Positions 1-64,000 of a DNA stretch of 64,000 bases are shown here, one piece after another. Each line of letters starts with the position of its first letter. Positions within the stretch are counted from its first letter, which is position 1. The notes beneath the pieces were generated by a model, which was not told the origin of the DNA, did not search any database, and saw only the letters and a program-made list of their open reading frames with translations. The DNA lies in assembly GCA_010093485.1 (NCBI GenBank), contig MU001509.1, positions 366,256 to 430,255 of the forward strand, given 5' to 3'. This stretch comes from Karstenula rhodostoma CBS 690.94 (Eukaryota; Ascomycota; Dothideomycetes; Pleosporales; Didymosphaeriaceae). The position numbers and the translations under genes were made by a program.

Positions 1-192
1 CGTCTCGTACCATAGGAGGTGGTACCCCACCTAATATAATGTACAAAATATTAGTCCGCACCTCAGTTTTTCACCGATGTGTCTCGACCCTTCGACACCA
101 CCACTCTTCGTAGATCGTCAGGTACCCTTGCCTTCCAATGCACGCAAATGTTCGGAATTCCACCTATGCAGATTTTAACACCGTATCATGCA
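1..192. other. left edge, no gene recognised
   Basis: Between the window edge and the stop codon of the first gene I see no open frame with recognisable features and no RNA gene. It probably contains the 3' flank of the MAM3-like gene. Confidence 0.4.
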
Positions 193-2671
193 TCAGCTCT
201 TGTCACCAAGCAGCGGCTGATCCTCTTCGCTTCCACCTGCACCCCCCTTCTTCTTCTTACCTCGGTTCTTACGCTTCTTCTTGCTGTTGCTTGCGCCTTG
301 CGAGTCGTTCTGAGTGCCCTCTGTATCCGTGTTTGTATTCTCTTTCTGGTCTTGAGCACCGTCAGCTTGCGCAAGCACAGTCTCAGAGTCACTCGAACTG
401 GTAGTCTCCAATACGATCTTCCTCATGCCGTTGGCTTCCACAATGTTCTCAGAGATACTCCCGCTGCGAGCTGTGTGTCGCTTCTTCGGAGGACTGCGCG
501 ATGGTGATGGGGATCGGCGGAGCGATGCTACCGTGCTAACAGACTGCGATCGATATTTAGAGCGGCTACGGTCATCCTCGGGGGTTCCGTTGCTCTCCAT
601 AGCTATCTTCGAGTTCTCATTCGCCTGGTGGGATTTCGGCGAGGTTGGGGGCTCATCATCAGCTGCATTTGATCTGGGGTGGTCATCTTTCCAAGACATA
701 CGATCAGCGGCCATGGTTCCGTAACCCACGGCAACACTGTGTACTCCATCGCTCGCTTCGCGCCCTATAGGTTTTACGTTAGCTTGTTCTACTGTGCAAG
801 AACAAGTACAGCAACATACCTGCAGATTCCAACAATCCCTCTCCCACGCCTCCTTGAGGCGCATGCGCTGATTGCACACTGATTTCTGAACTGGTAGGCC
901 TATGGTTCTCAGGGATAGTATTGGGGATGCCATTGCCGACGGCCTGTTTGATCTTGACAGTGCCGATACGTGTTGCTTTAGGACGGCTGGCAACATTCGA
1001 AGGGCCTAAATGTTTTAGGTGCTGTCTGATCTCCGGGTCGTCGCTACGGATGCCTCGGGTCGTGGCTCGGTCCAAAGAGCGACCAGCTGCCCCACTGCTT
1101 TTGCGACGCAGAAGGAAAGTCGTAGCCTTGGGAGCAGTGCTTTCTTGGAGTGACAGTCTCTTCCCAGAGCCGCCCTCGGGCTGTTCCACCGGGAGCTCTC
1201 CGTTCTCGACCGCGTCAGAATGTTTCTGAGAAGGATCGGCAAGGATTTCGCCTTTTGGTATGCGCGTGCGGGGTGCGGGGTGGATTCGACGAATGGCCTA
1301 TAGTTTGTTAGCGGTTGGCTCGAGCATTCAACAAACAGCGATCGGGAACGCACCTTATGAACATCAACGAAGACATCCGACTCGTCGATGATCTCTTCAC
1401 CGATGAGCTCCTCGATGACGTCTTCAAGGGTTACAACACCAACAGCGCCAAAGGAGTCGCCAGGGAAGTCAGAGACCAGGACCATGTGTGATTTCCCTTC
1501 TTGGAAGAAGTTGATGATATCCAAGCAGCTGGTCTCCGGGCGCGTCTCGGGGAGGGTCGCCAAGGCGAAATCGCGTACGCGCAGGGCATCCTCGGGATCG
1601 TACGTAATGAGCATCTTGACGAGAAGCATGCCCACGAAATTGTCTGGGTTTTCGGGCGTGTGGATCGGAATGCGCGAGTAACCGGCAGACAGTATGTTCT
1701 CCATCATCTTCTCGTCCAGCACAGTATCAGACGACATGGTGAAAACATCATCCATGGGCGTCATAATGTTCCCAACAGGCTTGGCCTTCAGATCCAGTAC
1801 GGCAGAGATGATGGTGACTTCATCTTGGTTGAGGCGGTCGTCCGGACTGGTGCCGAGCGTCTTGTGGAGCGTGACAAGCGTCTTCAGACCGGCCTTTTTG
1901 TAGGTGGTCCCGTGGTCTTCTCCGAGAAGATAGTCCAAGAGTTTCGCGGTGGGCCAAGCAACGGGTGCCATGACGTACATGAGAGCGAGAACGACGGGTG
2001 CCATCCAAGCCCCGATGGGCAGGCCATAGCGGACGCAGATGGACTGGGGAACGACCTCTCCGAAGATGACTGCATGCGGTCAGATGTTGAAGGCTTCAAC
2101 TCAACATGAATGCTTACCGATCAAGACGGTGGAGCTCAGGACAGCAGGCCAGCCTCCACCGAGCGACCTATCAAGCACGATGGGCAGCGTCTCGTTGGTA
2201 ATAACATTGCTCAGCAGCAGTGTCACCAGAACCCAGTGTTTCCCCCTCTTGAGCAGACGCAGCACCCTAGTTGCGTTCTTTCGCTCCGATCCTTCGCCGG
2301 ACGACGCGATGACTTGGAGGTAGATTTCATCCTGGCCCATTAAGCTGTGGGTGCGTTGTTTAGCTATTGCGCATGGCTTGGTACGGCCACTGGGGTACTT
2401 ACGCGATGGTCAGGCCGGCGAACACTCCTCCGCCGAAGACGAGGGCGATGGCAATGCCCAGGTACAGCCAGAGGCTCGCGTCGGCGGGCGACTTGGGCAG
2501 GTCCTCATCGGCGAGGGTGTGGATGGCGCCCTGGTGGAAGAGGGGTATGGCTTTTACCACGGGCGCGAGGCCGTAGATGAGGGCGAGCCGGGCGATGTTG
2601 ATGGGGCCATGACGCGCCCACGGTCGAACATCAGCGGCGCCTCTTGAGCGAACGGAGCTGACGGAGCTCAT
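193..2671 (-). CDS. MAM3: MAM3/CNNM-family DUF21-CBS membrane protein
   Basis: Five exons (2671-2403, 2344-2118, 2069-1354, 1297-820, 764-193) join in frame to 753 codons. The N-terminal half is a DUF21 transmembrane module: exon 1 ends in a membrane segment, exon 2 continues with [14 protein letters not shown], and exon 3 opens with [16 protein letters not shown], the signature of the CNNM/Mam3/CorC family. A CBS pair follows ([12 protein letters not shown] ... [20 protein letters not shown]). The C-terminal tail is Ser/Arg-rich and ends in a Lys/Gly-rich stretch. Yeast Mam3 is a vacuolar membrane protein linked to Mn and Mg homeostasis, and CNNM proteins affect Mg transport; the same role here is inferred. 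The ATG at 2669-2671 was chosen over an upstream in-frame ATG because the protein then starts just before the conserved region. It is divergent from the next gene. Confidence 0.92.
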
Positions 2672-3239
2672 GGCCGATGCCACAGCTTCTCGGGCGTGTT
2701 GGGAACGCGGAATTGGGGGAGAGAGGAGGCAATGGGCGGCGCGTTGGGGAAGCGAATCGAGCGTCGCCGCAAAGATGAGGAAGTCGCGAGAAAAGTGGGG
2801 CCGTGCGTCGTGCGTCAATACGACAAAACAGGCGCACAAACAAGCCTAGTCCTGGGCAGCTGGCGTTACTGAAGATCTTCTCTTCTCCTCAGTGATGCGT
2901 CATTGCACGCCCCAGCATCGGTGCGTATTCTGCCTGACACTGAGTGCACGGCATTGCAGCATCACGGCCTTCTCGGGATCTTCGTCATCGTGCCTTGCCG
3001 AGCACTCTCGAACCACGCCCGAAACGGCTCACGGGCCGATCGCTGTCACGTGCCGTTTGCGGGGATACCTTCGCTTGGCCGTGGTAAACTCCGGCTGGGG
3101 CACTAGGCTGCGGTAACCCGCAAGTAGCCGTCGTAGGAGTGTTTGTTCGGCAATGCCACAACTCTGCTCGTCCCGCCGCCCGCTCAGCTGCCCCGGACTT
3201 TTGCTTTCCTCTGGAACATGTAACTGCAGCAAGTAGACA
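2672..3239. promoter_or_regulatory. shared divergent promoter region
   Basis: This 568-bp interval separates the start codons of the MAM3-like gene (minus) and the BCKDH E1-beta gene (plus). No other gene is visible, so it must hold both promoters and 5' leaders. No specific factor site was assigned. Confidence 0.6.
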
Positions 3240-4553
3240 ATGGCCGCAAAAAGCCCCTCCATCCGCGCCCTCTCGAGGTATCTCTTGCGTCCGCAAGCTG
3301 TCCCGCACGCGACATGCCGCCAACAACGCACTCCCAAACGGCACTCTTCTGCAGTAGCCGGAGCACGCCTCAACGGCCCTATTGAATATGACACCACGCC
3401 GCTGCTATACCACACTTCCAAAGCCGCTCTCACGAACCCGGAACTGCCTGAAGACGTACGCAAGGGCCAAACAAAGCGCATCAATCTGTATCAAGCCGTG
3501 AACGAGGCCCTCCGCCATGCTCTGCAATCAGACGAAAGAGTATTAGTGTTTGGCGAAGATGTGCAGTTTGGCGGTGTTTTCAGGGCCACCATGAACCTCG
3601 CGAGCGACTTCGGGACGGAACGCGTCTTCAACACGCCGCTGAGCGAGCAGGGTCTTGTCGGCTTTGCCATCGGTGCTGCCAGCGAGGGCATGAAGCCGGT
3701 CGCCGAGATCCAGTTTGCCGACTACGTCTACCCTGCCTTTGACCAGATTGTCAACGAGGCGGCCAAATACAGATACATGGCGGGAGCGACTCAAGTGCAT
3801 TGCGGAGGTCTGGTCGTCCGCATGCCGACCGGCGTGGTAGGACACGGTGGCCTGTGGGTGACTCGATATTCAGCATGACATGTAGAGGCTAACGAGTACC
3901 GTAGGTACCACTCTCAGTCCCCCGAAGCACTCTTTACCCACATTCCCGGCCTCCACGTTGTCATCCCTCGCTCGCCCACCCAAGCCAAAGGCCTCCTCCT
4001 CTCCGCCATCCGTACAAACGACCCCATCATCTTCATGGAGCCCAAGATTCTCTATCGCGCATCCATCGAACAAGTCCCCGTCGATCCGTTCTACCTCCCT
4101 CTTGACAAGGCGGAAATCCTGAAAACCGGCAAAGACATCACCATTGTCTCCTACGGCCAGCCATTGTACACTTGCTCAGCAGCGATAACAGCAGCAGAAA
4201 AAGACTTTGGGTGCAGCGTTGAGTTGATTGACCTGCGAACGATATACCCCTGGGATCGCGAGACCGTCCTCGACAGTGTAAAGAAGACCGGAAGGGCGAT
4301 TGTAGTCCACGAAAGCATGCAGAATGCGGGCGTTGGTGCTGAGGTGGCGGCCACGATCCAGGAGAAGGCCTTCTTGAGGTTAGAGGCACCGGTAAAGAGA
4401 GTAACAGGGTGGGCGACATTCACAGGCTTGATGTTCGAACCACTGATAGTGCCGGATGTCACGAGTGAGTATCTTCCCCGCGGAAAAATTTCGCTGGAAT
4501 GCTAACAGAGTGCAGGAGTTTACGACGCTATCAAAAAGACATTAGATTACTAG
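3240..4553 (+). CDS. BCKDHB: branched-chain 2-oxoacid dehydrogenase E1 component, beta subunit
   Basis: Three exons (3240-3853, 3905-4464, 4516-4553) give 403 residues. The first ~35 residues are basic and hydroxylated, as in a mitochondrial presequence. The transketolase pyrimidine-binding fold follows ([52 protein letters not shown]), then the E1-beta C-terminal domain ([44 protein letters not shown]). VGHGGL joined across intron 1 to YHSQSPEA matches BCKDHB rather than pyruvate dehydrogenase E1-beta. The enzyme, with E1-alpha, decarboxylates the 2-oxo acids of Leu, Ile and Val in the mitochondrial matrix. Both introns are 51 nt with GCTAAC branch sites; the last exon encodes only about 12 residues plus the stop. 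Confidence 0.95.
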
Positions 4554-4858
4554 ATATAAATTCAAAAGCTATAAAAACCAGGGTGCGGTCTCCAACCCGC
4601 TCACGAGATCCGCAACCTTGCCCACAATCAACTCCGTGAAGTTCCAACATAGCTTTCCAATCACCCTCCGCTTGAAATCCAAGACTAAAAAGACGTCCAG
4701 CTAGCCCCCATGTATTCGCATCATCTACGCTAGACCCCACAGCTCGGCACGAAGCGATGTACCCACCGCACACTCTAACCCCGTCCCCCGCCAGCTGCAC
4801 AAAATCCCACCAAAAACAACATGTCCGCCACCTTCCCCTAAAACACAAAAAAGAAAGC
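4554..4858. other. intergenic, 3' flanks and Pol III terminator
   Basis: No gene is seen. Near 4843-4856 the minus strand reads TTTCTTTTTT just beyond the tRNA-Phe 3' end, a standard Pol III termination signal. The rest is the 3' flank of the E1-beta gene. Confidence 0.6.
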
Positions 4859-4878
4859 TGTCGCTTCTGTGGATCGAA

Positions 4879-4933
4879 CTGTTACAATGTTAGACATTGG
4901 TCCAATGCCAGTATAGAGGTTGTTATCACTCAC
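4879..4933 (-). other. GT-AG, spliceosomal-like intron between T stem and T loop of tRNA-Phe
   Basis: 55 nt, starts GTGAGT, has a perfect fungal branch site TCTAAC about 12 nt before the terminal CAG. It splits CTGTG from TTCGATC. Because the intron ends in G, the DNA still reads GTTCGATCC, so a B-box-like sequence survives. Confidence 0.74.
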
Positions 4934-4939
4934 CACAGT

Positions 4940-4989
4940 CTAGTATATATTAGCGCGGATCCGCATTTGTGATTGATGGTTCAACTTAC
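4940..4989 (-). other. GT-AG, spliceosomal-like intron in tRNA-Phe variable loop
   Basis: 50 nt, starts GTAAGT, has GCTAAT about 12 nt before the terminal TAG. Length and signals match protein-gene introns nearby. Removing it joins AGGT to A and lets the T stem follow at the correct spacing. Confidence 0.72.
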
Positions 4990-4999
4990 ACCTCCAGAT

Positions 5000-5040
5000 G
5001 TACATTCGAATTGAACCAAAGTTTGCCGCTGAGCGGATTG
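5000..5040 (-). other. canonical tRNA intron of tRNA-Phe (position 37/38)
   Basis: 41 nt inserted directly after G37, the standard eukaryotic site cut by the tRNA splicing endonuclease. The intron contains TTC runs that can pair with the GAA anticodon, as required for the bulge-helix-bulge form. It does not have GT-AG ends. Confidence 0.8.
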
Positions 5041-5484
5041 CTTCAGTCTGGCGCTCTCCCAAGTGAGCTAAAGCGACTGTTGCTTGATGACTAAATTCTA
5101 AAAAGAGTGCACTATATACCAGACCAAAAAGCAGCGGGCTCGAGCCGCGGCACCTGTACGATTGCGGAGACGGGTGGGTCCCAGGTAAACGAACGGACTG
5201 GGCAAAGAGGATACCAAACAAAGCACTCACACACACTGATGTAAGACTACGCGATTATACTACCTACCTACCGCCGCTTCACACGCCCATCCATAGTCCC
5301 CCCTCCCCGCCATTTCCATGCGTATTCAAACCGCCCCACCGCCCTTCTCATCCCCATCCCACCATGCGCCTCACCGACCCACCTCAGCCCACCCCTTCTC
5401 CACAACGTGCTGTGCTCTACAGTGCGAGACAAGACAGCTACATAACCCCCTCTCCCACCCAACCGTTTCTATGGCAGCGCGCCT

Positions 5485-5585
5485 GGCTCAATGGTCTAGT
5501 GGTATGATTGTCGCTTCGGGATTTTGCGCCTGGATCCTTCGGATCTATATGTGACAGGCCCCGGGTTCGAATCCCGGTTGAGCCC
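5485..5585 (+). tRNA. tRNA-Pro (CGG) with one canonical intron
   Basis: Acceptor GGCTCAA (5485-5491) pairs with TTGAGCC (5578-5584), discriminator C. D arm contains the A-box-like TGGTCTAGTGG. The anticodon stem GTCGC (5510-5514) pairs with GTGAC (5551-5555) with one G-U. The loop gives anticodon CGG at 5517-5519. A 29-nt intron (about 5521-5549) lies after the base 3' of the anticodon. T arm CCGGG-TTCGAAT-CCCGG is intact. Seven Ts at 5589-5595 form a Pol III terminator. Confidence 0.95.
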
Positions 5586-7115
5586 GCGTTTTTTTGGTGG
5601 TGTGGTGGTGTGGGACTGTGGGGTGGTGTGTTTTTTCCTGTGTACTGACTGTATATACCCCAGTCCATCGCTCCGATCATTGTGAATGTAAGGCAGACCA
5701 AAAGCCACCCTGCCCAGCCCAATTCACCCACCAATCCCCACCACCCTCTCCCCCACAACCTCCGACCCCCCGCCCAACCCCCCCGATCTCCTCAACCCGG
5801 AACCCATACACATCCTCAAACCCCAGCGCCTCCCCATCTCCCCCAGACAGCCGTCACATAGTAAAACACACCCCGCCCGTCGCCCCAACCATTTCAACCA
5901 TCCGCACCTTCCAAAAGTCCGTTCCCAGACCGCTGCGTCTATACGAAGAGAACCTCGCTTCCAGCGCTTTCTGCGAGCGTGGGGTCAGCGTTGTGCTGAG
6001 CATGTACGCGGTCCAGGACGGGAGGCAGGGGGCGGCGTAGTGGGTGATGAGATTGGGGATGGGAATGGTGGAGTGGGGACCTAGAGCTGCGGACGAGGTG
6101 TAGGCGGTGATGGGGGCGGTGGCAAGGGTGAAGGTGTATGGTGAGGGTGGGAGTGATGATCGGGGCTGGGGTGTGTAGGTGTGTGTATGTGTGGGTATGG
6201 GTATGTGTGTAGATATATACGTGTATGGGTATGTATATATACAAGTATATATGTGTAGGTGTGTGCGTATAAGTTTAGGCAGGCACGAGGAGTATATATA
6301 GTAGGGCTATGGGGGAGTGTATGTGGAGAGAGATTGGGGAATCGGAGGGGATGTCGTGCGGGAACGCTCGGGTGGATTAGTGATGGTCAGCGCCGATCAC
6401 GGCCGCGGTAGCGGTATCGAAGGTTTGTTGGCATGCCATCTCTTACGATGACTTTAGGATGCTACAAAGTTATTCATTAGATGATAGACTATAAATTTAA
6501 ATGCAAATACCCCTTTATGCCCTTGCATTCGGTTCGTGAGATGAAGGTTTGCGCGCCGGTCCCTTCGCCCATCACAAGACAACTACTACCAACTTAGCAA
6601 CAACCTCCCTTCCAATTCTTTTGTTTCTCCCAGGTGCTGTTGCAATCTGTGTTATCTGTTTACGTTCATATGTGGGACCTGCAAGTCGACTAGAAGTACG
6701 CTACGTCCTTAACACAGGAGCGGTAAAACAGGAGGCGCTATAATCAAGGTTTGTTGAATATTAGCAGTCTGTGCTAGCTGCTTCTTGCTCAGACAAACCA
6801 GAAATAACAGGTTCAACGGTTGGCATTGCATTTTCCTTCCTTGACTAGACTACACGAACGGGACAGGTTTCCAATGCGAAAAACTTGCGAGCAATCTTTA
6901 CGGACACCACAAGACACCGTTTCATCTACTAATTTTCGTCCGCACTTCCGCTTCTCGAGCTAGCATTAAGGGCACAGATACGTAACCATTCTCAGCTAGA
7001 CTTTTGCCAGTGCACAGCTGACGTAAAAATAAATGTCGCCAGTACTCTCGAGGAACTCCTCTCCACTACACCGAGGTCAATGTATTTCTTCCACGGCAGA
7101 TTGCAAGCTGACTTA
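5586..7115. other. gene-poor intergenic stretch with GT-rich microsatellite
   Basis: No supported gene. Directly after the tRNA-Pro terminator is a TGG/GTG-rich run (about 5594-5635). About 6155-6265 is an imperfect TG/TATG microsatellite whose translations are meaningless His/Thr or Tyr/Ile repeats. The rest, to the prenyltransferase stop, shows nothing I recognise. Confidence 0.6.
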
Positions 7116-8390
7116 CTAAATCTTCCTCAACATTTCCACATAATTTTCCATCTGCGGCAGCATCTTATCCGCGTTTTTTCTTGTGGCGAAGGGCCTGCGC
7201 AATCGTCGCAGAACTTTCGCGTCGTTCTTGCAAAACGACGCAGGCGAGATGTACACCATGGGGGTCGTTGGCTTGCCCGCCTTAACGGTGAAGTAGAAAC
7301 CTGGACCCGCGCGCTCTACTTCAGATGGCAATTCCGCTGGTGCATCTCCAATGAAGATGTGCCACAAGTCTTTCACATCTGCAATCGCCTCTGCAGTGTA
7401 CATCGCCATATCGTATCTTCCCCCCAGCATGAGCGCATCCATAAGATACTCAACAGACGTGTTTGGTGCGCGCGTATATATTTTGATGCGCGACTGCTGG
7501 GGGGAAACCAGATCGAATGAGAAGATGCCAACGTCCATCTTCCACTTCGCTGCCACTTCGTGGAGATACTCCAGCATCGGCTCGCACCGCAGCGACGCGT
7601 ATTGCTCCGCAGGCAGCGAGCGGATCGCCCTCACAACAACATCGAGATTCGACACGCCGAGCTCTTGTGCCCGCAAACCAGGGAAAATGTACAGCTTGAT
7701 GATGGGCCCGTTTCGATCGATATCCCTCGTGACGAACGTGCCCGCGACGGGCGCAAGCTCGAAATGCAGTTTCTTGGGCATCTTCACGCGGCCCAGCTCG
7801 CTCGGCAGAACAGTGGCCGTGAAGTGGTTGTACCATTCCAGATCCAGACCTGACACCCAACCCTGGCTGTCCAAGTGCTTTATCCAAGCGTTGGTCTCAT
7901 TCCGATTAAAAGGATCGGCCTCCGTGCCAGCCATGGGCCCAATAGGCTCGAAGAACGTCCGGACCACGCCTTTGCCTTCGAGTCCCCACTCCCATGACAG
8001 GTCAAGTGGCGTACCGTCTGGTGCCTGCGGGCTCTTCCATCGCAGGTGCCCGTTCGCATCGGGCGTCGGGTCGAGCTCGGGGACGATTTGGATGGCGTAG
8101 AAGAGCAGCTCGTTGTACTGCTCTGCTTTGGAGTACCCGGCGTACTTGAGCAGCTCGGCTAGTTGGCTGCCGGTTTTGTCCCACCAGAATTGGTGTTCGG
8201 GCTTGCGGAAGTGGATGGTGGAGCTTATAATGTCGAAAGGCTGCTTGGTATCGGTACGGCCGGTTCTTGAGATAACTTGTGACGTGAGCACTTTTCGCTT
8301 GAGAGTGCTGATGGAACCGTTGCTGGTTTTTGTGAGATAGTTCACAGCGTGTTCAATCGAACTCTCGACCGAAACTGCACTTGGAGCCAT
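7116..8390 (-). CDS. DMATS-type aromatic prenyltransferase
   Basis: Single exon of 424 residues, normal for the dimethylallyltryptophan synthase (ABBA) family. Family landmarks: an N-terminal FWWDKTGSQLAELL block, the substrate-site block DGTPLDLSWEWG (126-136), and the alternating basic/Tyr diphosphate-shield strands such as KLHFELAP, IIKLYIFPG, RIKIYTRAP and GFYFTVKAGKP. These enzymes move a dimethylallyl group from DMAPP to tryptophan, tyrosine or related aromatics in secondary metabolism. In the indole enzymes a conserved Glu in the TP-E-SW block binds the indole NH; here this position appears to be Asp130, so the substrate may not be a plain indole (inference). No backbone NRPS or PKS gene lies within several kb on either side, so it is an orphan in this window. 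Confidence 0.9.
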   Translation of the reverse strand: MAPSAVSVESSIEHAVNYLTKTSNGSISTLKRKVLTSQVISRTGRTDTKQPFDIISSTIHFRKPEHQFWWDKTGSQLAELLKYAGYSKAEQYNELLFYAIQIVPELDPTPDANGHLRWKSPQAPDGTPLDLSWEWGLEGKGVVRTFFEPIGPMAGTEADPFNRNETNAWIKHLDSQGWVSGLDLEWYNHFTATVLPSELGRVKMPKKLHFELAPVAGTFVTRDIDRNGPIIKLYIFPGLRAQELGVSNLDVVVRAIRSLPAEQYASLRCEPMLEYLHEVAAKWKMDVGIFSFDLVSPQQSRIKIYTRAPNTSVEYLMDALMLGGRYDMAMYTAEAIADVKDLWHIFIGDAPAELPSEVERAGPGFYFTVKAGKPTTPMVYISPASFCKNDAKVLRRLRRPFATRKNADKMLPQMENYVEMLRKI

Positions 8391-11300
8391 ATTTGCAGTT
8401 AAGCTAATAGTTGATGAGTCTCAGTGCTATGCTGCTGCTGGAGCCAGGCTCGCTTGGGGGACTTGGTTGACCGAGACTGGAGGGAATAGGAGTGAGACGC
8501 AGTGATGAACAGCAAGGGGACTCTGGCCCACCCAGAAGACATTCACCGTTATATTTGCTCACTCTCAGCATTCGGATAAGGATTCCTACAATTACGCCAT
8601 CCGACCGCTGCCGATGCTCACTCATGCGCTTCCCACGTACGCTACACCTCGGATTGTTGTCCAAATAAGTCTCGTAACACTAGGACAAGTTACGCCCGGC
8701 AAGCACGGATTCATTGGCTCTTGACCGTCGCCATAATTGCAGGATGGGACCCTACAGATTATAGCCAATCCTACAATTTGTGTACCTTCCCTTCCAGACC
8801 AGACTCTGTACACTGCATATGCGGGGTGGATCGGTCGTTTAGGATAATCTACGGAACTCACTCGCTAAAATCATTCTAGAACCCAGGATCGCGGAGAGGA
8901 TCAACACCGATCCATCTTGCGTACCATCGGGGGTCGAACACGGTCTTGACGCTGCAGCATACGGCAAATTAATTCTACTGTATAAGGAAGAAATGGTATA
9001 ATCGATAGTTCTACGCAAGACTGGCAGGGTGCCAGAACATCGACAACGGCAGGAAGGATTCCCTGATACCCCATGCATCTTCTCGAATGGCCCTGGAGCG
9101 GCTCCATTCGAGACCCTCCACATTGGGGTGCAGGGCGCCGCGAAGCGATCCCGCTACAGTGGGCGATACTCATGCAGCATCGTAGTCTAATCATGCGTGA
9201 TCCGCAAAGCAGGATTCTCTGCGACACAGACGCGTCTGCAGCAACTATAGACCGATTGCGAAAGAGGCTTAGCTGAGATGGATGGACGTCCGCAAGGACT
9301 CTCCTGATTCCTTTCGGGTATCCAGACGTTGCTTGGCTAGGACTCGATATTGCGTGAGACCACCGGGAAATTCGGAGCCGCTCACGTAGGAAGCTGCCAA
9401 ACGTATATTCCTAGTCGTACGAAACCCTCTCACTTTCAAAGGAAGTTTAGGGTACTTTCGGATCAGCACTAGACCTCAAATTGACTCGAGGAACAACTGC
9501 GACTTGTGTAAGCAATCAATCCAGATGTTCGGCCGCAACTATGGCACTAACCGGTTTGCACGTCGCACTATATCACAGACCACATATATAGTGCGGTCGA
9601 TGTAAGCAAGGTCACCTGATGGGCAAGACTTACCTAAGATTTGCTTAGCACAGATCTTGCCGTCTTGTGTCTAGTTTGAGGACCATTAGGACTTCTCTAC
9701 TAAGCGGTGCCCCACAGTGTTGGGTGCAGTGCAGCCTGAGTGGCAATCCAGAAGCGAAAGGCAGTACTACTAATTTCGAGTCCGGTCACGCAAGTTTCAC
9801 CAGTACGCGAGTGTACCCTCGGGCTCAAGATATCGTTCATCTAATCGTGGCGATAGAAGTTAACAGCAACCTTGGAATCACAGGCTGAGGTCTCTTATGT
9901 GTTACGAATTAGTGGAATAGAAGCTTACAAGATCTCGGCGCGGCTCGCGGGAGGAAATCGTTATCGCGACGGTCCGCCTTCCCTTCGTAGATCATTCCAT
10001 GCTTGCTGGGCGGTTCATCTCCACGACCCGATAAAATGACGTGCAGGAACTTTGCCACTTCCTCGCAGACCGGCAGTTCACGATTTATCGACAAGACGAG
10101 ACAGTTTCATATTCAAATCGCGCTACAGACGTCGTTACGTTGTTTCCATGACGCGCAGCAAATTGACATTACCGTTTAGACAAAAGAGTACTGGCAAGCC
10201 GAAAGATAATGATAAACTATTCAAAATATATCCCAATTTCGCTGGTTCATCGTACAGGTTATCTGTGTAGGTATATTGCGCGTGGCTTGATTTGAGGGCT
10301 GAAGGGGTTCGTGTCCGTGATAAGGTTCACTAAGGTCCGTCTGTCCACATGTTTCACCTTTCCATCGCCCTTTTAATTGCGCTTTCCTATATGCTGAAGG
10401 GTAGCACAAGACTAGGTCGATATCTAAAGCCAATGTAAGCGCGAATCTCACTGAGAAATGGTGGTAAAGCAAACATATAGTATTGTGTCAAATGATCGAA
10501 GTATTACGCGTGCTACTTATTCCTAGCGTACCAAGCACTCGAGGTGTAGAAATCTGTTTACTCAACTGTGAGTAATATCGAGTAATGAAAACCAGTTCTG
10601 GATCAGAAGTACGTCATGCTTATCTACAGTTGAGTTAGTCTGCTTCAAAAAGACAAAACTTAAAGACATAACAAGAGGTTGAAGAAGTGGCACCTGTGAT
10701 GGAACAATGGAACGCGCGATAGGGCGGATATGCACACGTGAGGTAGACCGCCTGTGATGACAATTTGATTTCGATCTGTGAAACTTCTGAAAGACCATCA
10801 CTAGGTTTTCCGAGCAATTTTGAACTCTTGTAATTACTAGAGATTGTACAGTCCATGTTTGTCTATCGCTTTACGGGTCAATACTTTGTAGTTCGAGTCA
10901 ACAATCAGAAAACCACTAGAGATTGCATCTGGTCCTAGACGTTGTCCCTGTGGCTCAAACTTAAACTGTTGTTTGTCTGATCATTCGCAGACATGAAACT
11001 ATAAAAGCGTTTGAACTAATTAAAATATATATTGTAGAGATTCACTATGAGGTAAAGTGACTTAATGAAGTAAGGGGGACAAAAAGGCGCGTTATACAGT
11101 TATACTTTATCAATACACGAATAAAAGGGGACTAAAAAAGCGACCAAGGCGCGCCTGGCGTCTGTACGCGGGCTAACTAAAAAGGACGTAGCGCCAAGCT
11201 AGCCGAAACGGACATTAATTAAAATTGGGCGCATCATTAGTTCATTTGTTCAAGAGGCCATATCAACTTATGGGAATTCTATGTTAAGGGTGTGTGGATT

Positions 11301-11669
11301 GAGAAATTAGCGATGAATTGCAATGAAAAACTGCTATGGTCAAAGCCCAGACGTAGATTAAAGCCACAACCACTCCGTTTATTTTATATATAAGTCTTTC
11401 TCGGGCGATTCGGTGCCAACCAATCACAGTCCACAAATTGCACCCCATCGCGGTCTTTGGCCTGTGCGCCTGGGGCCTAGTATACCACGAGTATATAAAT
11501 CAGCCCTGGGCTCACCCACTCTCCTCAAACTTGATAGTGATCACACTGCGGACCAAACTTTGAGTAATTTCGCGCTCACCTCTATTGACCCCGCACCCCG
11601 CTCCAAATACCGCTTACATCACTTGTATCGCCTTTTCGAAACTTTGAATACGGTTTTACGGACCTCAAA
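8391..11669. other. 3.3-kb gene-poor region
   Basis: No convincing gene. Contents seen: a short hairpin at 9564-9595, an AT-richer segment from about 10,000 onward, and an LTR-like dispersed repeat at 11033-11142 with a related copy near 54.1 kb. Short open frames here lack conserved motifs. Confidence 0.55.
11033..11142 (+). repeat. dispersed LTR-like repeat, copy 1
   Basis: Starts TGTAGAGATTCACTATGAGG and continues with an AATGAAGTA-GGGGGACAA block and a GGGACTAAAAAAGC block. The same order of blocks occurs at 54108-54200 with point differences and length change in the middle. The TG start and lack of coding capacity fit a solo LTR or other non-autonomous remnant; the far boundary is unclear. 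Confidence 0.55.
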
Positions 11670-12998
11670 ATGGGCATCACTAATAGCAAGAGCGGGGAAA
11701 TGGTTAAACGATGTATCTCAACTCCCTTCAGTCGGCCCAGCGGCAGTTCTCAGCAAGATACGATCGCACGTAGACTCACATTCTTGGATCTACCCCCGGA
11801 AATCCGCAGCCATATCTACGAGTACTGCATCCTGGACTCGGAGGTGGAGGTCATCTCGAAAGCCAAGATGTCAGCCAAACCGTTCGGAGATCCATCTTCC
11901 CTTCCGCGCCCGGAGATACGCCCGAATGGAATCTCATTCGCTGAATATTGGCAACAGATGCCAATCGATGAGTCACCCGCTCAGCAACAATGCTCTTGGA
12001 ACATAGAACCCATGGAAATATACCGCAAGTTTGTCGATAACCAGACAGGCAATCCAGGTGTCGGTCCCACTACTAGCAAGCGTCCTGGTGGGGGCTTCCG
12101 CGCCTTCGAAGCCAGCTATGCCAAGAGCGACCGAGTGCAATCTCTTGTCGTCAACCTGTTTCTCGCGAACAAACAAATCTGCCAGGAAGCATCGATACTT
12201 TTCTACGAGAGGAATCATTTCGTGTTCAACACTCGTTGGGAGGACGTACATTGGGCTCCTCTTGCATTCTTATGGGACCACCCGGGCGCGTATATGTGGA
12301 TGCGATCCCTCCACATCACGATGCCAGACCCCCCCGCCTTCGTCAACCATGGCCGTATTCTACGAGGAGAGGATGCGCTGCCCTCGAATGGAAGGTGGAA
12401 AGACCTTGTCACCCAGATTCGTAAGCTGAGGCTGCGACATTTCGGTTTGACGATTTCAGTCGACGTGACTGATCGCATCAGCCTCGGCAAAATCAACTCC
12501 CCCTTCTCTGCAGCTTATACCCCCCAATGGTTCAAAATATTGCTCCCGATCAATGGCCTTCAGTCTATGCGACTCCTCTTTGACGTCGACTTGCAGTACA
12601 CCAACCCGAACCCCGCCCTAGTCACATACATGTGGCCGTCGGACTTACCGGCGGTCATATCCATGGCTCAAGAATTGAAGGACCATTGGCTGTCGGGCAA
12701 AGGCTCGTACGAGGACGCGCAGCTACATCTTTGCAACTCCAGAATTGGTGCGGGTGCGACTGGACATCGATTGGAGTTCGTCTCTTGGGTGAAGTCAGAG
12801 AACCCGGGCGCATGGGTTTTCCCGCTCCAATGGTTGCCACCTTCTTTGTCGCGGCAGGATCCAACCTGGTACGTTCTCACCAACCTCACAGGTCACTATC
12901 AGAGGGAGCACTACACTCGCCCGGGTTTCGATCGTTTGTCGATACCTGGGTTGGGCAATGGAGAGAAGGCCAGCGATGTTGCCCTTCGTCACCCATAA
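11670..12998 (+). CDS. hypothetical protein with F-box-like LPPEIR motif and N-myristoylation-type start
   Basis: Single-exon protein of 442 residues. Residues ~35-52 read LTFLDLPPEIRSHIYEYC, the start motif of a large fungal family of F-box-like/2EXR-type proteins. The rest resembles such proteins in being mixed, soluble and without membrane spans. The first residues MGITNSKS fit an N-myristoylation consensus (Gly2, Ser6), suggesting membrane attachment if real. Function is not known. The start is the first ATG of the frame; isolated from its neighbours by about 1.5 kb on the 3' side. Confidence 0.75.
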   Translation: MGITNSKSGEMVKRCISTPFSRPSGSSQQDTIARRLTFLDLPPEIRSHIYEYCILDSEVEVISKAKMSAKPFGDPSSLPRPEIRPNGISFAEYWQQMPIDESPAQQQCSWNIEPMEIYRKFVDNQTGNPGVGPTTSKRPGGGFRAFEASYAKSDRVQSLVVNLFLANKQICQEASILFYERNHFVFNTRWEDVHWAPLAFLWDHPGAYMWMRSLHITMPDPPAFVNHGRILRGEDALPSNGRWKDLVTQIRKLRLRHFGLTISVDVTDRISLGKINSPFSAAYTPQWFKILLPINGLQSMRLLFDVDLQYTNPNPALVTYMWPSDLPAVISMAQELKDHWLSGKGSYEDAQLHLCNSRIGAGATGHRLEFVSWVKSENPGAWVFPLQWLPPSLSRQDPTWYVLTNLTGHYQREHYTRPGFDRLSIPGLGNGEKASDVALRHP

Positions 12999-14457
12999 CG
13001 AAACGGCTAGGGCTTTCAACTGCTCTCCCAGTTCTGTCTACCATGTTTTGTCCGAATGAGCCTGGTGGGGGCTTTCAGCAGGTGATGATCGGAGGTTATG
13101 GCGCACATTACTCAGTCCATGTGTGGGTGCCTGTTGTCACGTTCCCTTTCTGCAGGAGTGTTGCTGTTGTTGTTCGATCAATGAGGCTACATGTCAGCCC
13201 ATAGCGAACGCTTTCTGAAGACTGCATTGGAGCCTGAGGACAAAGTCAGTATTGGTTCTTATTGGCGTCCTTAGTCATTTCTGCCAGCAGGTGTACCGCA
13301 ACTGATATAGATTTCTCTTCACGGTACCTAGTTTCTTCTTGGTGGAAATTTGTGATGCCTGGGGTTACGGTGGATGATCTGGTTTTGAGCAATGCGAAAA
13401 CATATTTAACAATTCACGTTCGCCCGTGACGTATGGCACGTGATGCCGCCTAGTGACCATGCCGGACGTGTCAAACGCGTTTCGACCTTGAAACGGCGCT
13501 CCTCCTTATCGTCACACCCCAGCCGGCTTTCTTCTTAGTCTGCTCCACATCGCGCACATCTCAGTGCTTTTGTCGCACATATTAGATGCTTTCTCCTCGA
13601 GCCATAACTTGAGCCTTGATCTGTTGTTCTAGTTCCGTCGCTTATTTCTTGCCGTGTTCCTCAATTTTCGCTCTCTGTTCCGTGGATCGTCGGTTGTACA
13701 CAGCGTTACCACGACAGGGTCGTGGTCAAGCGTAAAGCTACCAGCGCTCTTTACGAGAATTGATGTACCAGTCTTGTGGAGCTACAGACATGCGACTCCT
13801 AAGTGCTTGGCGACAGATTGAAGATTTGGTCCAGGAATCCGTAAGTCTCGAGACAATCACAGAAGTAGACAGCTTGTGGGAATCCCGGGCCCGTGGAAGG
13901 CAGTCGGGAGGCGCTGGTGGGTGGTCGTGAGCTGCCCACGAGGAGGAGGGAATGTGGGGGTGGTCAGCCCCGAAACCGTATTTGAGCTGTGGTTTTAAAA
14001 CATGACGCCACCTCCTCGTGATGCAGCGCCTACTAGGAATCACGTTTCCCGGTTTCAGATGCGGAGCCTCACTTGCAATAGCTTGGTTTCCACTTTCCTA
14101 GAACGTGTTTCAACCTCGTATGGGCTGGGCATGTAAGTTAAAAGCTCCATAAAATAGTCAATGTTTTCAGGCAGATCCGGCGGGTATCATGCGGCCCGAG
14201 AAAAGCTTAAAAACGCTAAGCACTTCAACAGAGGGTCCGAAAGTCTTAGTATGTGGCTTTTGAAATACAAATTTGGAACGCGGAATTGTGTTGTAGTATA
14301 TAAGGCGTTGGGCTGCAACGTGTACTTCTGAATCTCTTGAGGAGTCAGCTTTCATTCCACTGCGGGTTCGATGCTTTGAGAGCACTGTTCCAATTTTCTT
14401 TTTCGTCTGATACTGCATTATCTGTTACCTGATTACTCCCAACATATAATTTCTGCT
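12999..14457. other. intergenic, no gene recognised
   Basis: I find only short open frames without family motifs and no RNA gene. The distal part is expected to hold the promoter of the membrane-protein gene starting at 14458. Confidence 0.5.
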
Positions 14458-15489
14458 ATGAACGCCTCCGCAACAATACGCAGCGCGTACGTTCGTGCAT
14501 CGGTGGTACATATGCGGCCGCCTGGGATGCCTGGCTCTACTCCGGAACGCCGCCCGGTCAATCCTGAGAAACTACACGAATTCAAGAAAGTGGATCACAT
14601 ACGACATCGGGAAGAATGCGAGAAGGAGCGCGCCACCACAACAACAGAAGACTGCGAATTGAAGCCAACCACGGTTGCGAACGATACCCAATCCTATATG
14701 GATTTCGACGATGGGGAGACCGCGCGATCTCGGATCCGCAAGATGTTCACCAAGTTTCCTTACCGCGACCCCATTTACCTCGTCTCGGTTGTGTTTGCAT
14801 TTGGCAGTCTCGATCTTGTCATCAACGCCTCCTTCGACCTCCTTCCTCGCGTTGCGCCAGAATCAAAGTTTGAAACAGAGGAGACCGTTGCTGTGCCTAC
14901 GACAGTGCTTATCGGCTCGATACTGTTCTTTGCAGCTGGCATCTTCGACGTATTTGGTGCTCTGAACGCTGATCGGGGGACACTCGAGACATCAAAGGAA
15001 GACCTCGGTGCAGTGACCTACAAACCGGCATTGCTCGGTTCACCAGAGTTTAAGTGGCTGCCATCGAAGATGAAGTTCATTGAACTGTTTACAACAAGTC
15101 TTGCATTCCAAGCCGGGCTGATAGTTCTCTTCGGTGGCGTGATCTTCATGTTTGCAGGCATCGTCGACTTTCCTGGCCTCATTTCCGAAGAATCGCCACT
15201 GTTCTCTTCCATCGTGTTTGGGCCACAAGTGATCCATGGATTCTTGTTCCTCGTCGCAAATGCTATGCTTGCCATAAGCGAACAAGACAAATGGTACCTC
15301 CCAAAAATCAAAGACCCAGATTGGCTGGGAGCGTTCCTGAACGCCACAGGTGGCTTCTGGTTCATGATGGCTGGCTTCTTTTTCTTCCAAAAAGATGAAC
15401 TGGCCGCAGCTACGGCTGCTATGGTGGGGAGCTGGGCATTCTTGATAGGGAGCCTAGTGAGGTGGAATGTCGTCATGGAATTTTGTTGA
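14458..15489 (+). CDS. hypothetical multi-pass membrane protein
   Basis: Single exon, 343 residues. A polar N-terminus of about 95 residues is followed by roughly six hydrophobic segments: about 100-122 (PIYLVSVVFAFGSLDLV), 146-168, 205-232, 245-270, 285-305 and 315-338. The segments come in pairs with charged loops containing KMKFIEL and DKWYLPKIKDPDWLGAF. No transporter signature, catalytic motif or lipid-binding motif is recognised, so function is unknown. The domain layout suggests a fungal integral membrane protein. The reading frame is clean and without introns. Confidence 0.75.
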   Translation: MNASATIRSAYVRASVVHMRPPGMPGSTPERRPVNPEKLHEFKKVDHIRHREECEKERATTTTEDCELKPTTVANDTQSYMDFDDGETARSRIRKMFTKFPYRDPIYLVSVVFAFGSLDLVINASFDLLPRVAPESKFETEETVAVPTTVLIGSILFFAAGIFDVFGALNADRGTLETSKEDLGAVTYKPALLGSPEFKWLPSKMKFIELFTTSLAFQAGLIVLFGGVIFMFAGIVDFPGLISEESPLFSSIVFGPQVIHGFLFLVANAMLAISEQDKWYLPKIKDPDWLGAFLNATGGFWFMMAGFFFFQKDELAAATAAMVGSWAFLIGSLVRWNVVMEFC

Positions 15490-15798
15490 GCCTTTGAGTT
15501 GGACATAGAGCTCTAGAAGATCTTCATGTGATACGTGTGGATGGGCTATTTCCACCAGACGCATAATAAAGATTGGCTCTGAGATACAGCATATTAACAC
15601 ATACTCTGCGTTGACGAAAACAATTCACATTTCCCTTCTCCCATTGTTGGAACATTGCTGAGCCAGCTTCCTACAAAGGCTTTCATCCGAGTTCGTCTTT
15701 GCGCATCTGGGTATCGCTCCAGATGCAGGAACAAGCCAAGCGATACATCATCCCTATCTCATACATATCCTTACAACTTCCGATCAAGATCTCTTTTA
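15490..15798. other. 3' flank before MITE
   Basis: Plain intergenic DNA between the membrane protein gene and the MITE-like element. Nothing else seen. Confidence 0.4.
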
Positions 15799-16069
15799 CT
15801 GTGGTTGCGGCTATAAGTTTTCCTAGTGGGTCCGTCGGATAGGATATTTTTAGCGATTTCTTAGCGATAGATATATTAATTTATTATCTATAAAATATAT
15901 AAAATATAGGGGTACTTCTTTTAATAGCAAGATATAGCTAGGATTTATATATAAAATATACCTATTAGAGAAATTAGTATTATTTATATAGTTCTAGGGA
16001 GTTCTAGTAGTTTCTATATACCAGGGTGGAATATAGACCTACTAGGAAAACTTATAGCCGTAACTACAG
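15799..16069. mobile_element. MITE with long terminal inverted repeats and TA target duplication (element A)
   Basis: 271 bp, non-coding, AT-rich inside, bounded by TA on both sides (15797-15798 and 16070-16071). The left end CTGTGGTTGCGGCTATAAGT continues to about 34 bp and is matched in inverted orientation by the right end, with three differences that are all G in the left copy and A in the right. TA duplication and long TIRs fit a Tc1/mariner-superfamily MITE. The first ten bases of the TIR are shared with the element at 48893-49122. Confidence 0.8.
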
Positions 16070-16293
16070 TATTCGGTAGGATAATCGCCCGGTCGCTAAA
16101 AACGATCACGCATGTCATTTATAGCCCTGCTCATGAACGCGGACGACCACCGCTCGGACGCTAGTTCGGGTAATCAAGCCCCGAACCCCACATTCCCCAC
16201 ACTCCGCGCCCACATTTCAAGACGTAGATATATTGCAGGTGAGCATCATAAAATAGCTCTGATAAGCTAACACACATTATCAAATCTTTCAAG

Positions 16294-17679
16294 TTGGCCA
16301 TGCGGATCTCGACACTTCTTCCAATTGCATTTTTCTCAGTGACCAATGCTGCGTCGCTTGGAGGCAAGCCCAAACTATGCAAAGTCCCTGCTAGTGGTAC
16401 AAACGCAACCGACGACGCCCCGGCGATTCGATCTGCGTTTTCAAAATGCAATCGTGGCGGGAAAGTAGTGTTCAGCGCCCCCACGTACTACGTCAACTCT
16501 GTGTTGAATATCACCGGCCTTGAGAACATAGAAGTGGACATCCAAGGGAAACTATTGGTATGCATTAGCATCATTGTATATGGACATCATCACTGATCCT
16601 ATTCACAGTGGAGTACGGATATTCCATATTGGCTCAATCATTCACTGCCCATCGGGTATCAGAACCACACGACTGCCTTCGTTCTCTCTGGTAACAATGT
16701 GCGCATCGATGGCCACGGGGTTGGAAACCTGGACGGCAACGGGGACTACTGGTATCAATGGATTAAGAAACAACCAAACACATCCAACTACCCAGGTCGT
16801 CCGCACCAAATAACACTCAACGGCCTCACCAACTCTATCATTGAAGGTCTCAGTTTTTTCCGTAGCCAGATGTGGACATTTTCAATAATTCACTCGCACA
16901 ACAACGTTCTAGAAAACATCCTCGTAAACAACACTGGAAATGTGGTATCGAGTTGTAAGTCTTATGTTGGTGCGTCTTCATCATCCCCGCTGACACGGGT
17001 CGAAGCAAACACCGACGGTGCAAACACCATGTTCTCCTCCAACATAACGATGAGGAACTGGACAGTTTACAATGGAGATGACAGTATCGCCATCAAAGCA
17101 AACAGCACGAACATCTCGATTCTCAACAGTAAATTTTATAACGGTCTGGGCATTGCTATTGGTTCCATTGGCCAATATTTCGGGCAGTTCGAGACAATCG
17201 AGAATCTTCGCGCAGAGAACATACAATACTTCAACACGCTTCACGCCTTCTACATGAAGACATGGACCGCAGATCAGAACGGGTACCCACCGAACGGCGG
17301 CGGTGGCGGTGTCGGTTTTGCTGAAAATCTATACTTGAAGAACCTGACCGTGCAGGGACTGAGAGGTGCTGCGTTCGCCATCAGTCAATGCACGCGCTTT
17401 AAAGGAGCACCTGGGGTTGGTAATTGTACCAACTCTCAGTTCCAAATCAGAGACGTTGGAATTGATGGGATGGTGGGCACTAGCAAGTCGAGCAGAGTCG
17501 TGAGCTTGCAATGCAGCGCGGAGAAGCCGTGTACGGATATTAAACTGGCGAACATTGATCTGAGACTGTCGAATACATCGGCCGCGGACAGTTACCTATG
17601 CGGCAATGTGGTGGATGCGAAAGGCTGGGCATGCACTGGCAAGGTGTGCGAAGGTGGGAGTGAGACTGGAGAATGTTAG
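16294..17679 (+). CDS. GH28 exopolygalacturonase-type pectinase, secreted
   Basis: Three exons (16294-16557, 16609-16954, 17006-17679) give 427 residues. A signal peptide covers about residues 1-18 (MRISTLLPIAFFSVTNA). The right-handed beta-helix motifs of GH28 are present: NTDGAN (205-210) and GDDSIAIK (227-234), giving the catalytic Asp residues. The usual G-H-G motif is replaced by NGLGIAIGSIG, and YMKTWTADQNGYPPNGGGG lies where the substrate-binding RIK/KTW motif is expected, which points to exo-acting galacturonidase or xylogalacturonan-type subgroups. Many NXS/T sites suggest heavy glycosylation. Intron 2 is 51 nt and would stay open if retained, so its removal rests on the NTD motif. 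It lies in a group with an alpha/beta hydrolase and a GH78 rhamnosidase. Confidence 0.92.
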
Positions 17680-18079
17680 ACCTGCACCAAAGGCTGATTC
17701 GTGATTAATCAATCAATCAAGTACTTCTGGGAAGGAACTTGAGTAGGAGCAATTGAACTGTGGTAGCTCGCGGACCGTGGACGGGATAATGACGTCACCA
17801 TACACTTGTCACAACACTCGTTCTCCCAACTCCATGTCATCTCCGGCTTACGGTAATTGGCGTAGCTAGGCGGAGCTTAACTCTAGACCAATCATGTGTA
17901 ATTAGATCCAATTGTTTACCCCGACAACATACTTACGAAATAGTCCTTTTCCAACTGGATTTGTACAACACGAGCGCCAACACCCAGCGATTGCGCAGCA
18001 CCCCTTACTCTGATTGAGACACTGTTTCTACATTCACGGTACCAAGCTCTGGAATATAGCAGGTAACATCAATTACGAC
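17680..18079. other. intergenic, promoter region of hydrolase
   Basis: About 400 bp between the polygalacturonase stop and the hydrolase start. It contains a TGACGTCA-like box (TAATGACGTCACC near 17787), a possible CRE/bZIP site, but this is a short motif and could be chance. Confidence 0.35.
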
Positions 18080-19136
18080 ATGCCCGAGACATATGACCAT
18101 AACAGAAAAGCCGTGACACATGGCCTGGCGCGTGTGAACGGTATCCGCCTGCACTACATCAATGCAGGCTCCGGCCCGGCCCTACTCCTTCTCCACGGCA
18201 CCCCCAAAACTCACTATTACTGGTACAAGATCATGCCCTATCTAACACCCCACTTCACCATCGTGGCTCCCGATCTGCGAGGCTTCGGGGCAACCGACAA
18301 ACCGCCAGCCTCGGATGGCTACGACGGCGCGACCAACGCCAAAGACATGATCTCCCTTATGGACCAGCTCGGCCACGAAAAGTTCGCCATCCACAGCGAA
18401 GACCGCGGCGCCACATTCGGCTTCTGCCTCGCAGGGTTGTATCCCTCGCGCGTCACGCATCTCAGTTTCTGCGAGATGGCGCTGAGCGAGCGCCTCACGA
18501 AGCAGTCCTTCTTCACGCGGGAGAACATAGCGGGGCAGTACAACCAGACGGGCGTGTGGAACTGGCACATTCCGTTTCTGTGGATGCCGCATGTGCCGGA
18601 GATGCTGATCCAGGGCCGCGAGGAAGAGTTCTGGACGCATTTCATGAAGGCGGAGTGCTATAATCCGAATTCTCTGGAGCAGGACGCAGTGGATGAGTGG
18701 GTGAGGTGTTCGAAGGCGCCGGGTGGGTTGAGAGGAATTTTGGAGACGTATAGGGCGCATTGGGCGAATGTGGATGTTGAGAAGGAAATCATCAGGAAAG
18801 GGAAGTTGAAGTGTCCAGTGATGACTGTGGGCGCACCTGAGTAAGTGAACCTTGGTTACAATTCTTTACGATATGCAAGGTTATGTTTTGGTGTTCCACT
18901 TCCGCGAATGCGTATGGTACTCTTTTTACCAGGAGAAGGGCTGCCGAAACCATCACGGTGAAGTATGTGGCTGATCAAATCGCAGATTCTTCGGATCGAT
19001 CGTAAAAGAACAAATGGAGATGGTATCGGATGAGATTGTGGTGTCGGAAATTTTCGATGGCTGCGGCCACAGTTTGTCGCTTGAAAAGCCCGAGAAGTTG
19101 GCTGGCTGCTTGAAGCAACTCATACTCTCTCAGTGA
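18080..19136 (+). CDS. alpha/beta-hydrolase, haloacetate dehalogenase/epoxide hydrolase type
   Basis: Two exons (18080-18840, 18986-19136) give 303 residues. Oxyanion motif HGTP is at 39-42, the nucleophile elbow HSEDRGA places Asp108 as nucleophile, and the catalytic His is in GCGHSLSLEKPEK near residue 282. Asp nucleophile plus HGxP is typical of epoxide hydrolases and haloacetate dehalogenases. The 145-nt intron is longer than its neighbours; its removal restores GAPEFFGSIV, a natural continuation, while using an earlier acceptor would truncate the protein and lose the catalytic His. The start MPETYD was preferred; an in-frame ATG at 18014 would add 22 residues. Neighbours are pectin-degrading enzymes, but a pathway link is only inferred. 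Confidence 0.83.
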
Positions 19137-19283
19137 TTGTGATCGAAGGACGATGCATGGGAGAGTATGTTTTTCGTTTTTGCATTTCGTTTTCCCTGAT
19201 ACATAGATGATTTGGTAGAGAAGCATGACGAAGATTCAACAAGTTATACTGATACAATTTCAGAGCATTATGTAGAGTGATCT

Positions 19284-21419
19284 CTAGTACCCTTCAGTAA
19301 CGACAATCTGCCAGTTTCCTCCCTTGAGGGAGAACGCCACGCGGTTGTCGTTCTCTAAACGGGCAGCTCTTGGCCTTGTACCGTTGATCTTCACATCCGG
19401 AATTTTTCCCTTCACGAAGACAGGCAGGGTGACCTCACCATTTGTCCCGCTTGGAGTGCTAACAGTGACCCGATAACCGCCCGCATACCTTGAGCGCTTA
19501 GCGACAAACTTGCCCAAGTTTGTAACAAACCCGGCTTCAGCATTCTTTACGTCACCAAATTGAGGCCTCAACGTCCATGTGCTCCCCGCAGGACTGGTGA
19601 CTGTGAGACCCACGATATATTCCGTTAATGCGCTCGTGGGTCCGGCGCTCCAACCATGAGCGTGCGATACGTAGGATGCATCGTAACCGTAACCGCGGCT
19701 GGATCGATATCCGAACGTGCCATTCACTAAGTAGCCCTCGATAACGGTGGAGCCAGTTCCGTTTTCGTGATTTGCATACCATCCCCAGCTTCGGCGGATA
19801 AGGTCAAGAGCTCGGTTTGTTTCATCAATAGTAAAATGAGCTTGGATCTCGAAGCTAGAGATGAAAGGCGATATGTTTTCTGGCAGCTCAGGAGCCACAG
19901 CCCCAATATCTGACCAATTTTCTGTCAACCTGGAAGAGATGCTAGAAGCGATAGAAGAAGAGGCATTGACCACGCCGAAGAGTATGGCCATGCTATTTGC
20001 GTCTTGTGGGTGAAGCTTTGTGGCCGTGGCGTTGTCCTTGAAGGCGCCGTATGCATTATCGAAGCAATGAGTTTGAATGTTTGTCCGCAAAGTATCAGCC
20101 TGCTGCAGCCACTTCGCGCTCAATCCGTTGGTGTCTTTCATCCAGGTAGCCAGCGAAGCTCCGGTTCGAAGTGTATGGTACAGGATTACGTTGGCTTCAG
20201 TGAGATTGCCGCCAGTCTGCCAGCGAGCCCAATCGCGTGTACCTGTGGAGTTCAAAAGACCACTCGGTTGGACCTTGCCGTAAATATATGACATTGCCTT
20301 CAGATATTTGGCCCAGTTCTGTTGTACAAAGGTCGTGTCGTTCTTGTAGAGCATGTAGTTGTACGTGCCAATCATCGTCCACATATGGTAAGTATCGCTG
20401 TTTTGTTGCAGTAGAGGAGGGCCTGCTTCGGGAAAGGAACCGTCTTTATTCTGTTGATCGTTAGATACAAGGTGGTGATGGAACGAGCAGCGTTACCTGG
20501 TAGTTGTACATCACTTGCAGTGCGTTTTTGACGCTGTCCAAATCCCCAATGCTCACGAATCCAGAAGGAACAGCAATACCCATATCGCCGGGCCAAACGG
20601 CGCGGTCTCTTTTGGCGCCATCTACGATGATTGTGTCGCCTGGTCCCAGGGTACCATTGTTCGCCCAACCGTTGGCGAGCATGGGAACCCAGCGTCCGGT
20701 GTTGACCGGTACAGAGTTAGTTTGCAAGGTATATGCGCCTGCGTACCAAATCCTATTCAAGAGTTCGTCGTCGCTATGGAAATAACCTTGGTAAGCTCGG
20801 AGGTTGGCCCAAGTCGGTTGAAAGCTGATCTCCAATTGTAAATTGGACATACTGACAGTGGTTTCGGTGTCTGCGATGAGGAAAACGGTTAGGTAGCGGA
20901 AACCACCCCGCATGACTTTGTCTGGCATGGCGTATGAACCATTTCCGGCTGTAGAGAAATTCGCATAGAGGGCTCCGTCTCTGCCAGCGAATTTCCCATT
21001 GGATGCATCAGACCACTCGCCAATCCAGGTGCTGGCTTCCGTGAATGCCATGCCTAAACTGCCGGAGGCAGAGGAAGAATAAGACAAGGACACGATTCCG
21101 CCAACTTCTCGTCCAAAGTCCAGGACCACATTCGAGCCATTGCCAGAAAGGCTAGCAGATCCGGTCCATGGCCGAGATGTTCTATTCCGAGTTGTGAAGA
21201 CATGCTCTGGAGAGATTGTCCGAGAAGATGGCGCGTAAATGCTCTTCTCCCACACCCCTAGAGTTTGTTAGTATCTCTGGATAGGTCTGTTGGTACTTTA
21301 GTACCTGGAAAAGCAGTCTCGTCGGGACCGCTGCAAGATGTTTGTCGCCAGCATTGCGCTGCCTCTGTCGCAAGACAAAATGCGGAGAGTAGTCCGAGAT
21401 ATGCCGACTTGATCTTCAT
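19284..21419 (-). CDS. GH78 alpha-L-rhamnosidase, secreted
   Basis: Three exons (21419-21305, 21257-20497, 20450-19284) give 680 residues. Signal peptide about 1-20 (MKIKSAYLGLLSAFCLATEA). A beta-sandwich region follows (VVLDFGREVGGIVSL), then the (alpha/alpha)6 barrel with the family motif DGAKRDRAVWPGD at about 251-263, which holds the residues linked to acid catalysis, and HGWSAGPTSALTEYIVGL in the C-terminal barrel. The enzyme removes terminal alpha-L-rhamnose from rhamnogalacturonan or plant glycosides outside the cell. It converges on the alpha/beta hydrolase with 147 bp between stops. Introns are 47 and 46 nt. Confidence 0.93.
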
Positions 21420-22619
21420 GGCGACAATTGGGACGTTTGTAGAAGACGAACTGTAGAAGACACTGATAGCGAACCATAGCACTGGAGACGCCGAGAAATC
21501 CTGGCAGCCATATTCGAACTATGGGGGCAAAAGAGGCTCGGGATTGGATTCAACCGAGACTGAGTTTCTCCGGATGTACATAGAGGCTAAAGCTTAGTGC
21601 GACTTTGATCGACAATGCGGGGAAAACATTAACTCGTCGTCACTGCCGCCTACCGTTGGCAGCTGGATAGGGGTATATTAAAGCAATATGCGCAACACTG
21701 AAAATACAGATAGCTTCCTGAGCAGACTTTATGGGCGATGTAGGAGATAGTTGATAGATGCAATGTGAGCAGCTATTACGCTGTGCTTCTGAGAGTTAGA
21801 TCGAATCGTGCTCTACATTGGATCACAAACCATACCAAAAGTTAGATGAATCTAGGAACGGAGACTTTCGATTTTAAATGATCGCAAAAATCCGTGGAGG
21901 AGGAAGAAATAGGAGAGAGGAACGGAGATGTGCGCTAGCTGAATACGGTGCGGCAGCGGCAGAACCTTTGTTCCTTGTTGAACTCACAACACCATGGTTC
22001 ATTCTGGTGGGCCCACTCCAAGCTCTACCGTCGGCACGGCCAACATGGCAAATTCTTATGTCATACATCTCGCACCGCTATGCCCATGTGATGGCTGCCT
22101 TCAGCAACGTCCCATGACTAAAGCTGACCCCTGGCTCCCCGAATAGACCGGGCTGTGTGACCTGCCATTGCTACCAACGGTTATCGTAATTCCATGCCAA
22201 AGGGACCAAGAATTTCGCATTCACAATATTACGGAGGTCAATCGTTAGGACTCTGTTCACGCGCTTTCCGACCATAATAAGGCTCTCTCACGTCTGCCGC
22301 CAAATTAGCGCCAAGACGTTGCAACAATAGCATTCAACAGCGAGGTGAACCATGGGCGAACGCAGTCGCGTCACGAGTGGATACTTCGCCTTTCCTACGT
22401 GACAGCGTTTCCGTTGCGGCTCTCGCATTTACGTACCCTACACTTCACATAGCACGCAACGCTCTCTCACCCGTTACAACCCACGAAGCTTCGCGATATT
22501 TGCAACCAACACTGTATCTTGGACTTCACATTCACCAACAAAAGAGGCTGTCTTCTCGCAACCAACTTCGACTTTTTTCGGCACTGCCCTTCTAAATACG
22601 CTGGACGGGTGCAGCGTAT
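21420..22619. other. intergenic, no gene recognised
   Basis: About 1.2 kb upstream of both the GH78 gene (minus) and the next gene (plus); divergent promoter DNA. Small open frames are unsupported. Confidence 0.5.
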
Positions 22620-23726
22620 TTGGAGAGATCTGAGAAGAGTCAGATTGTCTTCACCATTTTGACCAAGATGGCGTTGCCCAGCTCCGGCCTGCCCTGCCTA
22701 CCGGCCGAAATCCGAAATGTTATCTACGACCGAGCCTTCCACGGAGATATTTCCAACACCGACACCCTCGCACTCATGAGGACATCGAAACAATTGCACC
22801 TTGAAGCAGGTTCCCACTTCTACGCCAACAACCCCTTCGTAGTCAGCTTTCCGGGTCCGACAGTGCCGGGAGCGACAGTCTTACCGCCTATCAACGATCG
22901 GTACCTCCCTTTTCTCAAAGACCTTGGGGTTGAGATTAGTGCAGGCTGTGCGACCCGCCCTCGAGTGCAAGAGACAGCCACTGCAATAACGCGGCTCACA
23001 ACAATCGGTGCCGCATTCGACAGAATCTCGGTTTTGATCCAATTTCCGCCTGAGCTGTCGTTCTTCCTCCAGGACAGGTGTGATGATCCGATACTAGACA
23101 AGTCTCATCCGATAACTACTGCTCTACAACACCTCCTCGGCTCAGGCGTGTCCAAGGTGGTCCAAATCTGGATGAATGGAGCTTGGTTTGCTCCAGGGCT
23201 CGCGGCCGAAATGAAAGGCTGTTATGGCTCGCGTCTCACGTTCATGCTCATCAACGAAGAGCACAAAATGATCGGGCTTGGCGACCCCGTGGTGTACGAA
23301 AAGGCCTTGACCGGTTGCTGCTCTTGCACTTGTTGCAAGATATTCGGCATGGCCGAAGACGGCAGCGAAGACTTGAGCACTGCGATCGGACTCGACCTCG
23401 ACTTGGTGGAGCATGTTCTTGATCTGGATACGACCGCACGCGAACCGTTGCTGGAGTTAGACGAAGATCCAGACACAAAGACCGAGGAAGACCTGATTGA
23501 TGAAGACGATATCGATATGGAGGATCTGATCTCCCTTGACCCCGGAGAAGTCGATGCAATAGTAGAAAACTGGGACCATACCTCTCGTCAACTCGCCCAC
23601 GAAGACATGACCACCAAGGAGATTGAGTTTATCGTAGCGATGGCTCCCCATATGCTACTCCCATCGTCACGAGCGGCTGGCGTGGTTGCATCCACTCACC
23701 CCGCGAGTGCTATGACTGGACCTTGA
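22620..23726 (+). CDS. hypothetical protein with F-box-like LPAEIRNVIYD motif and acidic C-terminal region
   Basis: Single exon, 368 residues from the first ATG, or 352 from MALPSSGL at 22668, which puts the conserved LPCLPAEIRNVIYDRAF motif close to the N-terminus and is perhaps the better start. This motif is shared by many fungal F-box-like proteins, including the gene at 11670. A Cys-rich stretch (CCSCTCCK) lies near residue 238 and a strongly acidic stretch (DEDPDTKTEEDLIDEDDIDMEDL) around 278-300. No membrane segment. Function unknown. Confidence 0.72.
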   Translation: MERSEKSQIVFTILTKMALPSSGLPCLPAEIRNVIYDRAFHGDISNTDTLALMRTSKQLHLEAGSHFYANNPFVVSFPGPTVPGATVLPPINDRYLPFLKDLGVEISAGCATRPRVQETATAITRLTTIGAAFDRISVLIQFPPELSFFLQDRCDDPILDKSHPITTALQHLLGSGVSKVVQIWMNGAWFAPGLAAEMKGCYGSRLTFMLINEEHKMIGLGDPVVYEKALTGCCSCTCCKIFGMAEDGSEDLSTAIGLDLDLVEHVLDLDTTAREPLLELDEDPDTKTEEDLIDEDDIDMEDLISLDPGEVDAIVENWDHTSRQLAHEDMTTKEIEFIVAMAPHMLLPSSRAAGVVASTHPASAMTGP

Positions 23727-23889
23727 AGGACCCAAGCGCGTATGACACCACGCCACCGCTTTCTACAATGGTCCTGTCAGCGTGAATCGGCAGGTTAGTA
23801 CTCACTATACCCTCACTGGGTGCTGCACGCATTGGTTTTACTATTATTTGTACCGGAACAACGCAAGCTTCAGGGCTGATTTGGCCCAT

Positions 23890-24816
23890 ATGGCGCCTCC
23901 AGACATGAAGGCGCAAGAGCTTTTGGATGCGACAAACATGAATATCGCAGACCTGGAAGCAAGACTCTCTGAGCTCTCGCGGTTGAGCTCACACCGACGC
24001 CCACCCCTCCGCAAGATGCCCGATCGCCGCGGAGATGGTAATGACGGCGACGACGAATTCGAAGAACACAGCGAGAGCGTCTACACATCGCAGGCACCGA
24101 CGCCGCTTTTCATCGCAGCCCAGGCTCTGCCTTCCCATTGCAAACCCGGCCCTACCACCTCCCCCACCGCCACCATGCCTTACCTCCTAGTCAAAAGCAG
24201 CGACGGCCTCCGCGACAACCACACCGCACCACACACCCCCTCGCTATCCAGCAGCGCCCTCCTCGCCAACGTCCAAGCCAGCATCCACGCCGCGATCCCC
24301 TTCCACACCGCCGCCCTCCGAGAAGCGCGCCTCGCCCACAAACCCGACACCCACCCCCGCCCTCAACCGCCGCCAAAACTCTGGACCACAACCCCAACAG
24401 CCCGCCCCTCCCCCTCCTCCCCAGACGCCCTGCTCCCCGGCCCGCCCCTCCCACGCGCCCGCACAGCGCCCCTCTTCTCCACGCGCCTCACAGAGAGCCC
24501 CCACCGCAGCCGCAGCCGCAGCCGCAGCCGCAGCCGCAAACAGCCTGCCCGCGTCTCTGCGCCCTCGGCTGCGGCTGCGGCGTCGTACACGTCTGACTCG
24601 GAGAGCGGGTCGGAGCGGGGGCGTCCACTCGCCATCTCGAAGCCTATGCTGCAGCATCCTATCCTGGTGGCGGGCGTGCATCTGGACGTAGGGGTGGGAG
24701 CGCCGAGGCCGCTGGGGCAGGCGGCAGCTACAGGGGATGGGGATGTTGGGGGGATGGTGGAGGCAGCGTGTCGGGCGGCGCAGCAGCGGCGGGGTGCGGG
24801 TGGCGGGGTGCGGTAG
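23890..24816 (+). CDS. hypothetical Ser/Pro/Arg-rich protein with SR-repeat
   Basis: Open frame of 308 residues from MAPPDMKAQELL; an in-frame ATG at 23782 would add 36 residues. The N-terminus has a short leucine-heptad helix (ELLDATNMNIADLEARLSELSRL), the middle is Pro/Thr-rich, and about residues 200-215 form a run of Ser-Arg dipeptides encoded by a GCAGCC-type hexamer repeat at 24508-24540. No domain recognised. The high GC and low complexity make chance openness possible, so confidence is moderate. Confidence 0.5.
   Translation: MAPPDMKAQELLDATNMNIADLEARLSELSRLSSHRRPPLRKMPDRRGDGNDGDDEFEEHSESVYTSQAPTPLFIAAQALPSHCKPGPTTSPTATMPYLLVKSSDGLRDNHTAPHTPSLSSSALLANVQASIHAAIPFHTAALREARLAHKPDTHPRPQPPPKLWTTTPTARPSPSSPDALLPGPPLPRARTAPLFSTRLTESPHRSRSRSRSRSRKQPARVSAPSAAAAASYTSDSESGSERGRPLAISKPMLQHPILVAGVHLDVGVGAPRPLGQAAATGDGDVGGMVEAACRAAQQRRGAGGGVR
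24508..24541 (+). repeat. hexanucleotide (CAGCCG)n microsatellite coding for SR repeat
   Basis: Five to six units of CAGCCG within the preceding gene, in frame as Ser-Arg. Such repeats change length easily, so alleles may differ in SR number. Confidence 0.75.
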
Positions 24817-25963
24817 CTGGATGATTTGAGATGGTTATATAATGGTGTGATTCAAGTTGTTTATGATGGTGTGGCTATGACATGCGTGTGAGGTGTAATA
24901 ACGTCTTAACAACGGCTCTTCCTCGTAACACGCACGCACGCACGCCCCCAGAGCCAACGCTTGCGAGCTTCGGATGGTTGGCATAACCCTCGGAGTGGTG
25001 TCCCTTGAAATGATACAGGATGTAGATATGAGTCAACGCTTGGCCCCGGTGTGGTACAGTCCTCCGCCACGGCACCGCTACGCTACCTCTTACTTACACG
25101 CCGCCCCCACTTCCTTTTCTTTCCTTTCTATAGCTAGCCCCCTGTTATCTGTACTACGTACTGCAGCTTACGTTAGCAGCTAATTATATACAGCAGGGCG
25201 TTGTGTTTCAGGTTGGGGCCGGGGTAAGCGCGCAGCGCGGGATCCTAGCAATTCCTCTAAGGCCTATTGTAGTAGAGAAGACTGACAAACCGAACGAGAA
25301 CGTGAGAAAAAGCGGTTAGGATCTTTACATGCATTCAAGCACCCAGCATTTGTAGATGCGATTATTTCTTCTCTATTTTCACACTTCGTTGTCTCCACCG
25401 TGGTCCCCGGTACATACACTTCAACCCGTGTCCCCGGTACATACACTCCACCTAGTGTCCCCTACATACACTCCAACCAGCCCCGTCGTCGTCCTCGTCT
25501 CGTAGGTAATTCGGGTCGGAGGGGGTATCATCTCGCACGAAGTGATTCGCTCAAAGGCAAGTACAGGAGCAAGGTGAAAGCTCCGTGTCCCAACGCGTCC
25601 CAGCCAGCAAATATAGCAACAGGTAGTAATAGCGGAACCTCGTCTCGTCTCGTCTCGTCTCGTCTCCCCGTCCAGGTCAACCCCAGCCGTCTGTGGGCAA
25701 AAGCCCCCCTGCACAGAAATGGTCTAAAGTGCGATGTGATGCGAAGTAAATGGTCCCGTCCCTGCTTCAAAAACGCCGTACAATGCAACGCTATGCGTAA
25801 AATGTCATGCTGAAACCTCCTCTTGCAGACACGCGGTCTTGGCCCCAGGCTGATTAAGTATCGTACTCGTACGCGATAGTATACTACAATTACTCCTTCT
25901 CTTTTCTCTCGTTAAAAAAGTGCAGCGAAACGAAACGTGGCGAAGCGGAAACAACAGCAGCGA
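24817..25963. other. intergenic with short tandem repeats
   Basis: No gene supported. About 25402-25478 holds three imperfect copies of a 22-28-bp unit containing TCCCCGGTACATACACT. About 25646-25670 is a (CTCGT)n pentanucleotide run. The remainder shows nothing I recognise. Confidence 0.6.
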
Positions 25964-27145
25964 TTAACTTGGGAGAACGTTCTCCTTCTGCTCGGTGATG
26001 ATGCCGCCGATGTTCTCAGCGAAAATGCGTTGTATGGGAAGCGTGATGGCATTCATCATGTTTTGCTGCAGGTCCTCTTTTATCTTTTGCTTCTCGAACC
26101 AGTAGTGGCGGACGTATTTGCCCTGGCAGTTGGAGATCTCGACGCCCGGGAAGCCGTTGGCCTCGGCGCACTGCAGCTCCTTGACGTAGTCTGCGTAGTC
26201 GTAGCGTATGTACTCGCCGAACGCCGACTGCTCGTGGAACTTGGGCATCTTCCACTCGGAGCAGCCCTTGTAGCGCGTGTCGTCGGGGCACTCGTGCCAG
26301 TCCTTGAGGATCTGCATCGTGTGGGCGTTGTTCTGGACAACCATGAAGCCAGTGTTGGTGTAGGTGCGGTTGAAGCGGTCAGAGTTGTACTGGGGCTCTT
26401 CGGGGTCCCAGGGATCGAGAGCCATGGTGAAACTGTGTTGTGGCTTGATTTGCCAGTAGTTGAACATCCACTCGAGGGGAAGGTGTTGGAAGCGAAAGGT
26501 TGCGTCTGCGTCGAGGAAAACGATGAACTTGTAGTTCTTGATGTGCTGGGCGAGTGCCGAGGGCTTGATCCAGGTTGCGTGGCGGTCTTCGAATTCGTGC
26601 GCGCGGACGAATTTGTAGTCGTAGCCGTGGATCAGCGAGTAGATGTAGTGGCTGAAGACGCCGCCCGAGACGTGGTTGAGCTTGCGCCAGTCAAAGAGGC
26701 CGTGGTTGAAGTGCTCGGTCGACTCGAGCGGACGCGTCTCGAGGTCCAGAATCAATATGTCCTTGCCCATGGGCTTCTTGTAGCGCGGAGCCCACGGCAA
26801 GGCGAGCGAGGTCAGGTTGAGGTCCTCGCCAATGAAGGAGAAGCTGGACTCGTCGGGGGCGATCTTGAGCGGCTGGTAGAGCTGGCGGATGATCTCGTGG
26901 ATGCCGAGCTTGGCTGCGCCTTCGTTGGTGACGGTCCTGCAGGGTGCGGGTTAGCCTCCAACAGCGAGGAATGCAGGATCCAGGGCGGGGGGGACGCACA
27001 TCTCGACGTGGGTGGTGCTCTTGAGGCGCTGGGGCATCTGCGGCGGGCTCTGCCAGGCCAGGAAGCCGAAGACGAAGAGCAGCACGAGGCCGGCGGAAAC
27101 GGCGAGGCCAAACAGGGGCCCCCGCGGGCCGGTCGTGGGCAGCAT
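25964..27145 (-). CDS. type II membrane glycosyltransferase with DAD motif (GT34-like)
   Basis: Two exons (27145-27000, 26936-25964) give 372 residues. A short cytosolic tail is followed by one signal anchor at about 9-29 (LFGLAVSAGLVLLFVFGFLAW) and a lumenal catalytic domain. KFIVFLDADATFRFQHLPLEW contains a DxD-type metal/nucleotide-sugar site (DAD), followed by NTGFMVVQNNAHTMQILKDW and HEQSAFGEYIRYDY, as in Golgi galactosyl-/mannosyltransferases of the GMA12/MNN10 type. Donor and acceptor sugars cannot be told from sequence. The splice (63-nt intron, GCTAAC branch) links the anchor to the catalytic part in frame. A long open frame on the opposite strand is only its GC-rich shadow. Confidence 0.85.
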
Positions 27146-28459
27146 CGTGTCGGCCGGCGCGCGTACGAGGAGTGGCAGCGGGATGGAGACGTGGGACGGA
27201 AGGCGGCGAGCATCGGACGGGAGGCACGGCGACACGGCGTGCTTTAAAGCGAGCAGGCAGCGAGAGATTAGGCTTGGCATCTGACGCTCAGCCCCTGGGC
27301 CTGGGACGACGACGATGCTTAGCGGCAAGGCGACGACGAGGCGAATCATCCGCGGCGAGACAGCCAGGGTGCACCGCCAAAGACACGCCCGCTGTGGCGC
27401 CAGGACGCTGCTGCGCGGAACCCGGCACGGGTGGCAGATATGGCTGGACGCTGGGCGCTGGACGCTGTTTCTGTGTCGCTGTCGCTGTAGCTGCTAGCTG
27501 GTGGCAACGACGCAGGGCTTGCACGCCGTCGCGCCGTGGCCGCTGCCTTGATCGCTACTTTCAACGGGGCTCGGAATCCACCCACCACCTCACTCACACT
27601 CGCAACCAGGACCAGAACCACACCGCGTTGCCCCACCAGCCCTTGCAGCGAGCGCACGCACACGGCCGACTCAGCGAGGTCCACCACGCGGCCTCCCGCC
27701 ACCCAGCCTGTGCCCTACCCCGCGCTCCCTGACTACACAGTACTTCCCACGCATGCATGCCGGACACGGCTTCATCGCACCGCCTGATTCGCCGCTGCTG
27801 TCCCTCTCACCTCGCCCGTGTACTGGGTTGCTCTGCTACACGTTGCCGAACTCGCCCACAAGGCCTTCTGGTGGTAGCTTTTGCCCGCTGAGGCCGGCTA
27901 ACGTAACAACAGAAGGCGACCGCGGGAACACGCCGGGCAACAGAAGGCGACCGCAGGAACACGCCGGGCAACAGAAGGCGACCGTGGGAACACGCGAGAC
28001 GGCAACGTGGGTAGCCGTTGGTGCGTGGGACTGTCTGTGCCTTGTAGACAGGTACCGTACCACGGGGCCCAAGCCTTAACGAGACGTCGTCAGTCCTCCG
28101 AAGGGACGCCCACGCACGCACATGTTTGTAGTTCATGGTAGAACTGCGTAGCCGACGTGGACCCGCCTTCACTGACCATCTCTGGCTATGCCCCTTGTGG
28201 TAAATGCCAGCAGAGCGTGAATGAGTTTTATGAGGAGAAGAGGGGGGTGGTGTAGATGGGTAGTGACGAATGCTGTTCAGACATTCTATACGAGCGGGGT
28301 CTTCAAGTCACTCGTTGTGACGAACAATCATTTGCTCGATATCCCCTGCACAGAGGCGTCTATGAAATCGCTTTCCCTACGCATCTGAGACTGCCACAGC
28401 CGTGCAAGGCATGCAGGTTCCAAACTTTCATCGCTCATTAGACCACATGCGTCGTGAAT
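27146..28459. other. intergenic with 31-bp minisatellite
   Basis: Upstream region of the glycosyltransferase and 3' flank of the TRM7 gene. Apart from the tandem repeat at 27907-27993 no feature is recognised. Confidence 0.5.
27907..27993. repeat. 31-bp tandem repeat, about 2.8 copies
   Basis: Unit begins CAACAGAAGGCGACCGCGGG and ends AACACGCCGGG. Copies start at 27907, 27938 and 27969 with one or two substitutions (CGCGGG, CGCAGG, CGTGGG). Confidence 0.85.
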
Positions 28460-29638
28460 TCATGCCTCCTTCCTCTCCTGCCCCTTCGTCTTCCCATAAG
28501 CCCCACCAGCCATCTTCCTCATCTCCAGCGCACGCTTATACGGCGGTGCCGTCGGCGGCTGCACCGGGTCCAGACTGACCCTGTCCTTGGGCAGTGCGTA
28601 TGTTGCATCCGAATCATACGCCGACAAATCACCGCAGGCCAAGAACGGAGCTATCCACCTCGCGCCGCCCTCCTCGACACCCTCCTCGACACCCTCCTCC
28701 TCGCTCTCGTCGCCGAGATCAATCTCCACGACACCGTCTGCCCGGACCACCCTCGACGGCTGCGTAGCCCCTGGCGTTCCGTCAGGTACGGGGAGTGTAG
28801 TGCCAGCGCCCAGCGGCTTCTCGAGCGATGGCTTGAAGCCCTCTGGCGGACGGAACCCCTCGCAGACGACAAACGCTTCGATGCTGGAGGCGCGCGAACT
28901 CCGCGGCTTGGCAACTCTCACGCGGGCGAAGACGTGCTTTAGCTGTGCGAAGAGCAGGTCTACGTCTTTGCCGCGGAAGATCTTGGCCACGAACTTGCCG
29001 CCGGGCTTGAGCACGCAGAGCGCGAGGTTGAGCGCCGCCCAGAGGAGCTGCGACTGCACGTAGATGTCGAGGTCGTGCAGGCCGGTGACATCGGGGGCGC
29101 CGTCGGAGATGACGAGGTCGACGGGCGCGGACGGCGAGGAGGTGGGAGAGGCGGCCGAGTAGGTGTCTGGGTCTAGGGCTTGCAGCATCAGGGGGACTGT
29201 CGACGGGTGCGTTATGTCTGCGCGGAGCGTCGTGACGCCTTCCAGCGGGCTCATGGGCTGGAGATCGATGGCGACGATGCGGACGCCTTCTCGTTTCTCG
29301 GCCTGCTTCACGTCCTGCACAGCGCCTCCATCTTCGCCGGCTGCTGCAGTGTCTACCGACTTCTTGCTCTTGCTGACACCAAGCACGTAGTCCCGCGTCT
29401 CTTTCTGCTTCTGCTCCCAGCCCGCTCTGCCGAACTTCTCACCCTTGATGAGCACCCGTGATAGGACCTGACTCCAGCTTCCGGGCGCCGCGCACAGATC
29501 CACGACCCGCGTGACGTCCTCGAAGAGGTTGAACTCTTCGTCGAGCTGCAGCAGTTTGTAGGCCGAGCGGGCGCGCCAGCCTTCTTCTTTGGCCAGGCGA
29601 TAGTAGGCATCGCGCTTGTCCTTTGAAGATTTTCCCAT
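28460..29638 (-). CDS. TRM7: tRNA 2'-O-ribose methyltransferase Trm7 (FtsJ family)
   Basis: Single exon, 392 residues. The RrmJ/FtsJ fold is clear: [15 protein letters not shown] (Lys28), the SAM site [16 protein letters not shown] (45-60), [10 protein letters not shown] (Asp179), [11 protein letters not shown] (Lys219) and SSIEAFVV (Glu254), forming the K-D-K-E catalytic set. Trm7 works with partner proteins to methylate riboses 32 and 34 of cytosolic tRNAs, notably tRNA-Phe. The protein has an insertion at about 62-118 and an acidic, Pro-rich C-terminal extension compared with yeast Trm7 (about 310 residues). Head-to-head with MAK5. Confidence 0.95.
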
Positions 29639-30023
29639 CTCTTGATCGTGTTGATATCGTTTTCAAGCCAGTGCGTGCAGATAGTGCTACGGGGGCGGGG
29701 GTTGTCACGAGGTATAGACGTGATGTGCTGCCCACCTAACCTGCCTGCCTGCTTTTACACTTCTATCTCTTCTCAGGGTATACGTATACCAAGACCCAGC
29801 ACCTCTTCCAAAAAATCGCCTGCAAAGTGTCTCAAACCCCCGTGGGCCAGGCCGAATCGAGTCGTCGCTGTGAATTCTCTCGCTTCTCCCACATGGGCAA
29901 TTTTACGCGACCGAGCGGGGCAGCCCTACCCGACCGCCGACCGCCGACCCGTCGCCCAAAAATTTCCAAACGTTTTTTGGAATCGACAAACACACCGCGC
30001 GCGCAGCCGCTCGACTGCACATC
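29639..30023. promoter_or_regulatory. divergent promoter between TRM7 and MAK5
   Basis: 385 bp between two start codons in opposite directions, both genes serving tRNA/rRNA maturation. No specific element assigned. Confidence 0.6.
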
Positions 30024-32537
30024 ATGAAGCGCCCGCACGCCGCGCAGAAACCGGCGCACCCCACGCACAAGCGGCAGAAGCTCGAAAAACCAGCTACACC
30101 TGCACCCGCACCCGCACCCGCGCCCGCCAAATCGTCTGCGCCGCGCCGCAAAATCCGCCTCGACGATCTGTCATGGAAAGCCGTGTCGATGCCGGACCGG
30201 CTGGAGGACTTCGAGGGGTTCTGCGGGCTGGATGAGATTGACGATGTGGAGGTAGTGAGGGACGGGGCGACGCTGAGTTTTGGGACGAGGAAGACGGCGG
30301 AGCAGATAGAGAAGGAGAAGGAGGAAGGGAGGAAGAGGGAGGCGGAGGAGACGAGGTATTTTGAGGAGATGAGGGATAGGCAGGGGGAGGTGGATCTGAA
30401 TGTGGATGTGGAGGGGGAGGCGGTGGAGAGCGAGTGGGAGGGGTTTAGCGATGGTGATGGGGAGGGGAAAGGGGATGCGCGTGGGGATGGGGGTGTGCAG
30501 GGGGAGGGTGGTGAAGTGGGAGAGGTACCTAAAGCGAAGAAGAAAAAGGAGAAGAAGAAAGAGGGTAAGGAGGCCAAATCTGTGGAGGACAAGGGCAAGA
30601 AGGATAAGGAACAACATGAGGATACCAAGCCCGTGAAGGAAGCCAAAGGCAAGGAGGCCAAAGGCAAGAAGGACAAGGAACAACATGAAAAGGACACCAA
30701 ACCTGCAAAAGAAGCTAAGGGCAAGAAGGACAAGGAACAACATGAGAGCAGCGAGCCACAGGCACAGGCAATAGGCAGTGGCGCCTTTGACATTCTGGCC
30801 GACAAATCGGAAGACGAAGACGAGGGCGACGTCGACGTTTCGGCGTGGGAAGACATCGGCCTATCCAAGGAAACGCTTGCCTCGCTGTCCAAGCTGAAGT
30901 TCTCCGAACCAACGACTATCCAGTCGTTGGCCATCCCAGAGGTCCTCGCGGGCCGCGATGTGATCGGAAAAGCTTCTACTGGCTCCGGAAAGACTCTCGC
31001 ATTCGGCATACCCATCCTGGAATCCTACCTCAAATCCCCACCCGCCGCGAAAAACCATGCTCCCATCGCACTGATCATCTCGCCTACGCGTGAGCTTGCG
31101 CACCAGCTTTCGGCGCATCTGACTGCTCTGTGCGCAGACGGTGACTTCAAAGCGCCGTCGATAGCGACTGTCACGGGTGGATTGGCCGTACAAAAGCAAC
31201 GCCGACAGCTGGAGAATGCAGATGTCATTGTCGGAACCCCTGGTCGCTTGTGGGAGGTTATCAGCAGCGGTCAAGGACTCCTGGCATCTATCAAGAGGAT
31301 CCGCTTCCTGGTTGTAGACGAGGCGGATCGGCTTCTAAGCCAAGGGTCCTACAAAGAACTCGGTGAAATTCTCAAGATTCTGGATCGCGACGACAATGCA
31401 GGAGAGGGTGCCGCGCCCACTCCCGCTGCAGAGATCCAGCGTCAAACTCTCGTCTTCTCCGCCACGTTCCACAAGGGCCTGCAGCAGAAGCTCGCAGGCA
31501 AAGGCCCCAAAGGCGGCGGCGACTTGATGAACAAGCAAGAATCCATGGAGTACCTCCTCAAAAAGCTCAACTTCAGGGAAGAGAAACCCAAGTTCATCGA
31601 CGCAAACCCCACCTCGCAGATGGCCACCGGCCTCAAAGAAGGCCTCATCGAATGCGCCGGCACAGAAAAGGACCTCTTCCTCTACTCACTCCTCCTCTAC
31701 CACCCGAAGAAGCGCGCCCTCATCTTCACAAACTCCGTCTCCGCCGTCCGCCGCATTACGCCCTTCCTCCAGAACCTCGACCTCCCTGCGCTCCCCCTCC
31801 ACTCCGGCATGATCCAGAAAGCGCGCCTCCGCTCCATCGAGCGCTTCACGCAGCGCCCGGGCTCCATCCTCGTCGCCACCGACGTCGCCGCCCGCGGTCT
31901 CGACATCCCCGGCGTCGAGCTCATCGTCCACTACCACCTCCCCCGCGCCGCCGACACGTACGTCCACCGCTCAGGCCGCACAGCGCGCGGGTCAGCCTCC
32001 GGCGCCAGCATCCTCATCTGCGCGCCCGAGGAAGTCGCCGGCGTGCGGCGCCTCGTCGCCAAGGTGCACGCACGCAACGAAGCCGCGCCCGGCAAGAAGA
32101 AATCCGCCTACTTCATCCGCACGCTCGACATCGACCGGCGCATCGTAGCGCGGCTAAAGCCGCGTGCCGTGCTGTCCAAGCGCATCGCCGACACGACCAT
32201 CGCCAAGGAGAAGAAGCACTCCGAGGACGACTGGATGCGCACGGCGGCCGAGGAGCTGGGCGTCGACTACGACAGCGAGAGCTTCGAGAAGGAGGCCAAG
32301 GGCCGCAAGGGCCGGGGTGCGGGCCGCAAGAAGAAGGAGAAGGAGGCGAGTCAGTTGACCAAGGGGGAGATGGGGGCGTTGCGGGCGGAGCTGAAGGGGT
32401 TGTTGGCGCAGCGGGTGAATGTCGGGGTTAGTGAGAGGTATTTGACGAGTGGGGGCATTGACGTGGAGGCGTTGATGAGGGGGGAGGGCAATCTGGAGTT
32501 CTTGGGGGATGCGGGTGCATTGGGGTTCGAGGACTGA
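30024..32537 (+). CDS. MAK5: DEAD-box ATP-dependent RNA helicase Mak5
   Basis: Single exon, 837 residues. The N-terminus has the Mak5 block DDLSWKAVSMPDRLEDFEGF, then a charged linker with three imperfect copies of a KGKKDKEQHE-containing unit. Helicase motifs in order: Q motif SEPTTIQSLAIPEVL, Walker A ASTGSGKT, TPGRLWEVIS, DEAD in LVVDEADRLL, SAT in VFSATFH, VATDVAARGLDIPGVE, and HRSGRTARG. Yeast Mak5 is a nucleolar helicase needed for 60S ribosome assembly. The C-terminus is Lys-rich then acidic. It shares its promoter region with TRM7. Confidence 0.96.
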   Translation: MKRPHAAQKPAHPTHKRQKLEKPATPAPAPAPAPAKSSAPRRKIRLDDLSWKAVSMPDRLEDFEGFCGLDEIDDVEVVRDGATLSFGTRKTAEQIEKEKEEGRKREAEETRYFEEMRDRQGEVDLNVDVEGEAVESEWEGFSDGDGEGKGDARGDGGVQGEGGEVGEVPKAKKKKEKKKEGKEAKSVEDKGKKDKEQHEDTKPVKEAKGKEAKGKKDKEQHEKDTKPAKEAKGKKDKEQHESSEPQAQAIGSGAFDILADKSEDEDEGDVDVSAWEDIGLSKETLASLSKLKFSEPTTIQSLAIPEVLAGRDVIGKASTGSGKTLAFGIPILESYLKSPPAAKNHAPIALIISPTRELAHQLSAHLTALCADGDFKAPSIATVTGGLAVQKQRRQLENADVIVGTPGRLWEVISSGQGLLASIKRIRFLVVDEADRLLSQGSYKELGEILKILDRDDNAGEGAAPTPAAEIQRQTLVFSATFHKGLQQKLAGKGPKGGGDLMNKQESMEYLLKKLNFREEKPKFIDANPTSQMATGLKEGLIECAGTEKDLFLYSLLLYHPKKRALIFTNSVSAVRRITPFLQNLDLPALPLHSGMIQKARLRSIERFTQRPGSILVATDVAARGLDIPGVELIVHYHLPRAADTYVHRSGRTARGSASGASILICAPEEVAGVRRLVAKVHARNEAAPGKKKSAYFIRTLDIDRRIVARLKPRAVLSKRIADTTIAKEKKHSEDDWMRTAAEELGVDYDSESFEKEAKGRKGRGAGRKKKEKEASQLTKGEMGALRAELKGLLAQRVNVGVSERYLTSGGIDVEALMRGEGNLEFLGDAGALGFED

Positions 32538-32816
32538 GAGGTAGATGTGGGATAGCCGTGTATAGAATCGTGTGTGGTTATAGGCAGGTCTGCTGCGGTG
32601 TGACATGCAGATGTGCTTCCCCTTGCACAATCTGATACGTCCTCGCGGATATACAACTTCACCGCACAAATAGCACATGGCCCTGCTGCCACCGTAGCCT
32701 TGGCGCACATGCTCAAGAGATGCCAGACGTGGCAGACGCTCCTGTTACCGCTACGAAGTACACACCATCTACCTCCCATCCCACCCCAGCTAGAGAAAAG
32801 CCCAACCAAACACCAT

Positions 32817-32857
<41 letters not shown>

Positions 32858-33809
32858 CCAACTTCGCAAAGCACAACGACGACGCTCCCTAGTAGTGTGT
32901 AGAGAGCTGCACATTGTGTCTATAGGATGTTCGTCTGCGACACTTGGTGTATTCTTCCTGCGCGGTTTGTCTGTTCTAACAATCGATAGTTCTACGCCCG
33001 ACTATATTGGCTGTTTTACGTTGTTATTGAAAGCGGGGGTTGGGTATCTTTGTGGTTTGGCACCCTACAGAGTCCCTGTACTGCGTTTTGCTGCGGCTTG
33101 CAGAAGCTCGCGAAGAGGCATTAAAAGCGGGGGTGTTGGGATATGCTTTGGTTGGGAAGGGGGATGTGGATGGTGTGTCGTCGATGGATGCGTATGGAGA
33201 GTTAGTCATGGCGGGGGTGGTTGAAAAGCGTTTTTGGGGTCGGGGGCAAGAGCGAGGCTTTTGAGTAGGGGCTTTTGTTTGCATCCAGTGCCCGGGATGG
33301 ATTTAGGAGGCAAGTGTATACAGGGAATGGTTTGTGGCCATTGGGTGCTTGTGTGGATATAATATGTGGTAGTATTGAGCGAGCAGAAAGCGCAGTGCTT
33401 ATCAAAGTACTTTTGACTATTTCTATTATATTAGAAAGGTTGTATTTGGACATCCCACCAGTGCGGTGCGGTGAAAAGTTGATATTACTTTTGCGTCAGG
33501 GGATCGAAGAATGACATGAGATTTTATTACTTTCATGATGTCTTTAAATCATTCCAAATATTCAGTTCTAGTCATGCGATACCACACCTACCTTGATCCA
33601 GTGTCGAAGGCGCGCCCGCGCAAGGGGAAGTGAATGTCAACGGCACGTGTCCTCAGCCATCATCTTTCACTCTGCGTAAGGACCCCAAAGCATACGCCCG
33701 ACCACCAGTTGGCGCTCTCTCTCTCCATATAGCACCACGCCCAGCTCCCCTCTGTCCATCTCACCACTTGCTCAGGCATTGCGGCTCAACATCTGGATCG
33801 CATACGAAC
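32538..33809. other. intergenic with 36-bp poly-C tract
   Basis: No gene supported in 1.3 kb. Contains the homopolymer at 32818-32853. Remaining DNA is unremarkable; GC-poor near 33.3-33.6 kb. Confidence 0.55.
32818..32853. repeat. poly-C homopolymer, 36 bp
   Basis: An uninterrupted run of 36 Cs (G36 on the minus strand) about 280 bp downstream of MAK5. It could form G-quadruplex or i-motif structures, and its exact length is likely uncertain in any assembly. Confidence 0.9.
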
Positions 33810-36027
33810 ATGAGCAGCCCCGTCCCGGCTTTCTTGCCTTGGGCTACCGCCCCGGCATTTGTCCCCGTCGCTACGGCTATGCCTGTACCCCTCGCTAAGG
33901 CTGTCCCCGTGGAGTATCCGTCTGTCTATCTTCCCGACTACGCCGTCACGGTTACCTGTCCGTCCTGGATCTGCAACCCAATCGGCGCGACACCCGACAA
34001 AACCACGTCCACCCCCGCAGACTCTTCTGCCAACCTGTTCAGTGACGCTCTCAATTCTATCAACGAGATCGTCTTCAGAAAGGAGTCCGATATCGTCATC
34101 GAGAAGCCCACGCCAACGCTCAAGCCGGCGACCTTGACAGTGTCCGCCCCTGATGCCTACACCCACTACCTCTTTGTGCCAGACAGCTACCCCTTGTGGT
34201 TTCCCTGGGTTGAGGGCCCGGTTTTGAAGTGGGGAGTCATCTATCCCGTCTTAAAGATCGGCAACAAAGCATGGTGGGCGTTGGAGGTCTCCGGCATCTT
34301 CGACCTCACCTTCAAGTACTGTCCTAGTACTCACGAGATTGTACCTTACATCTGGCACAAGGGCTTGCCCTTCCTCTCCGATTTCTGGAAGCTCCTTGTG
34401 CGGCTCATCGGGTTCGCGCTCTTGTACGTCCTCAAGGCTTGCGTGGATATTGCCGTTGGCGTGGCTATATCGTTAAAGAAGGATGTCGTTCCTTGGGTCC
34501 TTGAGCGTGTTGCTCATTACATTGAATAGTAAGTCCCCCTAGCTAAGCATGAATCGAACGAGTGCATATGAACTGACGTCTTCTAGTGTTATTTCTCTCA
34601 TGATTGCTCTGACATTCCGCGACTATGTCCAGATTTTGACGGTAATCGACCTCTTCCTCCTGAGGAAACACTTTATGGCGAATGATTCCATGACAGGCCG
34701 GACTATGGCTTACTTCCAGCACCATTTGATGGGCTTGCGCGGTGCCTTTTCCGCACATAGGCGCCAAGTCGTGGCGCAGCGTGCAGCACTTGTTGCCCGT
34801 ATCGGAATCCACACCCGTTATATGGCCATGCTGCGGCGAGACACTAACGATCTGGCTAACGCCTTCTTCGCCGTCAAGAATCAAGTCAACGAGGACCTTG
34901 AGGTGCTTGATAAGCGGTCCGATCTCCACCGCAAGGACATTCTCACGCTGCAGCGAAACACTGAAACCCGCTTCAAAGCAGTTGAGGAACGATTGGACAA
35001 TGTGGAGACTGCTGTTGAAGGCCATGATGCAGATATCCGCGTCATGCGTGGCAACATTGAGGACCTCAAGGATCGCGTCAAGAAGCAGCGTAAGGAAACT
35101 ATAGCATGCTTCCGCGTTGTCGAGGCCGTTCTTGAAGCCGCCGATGCCGATATCCGCGTCATTCATAACGACATCACCGACGACAAGGAGCAGATCAGCA
35201 AATCTCAGCAGCACATTGACAACGTCGAGTCTCTAGTTGAAGACGCCGCGAAACTGATCGAGCAGCAGCTTGGCGCTGTCAACCAGAATATCCGCAACAT
35301 CGACCAAACGGTCGCCGACGTCTTGAAAACGGTCACCAAAGCCCAGAAGCAAGTTACGGGCGTCAAAGACAAGATTCGCCCGATTGAAGAGTCACTCGAT
35401 TCATTCAGGGAGTGGTGTATCGGTGCCAACAACAAGTTTGAAACGATCTCTAGCACCACAGCCGTCATCAAGACCGCGATTGCTGCAGTGAGGAGCACAG
35501 CTACGCTGCTCAAAGACCACCTCATCCAGCTCTTCGACAAGGTTCTTCCCCAGTTCTCCCAAGATGTCATGCACGCCTATGCCCATCTCGACACACAGCC
35601 AGGCAGCCCGATCGAGATTGAAGTTGTTCTCAACGAGCGACTGCAAAACACGCTTGTTCGCATGATCAGTGAGAAGCTCACCTCGGAGGTGACACAGTCT
35701 GGCGCCGTCGAGGAACAGATCACTGCGCTTCGGAAGCAATTGGCTGATCTCCAGAAGCTCCTTGCACAGAAATCAGAGGAGGCCGGCGCCGTCCAACAAC
35801 AACTCACCGCGCTACAGGAGCAAATCACTAGTCTCATGATGTTTGGCCGCATCGGCGCAGATGTACACAACTCGCTTGCAGAAGCGCACAACGCTCTCGA
35901 AGATCGCGTGCAGAGCCTGGTGCGAGAGACAAGTACCGCTACTGTTCAGGATCTGGAGCAGGACGAGGACCTGGAGCCGGCACCGCTTAGAATCAAGAAG
36001 AAGCCCCCGGTCGACGACTCCTTCTAG
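33810..36027 (+). CDS. unknown membrane-anchored long coiled-coil protein
   Basis: Two exons (33810-34528, 34587-36027) give 719 residues. The first ~120 residues are Pro/Val/Ala-rich. Two hydrophobic stretches follow, about 190-222 (LLVRLIGFALLYVLKACVDIAVGVAISL) and 240-265 (VISLMIALTFRDYVQILTVIDLFLL), split by the intron. From about 300 to 660 the protein is mostly heptad-rich helix, including two related units around DADIRVM and DADIRVI, an ERLQNTLVRM stretch, and Gln/Leu-rich QQQLTALQEQITSL. The end is acidic then basic (RIKKKPPVDDSF). No known family is recognised; a membrane-tethered rod or spacer role is only inferred. The 58-nt intron was accepted because it fuses both halves in frame through a hydrophobic segment. 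Confidence 0.78.
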
Positions 36028-36078
36028 GTTAAGGCTGCCATCGATGCCATGACAGGACCCACGACGGAACGATAGCCA

Positions 36079-36314
36079 CGAGATAACAGGAGACTCGTGG
36101 CAACGACCCGCCGCAAAGTCAACGCACCCCCTACACAGCAAAATGCCAGCCTCGAACGCTATATGAGATAACAGGAGACTCATGGTTCAACATACATCCC
36201 CCGAAAATATGCCCACCTGTGAGATAACAGAAGACTCATGGCGCAACGTTTATCCCGCGAGAAGATACCCACCACGGAAAGACGCCCACTCACGAGATAA
36301 CAGGAGACTCATGG
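36079..36314 (+). repeat. four copies of a 22-bp direct repeat with unequal spacers
   Basis: Copies at 36079-36100, 36164-36185, 36220-36241 and 36293-36314, consensus (C/T)GAGATAACAGGAGACTC + ATGG. Copy 1 differs by one base near the end, copy 3 by one in the middle. Spacers are 63, 34 and 51 bp and are unrelated in sequence. The array starts about 50 bp after the coiled-coil gene stop. Confidence 0.88.
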
Positions 36315-36942
36315 CACACCACCCCTCCCCTCCCCTTCCACTCCCCTTGGACTCTGGGCTATAATCTTATGGAATCAGAGCTAAGCCACAACCTCCCCAC
36401 ACCGAACTAGGGGTGCGTGTGAGAGCGCGATTCGGAGGGATGATTGGGGGTTGTTTGTGGCGGGGTTCGAGCTCATGGCGAAGGCGGGCATATGTTTGCC
36501 GGGCGTCCCTCGTTCGGGACTATTCGTGGGTTGGGGTTGAGGGGCTTGTGGTGGGCAAGGACGTTGTGGCTAAGGGCGAGTTCTTAGTGGGAGATAAGAA
36601 CTTCATGGCAAGCAGACTGGGTCTTCGGTTCTACACAACAGCGTTGGTTCTGCACGGGAATGCAAGGTGGTATGGGTCTGGTACGGTACATGATAATGAT
36701 TTGGGTTATGTCGGGTCACGGTTTGGGTTTTCGGGCATTGTATACCCCTGGTCTAGCATCTCGGTTTATAATGACGATAACAATGATAACGTGGTATTGA
36801 AAATGTACAGCGTACATAACAGATAAACCTACTGGCGAGTAATCAATGCACATGCATTCCGTCACCCACGCTTTTTTCCTGTGATGCATCGAGTCGAACA
36901 TACTTCTTAGAACCCTTCCAAGCTATCACCCCTCATCCTCAT
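36315..36942. other. intergenic, no gene recognised
   Basis: Between the 22-bp repeat array and the aspartic protease stop. No supported gene. Confidence 0.5.
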
Positions 36943-38869
36943 CTAATACACCTCCCTCCCTGCAATCCTCACCACATTCCCTCCCAAATCAAAAACAACA
37001 AGCACATTCTTCAACCACGCGTCCCCCAGCACCGCGTCTCCATCCTCCACCCGCTGCACCGCCAGTGAGCACCGTCCCCGCCCTTCCGAACTCAACATGT
37101 CCTCCGGATTGACGAAGAACGTCTGGCCCCCGATCACAACCCCGAAGCGCGGCTGCAAAGCCGTACATGATGTGATATACGTGTTGGATGCGGGTATGTA
37201 GCGCGCCGGCGGGGAGAACAGCGAGGCGATATAGTCGGCGGTGGTGTCGGGGAGGTAGAGGAGGGTAGAGCCCGAGTCGAGGATCATGGACAGTGGGCTG
37301 GAGGGTTTGTTTTGTCTGTGTGCTTTTTTATTTGACGTTGAACTCGTGTTTGCAAAGGGCGGGGTTTCGGGGAATTTTCCGGTCGAGGAGGAAGGGGGCG
37401 TAATGGAGAAGTCGTCGACGGGGATGGTGTAGAAGGCGTAGGTGCTTGAGTAGACGGGCGTGATGGGGACGCTGACGAAGGGCGTGGTGTAGGGGACGTC
37501 TGGGATGCCGCCGATGGCGAGGAGGCCGCCTGCGGTGGGGGACTGGTTGGTTGGGCGGGAGAGCGCGAGGGAGAAGATGGGCGGGATCTGGTGGGTTTCG
37601 AAGCTTTTTAGTTGTCAGCCAGCCCTCGTCCGAGCTCCAGAGGAGAAATTAGGGTTGAGGGAAAAGAGACAGGACTTACAGCGAACCAACTACAGTCGTA
37701 TAGTTCAGGTCATGGTAGTTGGAAGCAAGCGTCGGGAACGCCAGCCCCATCAACCCACTGCTTCGGCCGTCTCCCATCCACCAACCCTTCTCCACAACCC
37801 CAATCGTCTGCCGGACCGTCAGCCCACCCTTCCCCCCGCCAACGTCGTCAACGCGCAGCTCTTCAGTGCCCATCTCCCCCATCAAATATTCCCCATCGCT
37901 GTACTTGACGCCAAACGCGCGGCCGGGAATTGGATCATAAGTTGTGCTGTCCACCACATCATATAGTTCTCCGAATCCGCAGCGTTTCTGAGGTAGACGT
38001 GCATGGGAGAGACGGCTTGTGCACTTGAAGTTTGAAGCGGCGATCCATGTGTCTGAAGATCCGGTGTCGATAATGAGGGTGTATGGGTGACCGGCGAGCG
38101 TGATGTTAGTCATGTAGACACGGCCGCCGATGGTATCGACATGTTGTTCGATAGACGCTTTTGGGACTGTATCCAGAGAAGACGAATCGGTGGAGGGAGC
38201 AACCCCGGTGAGGATGTCGGTTGGTTGCTCAGCATTAGCATTCGGAGTCGAGGGTGGAGGTGGGAGGTCTGCAGGAAGCGACGACACAACTATTGGAGAT
38301 GATACCTCCACAGGTGCCAGACCAACAGGAGATTCCAAAGCCGCAGGAGATTCCAAAGCCGCAGGAGATGCCAAACCTACAGTAGATGATATCTCCACAG
38401 GAGGTGTCAACCCCACAGGAGATGCCAACCCCACAGGAGATGCCAAATCCCCAGGAGACGTCAAATCCCCAGGAGCCAACACCCCCACGAGTGGCTCTAC
38501 GGGAGCAGCCTCTGAACCCACAACGGATCCCACACCCACACCATCCTCAGCCATCTCACCCCCCACAACCACCGGCACCAACCCCGGCCCAAATACCGGC
38601 GCCACGAGGTCCGCAACCGGGAAATTCTGACGACGCGCATTACGCCGACGCCGCCTATGAAGATGCCTCGACGACGGCGCGACAGGATGCGGGTGCGGTA
38701 CCGCGACGAGCGAGAGCACGTGGTTCGTTACTTTCTCCGTCAGTTTATGATGCAGGGGGCGAGAAGAGCACATAGGCCAACCTTGGATGCCTGCCGGCGC
38801 GCGGTGGACCAGCGCTGCTGCGAGCGGGGAGAGGGGGAGGATACATCCCAGGTACAGAGGGAGACGCAT
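36943..38869 (-). CDS. secreted pepsin-like aspartic protease with repetitive stalk
   Basis: Two exons (38869-37680, 37603-36943) give 616 residues. Signal peptide about 1-20 (MRLPLYLGCILPLSPLAAA), a basic pro-region with a poly-Arg stretch that could be a processing site, and a 6-residue repeat zone at about 131-186 built on (G/A)LxSP-type units, encoded by an 18-bp minisatellite. The A1 domain follows: first active site LIIDTGSSDTW (Asp268) and second MILDSGSTLLYLP, with the flap-side YSDGEYLMGEMGTEEL region. No clear GPI signal at the C-terminus, so secretion or wall retention is inferred. Position of the repeats between pro-region and catalytic domain is unusual. Confidence 0.9.
38328..38471 (-). 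repeat. 18-bp coding minisatellite, eight units
   Basis: Units begin on the plus strand at 38328, 38346, 38364, 38382, 38400, 38418, 38436 and 38454, consensus GGAGATGCCAA(A/C)(C/T)CC(A/C)CA. They keep the protease frame and encode a hexapeptide repeat. Confidence 0.88.
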
Positions 38870-39680
38870 GTTGGATGTACGAAGAACGGAGGTGAGAAGC
38901 ATGCACGGGGGAGGAGTGAGGTTCAATGTGGAATGCGCAGATGCGATGGATTCAGACTACTTATACCCCTTGCTTGGGGTGTGCAGAGTGCCGGTGCTGC
39001 ACAGCAGCCGCAGACCAGGCCATGCATGAAACGGACTATCGTGGTGACTTCACGGTGTGTGTGCGCCGAGCAAGGCCGAGGCGGCATGGCATGTTGTTTC
39101 TGCTTCGTGTTCTCTGGGGAACTGCGGTGACGTGCATTGCCACGCTACATTCCAATGGGCGGTAGTACAGCATTCACGAACGAGCTCGAGGGGATATCGT
39201 GGTGTCACCAGATCTAGACATGTGCTGCTCGTTGTGGTAGGGTACTCCGCAAGAGGGCATGCGAGACGTCTCACTGTTCGAGGGCAGCCACTCCCTCACT
39301 CTCCTGGATATATTGCCGAGGAGCGGTCACGTCGGTGCAACTAGCACGGTGGCATCACGAGATTAGCCCAATCCCAAGTACATACCTGAGAAGTACAAGA
39401 GAGATGTCAGAATCCAACTGCCGCGTAACGCGCTCTTGGCGCACATCCCTTGAGCTGCGTTAGAAGTGATCAATTGTATTGTAGGTGAAGGCATACATGG
39501 CTTGATCGAACTAGAGCAAGCATGGTGTCCGAGTCCAACGACTGGCGACACACTATACGCTTGGTGACGGTGCCCATGAAACGAGAAAGGGATATCGCGC
39601 CTAAGCTGCTCTCACAGTACTGAAGTAAGCCAATCCCGGAAGATTATTCGTCACACACCTTGAACGCCGGACCCAGTGGA
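38870..39680. other. intergenic, no gene recognised
   Basis: 811 bp of upstream protease DNA and 3' flank of LUC7. No supported gene or RNA. Confidence 0.5.
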
Positions 39681-40671
39681 TTACCATCCGCCTCCTCTTC
39701 TGCCACGCCCTCCGCGTCGCCCGCCTCGGCCGCCGCCGTACCCGCCGCCACCGCCACCGCCACCGAAGCCTCCCCCCCAGTTGCCTCCACCAAAGCCGTT
39801 CCTATCGTCGCCGGGTGAGGCATAAGAGTCCCGCGCAGGAGGAGCACGGCCCTTGACCACCTTGGCGAGGGCGTCGTACGACTTGCGCATCTGGGCGTAT
39901 CCGAGGTGCATCTTGCCGTAGAAGTGGTCTGCCAGTCGTCGATCGTTGTCGAGCCTGCTGAGGTAGGCGCCGCACACATCACACACTTGGAGCTTCTGGT
40001 GGCCCGACGGGCCACCCGTCTCGGTCAGGTTCCGCAGCATCTTTTCCGTCTCTTCCTTCTCGGTCTTCTTGACGCGCATCTTGTAGAACTCGTTGACGGC
40101 CAGGTTGACCATGCCCTCCTCGCCCATGATCTGGACCTCGAGCATGCCGGCCTCGATCGACTTGTTGAATTCCTTGATGGTGTTGAGCTGGGCGTGTTAG
40201 CTGATGCAGTATCTGGCAACGTCGCCGGGTGTGCTCACGTATTGGTTCGAGAGGCGGATCTCCTCGGTCGTCTTCTCCAGCCGGCCTTGGGCCTCCTTGA
40301 TGCGGCCATCGCACTGTCTGACGTATTTCTGCATATCCATGTAGTACTCGTAGTCAAAGTTCCAAGTGCGCTTCTGCTGTTCCGAGGCCTCTTGGTACTC
40401 GGTCTTGAGGGCTTCGTTGTGGACTTTGGGGCAGGGCCCGAAGTCTTGCTTGGTATTGGTGAAGAGGTCGTGGGGGCAGTTGCCGACGAGGTATGACTTG
40501 CAGACCTTGGGGTCAGTGATGTCGAGCTTGGGCGCCTGCTGGTCGAAGCCAGTCATGGCTCCCGCGCCCATGAGCTGCTCTGCGGCGGGTTAGCTGTGGT
40601 CGCAGGCGCAGGCGGGAGGCGGGAGACGGTAGGGCGGACGTACCTAGCAGCCTTCGCTGCTCGGCGGCCAT
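39681..40671 (-). CDS. LUC7: U1 snRNP-associated splicing protein Luc7
   Basis: Three exons (40671-40644, 40579-40239, 40187-39681) give 291 residues. It starts MAAEQRRLLEQLMG, the family start, with the splice falling inside it. Two zinc-finger regions follow: VCKSYLVGNCPHDLF...DFGPCPKVHNEAL and KLQVCDVCGAYLSRLDNDRRLADHFYGKMHLGY. Between them is a long charged helix. The C-terminus is a Gly-rich RGG-like tail. Luc7 binds the U1 snRNP and stabilises U1 pairing with 5' splice sites. Introns of 64 and 51 nt end in typical CTAAC and AG signals. Head-to-head with PIG-T. Confidence 0.95.
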
Positions 40672-40891
40672 GCTGACGGTGCAGATGTGTATGCGCGCAC
40701 GGGTCAAGGAGCGTGGTGAGGTTGAACAGCTGTGAGGACATGGAGAGCTTTCGCGACAGAGAAACAGCGACCCCCGTGACGAGGCGCCAAGCCGCAGCCA
40801 GCCAATCACGCGCGCGCCTCCTTCACCACCGCCGCCCGCATTCCCATCCCCACGGCCCGCGTGCAGTGCTTCCCCCGGGTGCGATGCTGCA
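40672..40891. promoter_or_regulatory. 220-bp divergent promoter between LUC7 and PIG-T
   Basis: Start codons of the two genes are only 220 bp apart on opposite strands, so their core promoters must share or overlap. Confidence 0.65.
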
Positions 40892-42693
40892 ATGCTGTCG
40901 TTTCTCTCCTTTTTGCTTTTCCATGCCCTGATCGCTTGCGCATACGCCAGCCCCGACTACCACGAGCGCCTGCTCCTCCGCCCGCTGCCCCAGGACGCGC
41001 TCCTTGCCTCGTTCAACTTCCGCAGCAACGAGACGGCCGCCGCATACGAGCAGCAGAACTTCCGCCTCTTCCCCCGGTCTTTGGGACAGATTCTGCAGCA
41101 TGCACACACGAAAGAGCTGCATTTGAGGTTTAGCGTGGGGCGGTGGGACGCTGAGAATTGGGGGCAGCGGCCGTGGTACGGCGCCAGAGAAGGCAGCAAT
41201 GGCGTGGAGCTGTGGGCGTGGATCGAGGCGAGCAGCGAGGACGAGTATGTGGGCACATCTCCGTCGAAACGACGACTCGCTAATGTACCCACAGAGCCTT
41301 CGCACGATGGCTGGCGCTGGTCAACAACCTCTCCGGGCTCTTCTGTGCTTCCCTCAACTTCATAGATGCCACCAAGACAATACGGCCCGTCATTTCTTTC
41401 GACCCCGAGGGTGACCATGCAGGCACGTCCAACCTACATCTCCTCCACGGCATCCTGCCCCACGAGGTCGTGTGCACCGAAAACTTGACGCCCTTCCTGA
41501 AGCTGCTTCCTTGCAAGGGCAAGGCTGGCATCTCCAGTCTGCTCGACGGACACAAGCTCTTCGACGCTGCTTTCCAGACCATGGCCATCGATGTGCGCCC
41601 GGTCTGCGAGACGCCGGGCCAGAATTGCGTAGTCGAGATGGAGCAGACGGTGGACATGGTGCTGGACATTGCCCGCTCGAAGCGCCCTCGCGACAATCCC
41701 ATTCCACGCCCTCGTCCCATCGAGGAGATCGAGTGCGACACCTCCAAGAGTTATAACGCGCCCGATACTTGCTACCCGCTTGATAAGAAGACAGAGCCCG
41801 GCTGGAAGCTAACCGAAGTGTTTGGAAAACCACTGAGGGGTGCCTGTCCCCTGACAGCGGCCGAGGGTCCGGAGTCGGAAACCCTGTGTATCAATGCGCC
41901 ACCAGAGCGCACAATTGAAGTCAACACGACGGGCCATTACACAAAGTCGTTATCAGCATCAGATACACTCCGCTGCTACAAGCTCCCAACTGGCGCCGAG
42001 CTTGACCTTGTCCTCCCCGAACAGCGCATGACCACCGGCCTCATACGCGGACAGCCTCACCTGTACGCCGCTCGCTCTATCAACGGCCACGGCCAAGAAC
42101 GCGGCAGTGTCCAGGCAGTCATCAAAAACCCCTCCCCCACCGATGCCGTTGAGTTCGCGTACCTGGAGTCGCTCCCCTGGTTCATGAAGCCCTACCTGCA
42201 CACGCTGCGCGCACACGTATCCACCTCCTCCGAAGACCCACTGAAAGAGACGTACTACCGACCAGCCGTCGACCGCGTCCGAGGCACGCACCTCGAGCTG
42301 CGCCTCGTGATCCCACCCGCCTCCACCCTTATCCTGACCTACGACTTCGAAAAGGCTATCCTGCGCTACACAGAGTACCCGCCTGACGCCAACCGCGGCT
42401 TCGACGCACCCCCTGCTGTCATCCGCATCCTGGGCCCTTTCCAGTCTGCCGATCGCAAGGGCTTGTATCTTAGGACTACGCCGCTACTGCTGTCCCTGCC
42501 GACGCCCGACTTCAGCATGCCATACAACGTCATTATCTTGACGAGTACGGTTATGGCGCTGGGCTTTGGCAACATTTTCAATCTTCTTGTCAGGCGCTTC
42601 GTGGGTGCGGATGAGGTGCCTGCGGCGGGCGGACTGAAGGGCCTCATACAGGGCAGGATCCAGAGGGTTAAGGGTAGGTTTGGGAAGGCTTGA
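40892..42693 (+). CDS. GPI16: GPI transamidase component PIG-T / Gpi16
   Basis: Two exons (40892-41244, 41295-42693) give 583 residues. Signal peptide about 1-19 (MLSFLSFLLFHALIACAYA). The lumenal domain has the family blocks YHERLLLRPLPQDALLASFNF, SLGQILQHAHTKELHLRF and GRWDAENWGQRPW; after the splice comes FARWLALVNNLSGLFCASLNFID; later HLYAARSINGHGQERG and LPWFMKPYLHTLRA. One C-terminal membrane span at about 545-565 ends in a basic tail. PIG-T is the subunit that holds the GPI transamidase complex together in the ER membrane. The intron is 50 nt. Confidence 0.96.
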
Positions 42694-43417
42694 TAGACGA
42701 ATAATGAATATGTGTATGTCCCACGACTCTTTCAACATTGCGTCTTGGTAGGTAAAAACGGAGTTGTTCGTCATCACTACTGCGCTCAATCACAGTACGC
42801 TCGCAGCGCCCTTGTATTTCCTCCCCTCCGACACCCCTACAAGCTCGCACCACAGGCGCACTCACCTCCCTCTGAATCTCCATGATCAACCCAAAATCCC
42901 AAACCCCCTCCCCACCCCCCTCGCCGCCTCGTCCCCCGCATGCACAACGCCCAGATACAGCCCCAGCACCGCCTACGCCTGGCGCCCCAGCGGTGCGAAG
43001 AACGCCGCGTCCGCGCGAGATACGGCGTCCACGGCCCCGCGCGCTCGATGAACGCGAGGTCGCCGTGGGCAACTGCATCCTGGATGCGTGCGAGTGTCGC
43101 CTCGTGGAGAGGCTCGATCGCGGCCGCGTAGTCCGAGCGGAGAAACGCACACGGATATCAGGCCGGGGAGCGCGAACGTGTCGTAGAGGGTGGTTTGCGG
43201 ACTGCGACGGCGATGACTGACTTAGCCAGACGCTAAAGTTCTACTGGCGTTGAAGCACAGGATGAACGCCTCGACGCTGACGGATCAAGGCGGCGGTTGT
43301 CTGTGATGTTGTTTGGCGTTGCAAGGCACACTGTGGGTGGAGCTGCACACCGACGAAGGAAGGTATAATACCAATGGCTTTCGCGCAGGAAGCGGATTGC
43401 CGTGTAAACGCGCTCCT
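42694..43417. other. intergenic with possible degraded coding segment
   Basis: No intact gene. A GC-rich interval at about 42880-43165 on the minus strand shows protein-like stretches in two frames, listed separately. Confidence 0.45.
42880..43165 (-). pseudogene. possible degraded coding fragment, family not recognised
   Basis: On the minus strand one frame reads IEPLHEATLARIQDAV... to about 43020, and a second frame continues with AVLGLYLGVVHAGDEAA... after one stop. Both stretches have helical, natural-looking composition, suggesting a frameshifted gene. The region is GC-rich, where chance open frames are common, so this is weak. Confidence 0.25.
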
Positions 43418-44463
43418 TCACTCGAGGCCGTCGTATCCGCGGAAGTCTTCGCAGCTGAGATAGTTGTTCTCGATAAAAGCCGTGTCCATGCGCAGACCAT
43501 ACACGCCACTCCACTCCTGCTCCTCACCAAAGGGATGGATGTTGGCGCGCACAGTTCCCTTGACACGCTCGATGCCATTAGGCGCCGTGGTCACGGACGT
43601 GTTGAAAAGGCGGATCATATTATCGCAGGTCTTCCCGTCTGCAAAGGTAGGTTGGTTGGTGAAGTTCTGGAAAAAAGACAGCGGGAAGAGTTCGTCCTCT
43701 GTCGAGGAAAACAACGTCGTTATACCCTCTGCGCCATTGAGACTGCGGCCGCTGAAGTAGGTAGTGCCGGGCTTCTCAGCATGGGGAACGGCGCTGTAGG
43801 CGTCGCATCCAGGGTCGAAGAATGCGGGGAAGACGTTGGTGCCGTAGTCCGCCGCGCCTTTGAGTGCGATATCGTGACCCGCGCTCATGATCAAGGACGG
43901 CGCCCATTTAAAGGATGTGTGGTTGTCGTTCAGCAGGTCGACAAAGGGGAATTCGATGCCCGTGCGCTGGGTTTGTTAGCGTATCGTTCTGAACCGGGTA
44001 CGTGTCGTCTCACAGAGAAATCATCGATCTTGTAGCCAAATGCTTGGACTTCGTGATCATGCAGCGCCTGAACGATGGCCGGGTACATTCCTTGGGGAAA
44101 GTCGGGCAGTAACGCTCTATAGGCGTGCTCCAGGATACCATACTGTGAAGGAATGAGTTGGCGAGCAAGCGCCAGGGATATCGGTATAATCGCCACAGTC
44201 CCGTTGAGAGTACCGGTAGCATTGTTTGGATATATGGATGCTATAGGATTGGGTTGGTCCACGGTGGTGCATACACCCAGTGACATCTGTTGAGGCGTTT
44301 CAAAGTATGTCGAAGCTGCATACCGCAAGAACAGTAGCGATACAAAGGAGAACAGGAAGTACTGTAAGTTTGACGGCTTGGAGTACATCTTGGGGTGTTG
44401 GACGGTGAGGAAAGCCAGAAGTGGACTCGAAAGCAGCGCAAAGTCGATATAAGTGGTCCACAT
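43418..44463 (-). CDS. hypothetical membrane-anchored, lumenal/extracellular protein
   Basis: Two exons (44463-44014, 43966-43418) give 332 residues. Two hydrophobic segments lie at the N-terminus, about 5-20 and 35-52 (LQYFLFSFVSLLFLRYAA). The remainder is soluble with several NXS/T sites (NNATG, NGTV, NHTS, NFT, NTS) and a few Cys, consistent with a domain outside the cytosol. Family-like conserved blocks such as WAPSLIMSAGHDIALKGAADYGTNVFPAFFDPGC and GYDGLE are visible but I cannot name them. The 47-nt intron carries a GCTAAC branch site and its removal keeps the frame. Confidence 0.72.
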
Positions 44464-45243
44464 GATACTTCCAGTGGCTTTCGGGAATGTTCAGGTGGGA
44501 AAGAGGTAGACGGGTACGCCGAAAGACGTGCCAATCACCCATATATGAGGGGTCAACTGGTACACCAGATTCATCGGAAACAGTTCGAGCCGGCGCACGG
44601 TCCCTCGCGTTTGAACGCCCAACTCTTCAAAGGGACGACATGTTCCCTGGGCGGAAGGCGGTAGGCCGACGCTATTCGCGTATGCACGCGCTTCCGAGAG
44701 TTTTATTGACGGTTCCGTGAACGTGCGCGTGTATGGCGTGGAATGCAGTGTTCCGACCTGTCACCGCGACATGCTTGGTTGGAATGGTCTGCGTTGGCGG
44801 CGGGACAGCCATGTGCCGAGACGCTGTGAGATGCAAGATCCATCGTTCTCGTGTGCGACTGCCTGCTGGGAGGAGCACTGACGACGCCAGCGTCTATTGT
44901 TGCCGTTCGATCTGGTAGAGGCAGAGAACGTATCAAGGGTGGTCTCAGGTGCTGCTCGAGATGGCTCGTGCTCGTCAGGCTTGATTGGCTCCCGGTTCAG
45001 CGTCACGGCGTCTGCACCCTTTGTCAATGTCACAACACGAACGCTTCAAAGGCAACAATCAAACGGGCGTTGTCATTGAGATCTACAAGGGAGTCTCGAT
45101 CTATCACAAGTACGAGAGCCAGACCCAATGGGAGTCGCATCAAGCGAAACTAAACCCACGCCTCTCGGCAACCTTTGTTTCCGAACTCGGGACAACTCCA
45201 ATAGCGCAATAACCGAACAAAAAAAAACTTGGGTATCATCATT
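44464..45243. other. intergenic, no gene recognised
   Basis: 780 bp between two minus-strand genes; only short unsupported frames. Confidence 0.5.
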
Positions 45244-46542
45244 TCAGACGCTAGAGTGCCTGTTCTTGAGTAATTCTTCGACTGTATGATCATCCATCTC
45301 GTCAACCCTCTCTTCCATTGTCTTCGGCTTCTCCGCAGTACCTATGGTATGGCGGCTTCGCTCTGGCGAGTCCGACTTGCTCGAAGCATAGGTGGAAGTG
45401 CTTGCGGCTCTGCCGAACCCCAAAGCAGCGAAGCCGGAATAGATGGAGTTTGCGAGCGTGGTAGCTGCAGTGGGTCGATCTTGTCTTGTCTCGCGCTCGT
45501 CTTCGTAGTCGGAAGTGGTCGCTGACGAGGATCGCGACCTGGACGACGGCGTCGTCTCGCAGGATGAGGAGGTATTGGACCTTGCTCGTTGTTCCGATGT
45601 TTCGTGGTCGGGTTTGATGGGAACTTCTTGCGTCGTTCCCCGCTCCGCCCCAGCCCCCTCCAGGGTATCTTCCAGCTTCTGGCCAAACAGTAGCGTAAAT
45701 ATAACCACAAAGAGCACCTCATCTGTGCTTCGATCCTTCAAAACATATCTGAGCTGGTGCGTCTTGTCGTCAATGTACTTGACGACCGAGATGGAAAATC
45801 CAGGAATCCTTAGCGCGAAGTTGGCGAAGTCAAGATACGGATTGAAGAAGTCCGCTTGATACATGCGTCCGGCCTCGAACGTGAATTTCTCCAGCTTCTT
45901 CTCGTCCAGGAAATTCTTCCGTCGCTTAGACGTCTTGGCAGGAATCTGGCAATCTGCGCGGATGCGCTGCCCGCTTCCATCGGCGCCCTCTTCGATGACT
46001 CCCTTGGCATCGGATTCGAACGAAGCCAGCTGCTTTTCTGCAGGTACATCGGATGTGTGCTCGCCGATCCTGAAAGCAAAGAATGAACTCAACGCAGGGC
46101 CGTACAAGTATGGTTTGTCGGAGTACGGATCCGAGTAGATGCCAGGGTCTAGTATCGTCGTGACGATTTTCATCGCATACCGAAAGCCAGGAGGGAGTCG
46201 ATCTTTGATGCTGTGGTCGAAATCGAAACCTGTGACCAGGTCGCTGCCTTTGATGTTCCGCTTCGGAACAAACGAATAGCCTATAGAATAGCGATCTGAG
46301 GTATGCAGAGGATGTTGAAAGTAGTCGGAGGTCTCAGGCGAGTTGGCAGGCAGGCCGTTGTAGTCTTTTACTCGGACGTTGAGCCAGCAGCTCATAAGGT
46401 CGTTCTCGATAAGGTGCGCCCTCCCGCTGTTCACTGCAACTTCTGTATGTGTCGAGGTGTCGTACGAGGGTCCTGCTGTCACCTGCAGGCGATACTTGTC
46501 GCGCGCGGCTGGGTCTACCACGCCGGTTTCTGAGCGCCCCAT
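45244..46542 (-). CDS. DUF1769-family protein
   Basis: Single exon, 432 residues from MGRSETGVV; an upstream in-frame ATG would add 26 residues without conserved character. Family blocks: DKYRLQVTAGPSYDTSTHTEV near the start, SDYFQHPLHTSDRYSIGYSFVPKRNI, LPPGFRYAMKIVTTILDPGIYSDPYSDKPYLYGPALSS, then DFFNPYLDFANFALRIPGFSISVV and LRYVLKDRSTDEVLFVVIFTL. The order matches the fungal DUF1769 domain, whose fission yeast member Duc1 is a cell-cortex protein as I recall it. The C-terminal ~150 residues are Ser-rich and likely disordered. Molecular role is unproven. Confidence 0.85.
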   Translation of the reverse strand: MGRSETGVVDPAARDKYRLQVTAGPSYDTSTHTEVAVNSGRAHLIENDLMSCWLNVRVKDYNGLPANSPETSDYFQHPLHTSDRYSIGYSFVPKRNIKGSDLVTGFDFDHSIKDRLPPGFRYAMKIVTTILDPGIYSDPYSDKPYLYGPALSSFFAFRIGEHTSDVPAEKQLASFESDAKGVIEEGADGSGQRIRADCQIPAKTSKRRKNFLDEKKLEKFTFEAGRMYQADFFNPYLDFANFALRIPGFSISVVKYIDDKTHQLRYVLKDRSTDEVLFVVIFTLLFGQKLEDTLEGAGAERGTTQEVPIKPDHETSEQRARSNTSSSCETTPSSRSRSSSATTSDYEDERETRQDRPTAATTLANSIYSGFAALGFGRAASTSTYASSKSDSPERSRHTIGTAEKPKTMEERVDEMDDHTVEELLKNRHSSV

Positions 46543-47088
46543 CGTGACGCGGAGATGTAGTTGATCGAGGAAAAGACAAGCGGGGAAAGAAAGATAGGGC
46601 AATGTCAATGTACTTGGCACGTGAAAATTGATGGAAGCGGAAGGTGCTTCTGGGCGCTCAAATGTGAAGTCAGTCGACGGTCATATGCAGGCAATTCGGA
46701 CTCATATCACAGCCTGAGGGACGATGGGTACCACAGTGCCTCAACAGAAACATGGTTTGACGCGTCCTCGGTTTCGCCGTCATGGAGGGCGCATGACGCA
46801 GCCTCATGAGTCTGGCCAATCATCGTGCGCATACACTATCGATACCGCCCCCAAGCGAGTCTGGGGGGGCAGTGCCGTTGACGACGACGACTCCACAGAG
46901 CAGACGCACAAAAATGGGCTTATCCAGGCCGTCTGCTCTTTCGGGAAGCAGATCAGCCGCGCGGCACGTTTGTTTGGCCTAACCTTCTGTTTCGCAAGAT
47001 TATGATGCGACGACAAAAGGGCCGGTCGTAGCTGTATGAGTGTCGCTGCGCGTCTCTTAATTTCTGCTGTATTGCGACCTCCTAGTCC
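46543..47088. other. intergenic, no gene recognised
   Basis: Promoter side of the DUF1769 gene and 3' flank of the LysM-type pseudogene. Nothing else seen. Confidence 0.45.
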
Positions 47089-48356
47089 CTATCCTTGGCT
47101 CCTCTTTCTCCAGCGCCTCAAGTGTTTTCGCTCAAAGTGATTGGTTGCTAATGTCTGCTCCGATGACTGTGGTTGCGATGTCAAAGGTGGTGGTCCCGGA
47201 GGGTTGCTTGTGCGGATGCATACTCCTTTGACTGGCCCCGCATTCTGATTGCGAGGCGACGCGTGCAGCTCCACGGGATTGCCATGTGTGAAACTCTTCA
47301 GATCGTCGGCTTGCCCATCTGAACTGTACAGTTCTGCCGTTATTGTCATACGGTTCGAGTGGTCCGAGTAAGAACCCACTACCGGCTCACTGTGCAGTTC
47401 CGAAGCGTAGCCCTCCATTGACCCATTGCGTTGCTCCAATTTCTGCGATACCCCCGAGGAGACTGGTACGACCTGCTTCTTGTCACTGGGCTTGTACGAC
47501 TCCCACGGTTCTCCTGATGCAAGCAGTTTCATCTCCTGCGTTGAAGAAACAACACGAGTGCGACTATCGAAATCTGAGGAGAGCACCGACTGCTATACCA
47601 GCTGTCGCACCAGTGCCTAACCCCCCGTTCGCGGAAAGCAAGTTCCCTGTGCCCGTGGGGTTGCTCTTCTGATTTCCGCCAGAAGTCTCCGAAGGCGAAT
47701 TAGTCGTGCCTGCCATCGATGTTTTGTCGCAAATGTTGTATCAGTCTCGTGTAGCCGACGAAGATGATGATTGAATGGAAGGGGACAGCGAAGAGGTTGA
47801 CGAAGACGTGGTGGATGGCCTCTGGCCGCAGAAGAGGCGCTCGACGACGCCGAAACCAGTGCTGAAGCCTGGCCGCTTCCACACCCTCTCGCGCTGCACT
47901 GCTGCTGTGCCGAAAGGTCGCTCGGATTCTCCGACAGGCAATCACTCTGCCACTAGTTGCACATCAATGAAGGAACCGTATTTGGGTAGCCGGACAGGTT
48001 TCGTTTGACATCACCACTGATAGGCGTGTCCAGTGTCGTCTACATTGGACAAGATTGCACAGATCGGCGAGTCTAGTCAGTAATGACCCCATCGCACGAG
48101 TTTTTAGAGGCATTCGCTATGACCTCGCCAATGACACAGTACGACAGGTCGGTATCCATGTCAGGGCATATTATGGCCGGGTTCAGCTTCTTCGAGTCGT
48201 CGAGAGACAACCCCCGTTGCTCGCGAAGTCATCGCACGTCACACCGAAATCAGCGGTCGTCTCGAAGGAGCAGTCAACACCGCGAGCAAGGATGGAAGAG
48301 GCCGTTACCACCACAGCTGCTGGGATACCAGCAGCGAGAAGAAGTGTCAGGTGCAT
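47089..48356 (-). pseudogene. broken LysM-type secreted/membrane protein gene
   Basis: From ATG 48354-48356 a signal peptide (MHLTLLLAAGIPAAVVV...) leads into a LysM-like domain with Cys, FGVTCDDFASNGG, that goes out of frame at a run of five Gs near 48200 and continues in another frame (KKLNPAIICPDMDTDLSYC). Further down are Ser/Thr-rich stalk stretches, a GLGTGATAGIAVGALL membrane-segment start that again changes frame (IVALVLFLQRRR), and a cytosolic tail of 165 codons (47089-47586) ending in Arg/Lys. The order signal, LysM, Ser/Thr stalk, single span, tail is a known fungal surface-protein layout. At least two shifts and several stops make it non-functional as read. That both ends belong to one gene is inferred. 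Confidence 0.6.
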
Positions 48357-48892
48357 CTTTTTTACTACGCTTCCGAAGTAGAACGAGATGAGCAACTAGA
48401 TAAGATTGAAGCTACCCGGAAGAGAAGAGAGCTGTGGTGTAGTGGACGAAGTATTCACCGGGTTCCGTCTCCTCGGTTTTATACTTCCTCTCCTCTCCTC
48501 CTTCCATACGAGATAGCACTAGAGCCATGTCATTCCAAAGAGCCTAACCCGTTGCACGCGAGGCAGACCGAAGCCATACACCGATTTAGAGTCTAGAAGG
48601 GAGGGACAATGTTACCGCGCCATCCTACTGTAGAGAAGCAATCGTGCCCGCGCTTGGCATCTGATTTCAGTGGGTGTGGAAACGGCAGAGTTCCGAAGAA
48701 GGATAACGTTGGGTCGTGGTTGTTACTGCGAAAGGTTAACCGCACAGTGATTCCAACCGAGTTGCTTCTCTGGATGAAATCGGAGTAAGACACAAGGTTG
48801 GATTCAGAGCTCGGCTACGAAGTGCTGCCCGATGCTTTGGTCAGCTTGCGTTGAGACGTTCCTATAATACTCACACTAATGTCGCAAGCCTA
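48357..48892. other. intergenic, upstream of LysM-type pseudogene
   Basis: Pyrimidine-rich in part (near 48465-48510). No gene recognised. Confidence 0.45.
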
Positions 48893-49122
48893 CTGTGGTT
48901 GCAGCCCTATCTTTGTGCAGTGAGTCTATTTTCTTCGGAGGATCTAAGCTCCTATAGTAGCGTATTTAACTCCTCTTATAGAATAGTACCTTCCTATTAT
49001 AGAATAATACCTACTTATTATAGAATAGTACCTACTTATTATAGAAAGGTACTAATACTAAATACTTTATATAATACTTACCCCGGAGGACCCACTGCAC
49101 AAAGATAGGGCTGCAACCACAG
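48893..49122. mobile_element. MITE with 30-bp perfect terminal inverted repeats and TA target duplication (element B)
   Basis: 230 bp flanked by TA (48891-48892 and 49123-49124). Ends CTGTGGTTGCAGCCCTATCT plus ten more bases are perfectly inverted, with the match resuming after one mismatch. The interior is AT-rich, non-coding and has about four short tandem units containing TATTATAGAATAGTACCTA (about 48975-49055). It fits a Tc1/mariner-type MITE and shares its first ten bases with the element at 15799. Confidence 0.88.
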
Positions 49123-49693
49123 TATACAGCCCCTACGGCTCTAGCACTCGAGTCGAGAGGCCAAGACTGCCGGATGGCAACTAAGCGTTGTTGCTTGTCG
49201 ACCAAGCATTTGGCTTGGTCCGCGCACGTGCAGTATGGAACTGGAGATTTGCCGCGGTTATTGTAGAGCGCCACCATGAGGCGCCACAATAACGGACATG
49301 ATCTACATAAAAACTTTAAATTACGAAACGGTAAGCGCCCATGCTACAGAGTCCCCTTTGGACAGGCGGTCAGCAAAACAGCAATGTAATCACGGCAAAA
49401 GGCGTATGAGGTTCTCTAGCATGCATCGCCACACCTGCCATAAGCGCTACTGCAAGGGCGTTGCTGTGTGCCCTGTACAAGCCATGCAGGGCTCCCGTTG
49501 GACGGAAGGCAGCCGCCCTACAGTGCATGCTAAGCGCGTACGCACCTCCTCCTTGAACCTCCGCTGAATCTTTCCATCCCACGAGTGTGACACTTCCTCT
49601 TCCCCCAAATTGTTTTTGTTTTCGAGGCCCGCAGATATTCTCACGTCCGTCTTCGGTAACCCAATACGTGGCTACCTTAGGTCATCGCCTGAC
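49123..49693. other. intergenic, promoter region of DUF7136 gene
   Basis: About 570 bp with no supported gene. Confidence 0.45.
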
Positions 49694-50557
49694 ATGGCCC
49701 ACCACGTGCCCGCGCCTATTGCGCTTGGCACCTCCTTAACGCTACATTTCCTGGTCTTCATTGTAGCATGCGCAAAGATGGTGGGAGCTTTGTTGGGTGT
49801 GGTGGAGGTTGATCTGATCTTTCCGCGCAACGAGACATATGCGCCTACCACCAATTTGCCAATTATATTCGCCTTCCAGAACTCTCATCTTGCGCCTTTC
49901 CTCGATCCGATTATTGAAATCGACGCTTATCTGCTGTATAACGCGAACGGCAGCACTCAATGGACTCCGCCTGATGCAACCTCTCTGGATCAACTGCGAT
50001 GGGCAAACTTTACCAACAACAACACCTACTTTGCATACCCGACTTACCAACGTCGTACCTTCAACTTCGAGACTGAAGGGATCTGGCAGCTCACTTGGAC
50101 ACTGAACTGGGCAACTTGTACCAAAGACTCGCTGGCCAAGACATACAGCAAAGACCAACTTATGCGAAACCAATCGCAACACACGACGATGCTCACCATT
50201 AGAAAGGGCGCCCAAGAGGTGGATCTTGTGTCCGGAACAAAGGACAAGAGCTGCTCTGGACAAGAAGGTGTCGCGGTCAACATCACAAATACACTCCAGG
50301 CTCCTCTCTCCGCTCATTGGGAAGGCCAAGGCGACATGTGTGCATCCACGGCGTCTTCTGTCCCTAAGTCGGATCTGTGTCGAGTGAGCATCGACCCTAC
50401 CGCCGCTGCATCCATCTCATGTGCAGTTAGCTTAGCGACATCCAGCGCAACAAGCTCGTCGCTGGCATGCCCGGAGGAAAAGAAGGGTGCGGCTGAAAGA
50501 TTGACGATTGGGGGCCTCGCAGCGATGGTTGGGGCATTGTCCTACCTTCTGCACTGA
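49694..50557 (+). CDS. secreted DUF7136-type protein, probably GPI-anchored
   Basis: Single exon, 287 residues from MAHHVPAPIALG; an upstream in-frame ATG at 49610 would put 28 residues before the signal peptide and is less likely. A hydrophobic N-terminus (LTLHFLVFIVACAKMVGALLG) is followed by VVEVDLIFPRNETYAPTTNLPIIFAFQNS, the hallmark of a fungal family of small secreted proteins. Several N-glycosylation sites, paired Cys, a Ser/Thr-rich region near 250-265 and a hydrophobic C-terminus (LTIGGLAAMVGALSYLLH) suggest a GPI anchor. Function unknown; cell-wall location inferred. It is intact although both neighbours are broken. Confidence 0.82.
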   Translation: MAHHVPAPIALGTSLTLHFLVFIVACAKMVGALLGVVEVDLIFPRNETYAPTTNLPIIFAFQNSHLAPFLDPIIEIDAYLLYNANGSTQWTPPDATSLDQLRWANFTNNNTYFAYPTYQRRTFNFETEGIWQLTWTLNWATCTKDSLAKTYSKDQLMRNQSQHTTMLTIRKGAQEVDLVSGTKDKSCSGQEGVAVNITNTLQAPLSAHWEGQGDMCASTASSVPKSDLCRVSIDPTAAASISCAVSLATSSATSSSLACPEEKKGAAERLTIGGLAAMVGALSYLLH

Positions 50558-50849
50558 TACTAGGAGTTCTGTACACAGAATAAAGTTGACTGGTCAAAGT
50601 GGTTGGTCACATTCTGACAGCGTGGGGTGCACGTATCGCTCGCTTGGTTAAATGTCATTGGCAAAGGGTCGCCACTTTGAGCCTGTTCCTATCAAGCAAA
50701 TGGCTCCACAGCTTAGCCATGCTTGTGCTCAAAAAGCATCGCGCATACGGCGGAAAAATCAAAGATCGCTTCGGCTCTAATGATCTAAAGGAATTACGCC
50801 CGTAATCCTTTAGTTAACGGTGTTCGTGAGAGCAGGACCCTTTTTCTGG
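50558..50849. other. short intergenic, no gene recognised
   Basis: No motif recognised; expected LysM or N-terminal domains of the following chitinase-type gene are not found here. Confidence 0.4.
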
Positions 50850-53366
50850 ACCTTTCCAAAAGTTGTCAGACGGTTGTTCGCTGGAGACGTACCTCTTCCC
50901 CAACCAGAATATCTGCTTGAGCACAGGTAGTCCACCTTTCCCTGACGAGACCGCGAGCGCACAATGCGGCCCCCAGAAACCAGGCTTCCAGGCTCCCACG
51001 GACGGCACGAACATCACCGACATGAACCCGTTGAATGCTTGCTACAACATTTAGGGCCAATACAGTCTCACGAAAGACTACTGCGTTGATACCTCCAGGA
51101 AACGCTGTCACGCAAAGCTTTGTTGACGCAAGCAGCAACAGCGATATCCTGGTTTATGATGACACCGAATGGGTTTCTTACATGAGCGAAAAGACCAAGA
51201 AGACCCGTTCGACTCTTTACAAAGCCTGGGGTATGGGAGGTACTACCGATTGGGTACGTAGTTATTACATCTCTTTATTACAGCCAAGTTGTTGTTTTGA
51301 CCGTAAAACAAGGCGTACAGTTTCGCTAACTTAACGACTAGGCAAGCAATCTACAGGAGTACCACGACGTCCCCGCACTAGCGAAGAGCTAGGACCAATT
51401 TAAGCTACTTGCAGCCAGCGGGTCAGATCCTAAGACAGATCACTCGCGAAATGGTAACTAGACCAGCTTCCATCGCGAGAGCGAGGTGATTTTGAATCCG
51501 CTGGATTTCACTCCTGTGGAGAAGTGACGGAAACTCAATGCTGATGGTGCCTGGAGCGACATTGTTCGGATCTGGAAGGATACCGATAGTAAGCGGAAAC
51601 TAGCTGTAACCTTCATGGCGTCCATCGGATCGACGATCCATATAGGCACGAACGCAGACTGCGGCGAAATACTGTCCACCTCCAACTGCGAGCAAGCTAA
51701 GGACTGCGACAAGGCCTTTAATACGGAGGATTCTGGAGCCAGGGGCATATTAATCTGGAACTCCATAGTATTCATTCATCAGCTGCACAAGGACTACCAG
51801 GATACACTTTTTAAAGCGGCGTCGACCTTAAGTACCATACTTGACGACTTTAAAGACAAATTTGCGCCGGTACCTCCTGCGCCTAATACCATGTGGATTA
51901 ACTTCATGATCGACCTCGTTACTCTTAGAACCGTTCCGGCTTGGGGCACCTTTATCCAGAGGTCAATTAAGGACGCGAAGCTGGTTGTAGGGAGCTCACA
52001 CGATGATCTTAAGGAGGTGGTGAAGAATACACTATCAATAAGTAGAATAATCACTAAGGATCTTTTACCTCTCGGAGACAAGGAAGGACCGTGGACACCA
52101 GAAAAGCAAAAGACGTTCACGGCCTATATAGGCCACGTTATCAACTTCTGGGCCAACGTTACGTCAGTATCCCTTTAGAGACATCTTTGATAGCTCAGAC
52201 AAAAGTATCACGCGTCTTGGTGACATAATATCTGGAGGCAAGCTGGTAGTTCCAAATAAGAAGCAAGATCTTACAGTGGATAAAACAGCTGAATCAGATC
52301 TCCAAACCAATGTGTTAAAGACGGTCTTTGGATTCGGTATCCCTGCCTTGTGGTACGTACTTCCCCTAGAGAGGCCACCCTATTTAATGCTTATGCCTGA
52401 GTGCTTTCCCCTTCGCATCTTTGCTGACAAAGTCTTATCACAGGTCTTACTCAAACGCTCACGCTTTCGTTATCGACCCAGGCTACGGATGCGACGAGGC
52501 AAAGGAGAAGCTTGAAAAATATATCGACGGAGCGACGGCGGATGCCACGGGCGTCTGCATCGACGGCAAGATGTACTACCTGGGCCGCGCAGACGGCAAA
52601 TCTACAGAATGCAAATGCGAAATCACCGGCGATCACGGGCCCTACCAGACAACCTGCCGGGACAAGAAGTTCACCGCGCCCCCGGGCGTCGAAGAGCTCA
52701 ATGGCGAACAGTTTAGCGGCATCAAACTAGAGGACCTTGTGAAGGGCTCTGTCAATACGTACAACCAGAACGGCGGCAAAAACGGCGGCGCAGCCCCAAA
52801 CGTCGACGACGACGGTATGTACAGTTCTGCCATCCTCTTCCTCCCCAGAGACTAACTCAGAACCTCCCAGGTACGTTCGACGCCCTCCTCTATGCTGACG
52901 TAACCACCCCCGGAATGGTCTGCCTCCCTGTCTGTTCCCCCGAGCGCGCCTTTCAAGCCTGGGGCGCACAGGACACGGGCAATAAACTCTACCCGTGTAA
53001 CGACGTGCCAGGCAAGAACGACTGCGGCGACTCGGACTTCGAGGACCAGCGAGCGACGCGTCGCCCAGCGTCGACGACTGCCGCCAGCTCATCAAGAACA
53101 TCCAGGGCGACTTAACGACCGAGTGGTCCACGCAGGCCGTCGGGCACAAGCAGCGCGAGATTGCCAAATCGAGAGGGTGTAGCTTTAGCGTCGAGGCGAG
53201 CAAGACGAATGGGAATGTTGATTTCAAGGCGGGCGGGCAGGATGTTATTGATATTATCAACTCCGCCATCGAGAAGTATGGAGGTGGGGGAAAGGTGGGA
53301 GCGACGGGGCTCATGTCGTGCAATGGCAACGTCAAGCAAGAGGACGTTACGTGGGGACTCTACTAG
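50850..53366 (+). pseudogene. broken chitin-binding/GH18-chitinase/Hce2 fusion gene with internal deletion
   Basis: Order of recognisable parts: a chitin-binding segment (SLETYLFPNQNICLSTG, CGPQKPGF...TDGTNITDMN, then a CBM18-like block broken by a stop at 51052-51054); only the end of a GH18 barrel (DILVYDDTEWVSYM, GGTTDW); a long accessory region resembling subgroup-C, killer-toxin-alpha-like chitinases (about 51.5-52.9 kb); and a C-terminal Hce2/Ecp2-like domain (about 53.05-53.36 kb, with GGQDVIDIINSAIEKYG and TWGLY*). The N-terminus and most of the catalytic barrel are missing. Stops are seen at 51052, 51390, 51459 and 51525, frameshifts near 51.06, 52.17 and 53.05 kb. Some introns are still recognisable (e.g. 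52810-52870). It cannot give a working enzyme as it stands. Confidence 0.8.
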
Positions 53367-54894
53367 GTAGATGGGAGGACTCCACTACCGTCTAGAATGG
53401 ACCCTAGGATGTAGTATTCCCAGGCACTCGAGCCATTGAGTTTATATATTTCATGTAAAAGACCTATTTACTCTGCTTTTGTGCGTGCGGATGGAACCTT
53501 TCTCTATGCTCGTGCCGTCCAATACCGCTAACCTTCACCCCTAACCGTCCACGTCTACAGTACCCATGCCGGTTATACCGCTCCGCACTCCCTTCAGCAC
53601 ATCACCCCCACTCCACTCCCCAAGATCCGCGGGCTCCTAAACAGGTAGATATCCTAGGCGAAGAAAGTTGTAGGGTCAAGGTTAGTTTGCTAAGGTATAC
53701 GAAGCATACCAGCAGCTATCGCGATAAAGCACTAATTCGTATACCACTAGTATATTTCCGTGTCTAGTGGTTTTAGCAAGAGTACACGAAGGCAGCTATA
53801 TACTTACACTTTAAGATATATCACGCCGTCGAGTATAACTGACGGTACCAGCGCTATATAGATAATAAGCGGCCACCAAGTATCTGAGAGGATAGGTTGG
53901 ATCAAATACGATACTTCGCAAAACACCAACATTTCAAACAGCTCAAAAGTCATAGGTCTTCCTCCTCCAGCGGACCATTGCCTAGCCGCACAGGTAGGAC
54001 AAACGTGTCGCTCACAGTGCAATGTGAGGATAGGTTAGATTAGGCGTCCAGATTAAGTAGTCAGCGCTACTAATTAGACTATCTTAAGATCCTATATTTA
54101 TATATATTGTAGAGATTCACTATGAGGTAGGGTGGCTCAATGAAGTAGGGGGGACAAGAAGGTATTGTGCTTTGCCAATGCGCAAAGGGACCAAAAAAGC
54201 TTTATATATATAATAATTTATAGAGCCTAGGTAATACTTAGCTCTACCTAATCTACACGGTGCTAGATAGACGCTACGATCCTAAATAATAGGAACCTGA
54301 CTTAAATAATAATCTAAGATACAAGAATGTATTATCTCTATCTTATAGCACCTTTGATACGTCCGATAGCCATGCAGTCGCGATGCAGTCGTTTGTGCCA
54401 TGGTTCCGCACCGAAGACTAGCAGTTTGTAAGGGGTCCTGGGGTATGAATGATGTGTGCATGCGCGTCCATCCTCGATAACTGGAAGAGTGATAACAGCC
54501 GGCCAGTCCAATGTCGGGAGCAAGCGCAGGAGAAGATCTGGACTGGACATGGGGCGATCGGTCAGTGTTCCGCAATAACGTGGCCTCGTGGCTAAATTGC
54601 ATGTGGTAGGTATCTCAACGCTAACAGACTATATGGCGTCGGCGGGGGGTGGCCCAAGATTAGCAGCGCGCCCGCTCGCCGTGCAACACATATAACACAA
54701 CACAACCAACTCCAACTCCCGTCGCCAGCCATCGCCGAGTCTATCCCCTGACAGTGCGACCGCCCTTTCCAAGAATGGCCGCCGATTGTTTCAAATGCCC
54801 AGGTCTATAACGCCCACGCCATGCCATGCCCAGATAACGCCGCGCCAATGGAAATAATACAAAGAGGGCTTGTTCTTCTGTCGCACCGGCAGAC
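53367..54894. other. AT-rich intergenic stretch with LTR-like repeat
   Basis: No intact gene. About 53804-54022 on the minus strand has a short hydrophobic frame (WWPLIIYIALVPSVILDGVIYL) with no partner exons, too weak to call. 54108-54200 is repeat copy 2. Confidence 0.5.
54108..54200 (+). repeat. dispersed LTR-like repeat, copy 2
   Basis: Begins TGTAGAGATTCACTATGAGG, followed by AATGAAGTAGGGGGGACAAG and later GGGACCAAAAAAGC, parallel to copy 1 at 11033. Upstream of both copies is a TA-rich stretch. No coding frame. Confidence 0.55.
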
Positions 54895-55952
54895 CTACGT
54901 GCCCTCGCAGACCTTTGGGTTCACGGGCGAGCCCTCGATCATCTTGCCGTCCTTGCAGAGCCACGAGCCGATGAAGAAGTGCTTGGTGAGGACGAGGGGA
55001 TCGTCGTCGGAGATGTCGCCGAGCGAGCCGAAGGCGATCTTGGGCATGACCAGCACGTCGCCGATGAGCATGGGCTTCTCCATGTGCGTCATCTCGTCGC
55101 CCGTGTGCTCGACGCCCGTGACCTTTGTGAAGTAGTCCATGAAGATCTTGGTGAAGGTCCACGGGCCCGTGGTGCCCATGATCTCGGGGAAGGAGGCGCT
55201 CGCGCCGGCGTGGTTCGCGGCGACCAGCTTGCGTAGGTTCTTCTCGGTGAGGTGCACGAGCTCTTCGATGATGGGGTGCTGCGGCTTGGCCATCATGACG
55301 AACTGCGCGAGCTGGATGGAGTAGGGCTGGCCGTCCCAGATCTTGTTGTGGTTCTCGTCGCGCTCGACGCCGATGATGACGTTGACCTTGTCTTTGTATT
55401 CCTCGGGTATCCAGTCCTTGACGGGCTTGCGCGCTTTCACATCGATGTCGGCCCACACGCCGCCCTCCTTGAGCAGGATGAGGTAGCGGAGGTAGTCGGC
55501 CTTCATGACGGGGTTCTCCAGCTTGGTGAACAGGTCGGACACGACCTTGGGGAAGTTATCGAGCACGAAGGCGTCTTCGTTCGCGTCGGTGATGCGCTCG
55601 TAGCGGAACTCCGGGTTTATCGTTCGCCATTCGTGGCTGAGGCCCTTGGTGCGGTCGGTCGGGTCTTCGGAGTCGTCTTTCCAGCTTTGCCACAGCTTGC
55701 GAGGCCATGTCGCATTGCCAATGCCATCAAACGAGGTGCATGAGGCTACGCGCGGGTTAGCATGCCGTAGCGCGAGAGCCGAAAGCAAGGGCGGACAGCA
55801 AACTCACCATGGTACGGGGTGAACAACAGCGTCTCGTTGTGGATCTGATATACATGTGTGGACAGCAAGAAGAAGGAGAAGACGATAAGACCGCCGACGA
55901 GGATATAGCGCCGTGACGAGGCAGCATTGGATATGAAAGCAAGCGCAGACAT
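54895..55952 (-). CDS. GT32 Och1/Hoc1-like alpha-1,6-mannosyltransferase
   Basis: Two exons (55952-55808, 55745-54895) give 331 residues. N-terminal signal anchor at about 16-34 (YILVGGLIVFSFFLLSTHV) after a short cytosolic tail; lumenal domain begins SCTSFDGIGNATWPRKLWQSWK. The GT32 core is clear: PVMKADYLRYLILLKEGGVWADIDV with the DxD metal site (ADID), and PMLIGDVLVMPKIAFG. Och1-type enzymes add the first alpha-1,6 mannose of outer-chain N-glycans in the Golgi; Hoc1-type function is equally possible. Intron 62 nt with GCTAAC. Ends EGT* at 54895. Confidence 0.92.
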
Positions 55953-56750
55953 GTTCGAAAGCACGACAGGTAAAGAACGTGTGAGGAGGGCAGGCTGCAG
56001 TCGCGCGAGGGGCCGGCAGCTCTAGTATTTCAGGATGGTGATGGTTCTGGTCTCCCGCTTACGCTAAGAGTCCGACCCCTGCCGTGAGGTGGCTTGTCGC
56101 TTGCGCCCCGTAAATTGCTCCAGGCGCAGACTCGCGGCAGAATTTGCCCGCCTTTCGCCGCCTACCTTTCGTGTAGAGCACCAGCACCAGCACCAGCACC
56201 AGCCTCGCGCTGCGATTAGGTCCCAATCAGTGGGAGCTCGTCTACTGTGTAGTCCGAGCCGAAGCCAGCGGAGCACCTTCACCGCCCTGGCGACCGCCTT
56301 TGAAAAGGGGCTCCGCTGGTCTTTATCCGCGAGGCCTTTCTCGTCGGGTCTGTGAGGCGCCCCGTTCCAGGCGCATAGCCAAGCCAGGCTGAGTGGAGGA
56401 CGACATTTCCAGCATGCGGTGACCTTGCTAGCCATGCCGCGCACCCGCAAGTACTCTCCAATTGCCGGAGATGCCAAGCCCCAGAGGAGCGGAATGAGCG
56501 GCCGATCTGATTGGTTGTATCTTTTCATGCACAAGAACAGCTGTTGCAAGGCGTTATGCTATGTCGTTATCTTGATATGTTGAACCTTGCTGTCGACGTT
56601 GTAGTCGCCTTTTGGTAGCACATGTACACAGCCGGATGCTACGTTTAACCCAAGATGCTGGTTGAAGTGCGGTGCAGGCTACTGTTAGATCAGGAGGTAA
56701 CACCGGAACCTCTCGAGCGACTGCCATGTCTGTACTACAAGATATTGTGC
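55953..56750. other. intergenic with short CCAGCA repeat
   Basis: Contains a (CCAGCA)n run of about four units at 56177-56203. No gene supported. Confidence 0.5.
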
Positions 56751-57991
56751 TCAGGTGACTGAATCCTCGGCCATCGCATAGTCATTCCTTGGGGCAAGTG
56801 GCCAGCATCTGCCGTCTCCGAGTCCCTCTTTGGCAACATACTGAGTTTTGTCAAAGGCCTGCGCAACGAGTAAGTAATGGCCACCATTGGGAAGAACTGC
56901 ATACCTCTTCAGCATCGCAAATCTGTTTCCGCCAACCCTCTGTACTGATATCCGAACCGTCCACTTTGATTTCGATGTCCCCGTCAACAATGACAGAAAC
57001 GGAGTACCCGTCTTTCTGCAGCCTCTCCAGGCCCCGGAACAGCGCACTGGCGGCCTGCAGAAACCTTCCCTGTCTCTCTTGAACGGTTGCCAAGATCTTT
57101 CTGAAATCTCTTTTCTTGATCGCAAGCGCAACCTTTGAAACCCGGCTCAACGTGGATATGTACTCTAGCTCAGAATCAAGGTTGGTCCCAGCAACCGTCG
57201 AACCAAGCTTGCCTTGGTGCGTCAGGTGAGATGCCAAATTCCGTTCCCGATACGACAAGTCCACGACCACGCTTCTCATCTGATCTTTGACTGCCGCACC
57301 CCAGAAGTCTTCGCTGAGGAATTTCGGTATGAACTGCGACGTCTTGAATTCGAAAACAGACATGCGCCACCATGCCTCTACGATTTCCTGCTGCAAGTCC
57401 GGCCCCACGAATCGCTCTTCAAAGCAGAACCCGGTGTCGCGCCCGCTCCACGACTCGACGAGCGGTACAGGGTTCTCAGGCGTGGTGGTGAGCGCCCGCA
57501 AGTTCCAGTCCGTGATCGTGTGGTGGGCATCATCCCACAACGCCTGGCATACCATGTTGCGCAGTTCTCTAGGCAGCTTCTGTCGGACGCAATCGCAGAA
57601 TGTGCGACATTGGTATGCCGCATATATAGCCCAGTGCTCGCGCAACTCTGCCTCGAGCTTCTGCACTGCCACTAGATTTCGATCCTCATCGGCTTCGATG
57701 CCGTAGATCTGCGTTGCTACTTCTTTCCGTTTCTGCTGGGTATCGTGTGATGCGGTAGAACCTATGAGATACATTTCCTTTCCTATGTTGTTGGCGACAT
57801 CAAAAAGCTCTAGAATTTTGGTCCTCAGGGAGCCGGCTCGCAGGTGCAAGGCAGCGATCTCTTGTTCGGTGCTACGGAAGGTCAGTGAAGATCCGACTAT
57901 GGAAGCAGCTCACGCACCTTCGAATATAGGTCCAGTCGATAGTAGGAACATGAGGTGCGGCATCCTCAGTTCGGTTTACATTGTCCCCCAT
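56751..57991 (-). CDS. hypothetical protein with F-box-like LPRELRNMV motif
   Basis: Three exons (57991-57918, 57871-56905, 56858-56751) give 382 residues. It starts MGDNVNRTEDAAPHVPTIDWTYI. A conserved-looking block RQKLPRELRNMVCQALWDD lies near residue 120 and resembles the F-box-like motif of the genes at 11670 and 22620, but preceded here by a long helical region. A charged helical region (KRDFRKILATVQERQGRFLQAASALFRGLERLQ) follows. No catalytic motif. Introns are 46 nt each, signals standard; the last exon is short, and its choice is the least certain part. Confidence 0.7.
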
Positions 57992-58305
57992 ATTGTGTCT
58001 GTGGGTTATGGAGTGTGTGCTAAGAAACCATGATGTAAGTACCTTGGGCGTTCCTTCCCACCTCCAGCCTGCTTATCTCCGAGGCCCACTAAAGTCCGCC
58101 TCAAGGCTGGCAGCATACACTGTGTCCATCATCAACACAAAATTGTCATCGTACTATTCTACTTAGCTGGCCTACTCTGCATTTTGTAACTGTACAGATT
58201 GCGCCCTTGAGCGTGCGATGATACAAGCCCACCAGCACGAAGAAGTGTAGTAATGATGACAAAGGTTTCTACCTTGTGTGTAGTGCACCCAGATCCTCAT
58301 CCTCT
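57992..58305. other. intergenic
   Basis: About 310 bp upstream of the preceding gene and 3' of the MFS remnant; no feature seen. Confidence 0.4.
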
Positions 58306-58830
58306 TCAAATTCTCCCGAGCTTCTTTGCGAACCAGCTGATACCACCCAAGAACATCGTCACGCCACTCCACACTACCAAACTCCCATAACCCGTCCCAA
58401 AAGCACCGCCAGCCTTTCCCTGCCACCCATCAGCCTCAAGCAAGACTTCACTCAGTGGGCCGCTGACCACCGATCCAATTCCCTTGCCCGCCGCAAACAG
58501 TGCGACTACCATACCGGTGTCGACTCGGCTCACGCCATTCTCGTCTCTACAGCGCTCGCGAATAGCAAGGGTGATACCTGGCCACGTCGCTGTGTACCCT
58601 CCTGCAAAGGCGCCATACATGATGGCAAAGACGTATATGGTTGTTCGACATTGCGGGATTTCGCCACACCGGCGCAGGCACCTGGTCTCGATGAAGGAGT
58701 GCACAGGCGCTGGCAGAGAGGTTGCGACCACTGCGGGGTTCGGACTCAAGATGCTGTAGCACACATACGACGAGTCGGACCGAAGATCTGCCGCGTACAG
58801 TAGCGAAGCCAACGATGGTGAAGGGTGCGA
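58306..58830 (-). pseudogene. 3' remnant of an MFS transporter gene
   Basis: The C-terminal ~115 residues are transporter-like: TTIYVFAIMYGAFAGGYTATWPGITLAI, MVVALFAAGKGIGSVVSGPLSEVLL, SLVVWSGVTMFLGGISWFAKKLGRI*. These match the last three or four spans of a monocarboxylate-type MFS permease. Upstream, MFS-like stretches (APFTIVGFATV) are in another frame and soon give way to non-membrane sequence, so the N-terminal two-thirds is missing. I call it a degraded remnant. Confidence 0.6.
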
Positions 58831-59572
58831 GCACGGCATCAGATCGACACTGCAGGTCCAGCGATTCCCGCGCTGTCTACCGGAGTATTCAGCACCCCCG
58901 TGCATAGATAGTGGGGAGCAGTCCCTGCAGATACAGGAAGAAACAGCGGCAGGCGAAACTGCAGGCCATGTTTGCGTCTTCTGGAACAACAGACGCCCCT
59001 CCGCCCCGACGACCTCGCCCGCGCCCCTGATGTACGCGATGGACGGCGATGGACGCGTCATATCGGTGAGCGCTCGATGCTGCGCCGGGATCGCAGAAAC
59101 ACGGGGCGGCGGGATGGTTAGCTGCGCGAAACGTGCACCAACGTCTGGATGTGTGGAGTGGTGAATGCAATCGACGCCCTTTCGGGTTAGCGCCCGCCAA
59201 ATGTCGCCATTCTTTATCACCATCCTCGTCTCGCCGGCGGCGGGGCTTCAACCCATCTCGAAGCAGACTAGAACCCGACCTTCACCTCCATCATGAGTCT
59301 AACCCTAGCCACATTATTAATGTCGAGTCCGAACTGCCTGTCTGCTCCTGACAGCGCCGTTCCAACTCCTGCTCCAGTCCCTGCTCCAGCCTCCGTGGTA
59401 CTGCTATCGCGCTGAGAAGTTCCCCGCCATTCGCCATTCGCCCTTTCCGACCCGCACCGATCAGTAACAGCTACCCCGGTCCCGCCGTCATACACATAGT
59501 AGTGGCCACACCACACGCTGCTCCCATCTCTCGGGCGGGCTGTGTTGCTTTTCTGTTTCTTCGAGATACCCC
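58831..59572. other. intergenic, upstream of SIS gene
   Basis: No supported gene; contains the promoter of the SIS-domain gene. Confidence 0.45.
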
Positions 59573-60423
59573 ATGGCACTTTCCCTTCACATGCCGAGAA
59601 GGCACACCGATTCCGAAGCTCTTACGCCGCCTGTAAGCGTCGATGACCCCGGAAGCGCCAGTCTCCTGTCGCGCGCTGTTCATGTCCTCTCTACCGCCGC
59701 GACCGCTCTCTCCCACGTCACCATCCTATACCAGTCCGATCCTACTGCGCGGGCGGGCCTCGTGCAGGCAGTCGAATGCATCAGGTCCGTCAAAGAAGCA
59801 GGCGGTAAGCTACTCGTCTGTGGCGTGGGCAAGAGCGGGCTCGTGGGCAAGAAGACGGTAGCGAGCATGAAGAGTCTCGGTATCCCGTGTACCTTCCTGC
59901 ACCCTACTGAGGCTCTGCACGGCGATCTGGGTGACATTCGGCCCGTATGTAATCTCCCTCCACCGCTAAGCGAGTCGCGATGCTGATGTACCCACCACAG
60001 AACGACGCCGTCATGTTCATTTCCTACTCTGGCAAGACTTCCGAGCTCATGGCTGTCCTCGATCACGTTCCCTCATCTATACCTGTGCTGGCCATCACAT
60101 CCCAAACAAAGCCAGCCGACTGCCCACTTCTCCGCGACAGAACCGAGGGGATACTGCTCCCTGCGCCGATTCACGAGCTTGAAGAGGTCTCATTCGGCGT
60201 GTGCGCACCGACCACTTCAACGACCGTTGCCATTGCTGTCGGTGACATGCTCATGCTCACGCTTGCCCATGCCTTGCATGCAAACGATACCAAGAACGTT
60301 TTCAAAAAGAACCATCCGGGCGGCGCAATCGGCGAGAACGCGAAGCGGAAGGCAGCAGAACTTGATACAGACGAAGTCACGAAATGTACGAAGAAGCATG
60401 CCGGGCTAATGTCGCCTGCTTGA
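59573..60423 (+). CDS. SIS-domain sugar-phosphate isomerase-like protein (KpsF/GutQ type)
   Basis: Two exons (59573-59944, 60001-60423) give 264 residues. The sugar isomerase fold shows GGKLLVCGVGKSGLVGKKTVASMKSLG (the KpsF/GutQ phosphate-binding loop), FLHPTEALHGDLGDI, FISYSGKTSEL (SGxT/S loop) and, near the end, KNHPGGAIGENAK, all diagnostic of arabinose-5-phosphate isomerase relatives. The usual C-terminal CBS pair of bacterial KdsD/KpsF is absent. As fungi do not make KDO lipopolysaccharide, the substrate is not known. Intron 56 nt. Confidence 0.88.
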
Positions 60424-61057
60424 TCAATCGATGAGTCATGACGTGTATATATAGACGGCCATCTGTAGCGCCTATGGCAGGTGTTGTCACACATAGTGGC
60501 GATTCTTGGGAACAGAGAATCTTCGCGAGAAGTGCTGTTGGACAGACCAAGCATGCGCGCGCACCTCCTGTGCACCCGACTGAGATGAAGCCTTGTTCTC
60601 AGCTCCTTTTTTTTGTTTAGAAATACCCCCGCTTGTTATTACAAGCGCTTCTCTGCCGTTGGCAACACTTTCTTCGAAGCTGCGTCCCTGTGTCGGTGCT
60701 GTTCTCTGTTGGGAACTTACGCGTAGTGCGAAACGTCGACATCGCTCACTCGATCCCAGCGGCTGGGGGGGATTCAAATAGGTCGAACACGCTCATCCTT
60801 TCCACACACCACGCGTCTTCAAACGTAGTACTCAGTGGCACAATGTATGGTCTCTCAAATCAGGGCGAACACCAGGCAACCGCTGAGCGCAGCGACCAAC
60901 CAATGCATGAACTGACGTCCCACTGCAACACTAGGGGTCAGTGCAGTGAGGGGCTGCACCACAACACCACGAACCTTGACCTTGCGAAGCGTTCTGGTTC
61001 CCTCTATTGACAACCACATCAATAGGCCTTGTCAGTAACGCTCTTGCGCTCAGCAAT
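60424..61057. other. intergenic, promoter region of NACHT gene
   Basis: 634 bp, no supported gene. Confidence 0.45.
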
Positions 61058-63281
61058 ATGGAACCGCTTACAGCGGTTGGGCTTGTTGCCAACATCGTAC
61101 AGTTCGTGGATCTAGGCTGTAAGATCTTCGCCAGCGCAAAAGAAATCCAGCATTCTACAGCGGGGTTGACAACCGACGATCAGAGGACGAGCGACATGAT
61201 GACTGAGATGTACAGGCTCTCTTTGCATCTGGAATCACCTGGGAGGGAACCCAGCGACGCAAATGAGAAGGCCCTCTTCAAGCTTGCAGCTGAATGCCAC
61301 AAACTGTCGGTCCAAATTCTGGAATTGATGGACAAGACATCCGCTAAAAACCCTGGTTCGAAAAGTGAAGCCATACGATCGACTGTTCGCAAGATGAGGT
61401 ACGCAAGGGAAAAGCAAGAGCTTGAGCAAAACCTAAACATATGTCGCTCCCATTTGCACTTTCATCTAGACTATGTCTCAAGGTACCGCCAACCTCTCGG
61501 ATGAACGCTGTGAACTTACTCTCTATCAGTGCAAATACCAAGACACAATTGATATCGCTTGCCACTACGGCCGAATCTCAAGTGAAGACAATCAAGACTC
61601 TAGATGCAAACCTCGCGGGACTTCGAGACAAACTCTCTACGCTATCGTCGAGAGACCCGGACCTCCTGGAACGGATTCGTGAAATCGTGCAGCTTCCACA
61701 GGCTGCAAGAGAAGCCGTTGCTCAACAGCAGATTCTGCGATCCCTCGACCATGATGATACCTATTTGCGGTACGAGGTTGTCGATAAAGCGCATCAAGAC
61801 ACATTTCGATGGATTATCGAGGATGGCCCTAGTGTCGATTCGGAGCGCTTGAGTCAGAGCCGCAAGCTGCTCCGTACATGGCTATCCGAAGAGGAAGGAG
61901 TTTTTCATGTTGTCGGAAAGCTAGGCTCTGGAAAGTCTACGCTCATGAAGTTCTTATTCAACCACCCAAACACGCTCTCCGATTTGCGCAGATGTTCAGG
62001 TAGGGAAGCACTAGGATGCTTACAAGCATGGCCAGCTTACGATACACAGGTGACCGTCGACTTGCGTTAGTCAAATTCTTCTTCTGGCGACCTGGTTCAA
62101 TATGGCAGAACTCTGTCAAAGGGCTACTACGGGGCCTAGTACACAATACTCTGCAGTCATGCCCGGAGCTTGTCCCAGTGGCCTTTCCGTCTATCTGGGA
62201 GGACGCGGTCGTCTCGTCAGGACATACGCTGGACCGCTCCTCGGCACGATCCATTGACGATGATACCATCGAATCCGCTTTCAGCAACATTTTGAAGCAC
62301 GCGAGCGTCCTGCAGACGCATCGACTATGCTTCTTCATAGATGCTCTCGATGAGCAGAACGATTCTTCACCCCAGAACGACCACAAAGCTCTTGTAGAGA
62401 CGATCCAGCATTGGGCAGATTCTTCCCAGGGTGCACTCAAAGTATGCGTGTCAAGTCGAGAGGACAACGTCTTCACAAACGCATTCAGATCAGACAGGAG
62501 ACTGCGATTGCAAGATTTAACAAGACGAGATCTTGAGATGTATGTACGCGAGAAACTCCCGATTCCTTCCACAAAAATGCGGGAGCGGATCACGCAGACG
62601 ATAGTGGAACGCTCCCATGGTATTTTTCTCTGGGTGGTCCTGGTCTTCAAAGCATTGCGGGAAGCTTTCGAAGATGGACGCGAGTTAGATGCCTTTGAGG
62701 CGGAACTAAACTCTCTGCCAACCGAACTAGAGGCTCTGTTTGCACATCTACTCCAGACTATCCCGATGTCACGGCGAAAGAACGCATACTGTCTATTCAA
62801 GTTGATGTTACTCAGTGCTGCAAGGGGTAAACTCCCTGTCCACGCGATAATGTACCTGGACAAGTACTTGAAGAATCACCGCTTCGCATTAGAAAACGAT
62901 CCATCTACGTCCAAAGCAGGGCATCGGCCCATCCCCAAGAACCATCTACAAGAAGACTTAGAACTTGTGAGAGCTCGGAAGATGCTACACGGGGATTGCC
63001 GAGGGTTGTTAGAAAGCGTGGTGACTACTGGTGAAGACGCACATCATATGACCTTCACACATAGATCAGTACCAGAATTCCTCCAGAGGACCTCTACACA
63101 GAAAAGTATGTCTGGTGAGACTGATGACTTCAGTTCTGCCGAAGCTCTTGCTCAGATGTTGCTGGGGCAGCTTCTTGATGTTGATGAAACCAGAGCTGAT
63201 CTGGACCCTCAGTACATCACACTGGCCCCTCAGTATCTTTATCTCGTGATCTGCTTCTTCCAATGTCAGGTTCGAAGATAG
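61058..63281 (+). CDS. NACHT NTPase, NLR-like protein
   Basis: Three exons (61058-61482, 61530-61999, 62050-63281) give 708 residues. It starts MEPLTAVGLVANIVQFVDLG, the N-terminal helical domain found on many fungal NACHT proteins. Walker A VGKLGSGKSTLMKFLF is at about 270-285, ALVKFFFWRPGS follows, Walker B LCFFIDALDE at about 390-400, then CVSSRED, the LTRRDLEMYVREKL and HGIFLWVVLVFKAL blocks of the NACHT helical arm, and FTHRSVPEFL. It ends without ankyrin, WD or TPR repeats, though further exons past 63281 cannot be excluded. Fungal NLR-like proteins act in non-self recognition and regulated cell death; that role here is inferred. Introns 47 and 50 nt. Confidence 0.87.
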
Positions 63282-63590
63282 TCTATGTTCTTTTCTCCCT
63301 GCTAGGAAAGTACAGTACATCTTTAGTTAGATTAGCAGCGCTGACGTATATCCATCAGGAGCCTTGTGCGTCGCTTTTCTCTTACGAGGTCTACCTTGGT
63401 AGATTCAAAGTGTCTCTTGATCGTATGTCTTCGCTCTTTCTTAAACTGAAGCGTTACTCCCTGACACAGATGTCGTCCTTGCACCTGCTGATCTGCATAC
63501 TCCACACCAGCCGCGTCCCGAGCATGCCGTCATTCTTCACGCATCGACCACCACATTCCTATCGCTATTGTGTCCATTTCAACTACAGCC
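63282..63590. other. intergenic or possible extra 3' exon of NACHT gene
   Basis: Open in one frame for about 150 codons through 63769 but without recognisable repeats. A weak GT...CTGCTAG intron could extend the NACHT gene. Left unassigned. Confidence 0.3.
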
Positions 63591-64000
63591 ATGCTCAACA
63601 TCCTCGGCTCGCTCTCCAAGAATGGCTGGCGCGAGACCTTTCGCATGCTCCGCCACTCCGAGAACACGATTTGCAAGCAACCGCCATCGCCTCGGAAAAA
63701 GTACGCACACGTCCGACGACGCGATGGCAAGGGTCGGAAGATGCGAGCGGCGGCATTTCAGCTCGTTGAAGAGCAAGGGAGCGACGGAGCAGGGAGGATA
63801 TACAGACGAGTGAACGATGGTAGTAAGGTTGAAGATGGTGAGGTGCAGGAGCTTGTACTGGAGAAAAGGAGCGTGGATGCGAACGGTCGTAAACAGTGCT
63901 TGGGCACGAGGGAGAAAGAGAAGGGGAAGCACAAATTCAGGATTGAGGGAAAGGAGTTGAGGGTAGGGAATTTATCTTCGACTTATCTCCTTCCCCATCG
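63591..64000 (+). CDS. start of an unknown basic protein, cut by window edge
   Basis: From ATG 63591 the frame stays open to the end of the window (136 full codons). It reads MLNILGSLSKNGWRETFRML and continues rich in Lys, Arg and Glu (RRRDGKGRKM, REKEKGKHKF). No domain recognised; no signal peptide. A frame of this length with a plausible start at the edge is moderately good evidence for a gene; the 3' part is outside the window. Confidence 0.45.
   Translation, partial: MLNILGSLSKNGWRETFRMLRHSENTICKQPPSPRKKYAHVRRRDGKGRKMRAAAFQLVEEQGSDGAGRIYRRVNDGSKVEDGEVQELVLEKRSVDANGRKQCLGTREKEKGKHKFRIEGKELRVGNLSSTYLLPH

Follow-up and report, generated by a model that had tools for sequence, protein, structure and literature searches.

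The tRNA-Phe(GAA) gene examined here raises the question of how a tRNA can be made from a gene that seems to be interrupted by introns of the messenger RNA type. It lies in a 64,000-nucleotide stretch of the Karstenula rhodostoma CBS 690.94 genome, referred to below as the window, which is part of contig C18 of the 44.3-Mb, 29-contig genome that was searched. A sequence-only reading of the window had described the gene as carrying two spliceosomal-type introns besides its normal tRNA intron, and had suggested that its precursor may need both splicing machineries. The gene is on the minus strand, which that reading had left unstated, with its 5' end at 5077 and its 3' end (A73) at 4859; its parts, and the sites of the related inserts found elsewhere in the genome, are collected in Table 1.

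Table 1. Features of the tRNA-Phe locus and of a protein gene in the window, and sites of GT-AG inserts in tRNA genes of the genome
Feature	Window position	Strand	Position in tRNA	Remarks
tRNA-Phe(GAA) gene, 219 nt, four exons and three introns	4859..5077	minus		folds as a 73-nt cloverleaf once 41, 50 and 55 nt are taken out
tRNA-Phe exon 1, 37 nt, contains A box	5041..5077	minus	1-37	same in 4/4 tRNA-Phe genes
tRNA-Phe ordinary tRNA intron, 41 nt	5000..5040	minus	37/38	38-43 nt among the four Phe genes
tRNA-Phe exon 2, 10 nt	4990..4999	minus	38-47	
tRNA-Phe insert 1, spliceosomal-type, 50 nt	4940..4989	minus	47/48, variable loop	at the same site in 4/4 tRNA-Phe genes, cores diverged
tRNA-Phe exon 3, ACTGTG, 6 nt	4934..4939	minus	48-53	between both inserts
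tRNA-Phe insert 2, spliceosomal-type, 55 nt	4879..4933	minus	53/54, T stem-loop border	in 3/4 tRNA-Phe genes
tRNA-Phe exon 4, 20 nt	4859..4878	minus	54-73	
tRNA-Phe B-box-like GTTCGATCC	4871..4879	minus		first G is the final base of insert 2; from sequence
T6 run	4847..4852	minus		6 nt past A73 of tRNA-Phe, likely Pol III terminator
TATATA	5113..5118	minus		41 nt upstream of tRNA-Phe gene
Branched-chain keto-acid dehydrogenase beta gene, intron 1, 51 nt	3854..3904	plus		spliced protein aligns through the joint to PDB 1dtw_B
Branched-chain keto-acid dehydrogenase beta gene, intron 2, 51 nt	4465..4515	plus		spliced protein aligns through the joint to PDB 1dtw_B
Thr(CGT) insert			5/6	
Leu(CAG) inserts			10/11 and 18/19	
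Glu(TTC) insert			13/14	
Pro(AGG), two inserts, and Pro(TGG), one			20/21	
Ala(CGC), two inserts			25/26	
Initiator Met inserts			38/39 and 46/47	
Phe, four inserts			47/48	
Phe, three inserts, and His, three			53/54	
Gly(GCC), five inserts			60/61	

The division of the tRNA body into four blocks, as it had first been described, is borne out by the block coordinates and by ARAGORN. Joined, the exons give a tRNA of 73 nt (a length measured on the Phe-4 copy, whose exons are identical) in which, judged by eye, all four stems pair as had been claimed: acceptor 7/7, D 4/4, anticodon 5/5 and T 5/5. When the precursor was given to ARAGORN between short artificial flanks there was no call; after deletion of both GT-AG inserts the program returned tRNA-Phe(gaa) with a 41-nt intron, so that a search on insert-free sequence, the check named by the earlier reading, does yield the expected tRNA. 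The Rfam tRNA model gave no match to the gene, either across the whole window at the gathering level or in positions 4700-5700 with E up to 10. The spliced tRNA has C15 and A48 in all four copies, an unusual base pair for the 15-48 tertiary contact of tRNA, and this weighs against reading the inserts as introns of the spliceosomal kind.

The splice signals that had been ascribed to the two inserts are present in the sequence. Insert 1 starts with GTAAGT, has the branch site CGCTAAT with its A 10 nt from the end, and ends in CTAG; insert 2 starts with GTGAGT, has the branch site GTCTAAC with its A 11 nt from the end, and ends in ACAG. Their likeness to introns of nearby protein genes holds for the branched-chain keto-acid dehydrogenase beta gene, whose two introns start with GTGGGT and GTGAGT and have the branch sites GGCTAAC and TGCTAAC. 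Thirteen candidate coding introns of the window, picked by their signals and an open frame, are 48-83 nt long (median 56) with branch distances of 9-14 nt; two of them overlap, the reversed-sequence control gives 1, and the first dehydrogenase intron is the one checked against a homologue. In size and branch distance the tRNA inserts appear similar to these protein introns.

The single interrupted gene of the earlier reading proved to be one of many, since 26 ectopic GT-AG inserts were found in 23 of the 103 tRNA genes counted in the genome, in 10 isoacceptors and at 11 positions (numbered by hand). They interrupt the acceptor stem, the D arm, the anticodon arm, the variable loop and the T arm. 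The genes were gathered with the Rfam tRNA model (at least 61 matches, with 62 of 1177 candidates scored) and with B-box patterns, and the loci were then read; the pattern matches were taken among about 100 of the 260 listed for one pattern, and the counts are lower bounds. Several genes were chosen with splice signals in view. The 103 exclude one decayed locus (L064) and ten odd tRNA-like loci, as well as pattern matches unlike tRNA ends and a few tRNA-like ones, such as C15:1604878 and cluster members at C9:1.05 Mb.

Several tRNA-like loci have unusual structures. Seven of them (L096, L114, L115, L127, L136, L138 and L139, on C3, at 395-396 kb of C15, and at 1053 kb and 1557-1558 kb of C9), several of which are mutually close, have recognisable acceptor or T-arm ends with an over-long middle in place of the normal anticodon arm. 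L118 (C6:1020790-1021300) is a tRNA-Tyr-like gene followed by two tandem copies of its own 3' half, and L120 (C22:96640-97040) is one followed by a single tandem 3'-half copy, the stretch ending there. L049 has a degenerate second tRNA-Gly copy just upstream of an intact tRNA-Gly(GCC), upstream of G000:C6:746925. Within the window, a tRNA-Pro(CGG) gene with an ordinary intron lies on the plus strand at 5485-5585, about 400 bases from tRNA-Phe; it scores 46.2 bits against the Rfam tRNA model and was missed by the whole-genome Rfam search. The window also encodes a MAK5-like helicase, whose first 300 residues are 93% identical to a protein of Karstenula rhodostoma (Didymosphaeriaceae, Pleosporales, according to NCBI). 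On the minus strand at 7116-8390 it has a large open reading frame containing a tryptophan dimethylallyltransferase domain, a secondary-metabolism enzyme.

The 26 inserts share one anatomy. They are 49-67 nt long (median 51), begin with GTAAGT (12), GTGAGT (6), GTAGGT (3), GTACGT (2), GTAAGC (2) or GTAAGG (1), and end in CAG (15) or TAG (11), so that GT-AG borders with the extended 5' consensus GTRNG are found in 26/26. The branch pentamers are CTAAT (12), CTAAC (7), CTGAC (4), TTAAT (2) and CTAAG (1), and the branch A lies 9-12 nt from the 3' splice site in every insert. The fungal branch site has been given as RCTRAY, located 6-36 nt from the 3' splice site (PMC5832005, in excerpt); YTRAY fits 25 of the 26 inserts, the remaining one being CTAAG, and all the distances fall within that range. 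Of 2,000,000 intervals of 49-67 nt drawn at random from the window, 13 carry the combined signals, compared with 26/26 inserts; the criteria were set after the inserts had been viewed. All 11 insert positions differ from 37/38, the site one nucleotide 3' of the anticodon, the nearest being 38/39 in initiator tRNA-Met, and the separate 37/38 introns of the same genes do fit that site. In tRNA-His, GCGTTG of exon 1 might form an alternative anticodon stem with CAACGC within the insert, but CTGGG just ahead of the GT is the sole partner for CCCAG, and the 53/54 placement was therefore retained.

Because the tRNA inserts and the coding introns were both picked with splice signals in view, evidence that fixes the insert borders independently of these signals is the stronger. 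Insert-free siblings exist for initiator tRNA-Met, Pro(AGG), Pro(TGG), Thr(CGT) and Gly(GCC). The two interrupted initiator genes, which carry their inserts at different sites, each become identical over 72/72 bases to the intronless third initiator gene once joined. For Pro(AGG), Pro(TGG) and Thr(CGT), the common prefix with the insert-free sibling is 36-38 nt when joined, compared with 5-19 nt unjoined, and for Gly(GCC)-1 and -2, where the suffix side only was counted, the shared suffix grows from 13 nt unjoined to 38 and 35 nt joined. ARAGORN was run on the first 20 of the 23 genes; three Gly genes added later were joined. With inserts kept between artificial flanks, it gave the right isotype for 1/20, nothing for 12/20 and a wrong isotype for 7/20; with inserts removed, it gave the right isotype for 20/20. 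After removal it also placed a second intron of 7-43 nt starting at positions 36-39 in 18/20 genes, which is the usual tRNA intron, and it placed no second intron in the two joined initiator genes.

Alternatively, the tRNA-splicing endonuclease might cut the inserts as ectopic tRNA introns, a mode of removal proposed for the red alga Cyanidioschyzon merolae. There, tRNA-Ile(UAU) has introns at 12/13, 37/38 and 53/54, which is the same three-intron layout as in tRNA-Phe and includes the same 53/54 site (PMC9602550, in excerpt), and algal nucleomorph tRNA genes likewise have D- and T-arm introns besides those at 37/38, their excision having been confirmed by RT-PCR (PMC4090602, in excerpt). Bulge-helix-bulge motifs are thought critical in C. 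merolae (PMC4090602, in excerpt), where the processing mechanism is described as not known further (PMC9602550, in excerpt). At the ectopic sites examined here, a motif with two 3-nt bulges and a 4-bp helix has on average 1.44 of 4 central pairs (25 sites, the Thr acceptor site being too near the gene start), compared with 1.5 at random; all four pairs form at 1/25 ectopic sites and at 1/17 ordinary 37/38 introns, for which the mean is 2.41 (n = 17). The bulge-helix-bulge reading is thus unsupported by pairing, though the test is weak and does not dispose of every endonuclease. The missing motif is not decisive because many nucleomorph tRNA introns form no defined bulge-helix-bulge (PMC3978253, in excerpt). 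What this explanation leaves unaccounted for is the GT-AG borders and the branch-like site at a fixed distance in 26/26 inserts, which an endonuclease would not need. The insert lengths also resemble those of protein introns. The nucleomorph inserts of G. theta are 3-24 nt long (PMC4090602, in excerpt), in contrast to 49-67 nt here, and the excerpted accounts of the C. merolae and nucleomorph introns contain no mention of GT-AG or branch-site anatomy. We consider cutting by the endonuclease improbable. Self-splicing was rejected on length, since group I and group II introns have a catalytic core of some hundreds of nucleotides.

Spliceosomes usually encounter Pol II transcripts, which are their normal substrates, and the introns could therefore be spliced from Pol II read-through transcripts, with the Pol III product a by-product. 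In the window tRNA-Phe gene, however, the A box, the B-box-like sequence and the T run are all in place around the introns. These elements lie within the exons or beside them, so the straightforward assumption is that Pol III transcribes the unit as a whole. Inserts at 53/54 end in AG, and AG followed by TTCGA restores the B-box start AGTTCGATCC, so that an intron at this site should cost the promoter little; in tRNA-Phe, the sequence spanning the end of insert 2 would keep the Pol III B box. No T4 run occurs inside any of the 23 interrupted precursors, and each is followed by one at most 36 nt downstream, although some of the genes were found through that run. TTTT is absent from the 26 inserts, compared with 4.0 in shuffles (P 0.011), but this absence is not specific to tRNA inserts because 0/13 candidate coding introns of the window carry it either, and poly-T avoidance was dropped as proof of Pol III.

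A precedent for spliceosomal introns in such genes is provided by fungal U6 (PMC5832005, in excerpt), and the present genome has its own example. U6-1 (L091, G000:C3:1527927-1528030, plus strand) contains a GTGAGT...CTAAT...CAG intron with a B-box sequence inside it (GTTCGAGTC), and its inverted neighbour U6-2 (G000:C3:1528462-1528364, minus strand) has the exact empty site and an altered 5' end. The pair suggests that small RNA genes of this type can be handled by the spliceosome here. Splicing from Pol II read-through transcripts we hold to be very improbable.

B-box-like sequences also occur 27-84 nt downstream of certain genes in which the internal B box is disrupted or departs from the consensus (the loci compared were L102, L126, L144, L145, L146 and L049; L014, L057 and L060; L124 and L137). 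They were seen at 4/5 Gly(GCC) genes interrupted at 60/61 (2/3 without the two that had been found via that box), at 3/3 initiator Met genes and at both Val(AAC) genes looked at. Three Cys genes and one Thr gene whose internal box is off-consensus lack such a sequence, as does the Gly gene without the 60/61 insert. Among 53 genes with a strict internal box a downstream box was found at one, where it belongs to a neighbouring tRNA gene.

According to a 2014 review, short insertions in the D and T arms of eukaryotic tRNA genes, which mostly occur in a single gene among many synonymous ones, are supposed to mark pseudogenes, a rule with algal and nucleomorph exceptions (PMC4090602, in excerpt). 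Interrupted loci that are unused pseudogenes would fit this rule, and a normal set of intron-poor tRNA-Phe genes beside a silent, mutated one had been named as the outcome that would undo the earlier reading. It was looked for and not found. A query with the locus, and one with the 73-nt mature tRNA-Phe matched on bases 1-37, each found four places in the 44.3-Mb genome, the window gene and L002, L003 and L004 (Phe-4), and all of them bear introns; tRNA-His was found at three places, with a 53/54 insert in 3/3. No uninterrupted tRNA-Phe or tRNA-His was found in this first-look search of the genome, which a diverged copy could escape. The pseudogene explanation was rejected on this ground, and we find it scarcely credible. 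The copies are also not decayed: within the Phe, His and Gly sets the exons are identical over the bases compared (for tRNA-Phe, bases 1-37 and the final 35 bases of the joined tRNA in 4/4 copies), and the T4 pattern described above, found in 23/23 precursors (part of them located through the T run), likewise argues against disuse. Among initiator Met and Gly(GCC) genes found, 2/3 and 5/6 are interrupted.

The copies differ in their inserts. Phe-4 has an exact empty 53/54 site with the flanking bases directly joined, and together with the insert-free Met, Pro, Thr and Gly siblings it shows that presence and absence at the same site, a comparison proposed earlier between relatives, both occur among gene copies within this one genome. 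The cores of the Phe inserts, from the 5' splice site to the branch region, are 42-58% identical, compared with shuffled means of 48-49%, and the splice signals are kept, so that exons and splice signals are what appears conserved at the Phe site, and little besides. Two observations weigh against the spliceosomal reading. Cores are partly alike between copies of His (65-77%), Gly (45-86%) and Pro(AGG) (81%), compared with shuffled means of 46-55%, and the exons of the two Leu(CAG) genes differ from each other.

A mobile, introner-like origin was set aside, since most inserts at different sites are unlike each other. Among 299 pairs the greatest likeness was between Pro(AGG)-1 and Leu(CAG)-1 (z = 6.0), which is weak evidence because both are CA-rich, followed by Pro(AGG)-2 and Leu(CAG)-1 (z = 4.0) and a pair at 3.9. 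The likeness of the D-loop introns of Pro(AGG) to the 10/11 intron of Leu(CAG) (L123, L131 and L062) points to a possible movement of an intron between tRNA genes. Exact-pattern scans of viral contigs for relatives found nothing, and the single match in a prokaryote contig (L143) is a chance one in bacterial DNA, with no tRNA in the surrounding 8 kb. That the inserts are an artefact of assembly or contamination has a negligible chance, given 23 interrupted loci spread over 14 contigs whose sequences are mostly unlike and whose anatomy is common.

Taken together, the anatomy makes it very likely that the tRNA inserts are U2-type spliceosomal introns in nuclear Pol III tRNA genes, present besides the ordinary 37/38 introns and excised by the spliceosome ahead of the tRNA endonuclease. 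The suggestion that the tRNA-Phe precursor may need both machineries is supported by the gene copies, the empty sites and ARAGORN, with spliceosomal removal itself deduced from the signals; production of these tRNAs probably depends on the mRNA splicing machinery plus the usual tRNA-splicing enzymes. We infer from sequence that Pol III transcribes these genes, that the spliceosome removes the inserts and in which order the steps follow. On this basis, Pol III would transcribe the whole precursor from the A box and B box to the T-run terminator, and, still in the nucleus, the spliceosome would read the GT, branch-site and AG signals and release the ectopic introns as lariats. Folding of the D and T arms would have to wait until the GT-AG introns are gone, and the tRNA-splicing endonuclease, RNase P and tRNase Z would act afterwards, with the 37/38 intron leaving last. 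The endonuclease should act last because in many precursors a D or T arm cannot form properly earlier, and the tRNA body is what the enzyme is believed to measure from (PMC4090602, in excerpt); in C. merolae, too, the 37/38 intron is reported to be removed last (PMC9602550, in excerpt). In tRNA-Phe, the 47/48 and 53/54 introns would have to go successively because the 6-nt exon between them leaves no room for two spliceosomes, and so short an exon is sterically awkward, which weighs against the spliceosomal reading.

The proposed arrangement can be set beside several known ones. It resembles that of fungal U6 snRNA genes in having short GT-AG introns with a branch site inside a small RNA gene, U6 being a Pol III class gene. 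Spliceosomal signals are present in the tRNA inserts, and the A box, B box and T runs suggest the use of Pol III. U6, however, is a spliceosomal RNA and one gene family, whereas at least 10 tRNA isoacceptors and 11 positions are involved here, often together with a second intron kind. Fungal U3 snoRNA also has normal spliceosomal introns in a structured RNA (PMC5832005, in excerpt), but it is a single RNA with introns nearly all in its 5' stem-loop, and no tRNA. According to a 2017 paper, frequent interruption by an intron is known among small structured RNAs in U3 and U6 alone (PMC5832005, in excerpt). Ascomycete rDNA introns lie in structured non-coding RNA as well, and the title of one reference names a messenger RNA intron in nuclear 18S rDNA; these interrupt rRNA, a Pol I product, and not tRNA. 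Ordinary 37/38 introns, removed by the tRNA-splicing endonuclease, are present in many of the same genes, and the inserts differ from them in place, size and signals and presumably in machinery. Among the titles and abstract openings listed from an open-licence library, none concerned spliceosomal introns within nuclear tRNA genes. We know of no case of mRNA-type introns in a tRNA, while in another small RNA gene, U6, they are known.

A noncanonical-intron search is described in tRNAscan-SE 2.0 for archaea (in the excerpted account). Because that search is archaeal and ARAGORN was right for only 1/20 genes with inserts kept, similar genes may hide in other fungal genomes. The occurrence of copies with and without each intron makes intron gain in a structured RNA directly testable.

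If the introns are spliced as their anatomy says, two splicing machines act in order on one 219-nt transcript, and do so for essential tRNAs. We consider it likely that the spliceosome is an essential tRNA-processing machine in this lineage, that the introns are still undergoing gain and loss among tRNA gene copies, and that a downstream B box tends to replace the one broken by the Gly 60/61 intron. Because the Phe and His genes found, and most of the initiator Met and Gly(GCC) genes, would need the spliceosome before the endonuclease, tRNA supply would be tied to spliceosome activity, and translation would run short of specific tRNAs under splicing defects or splicing drugs.
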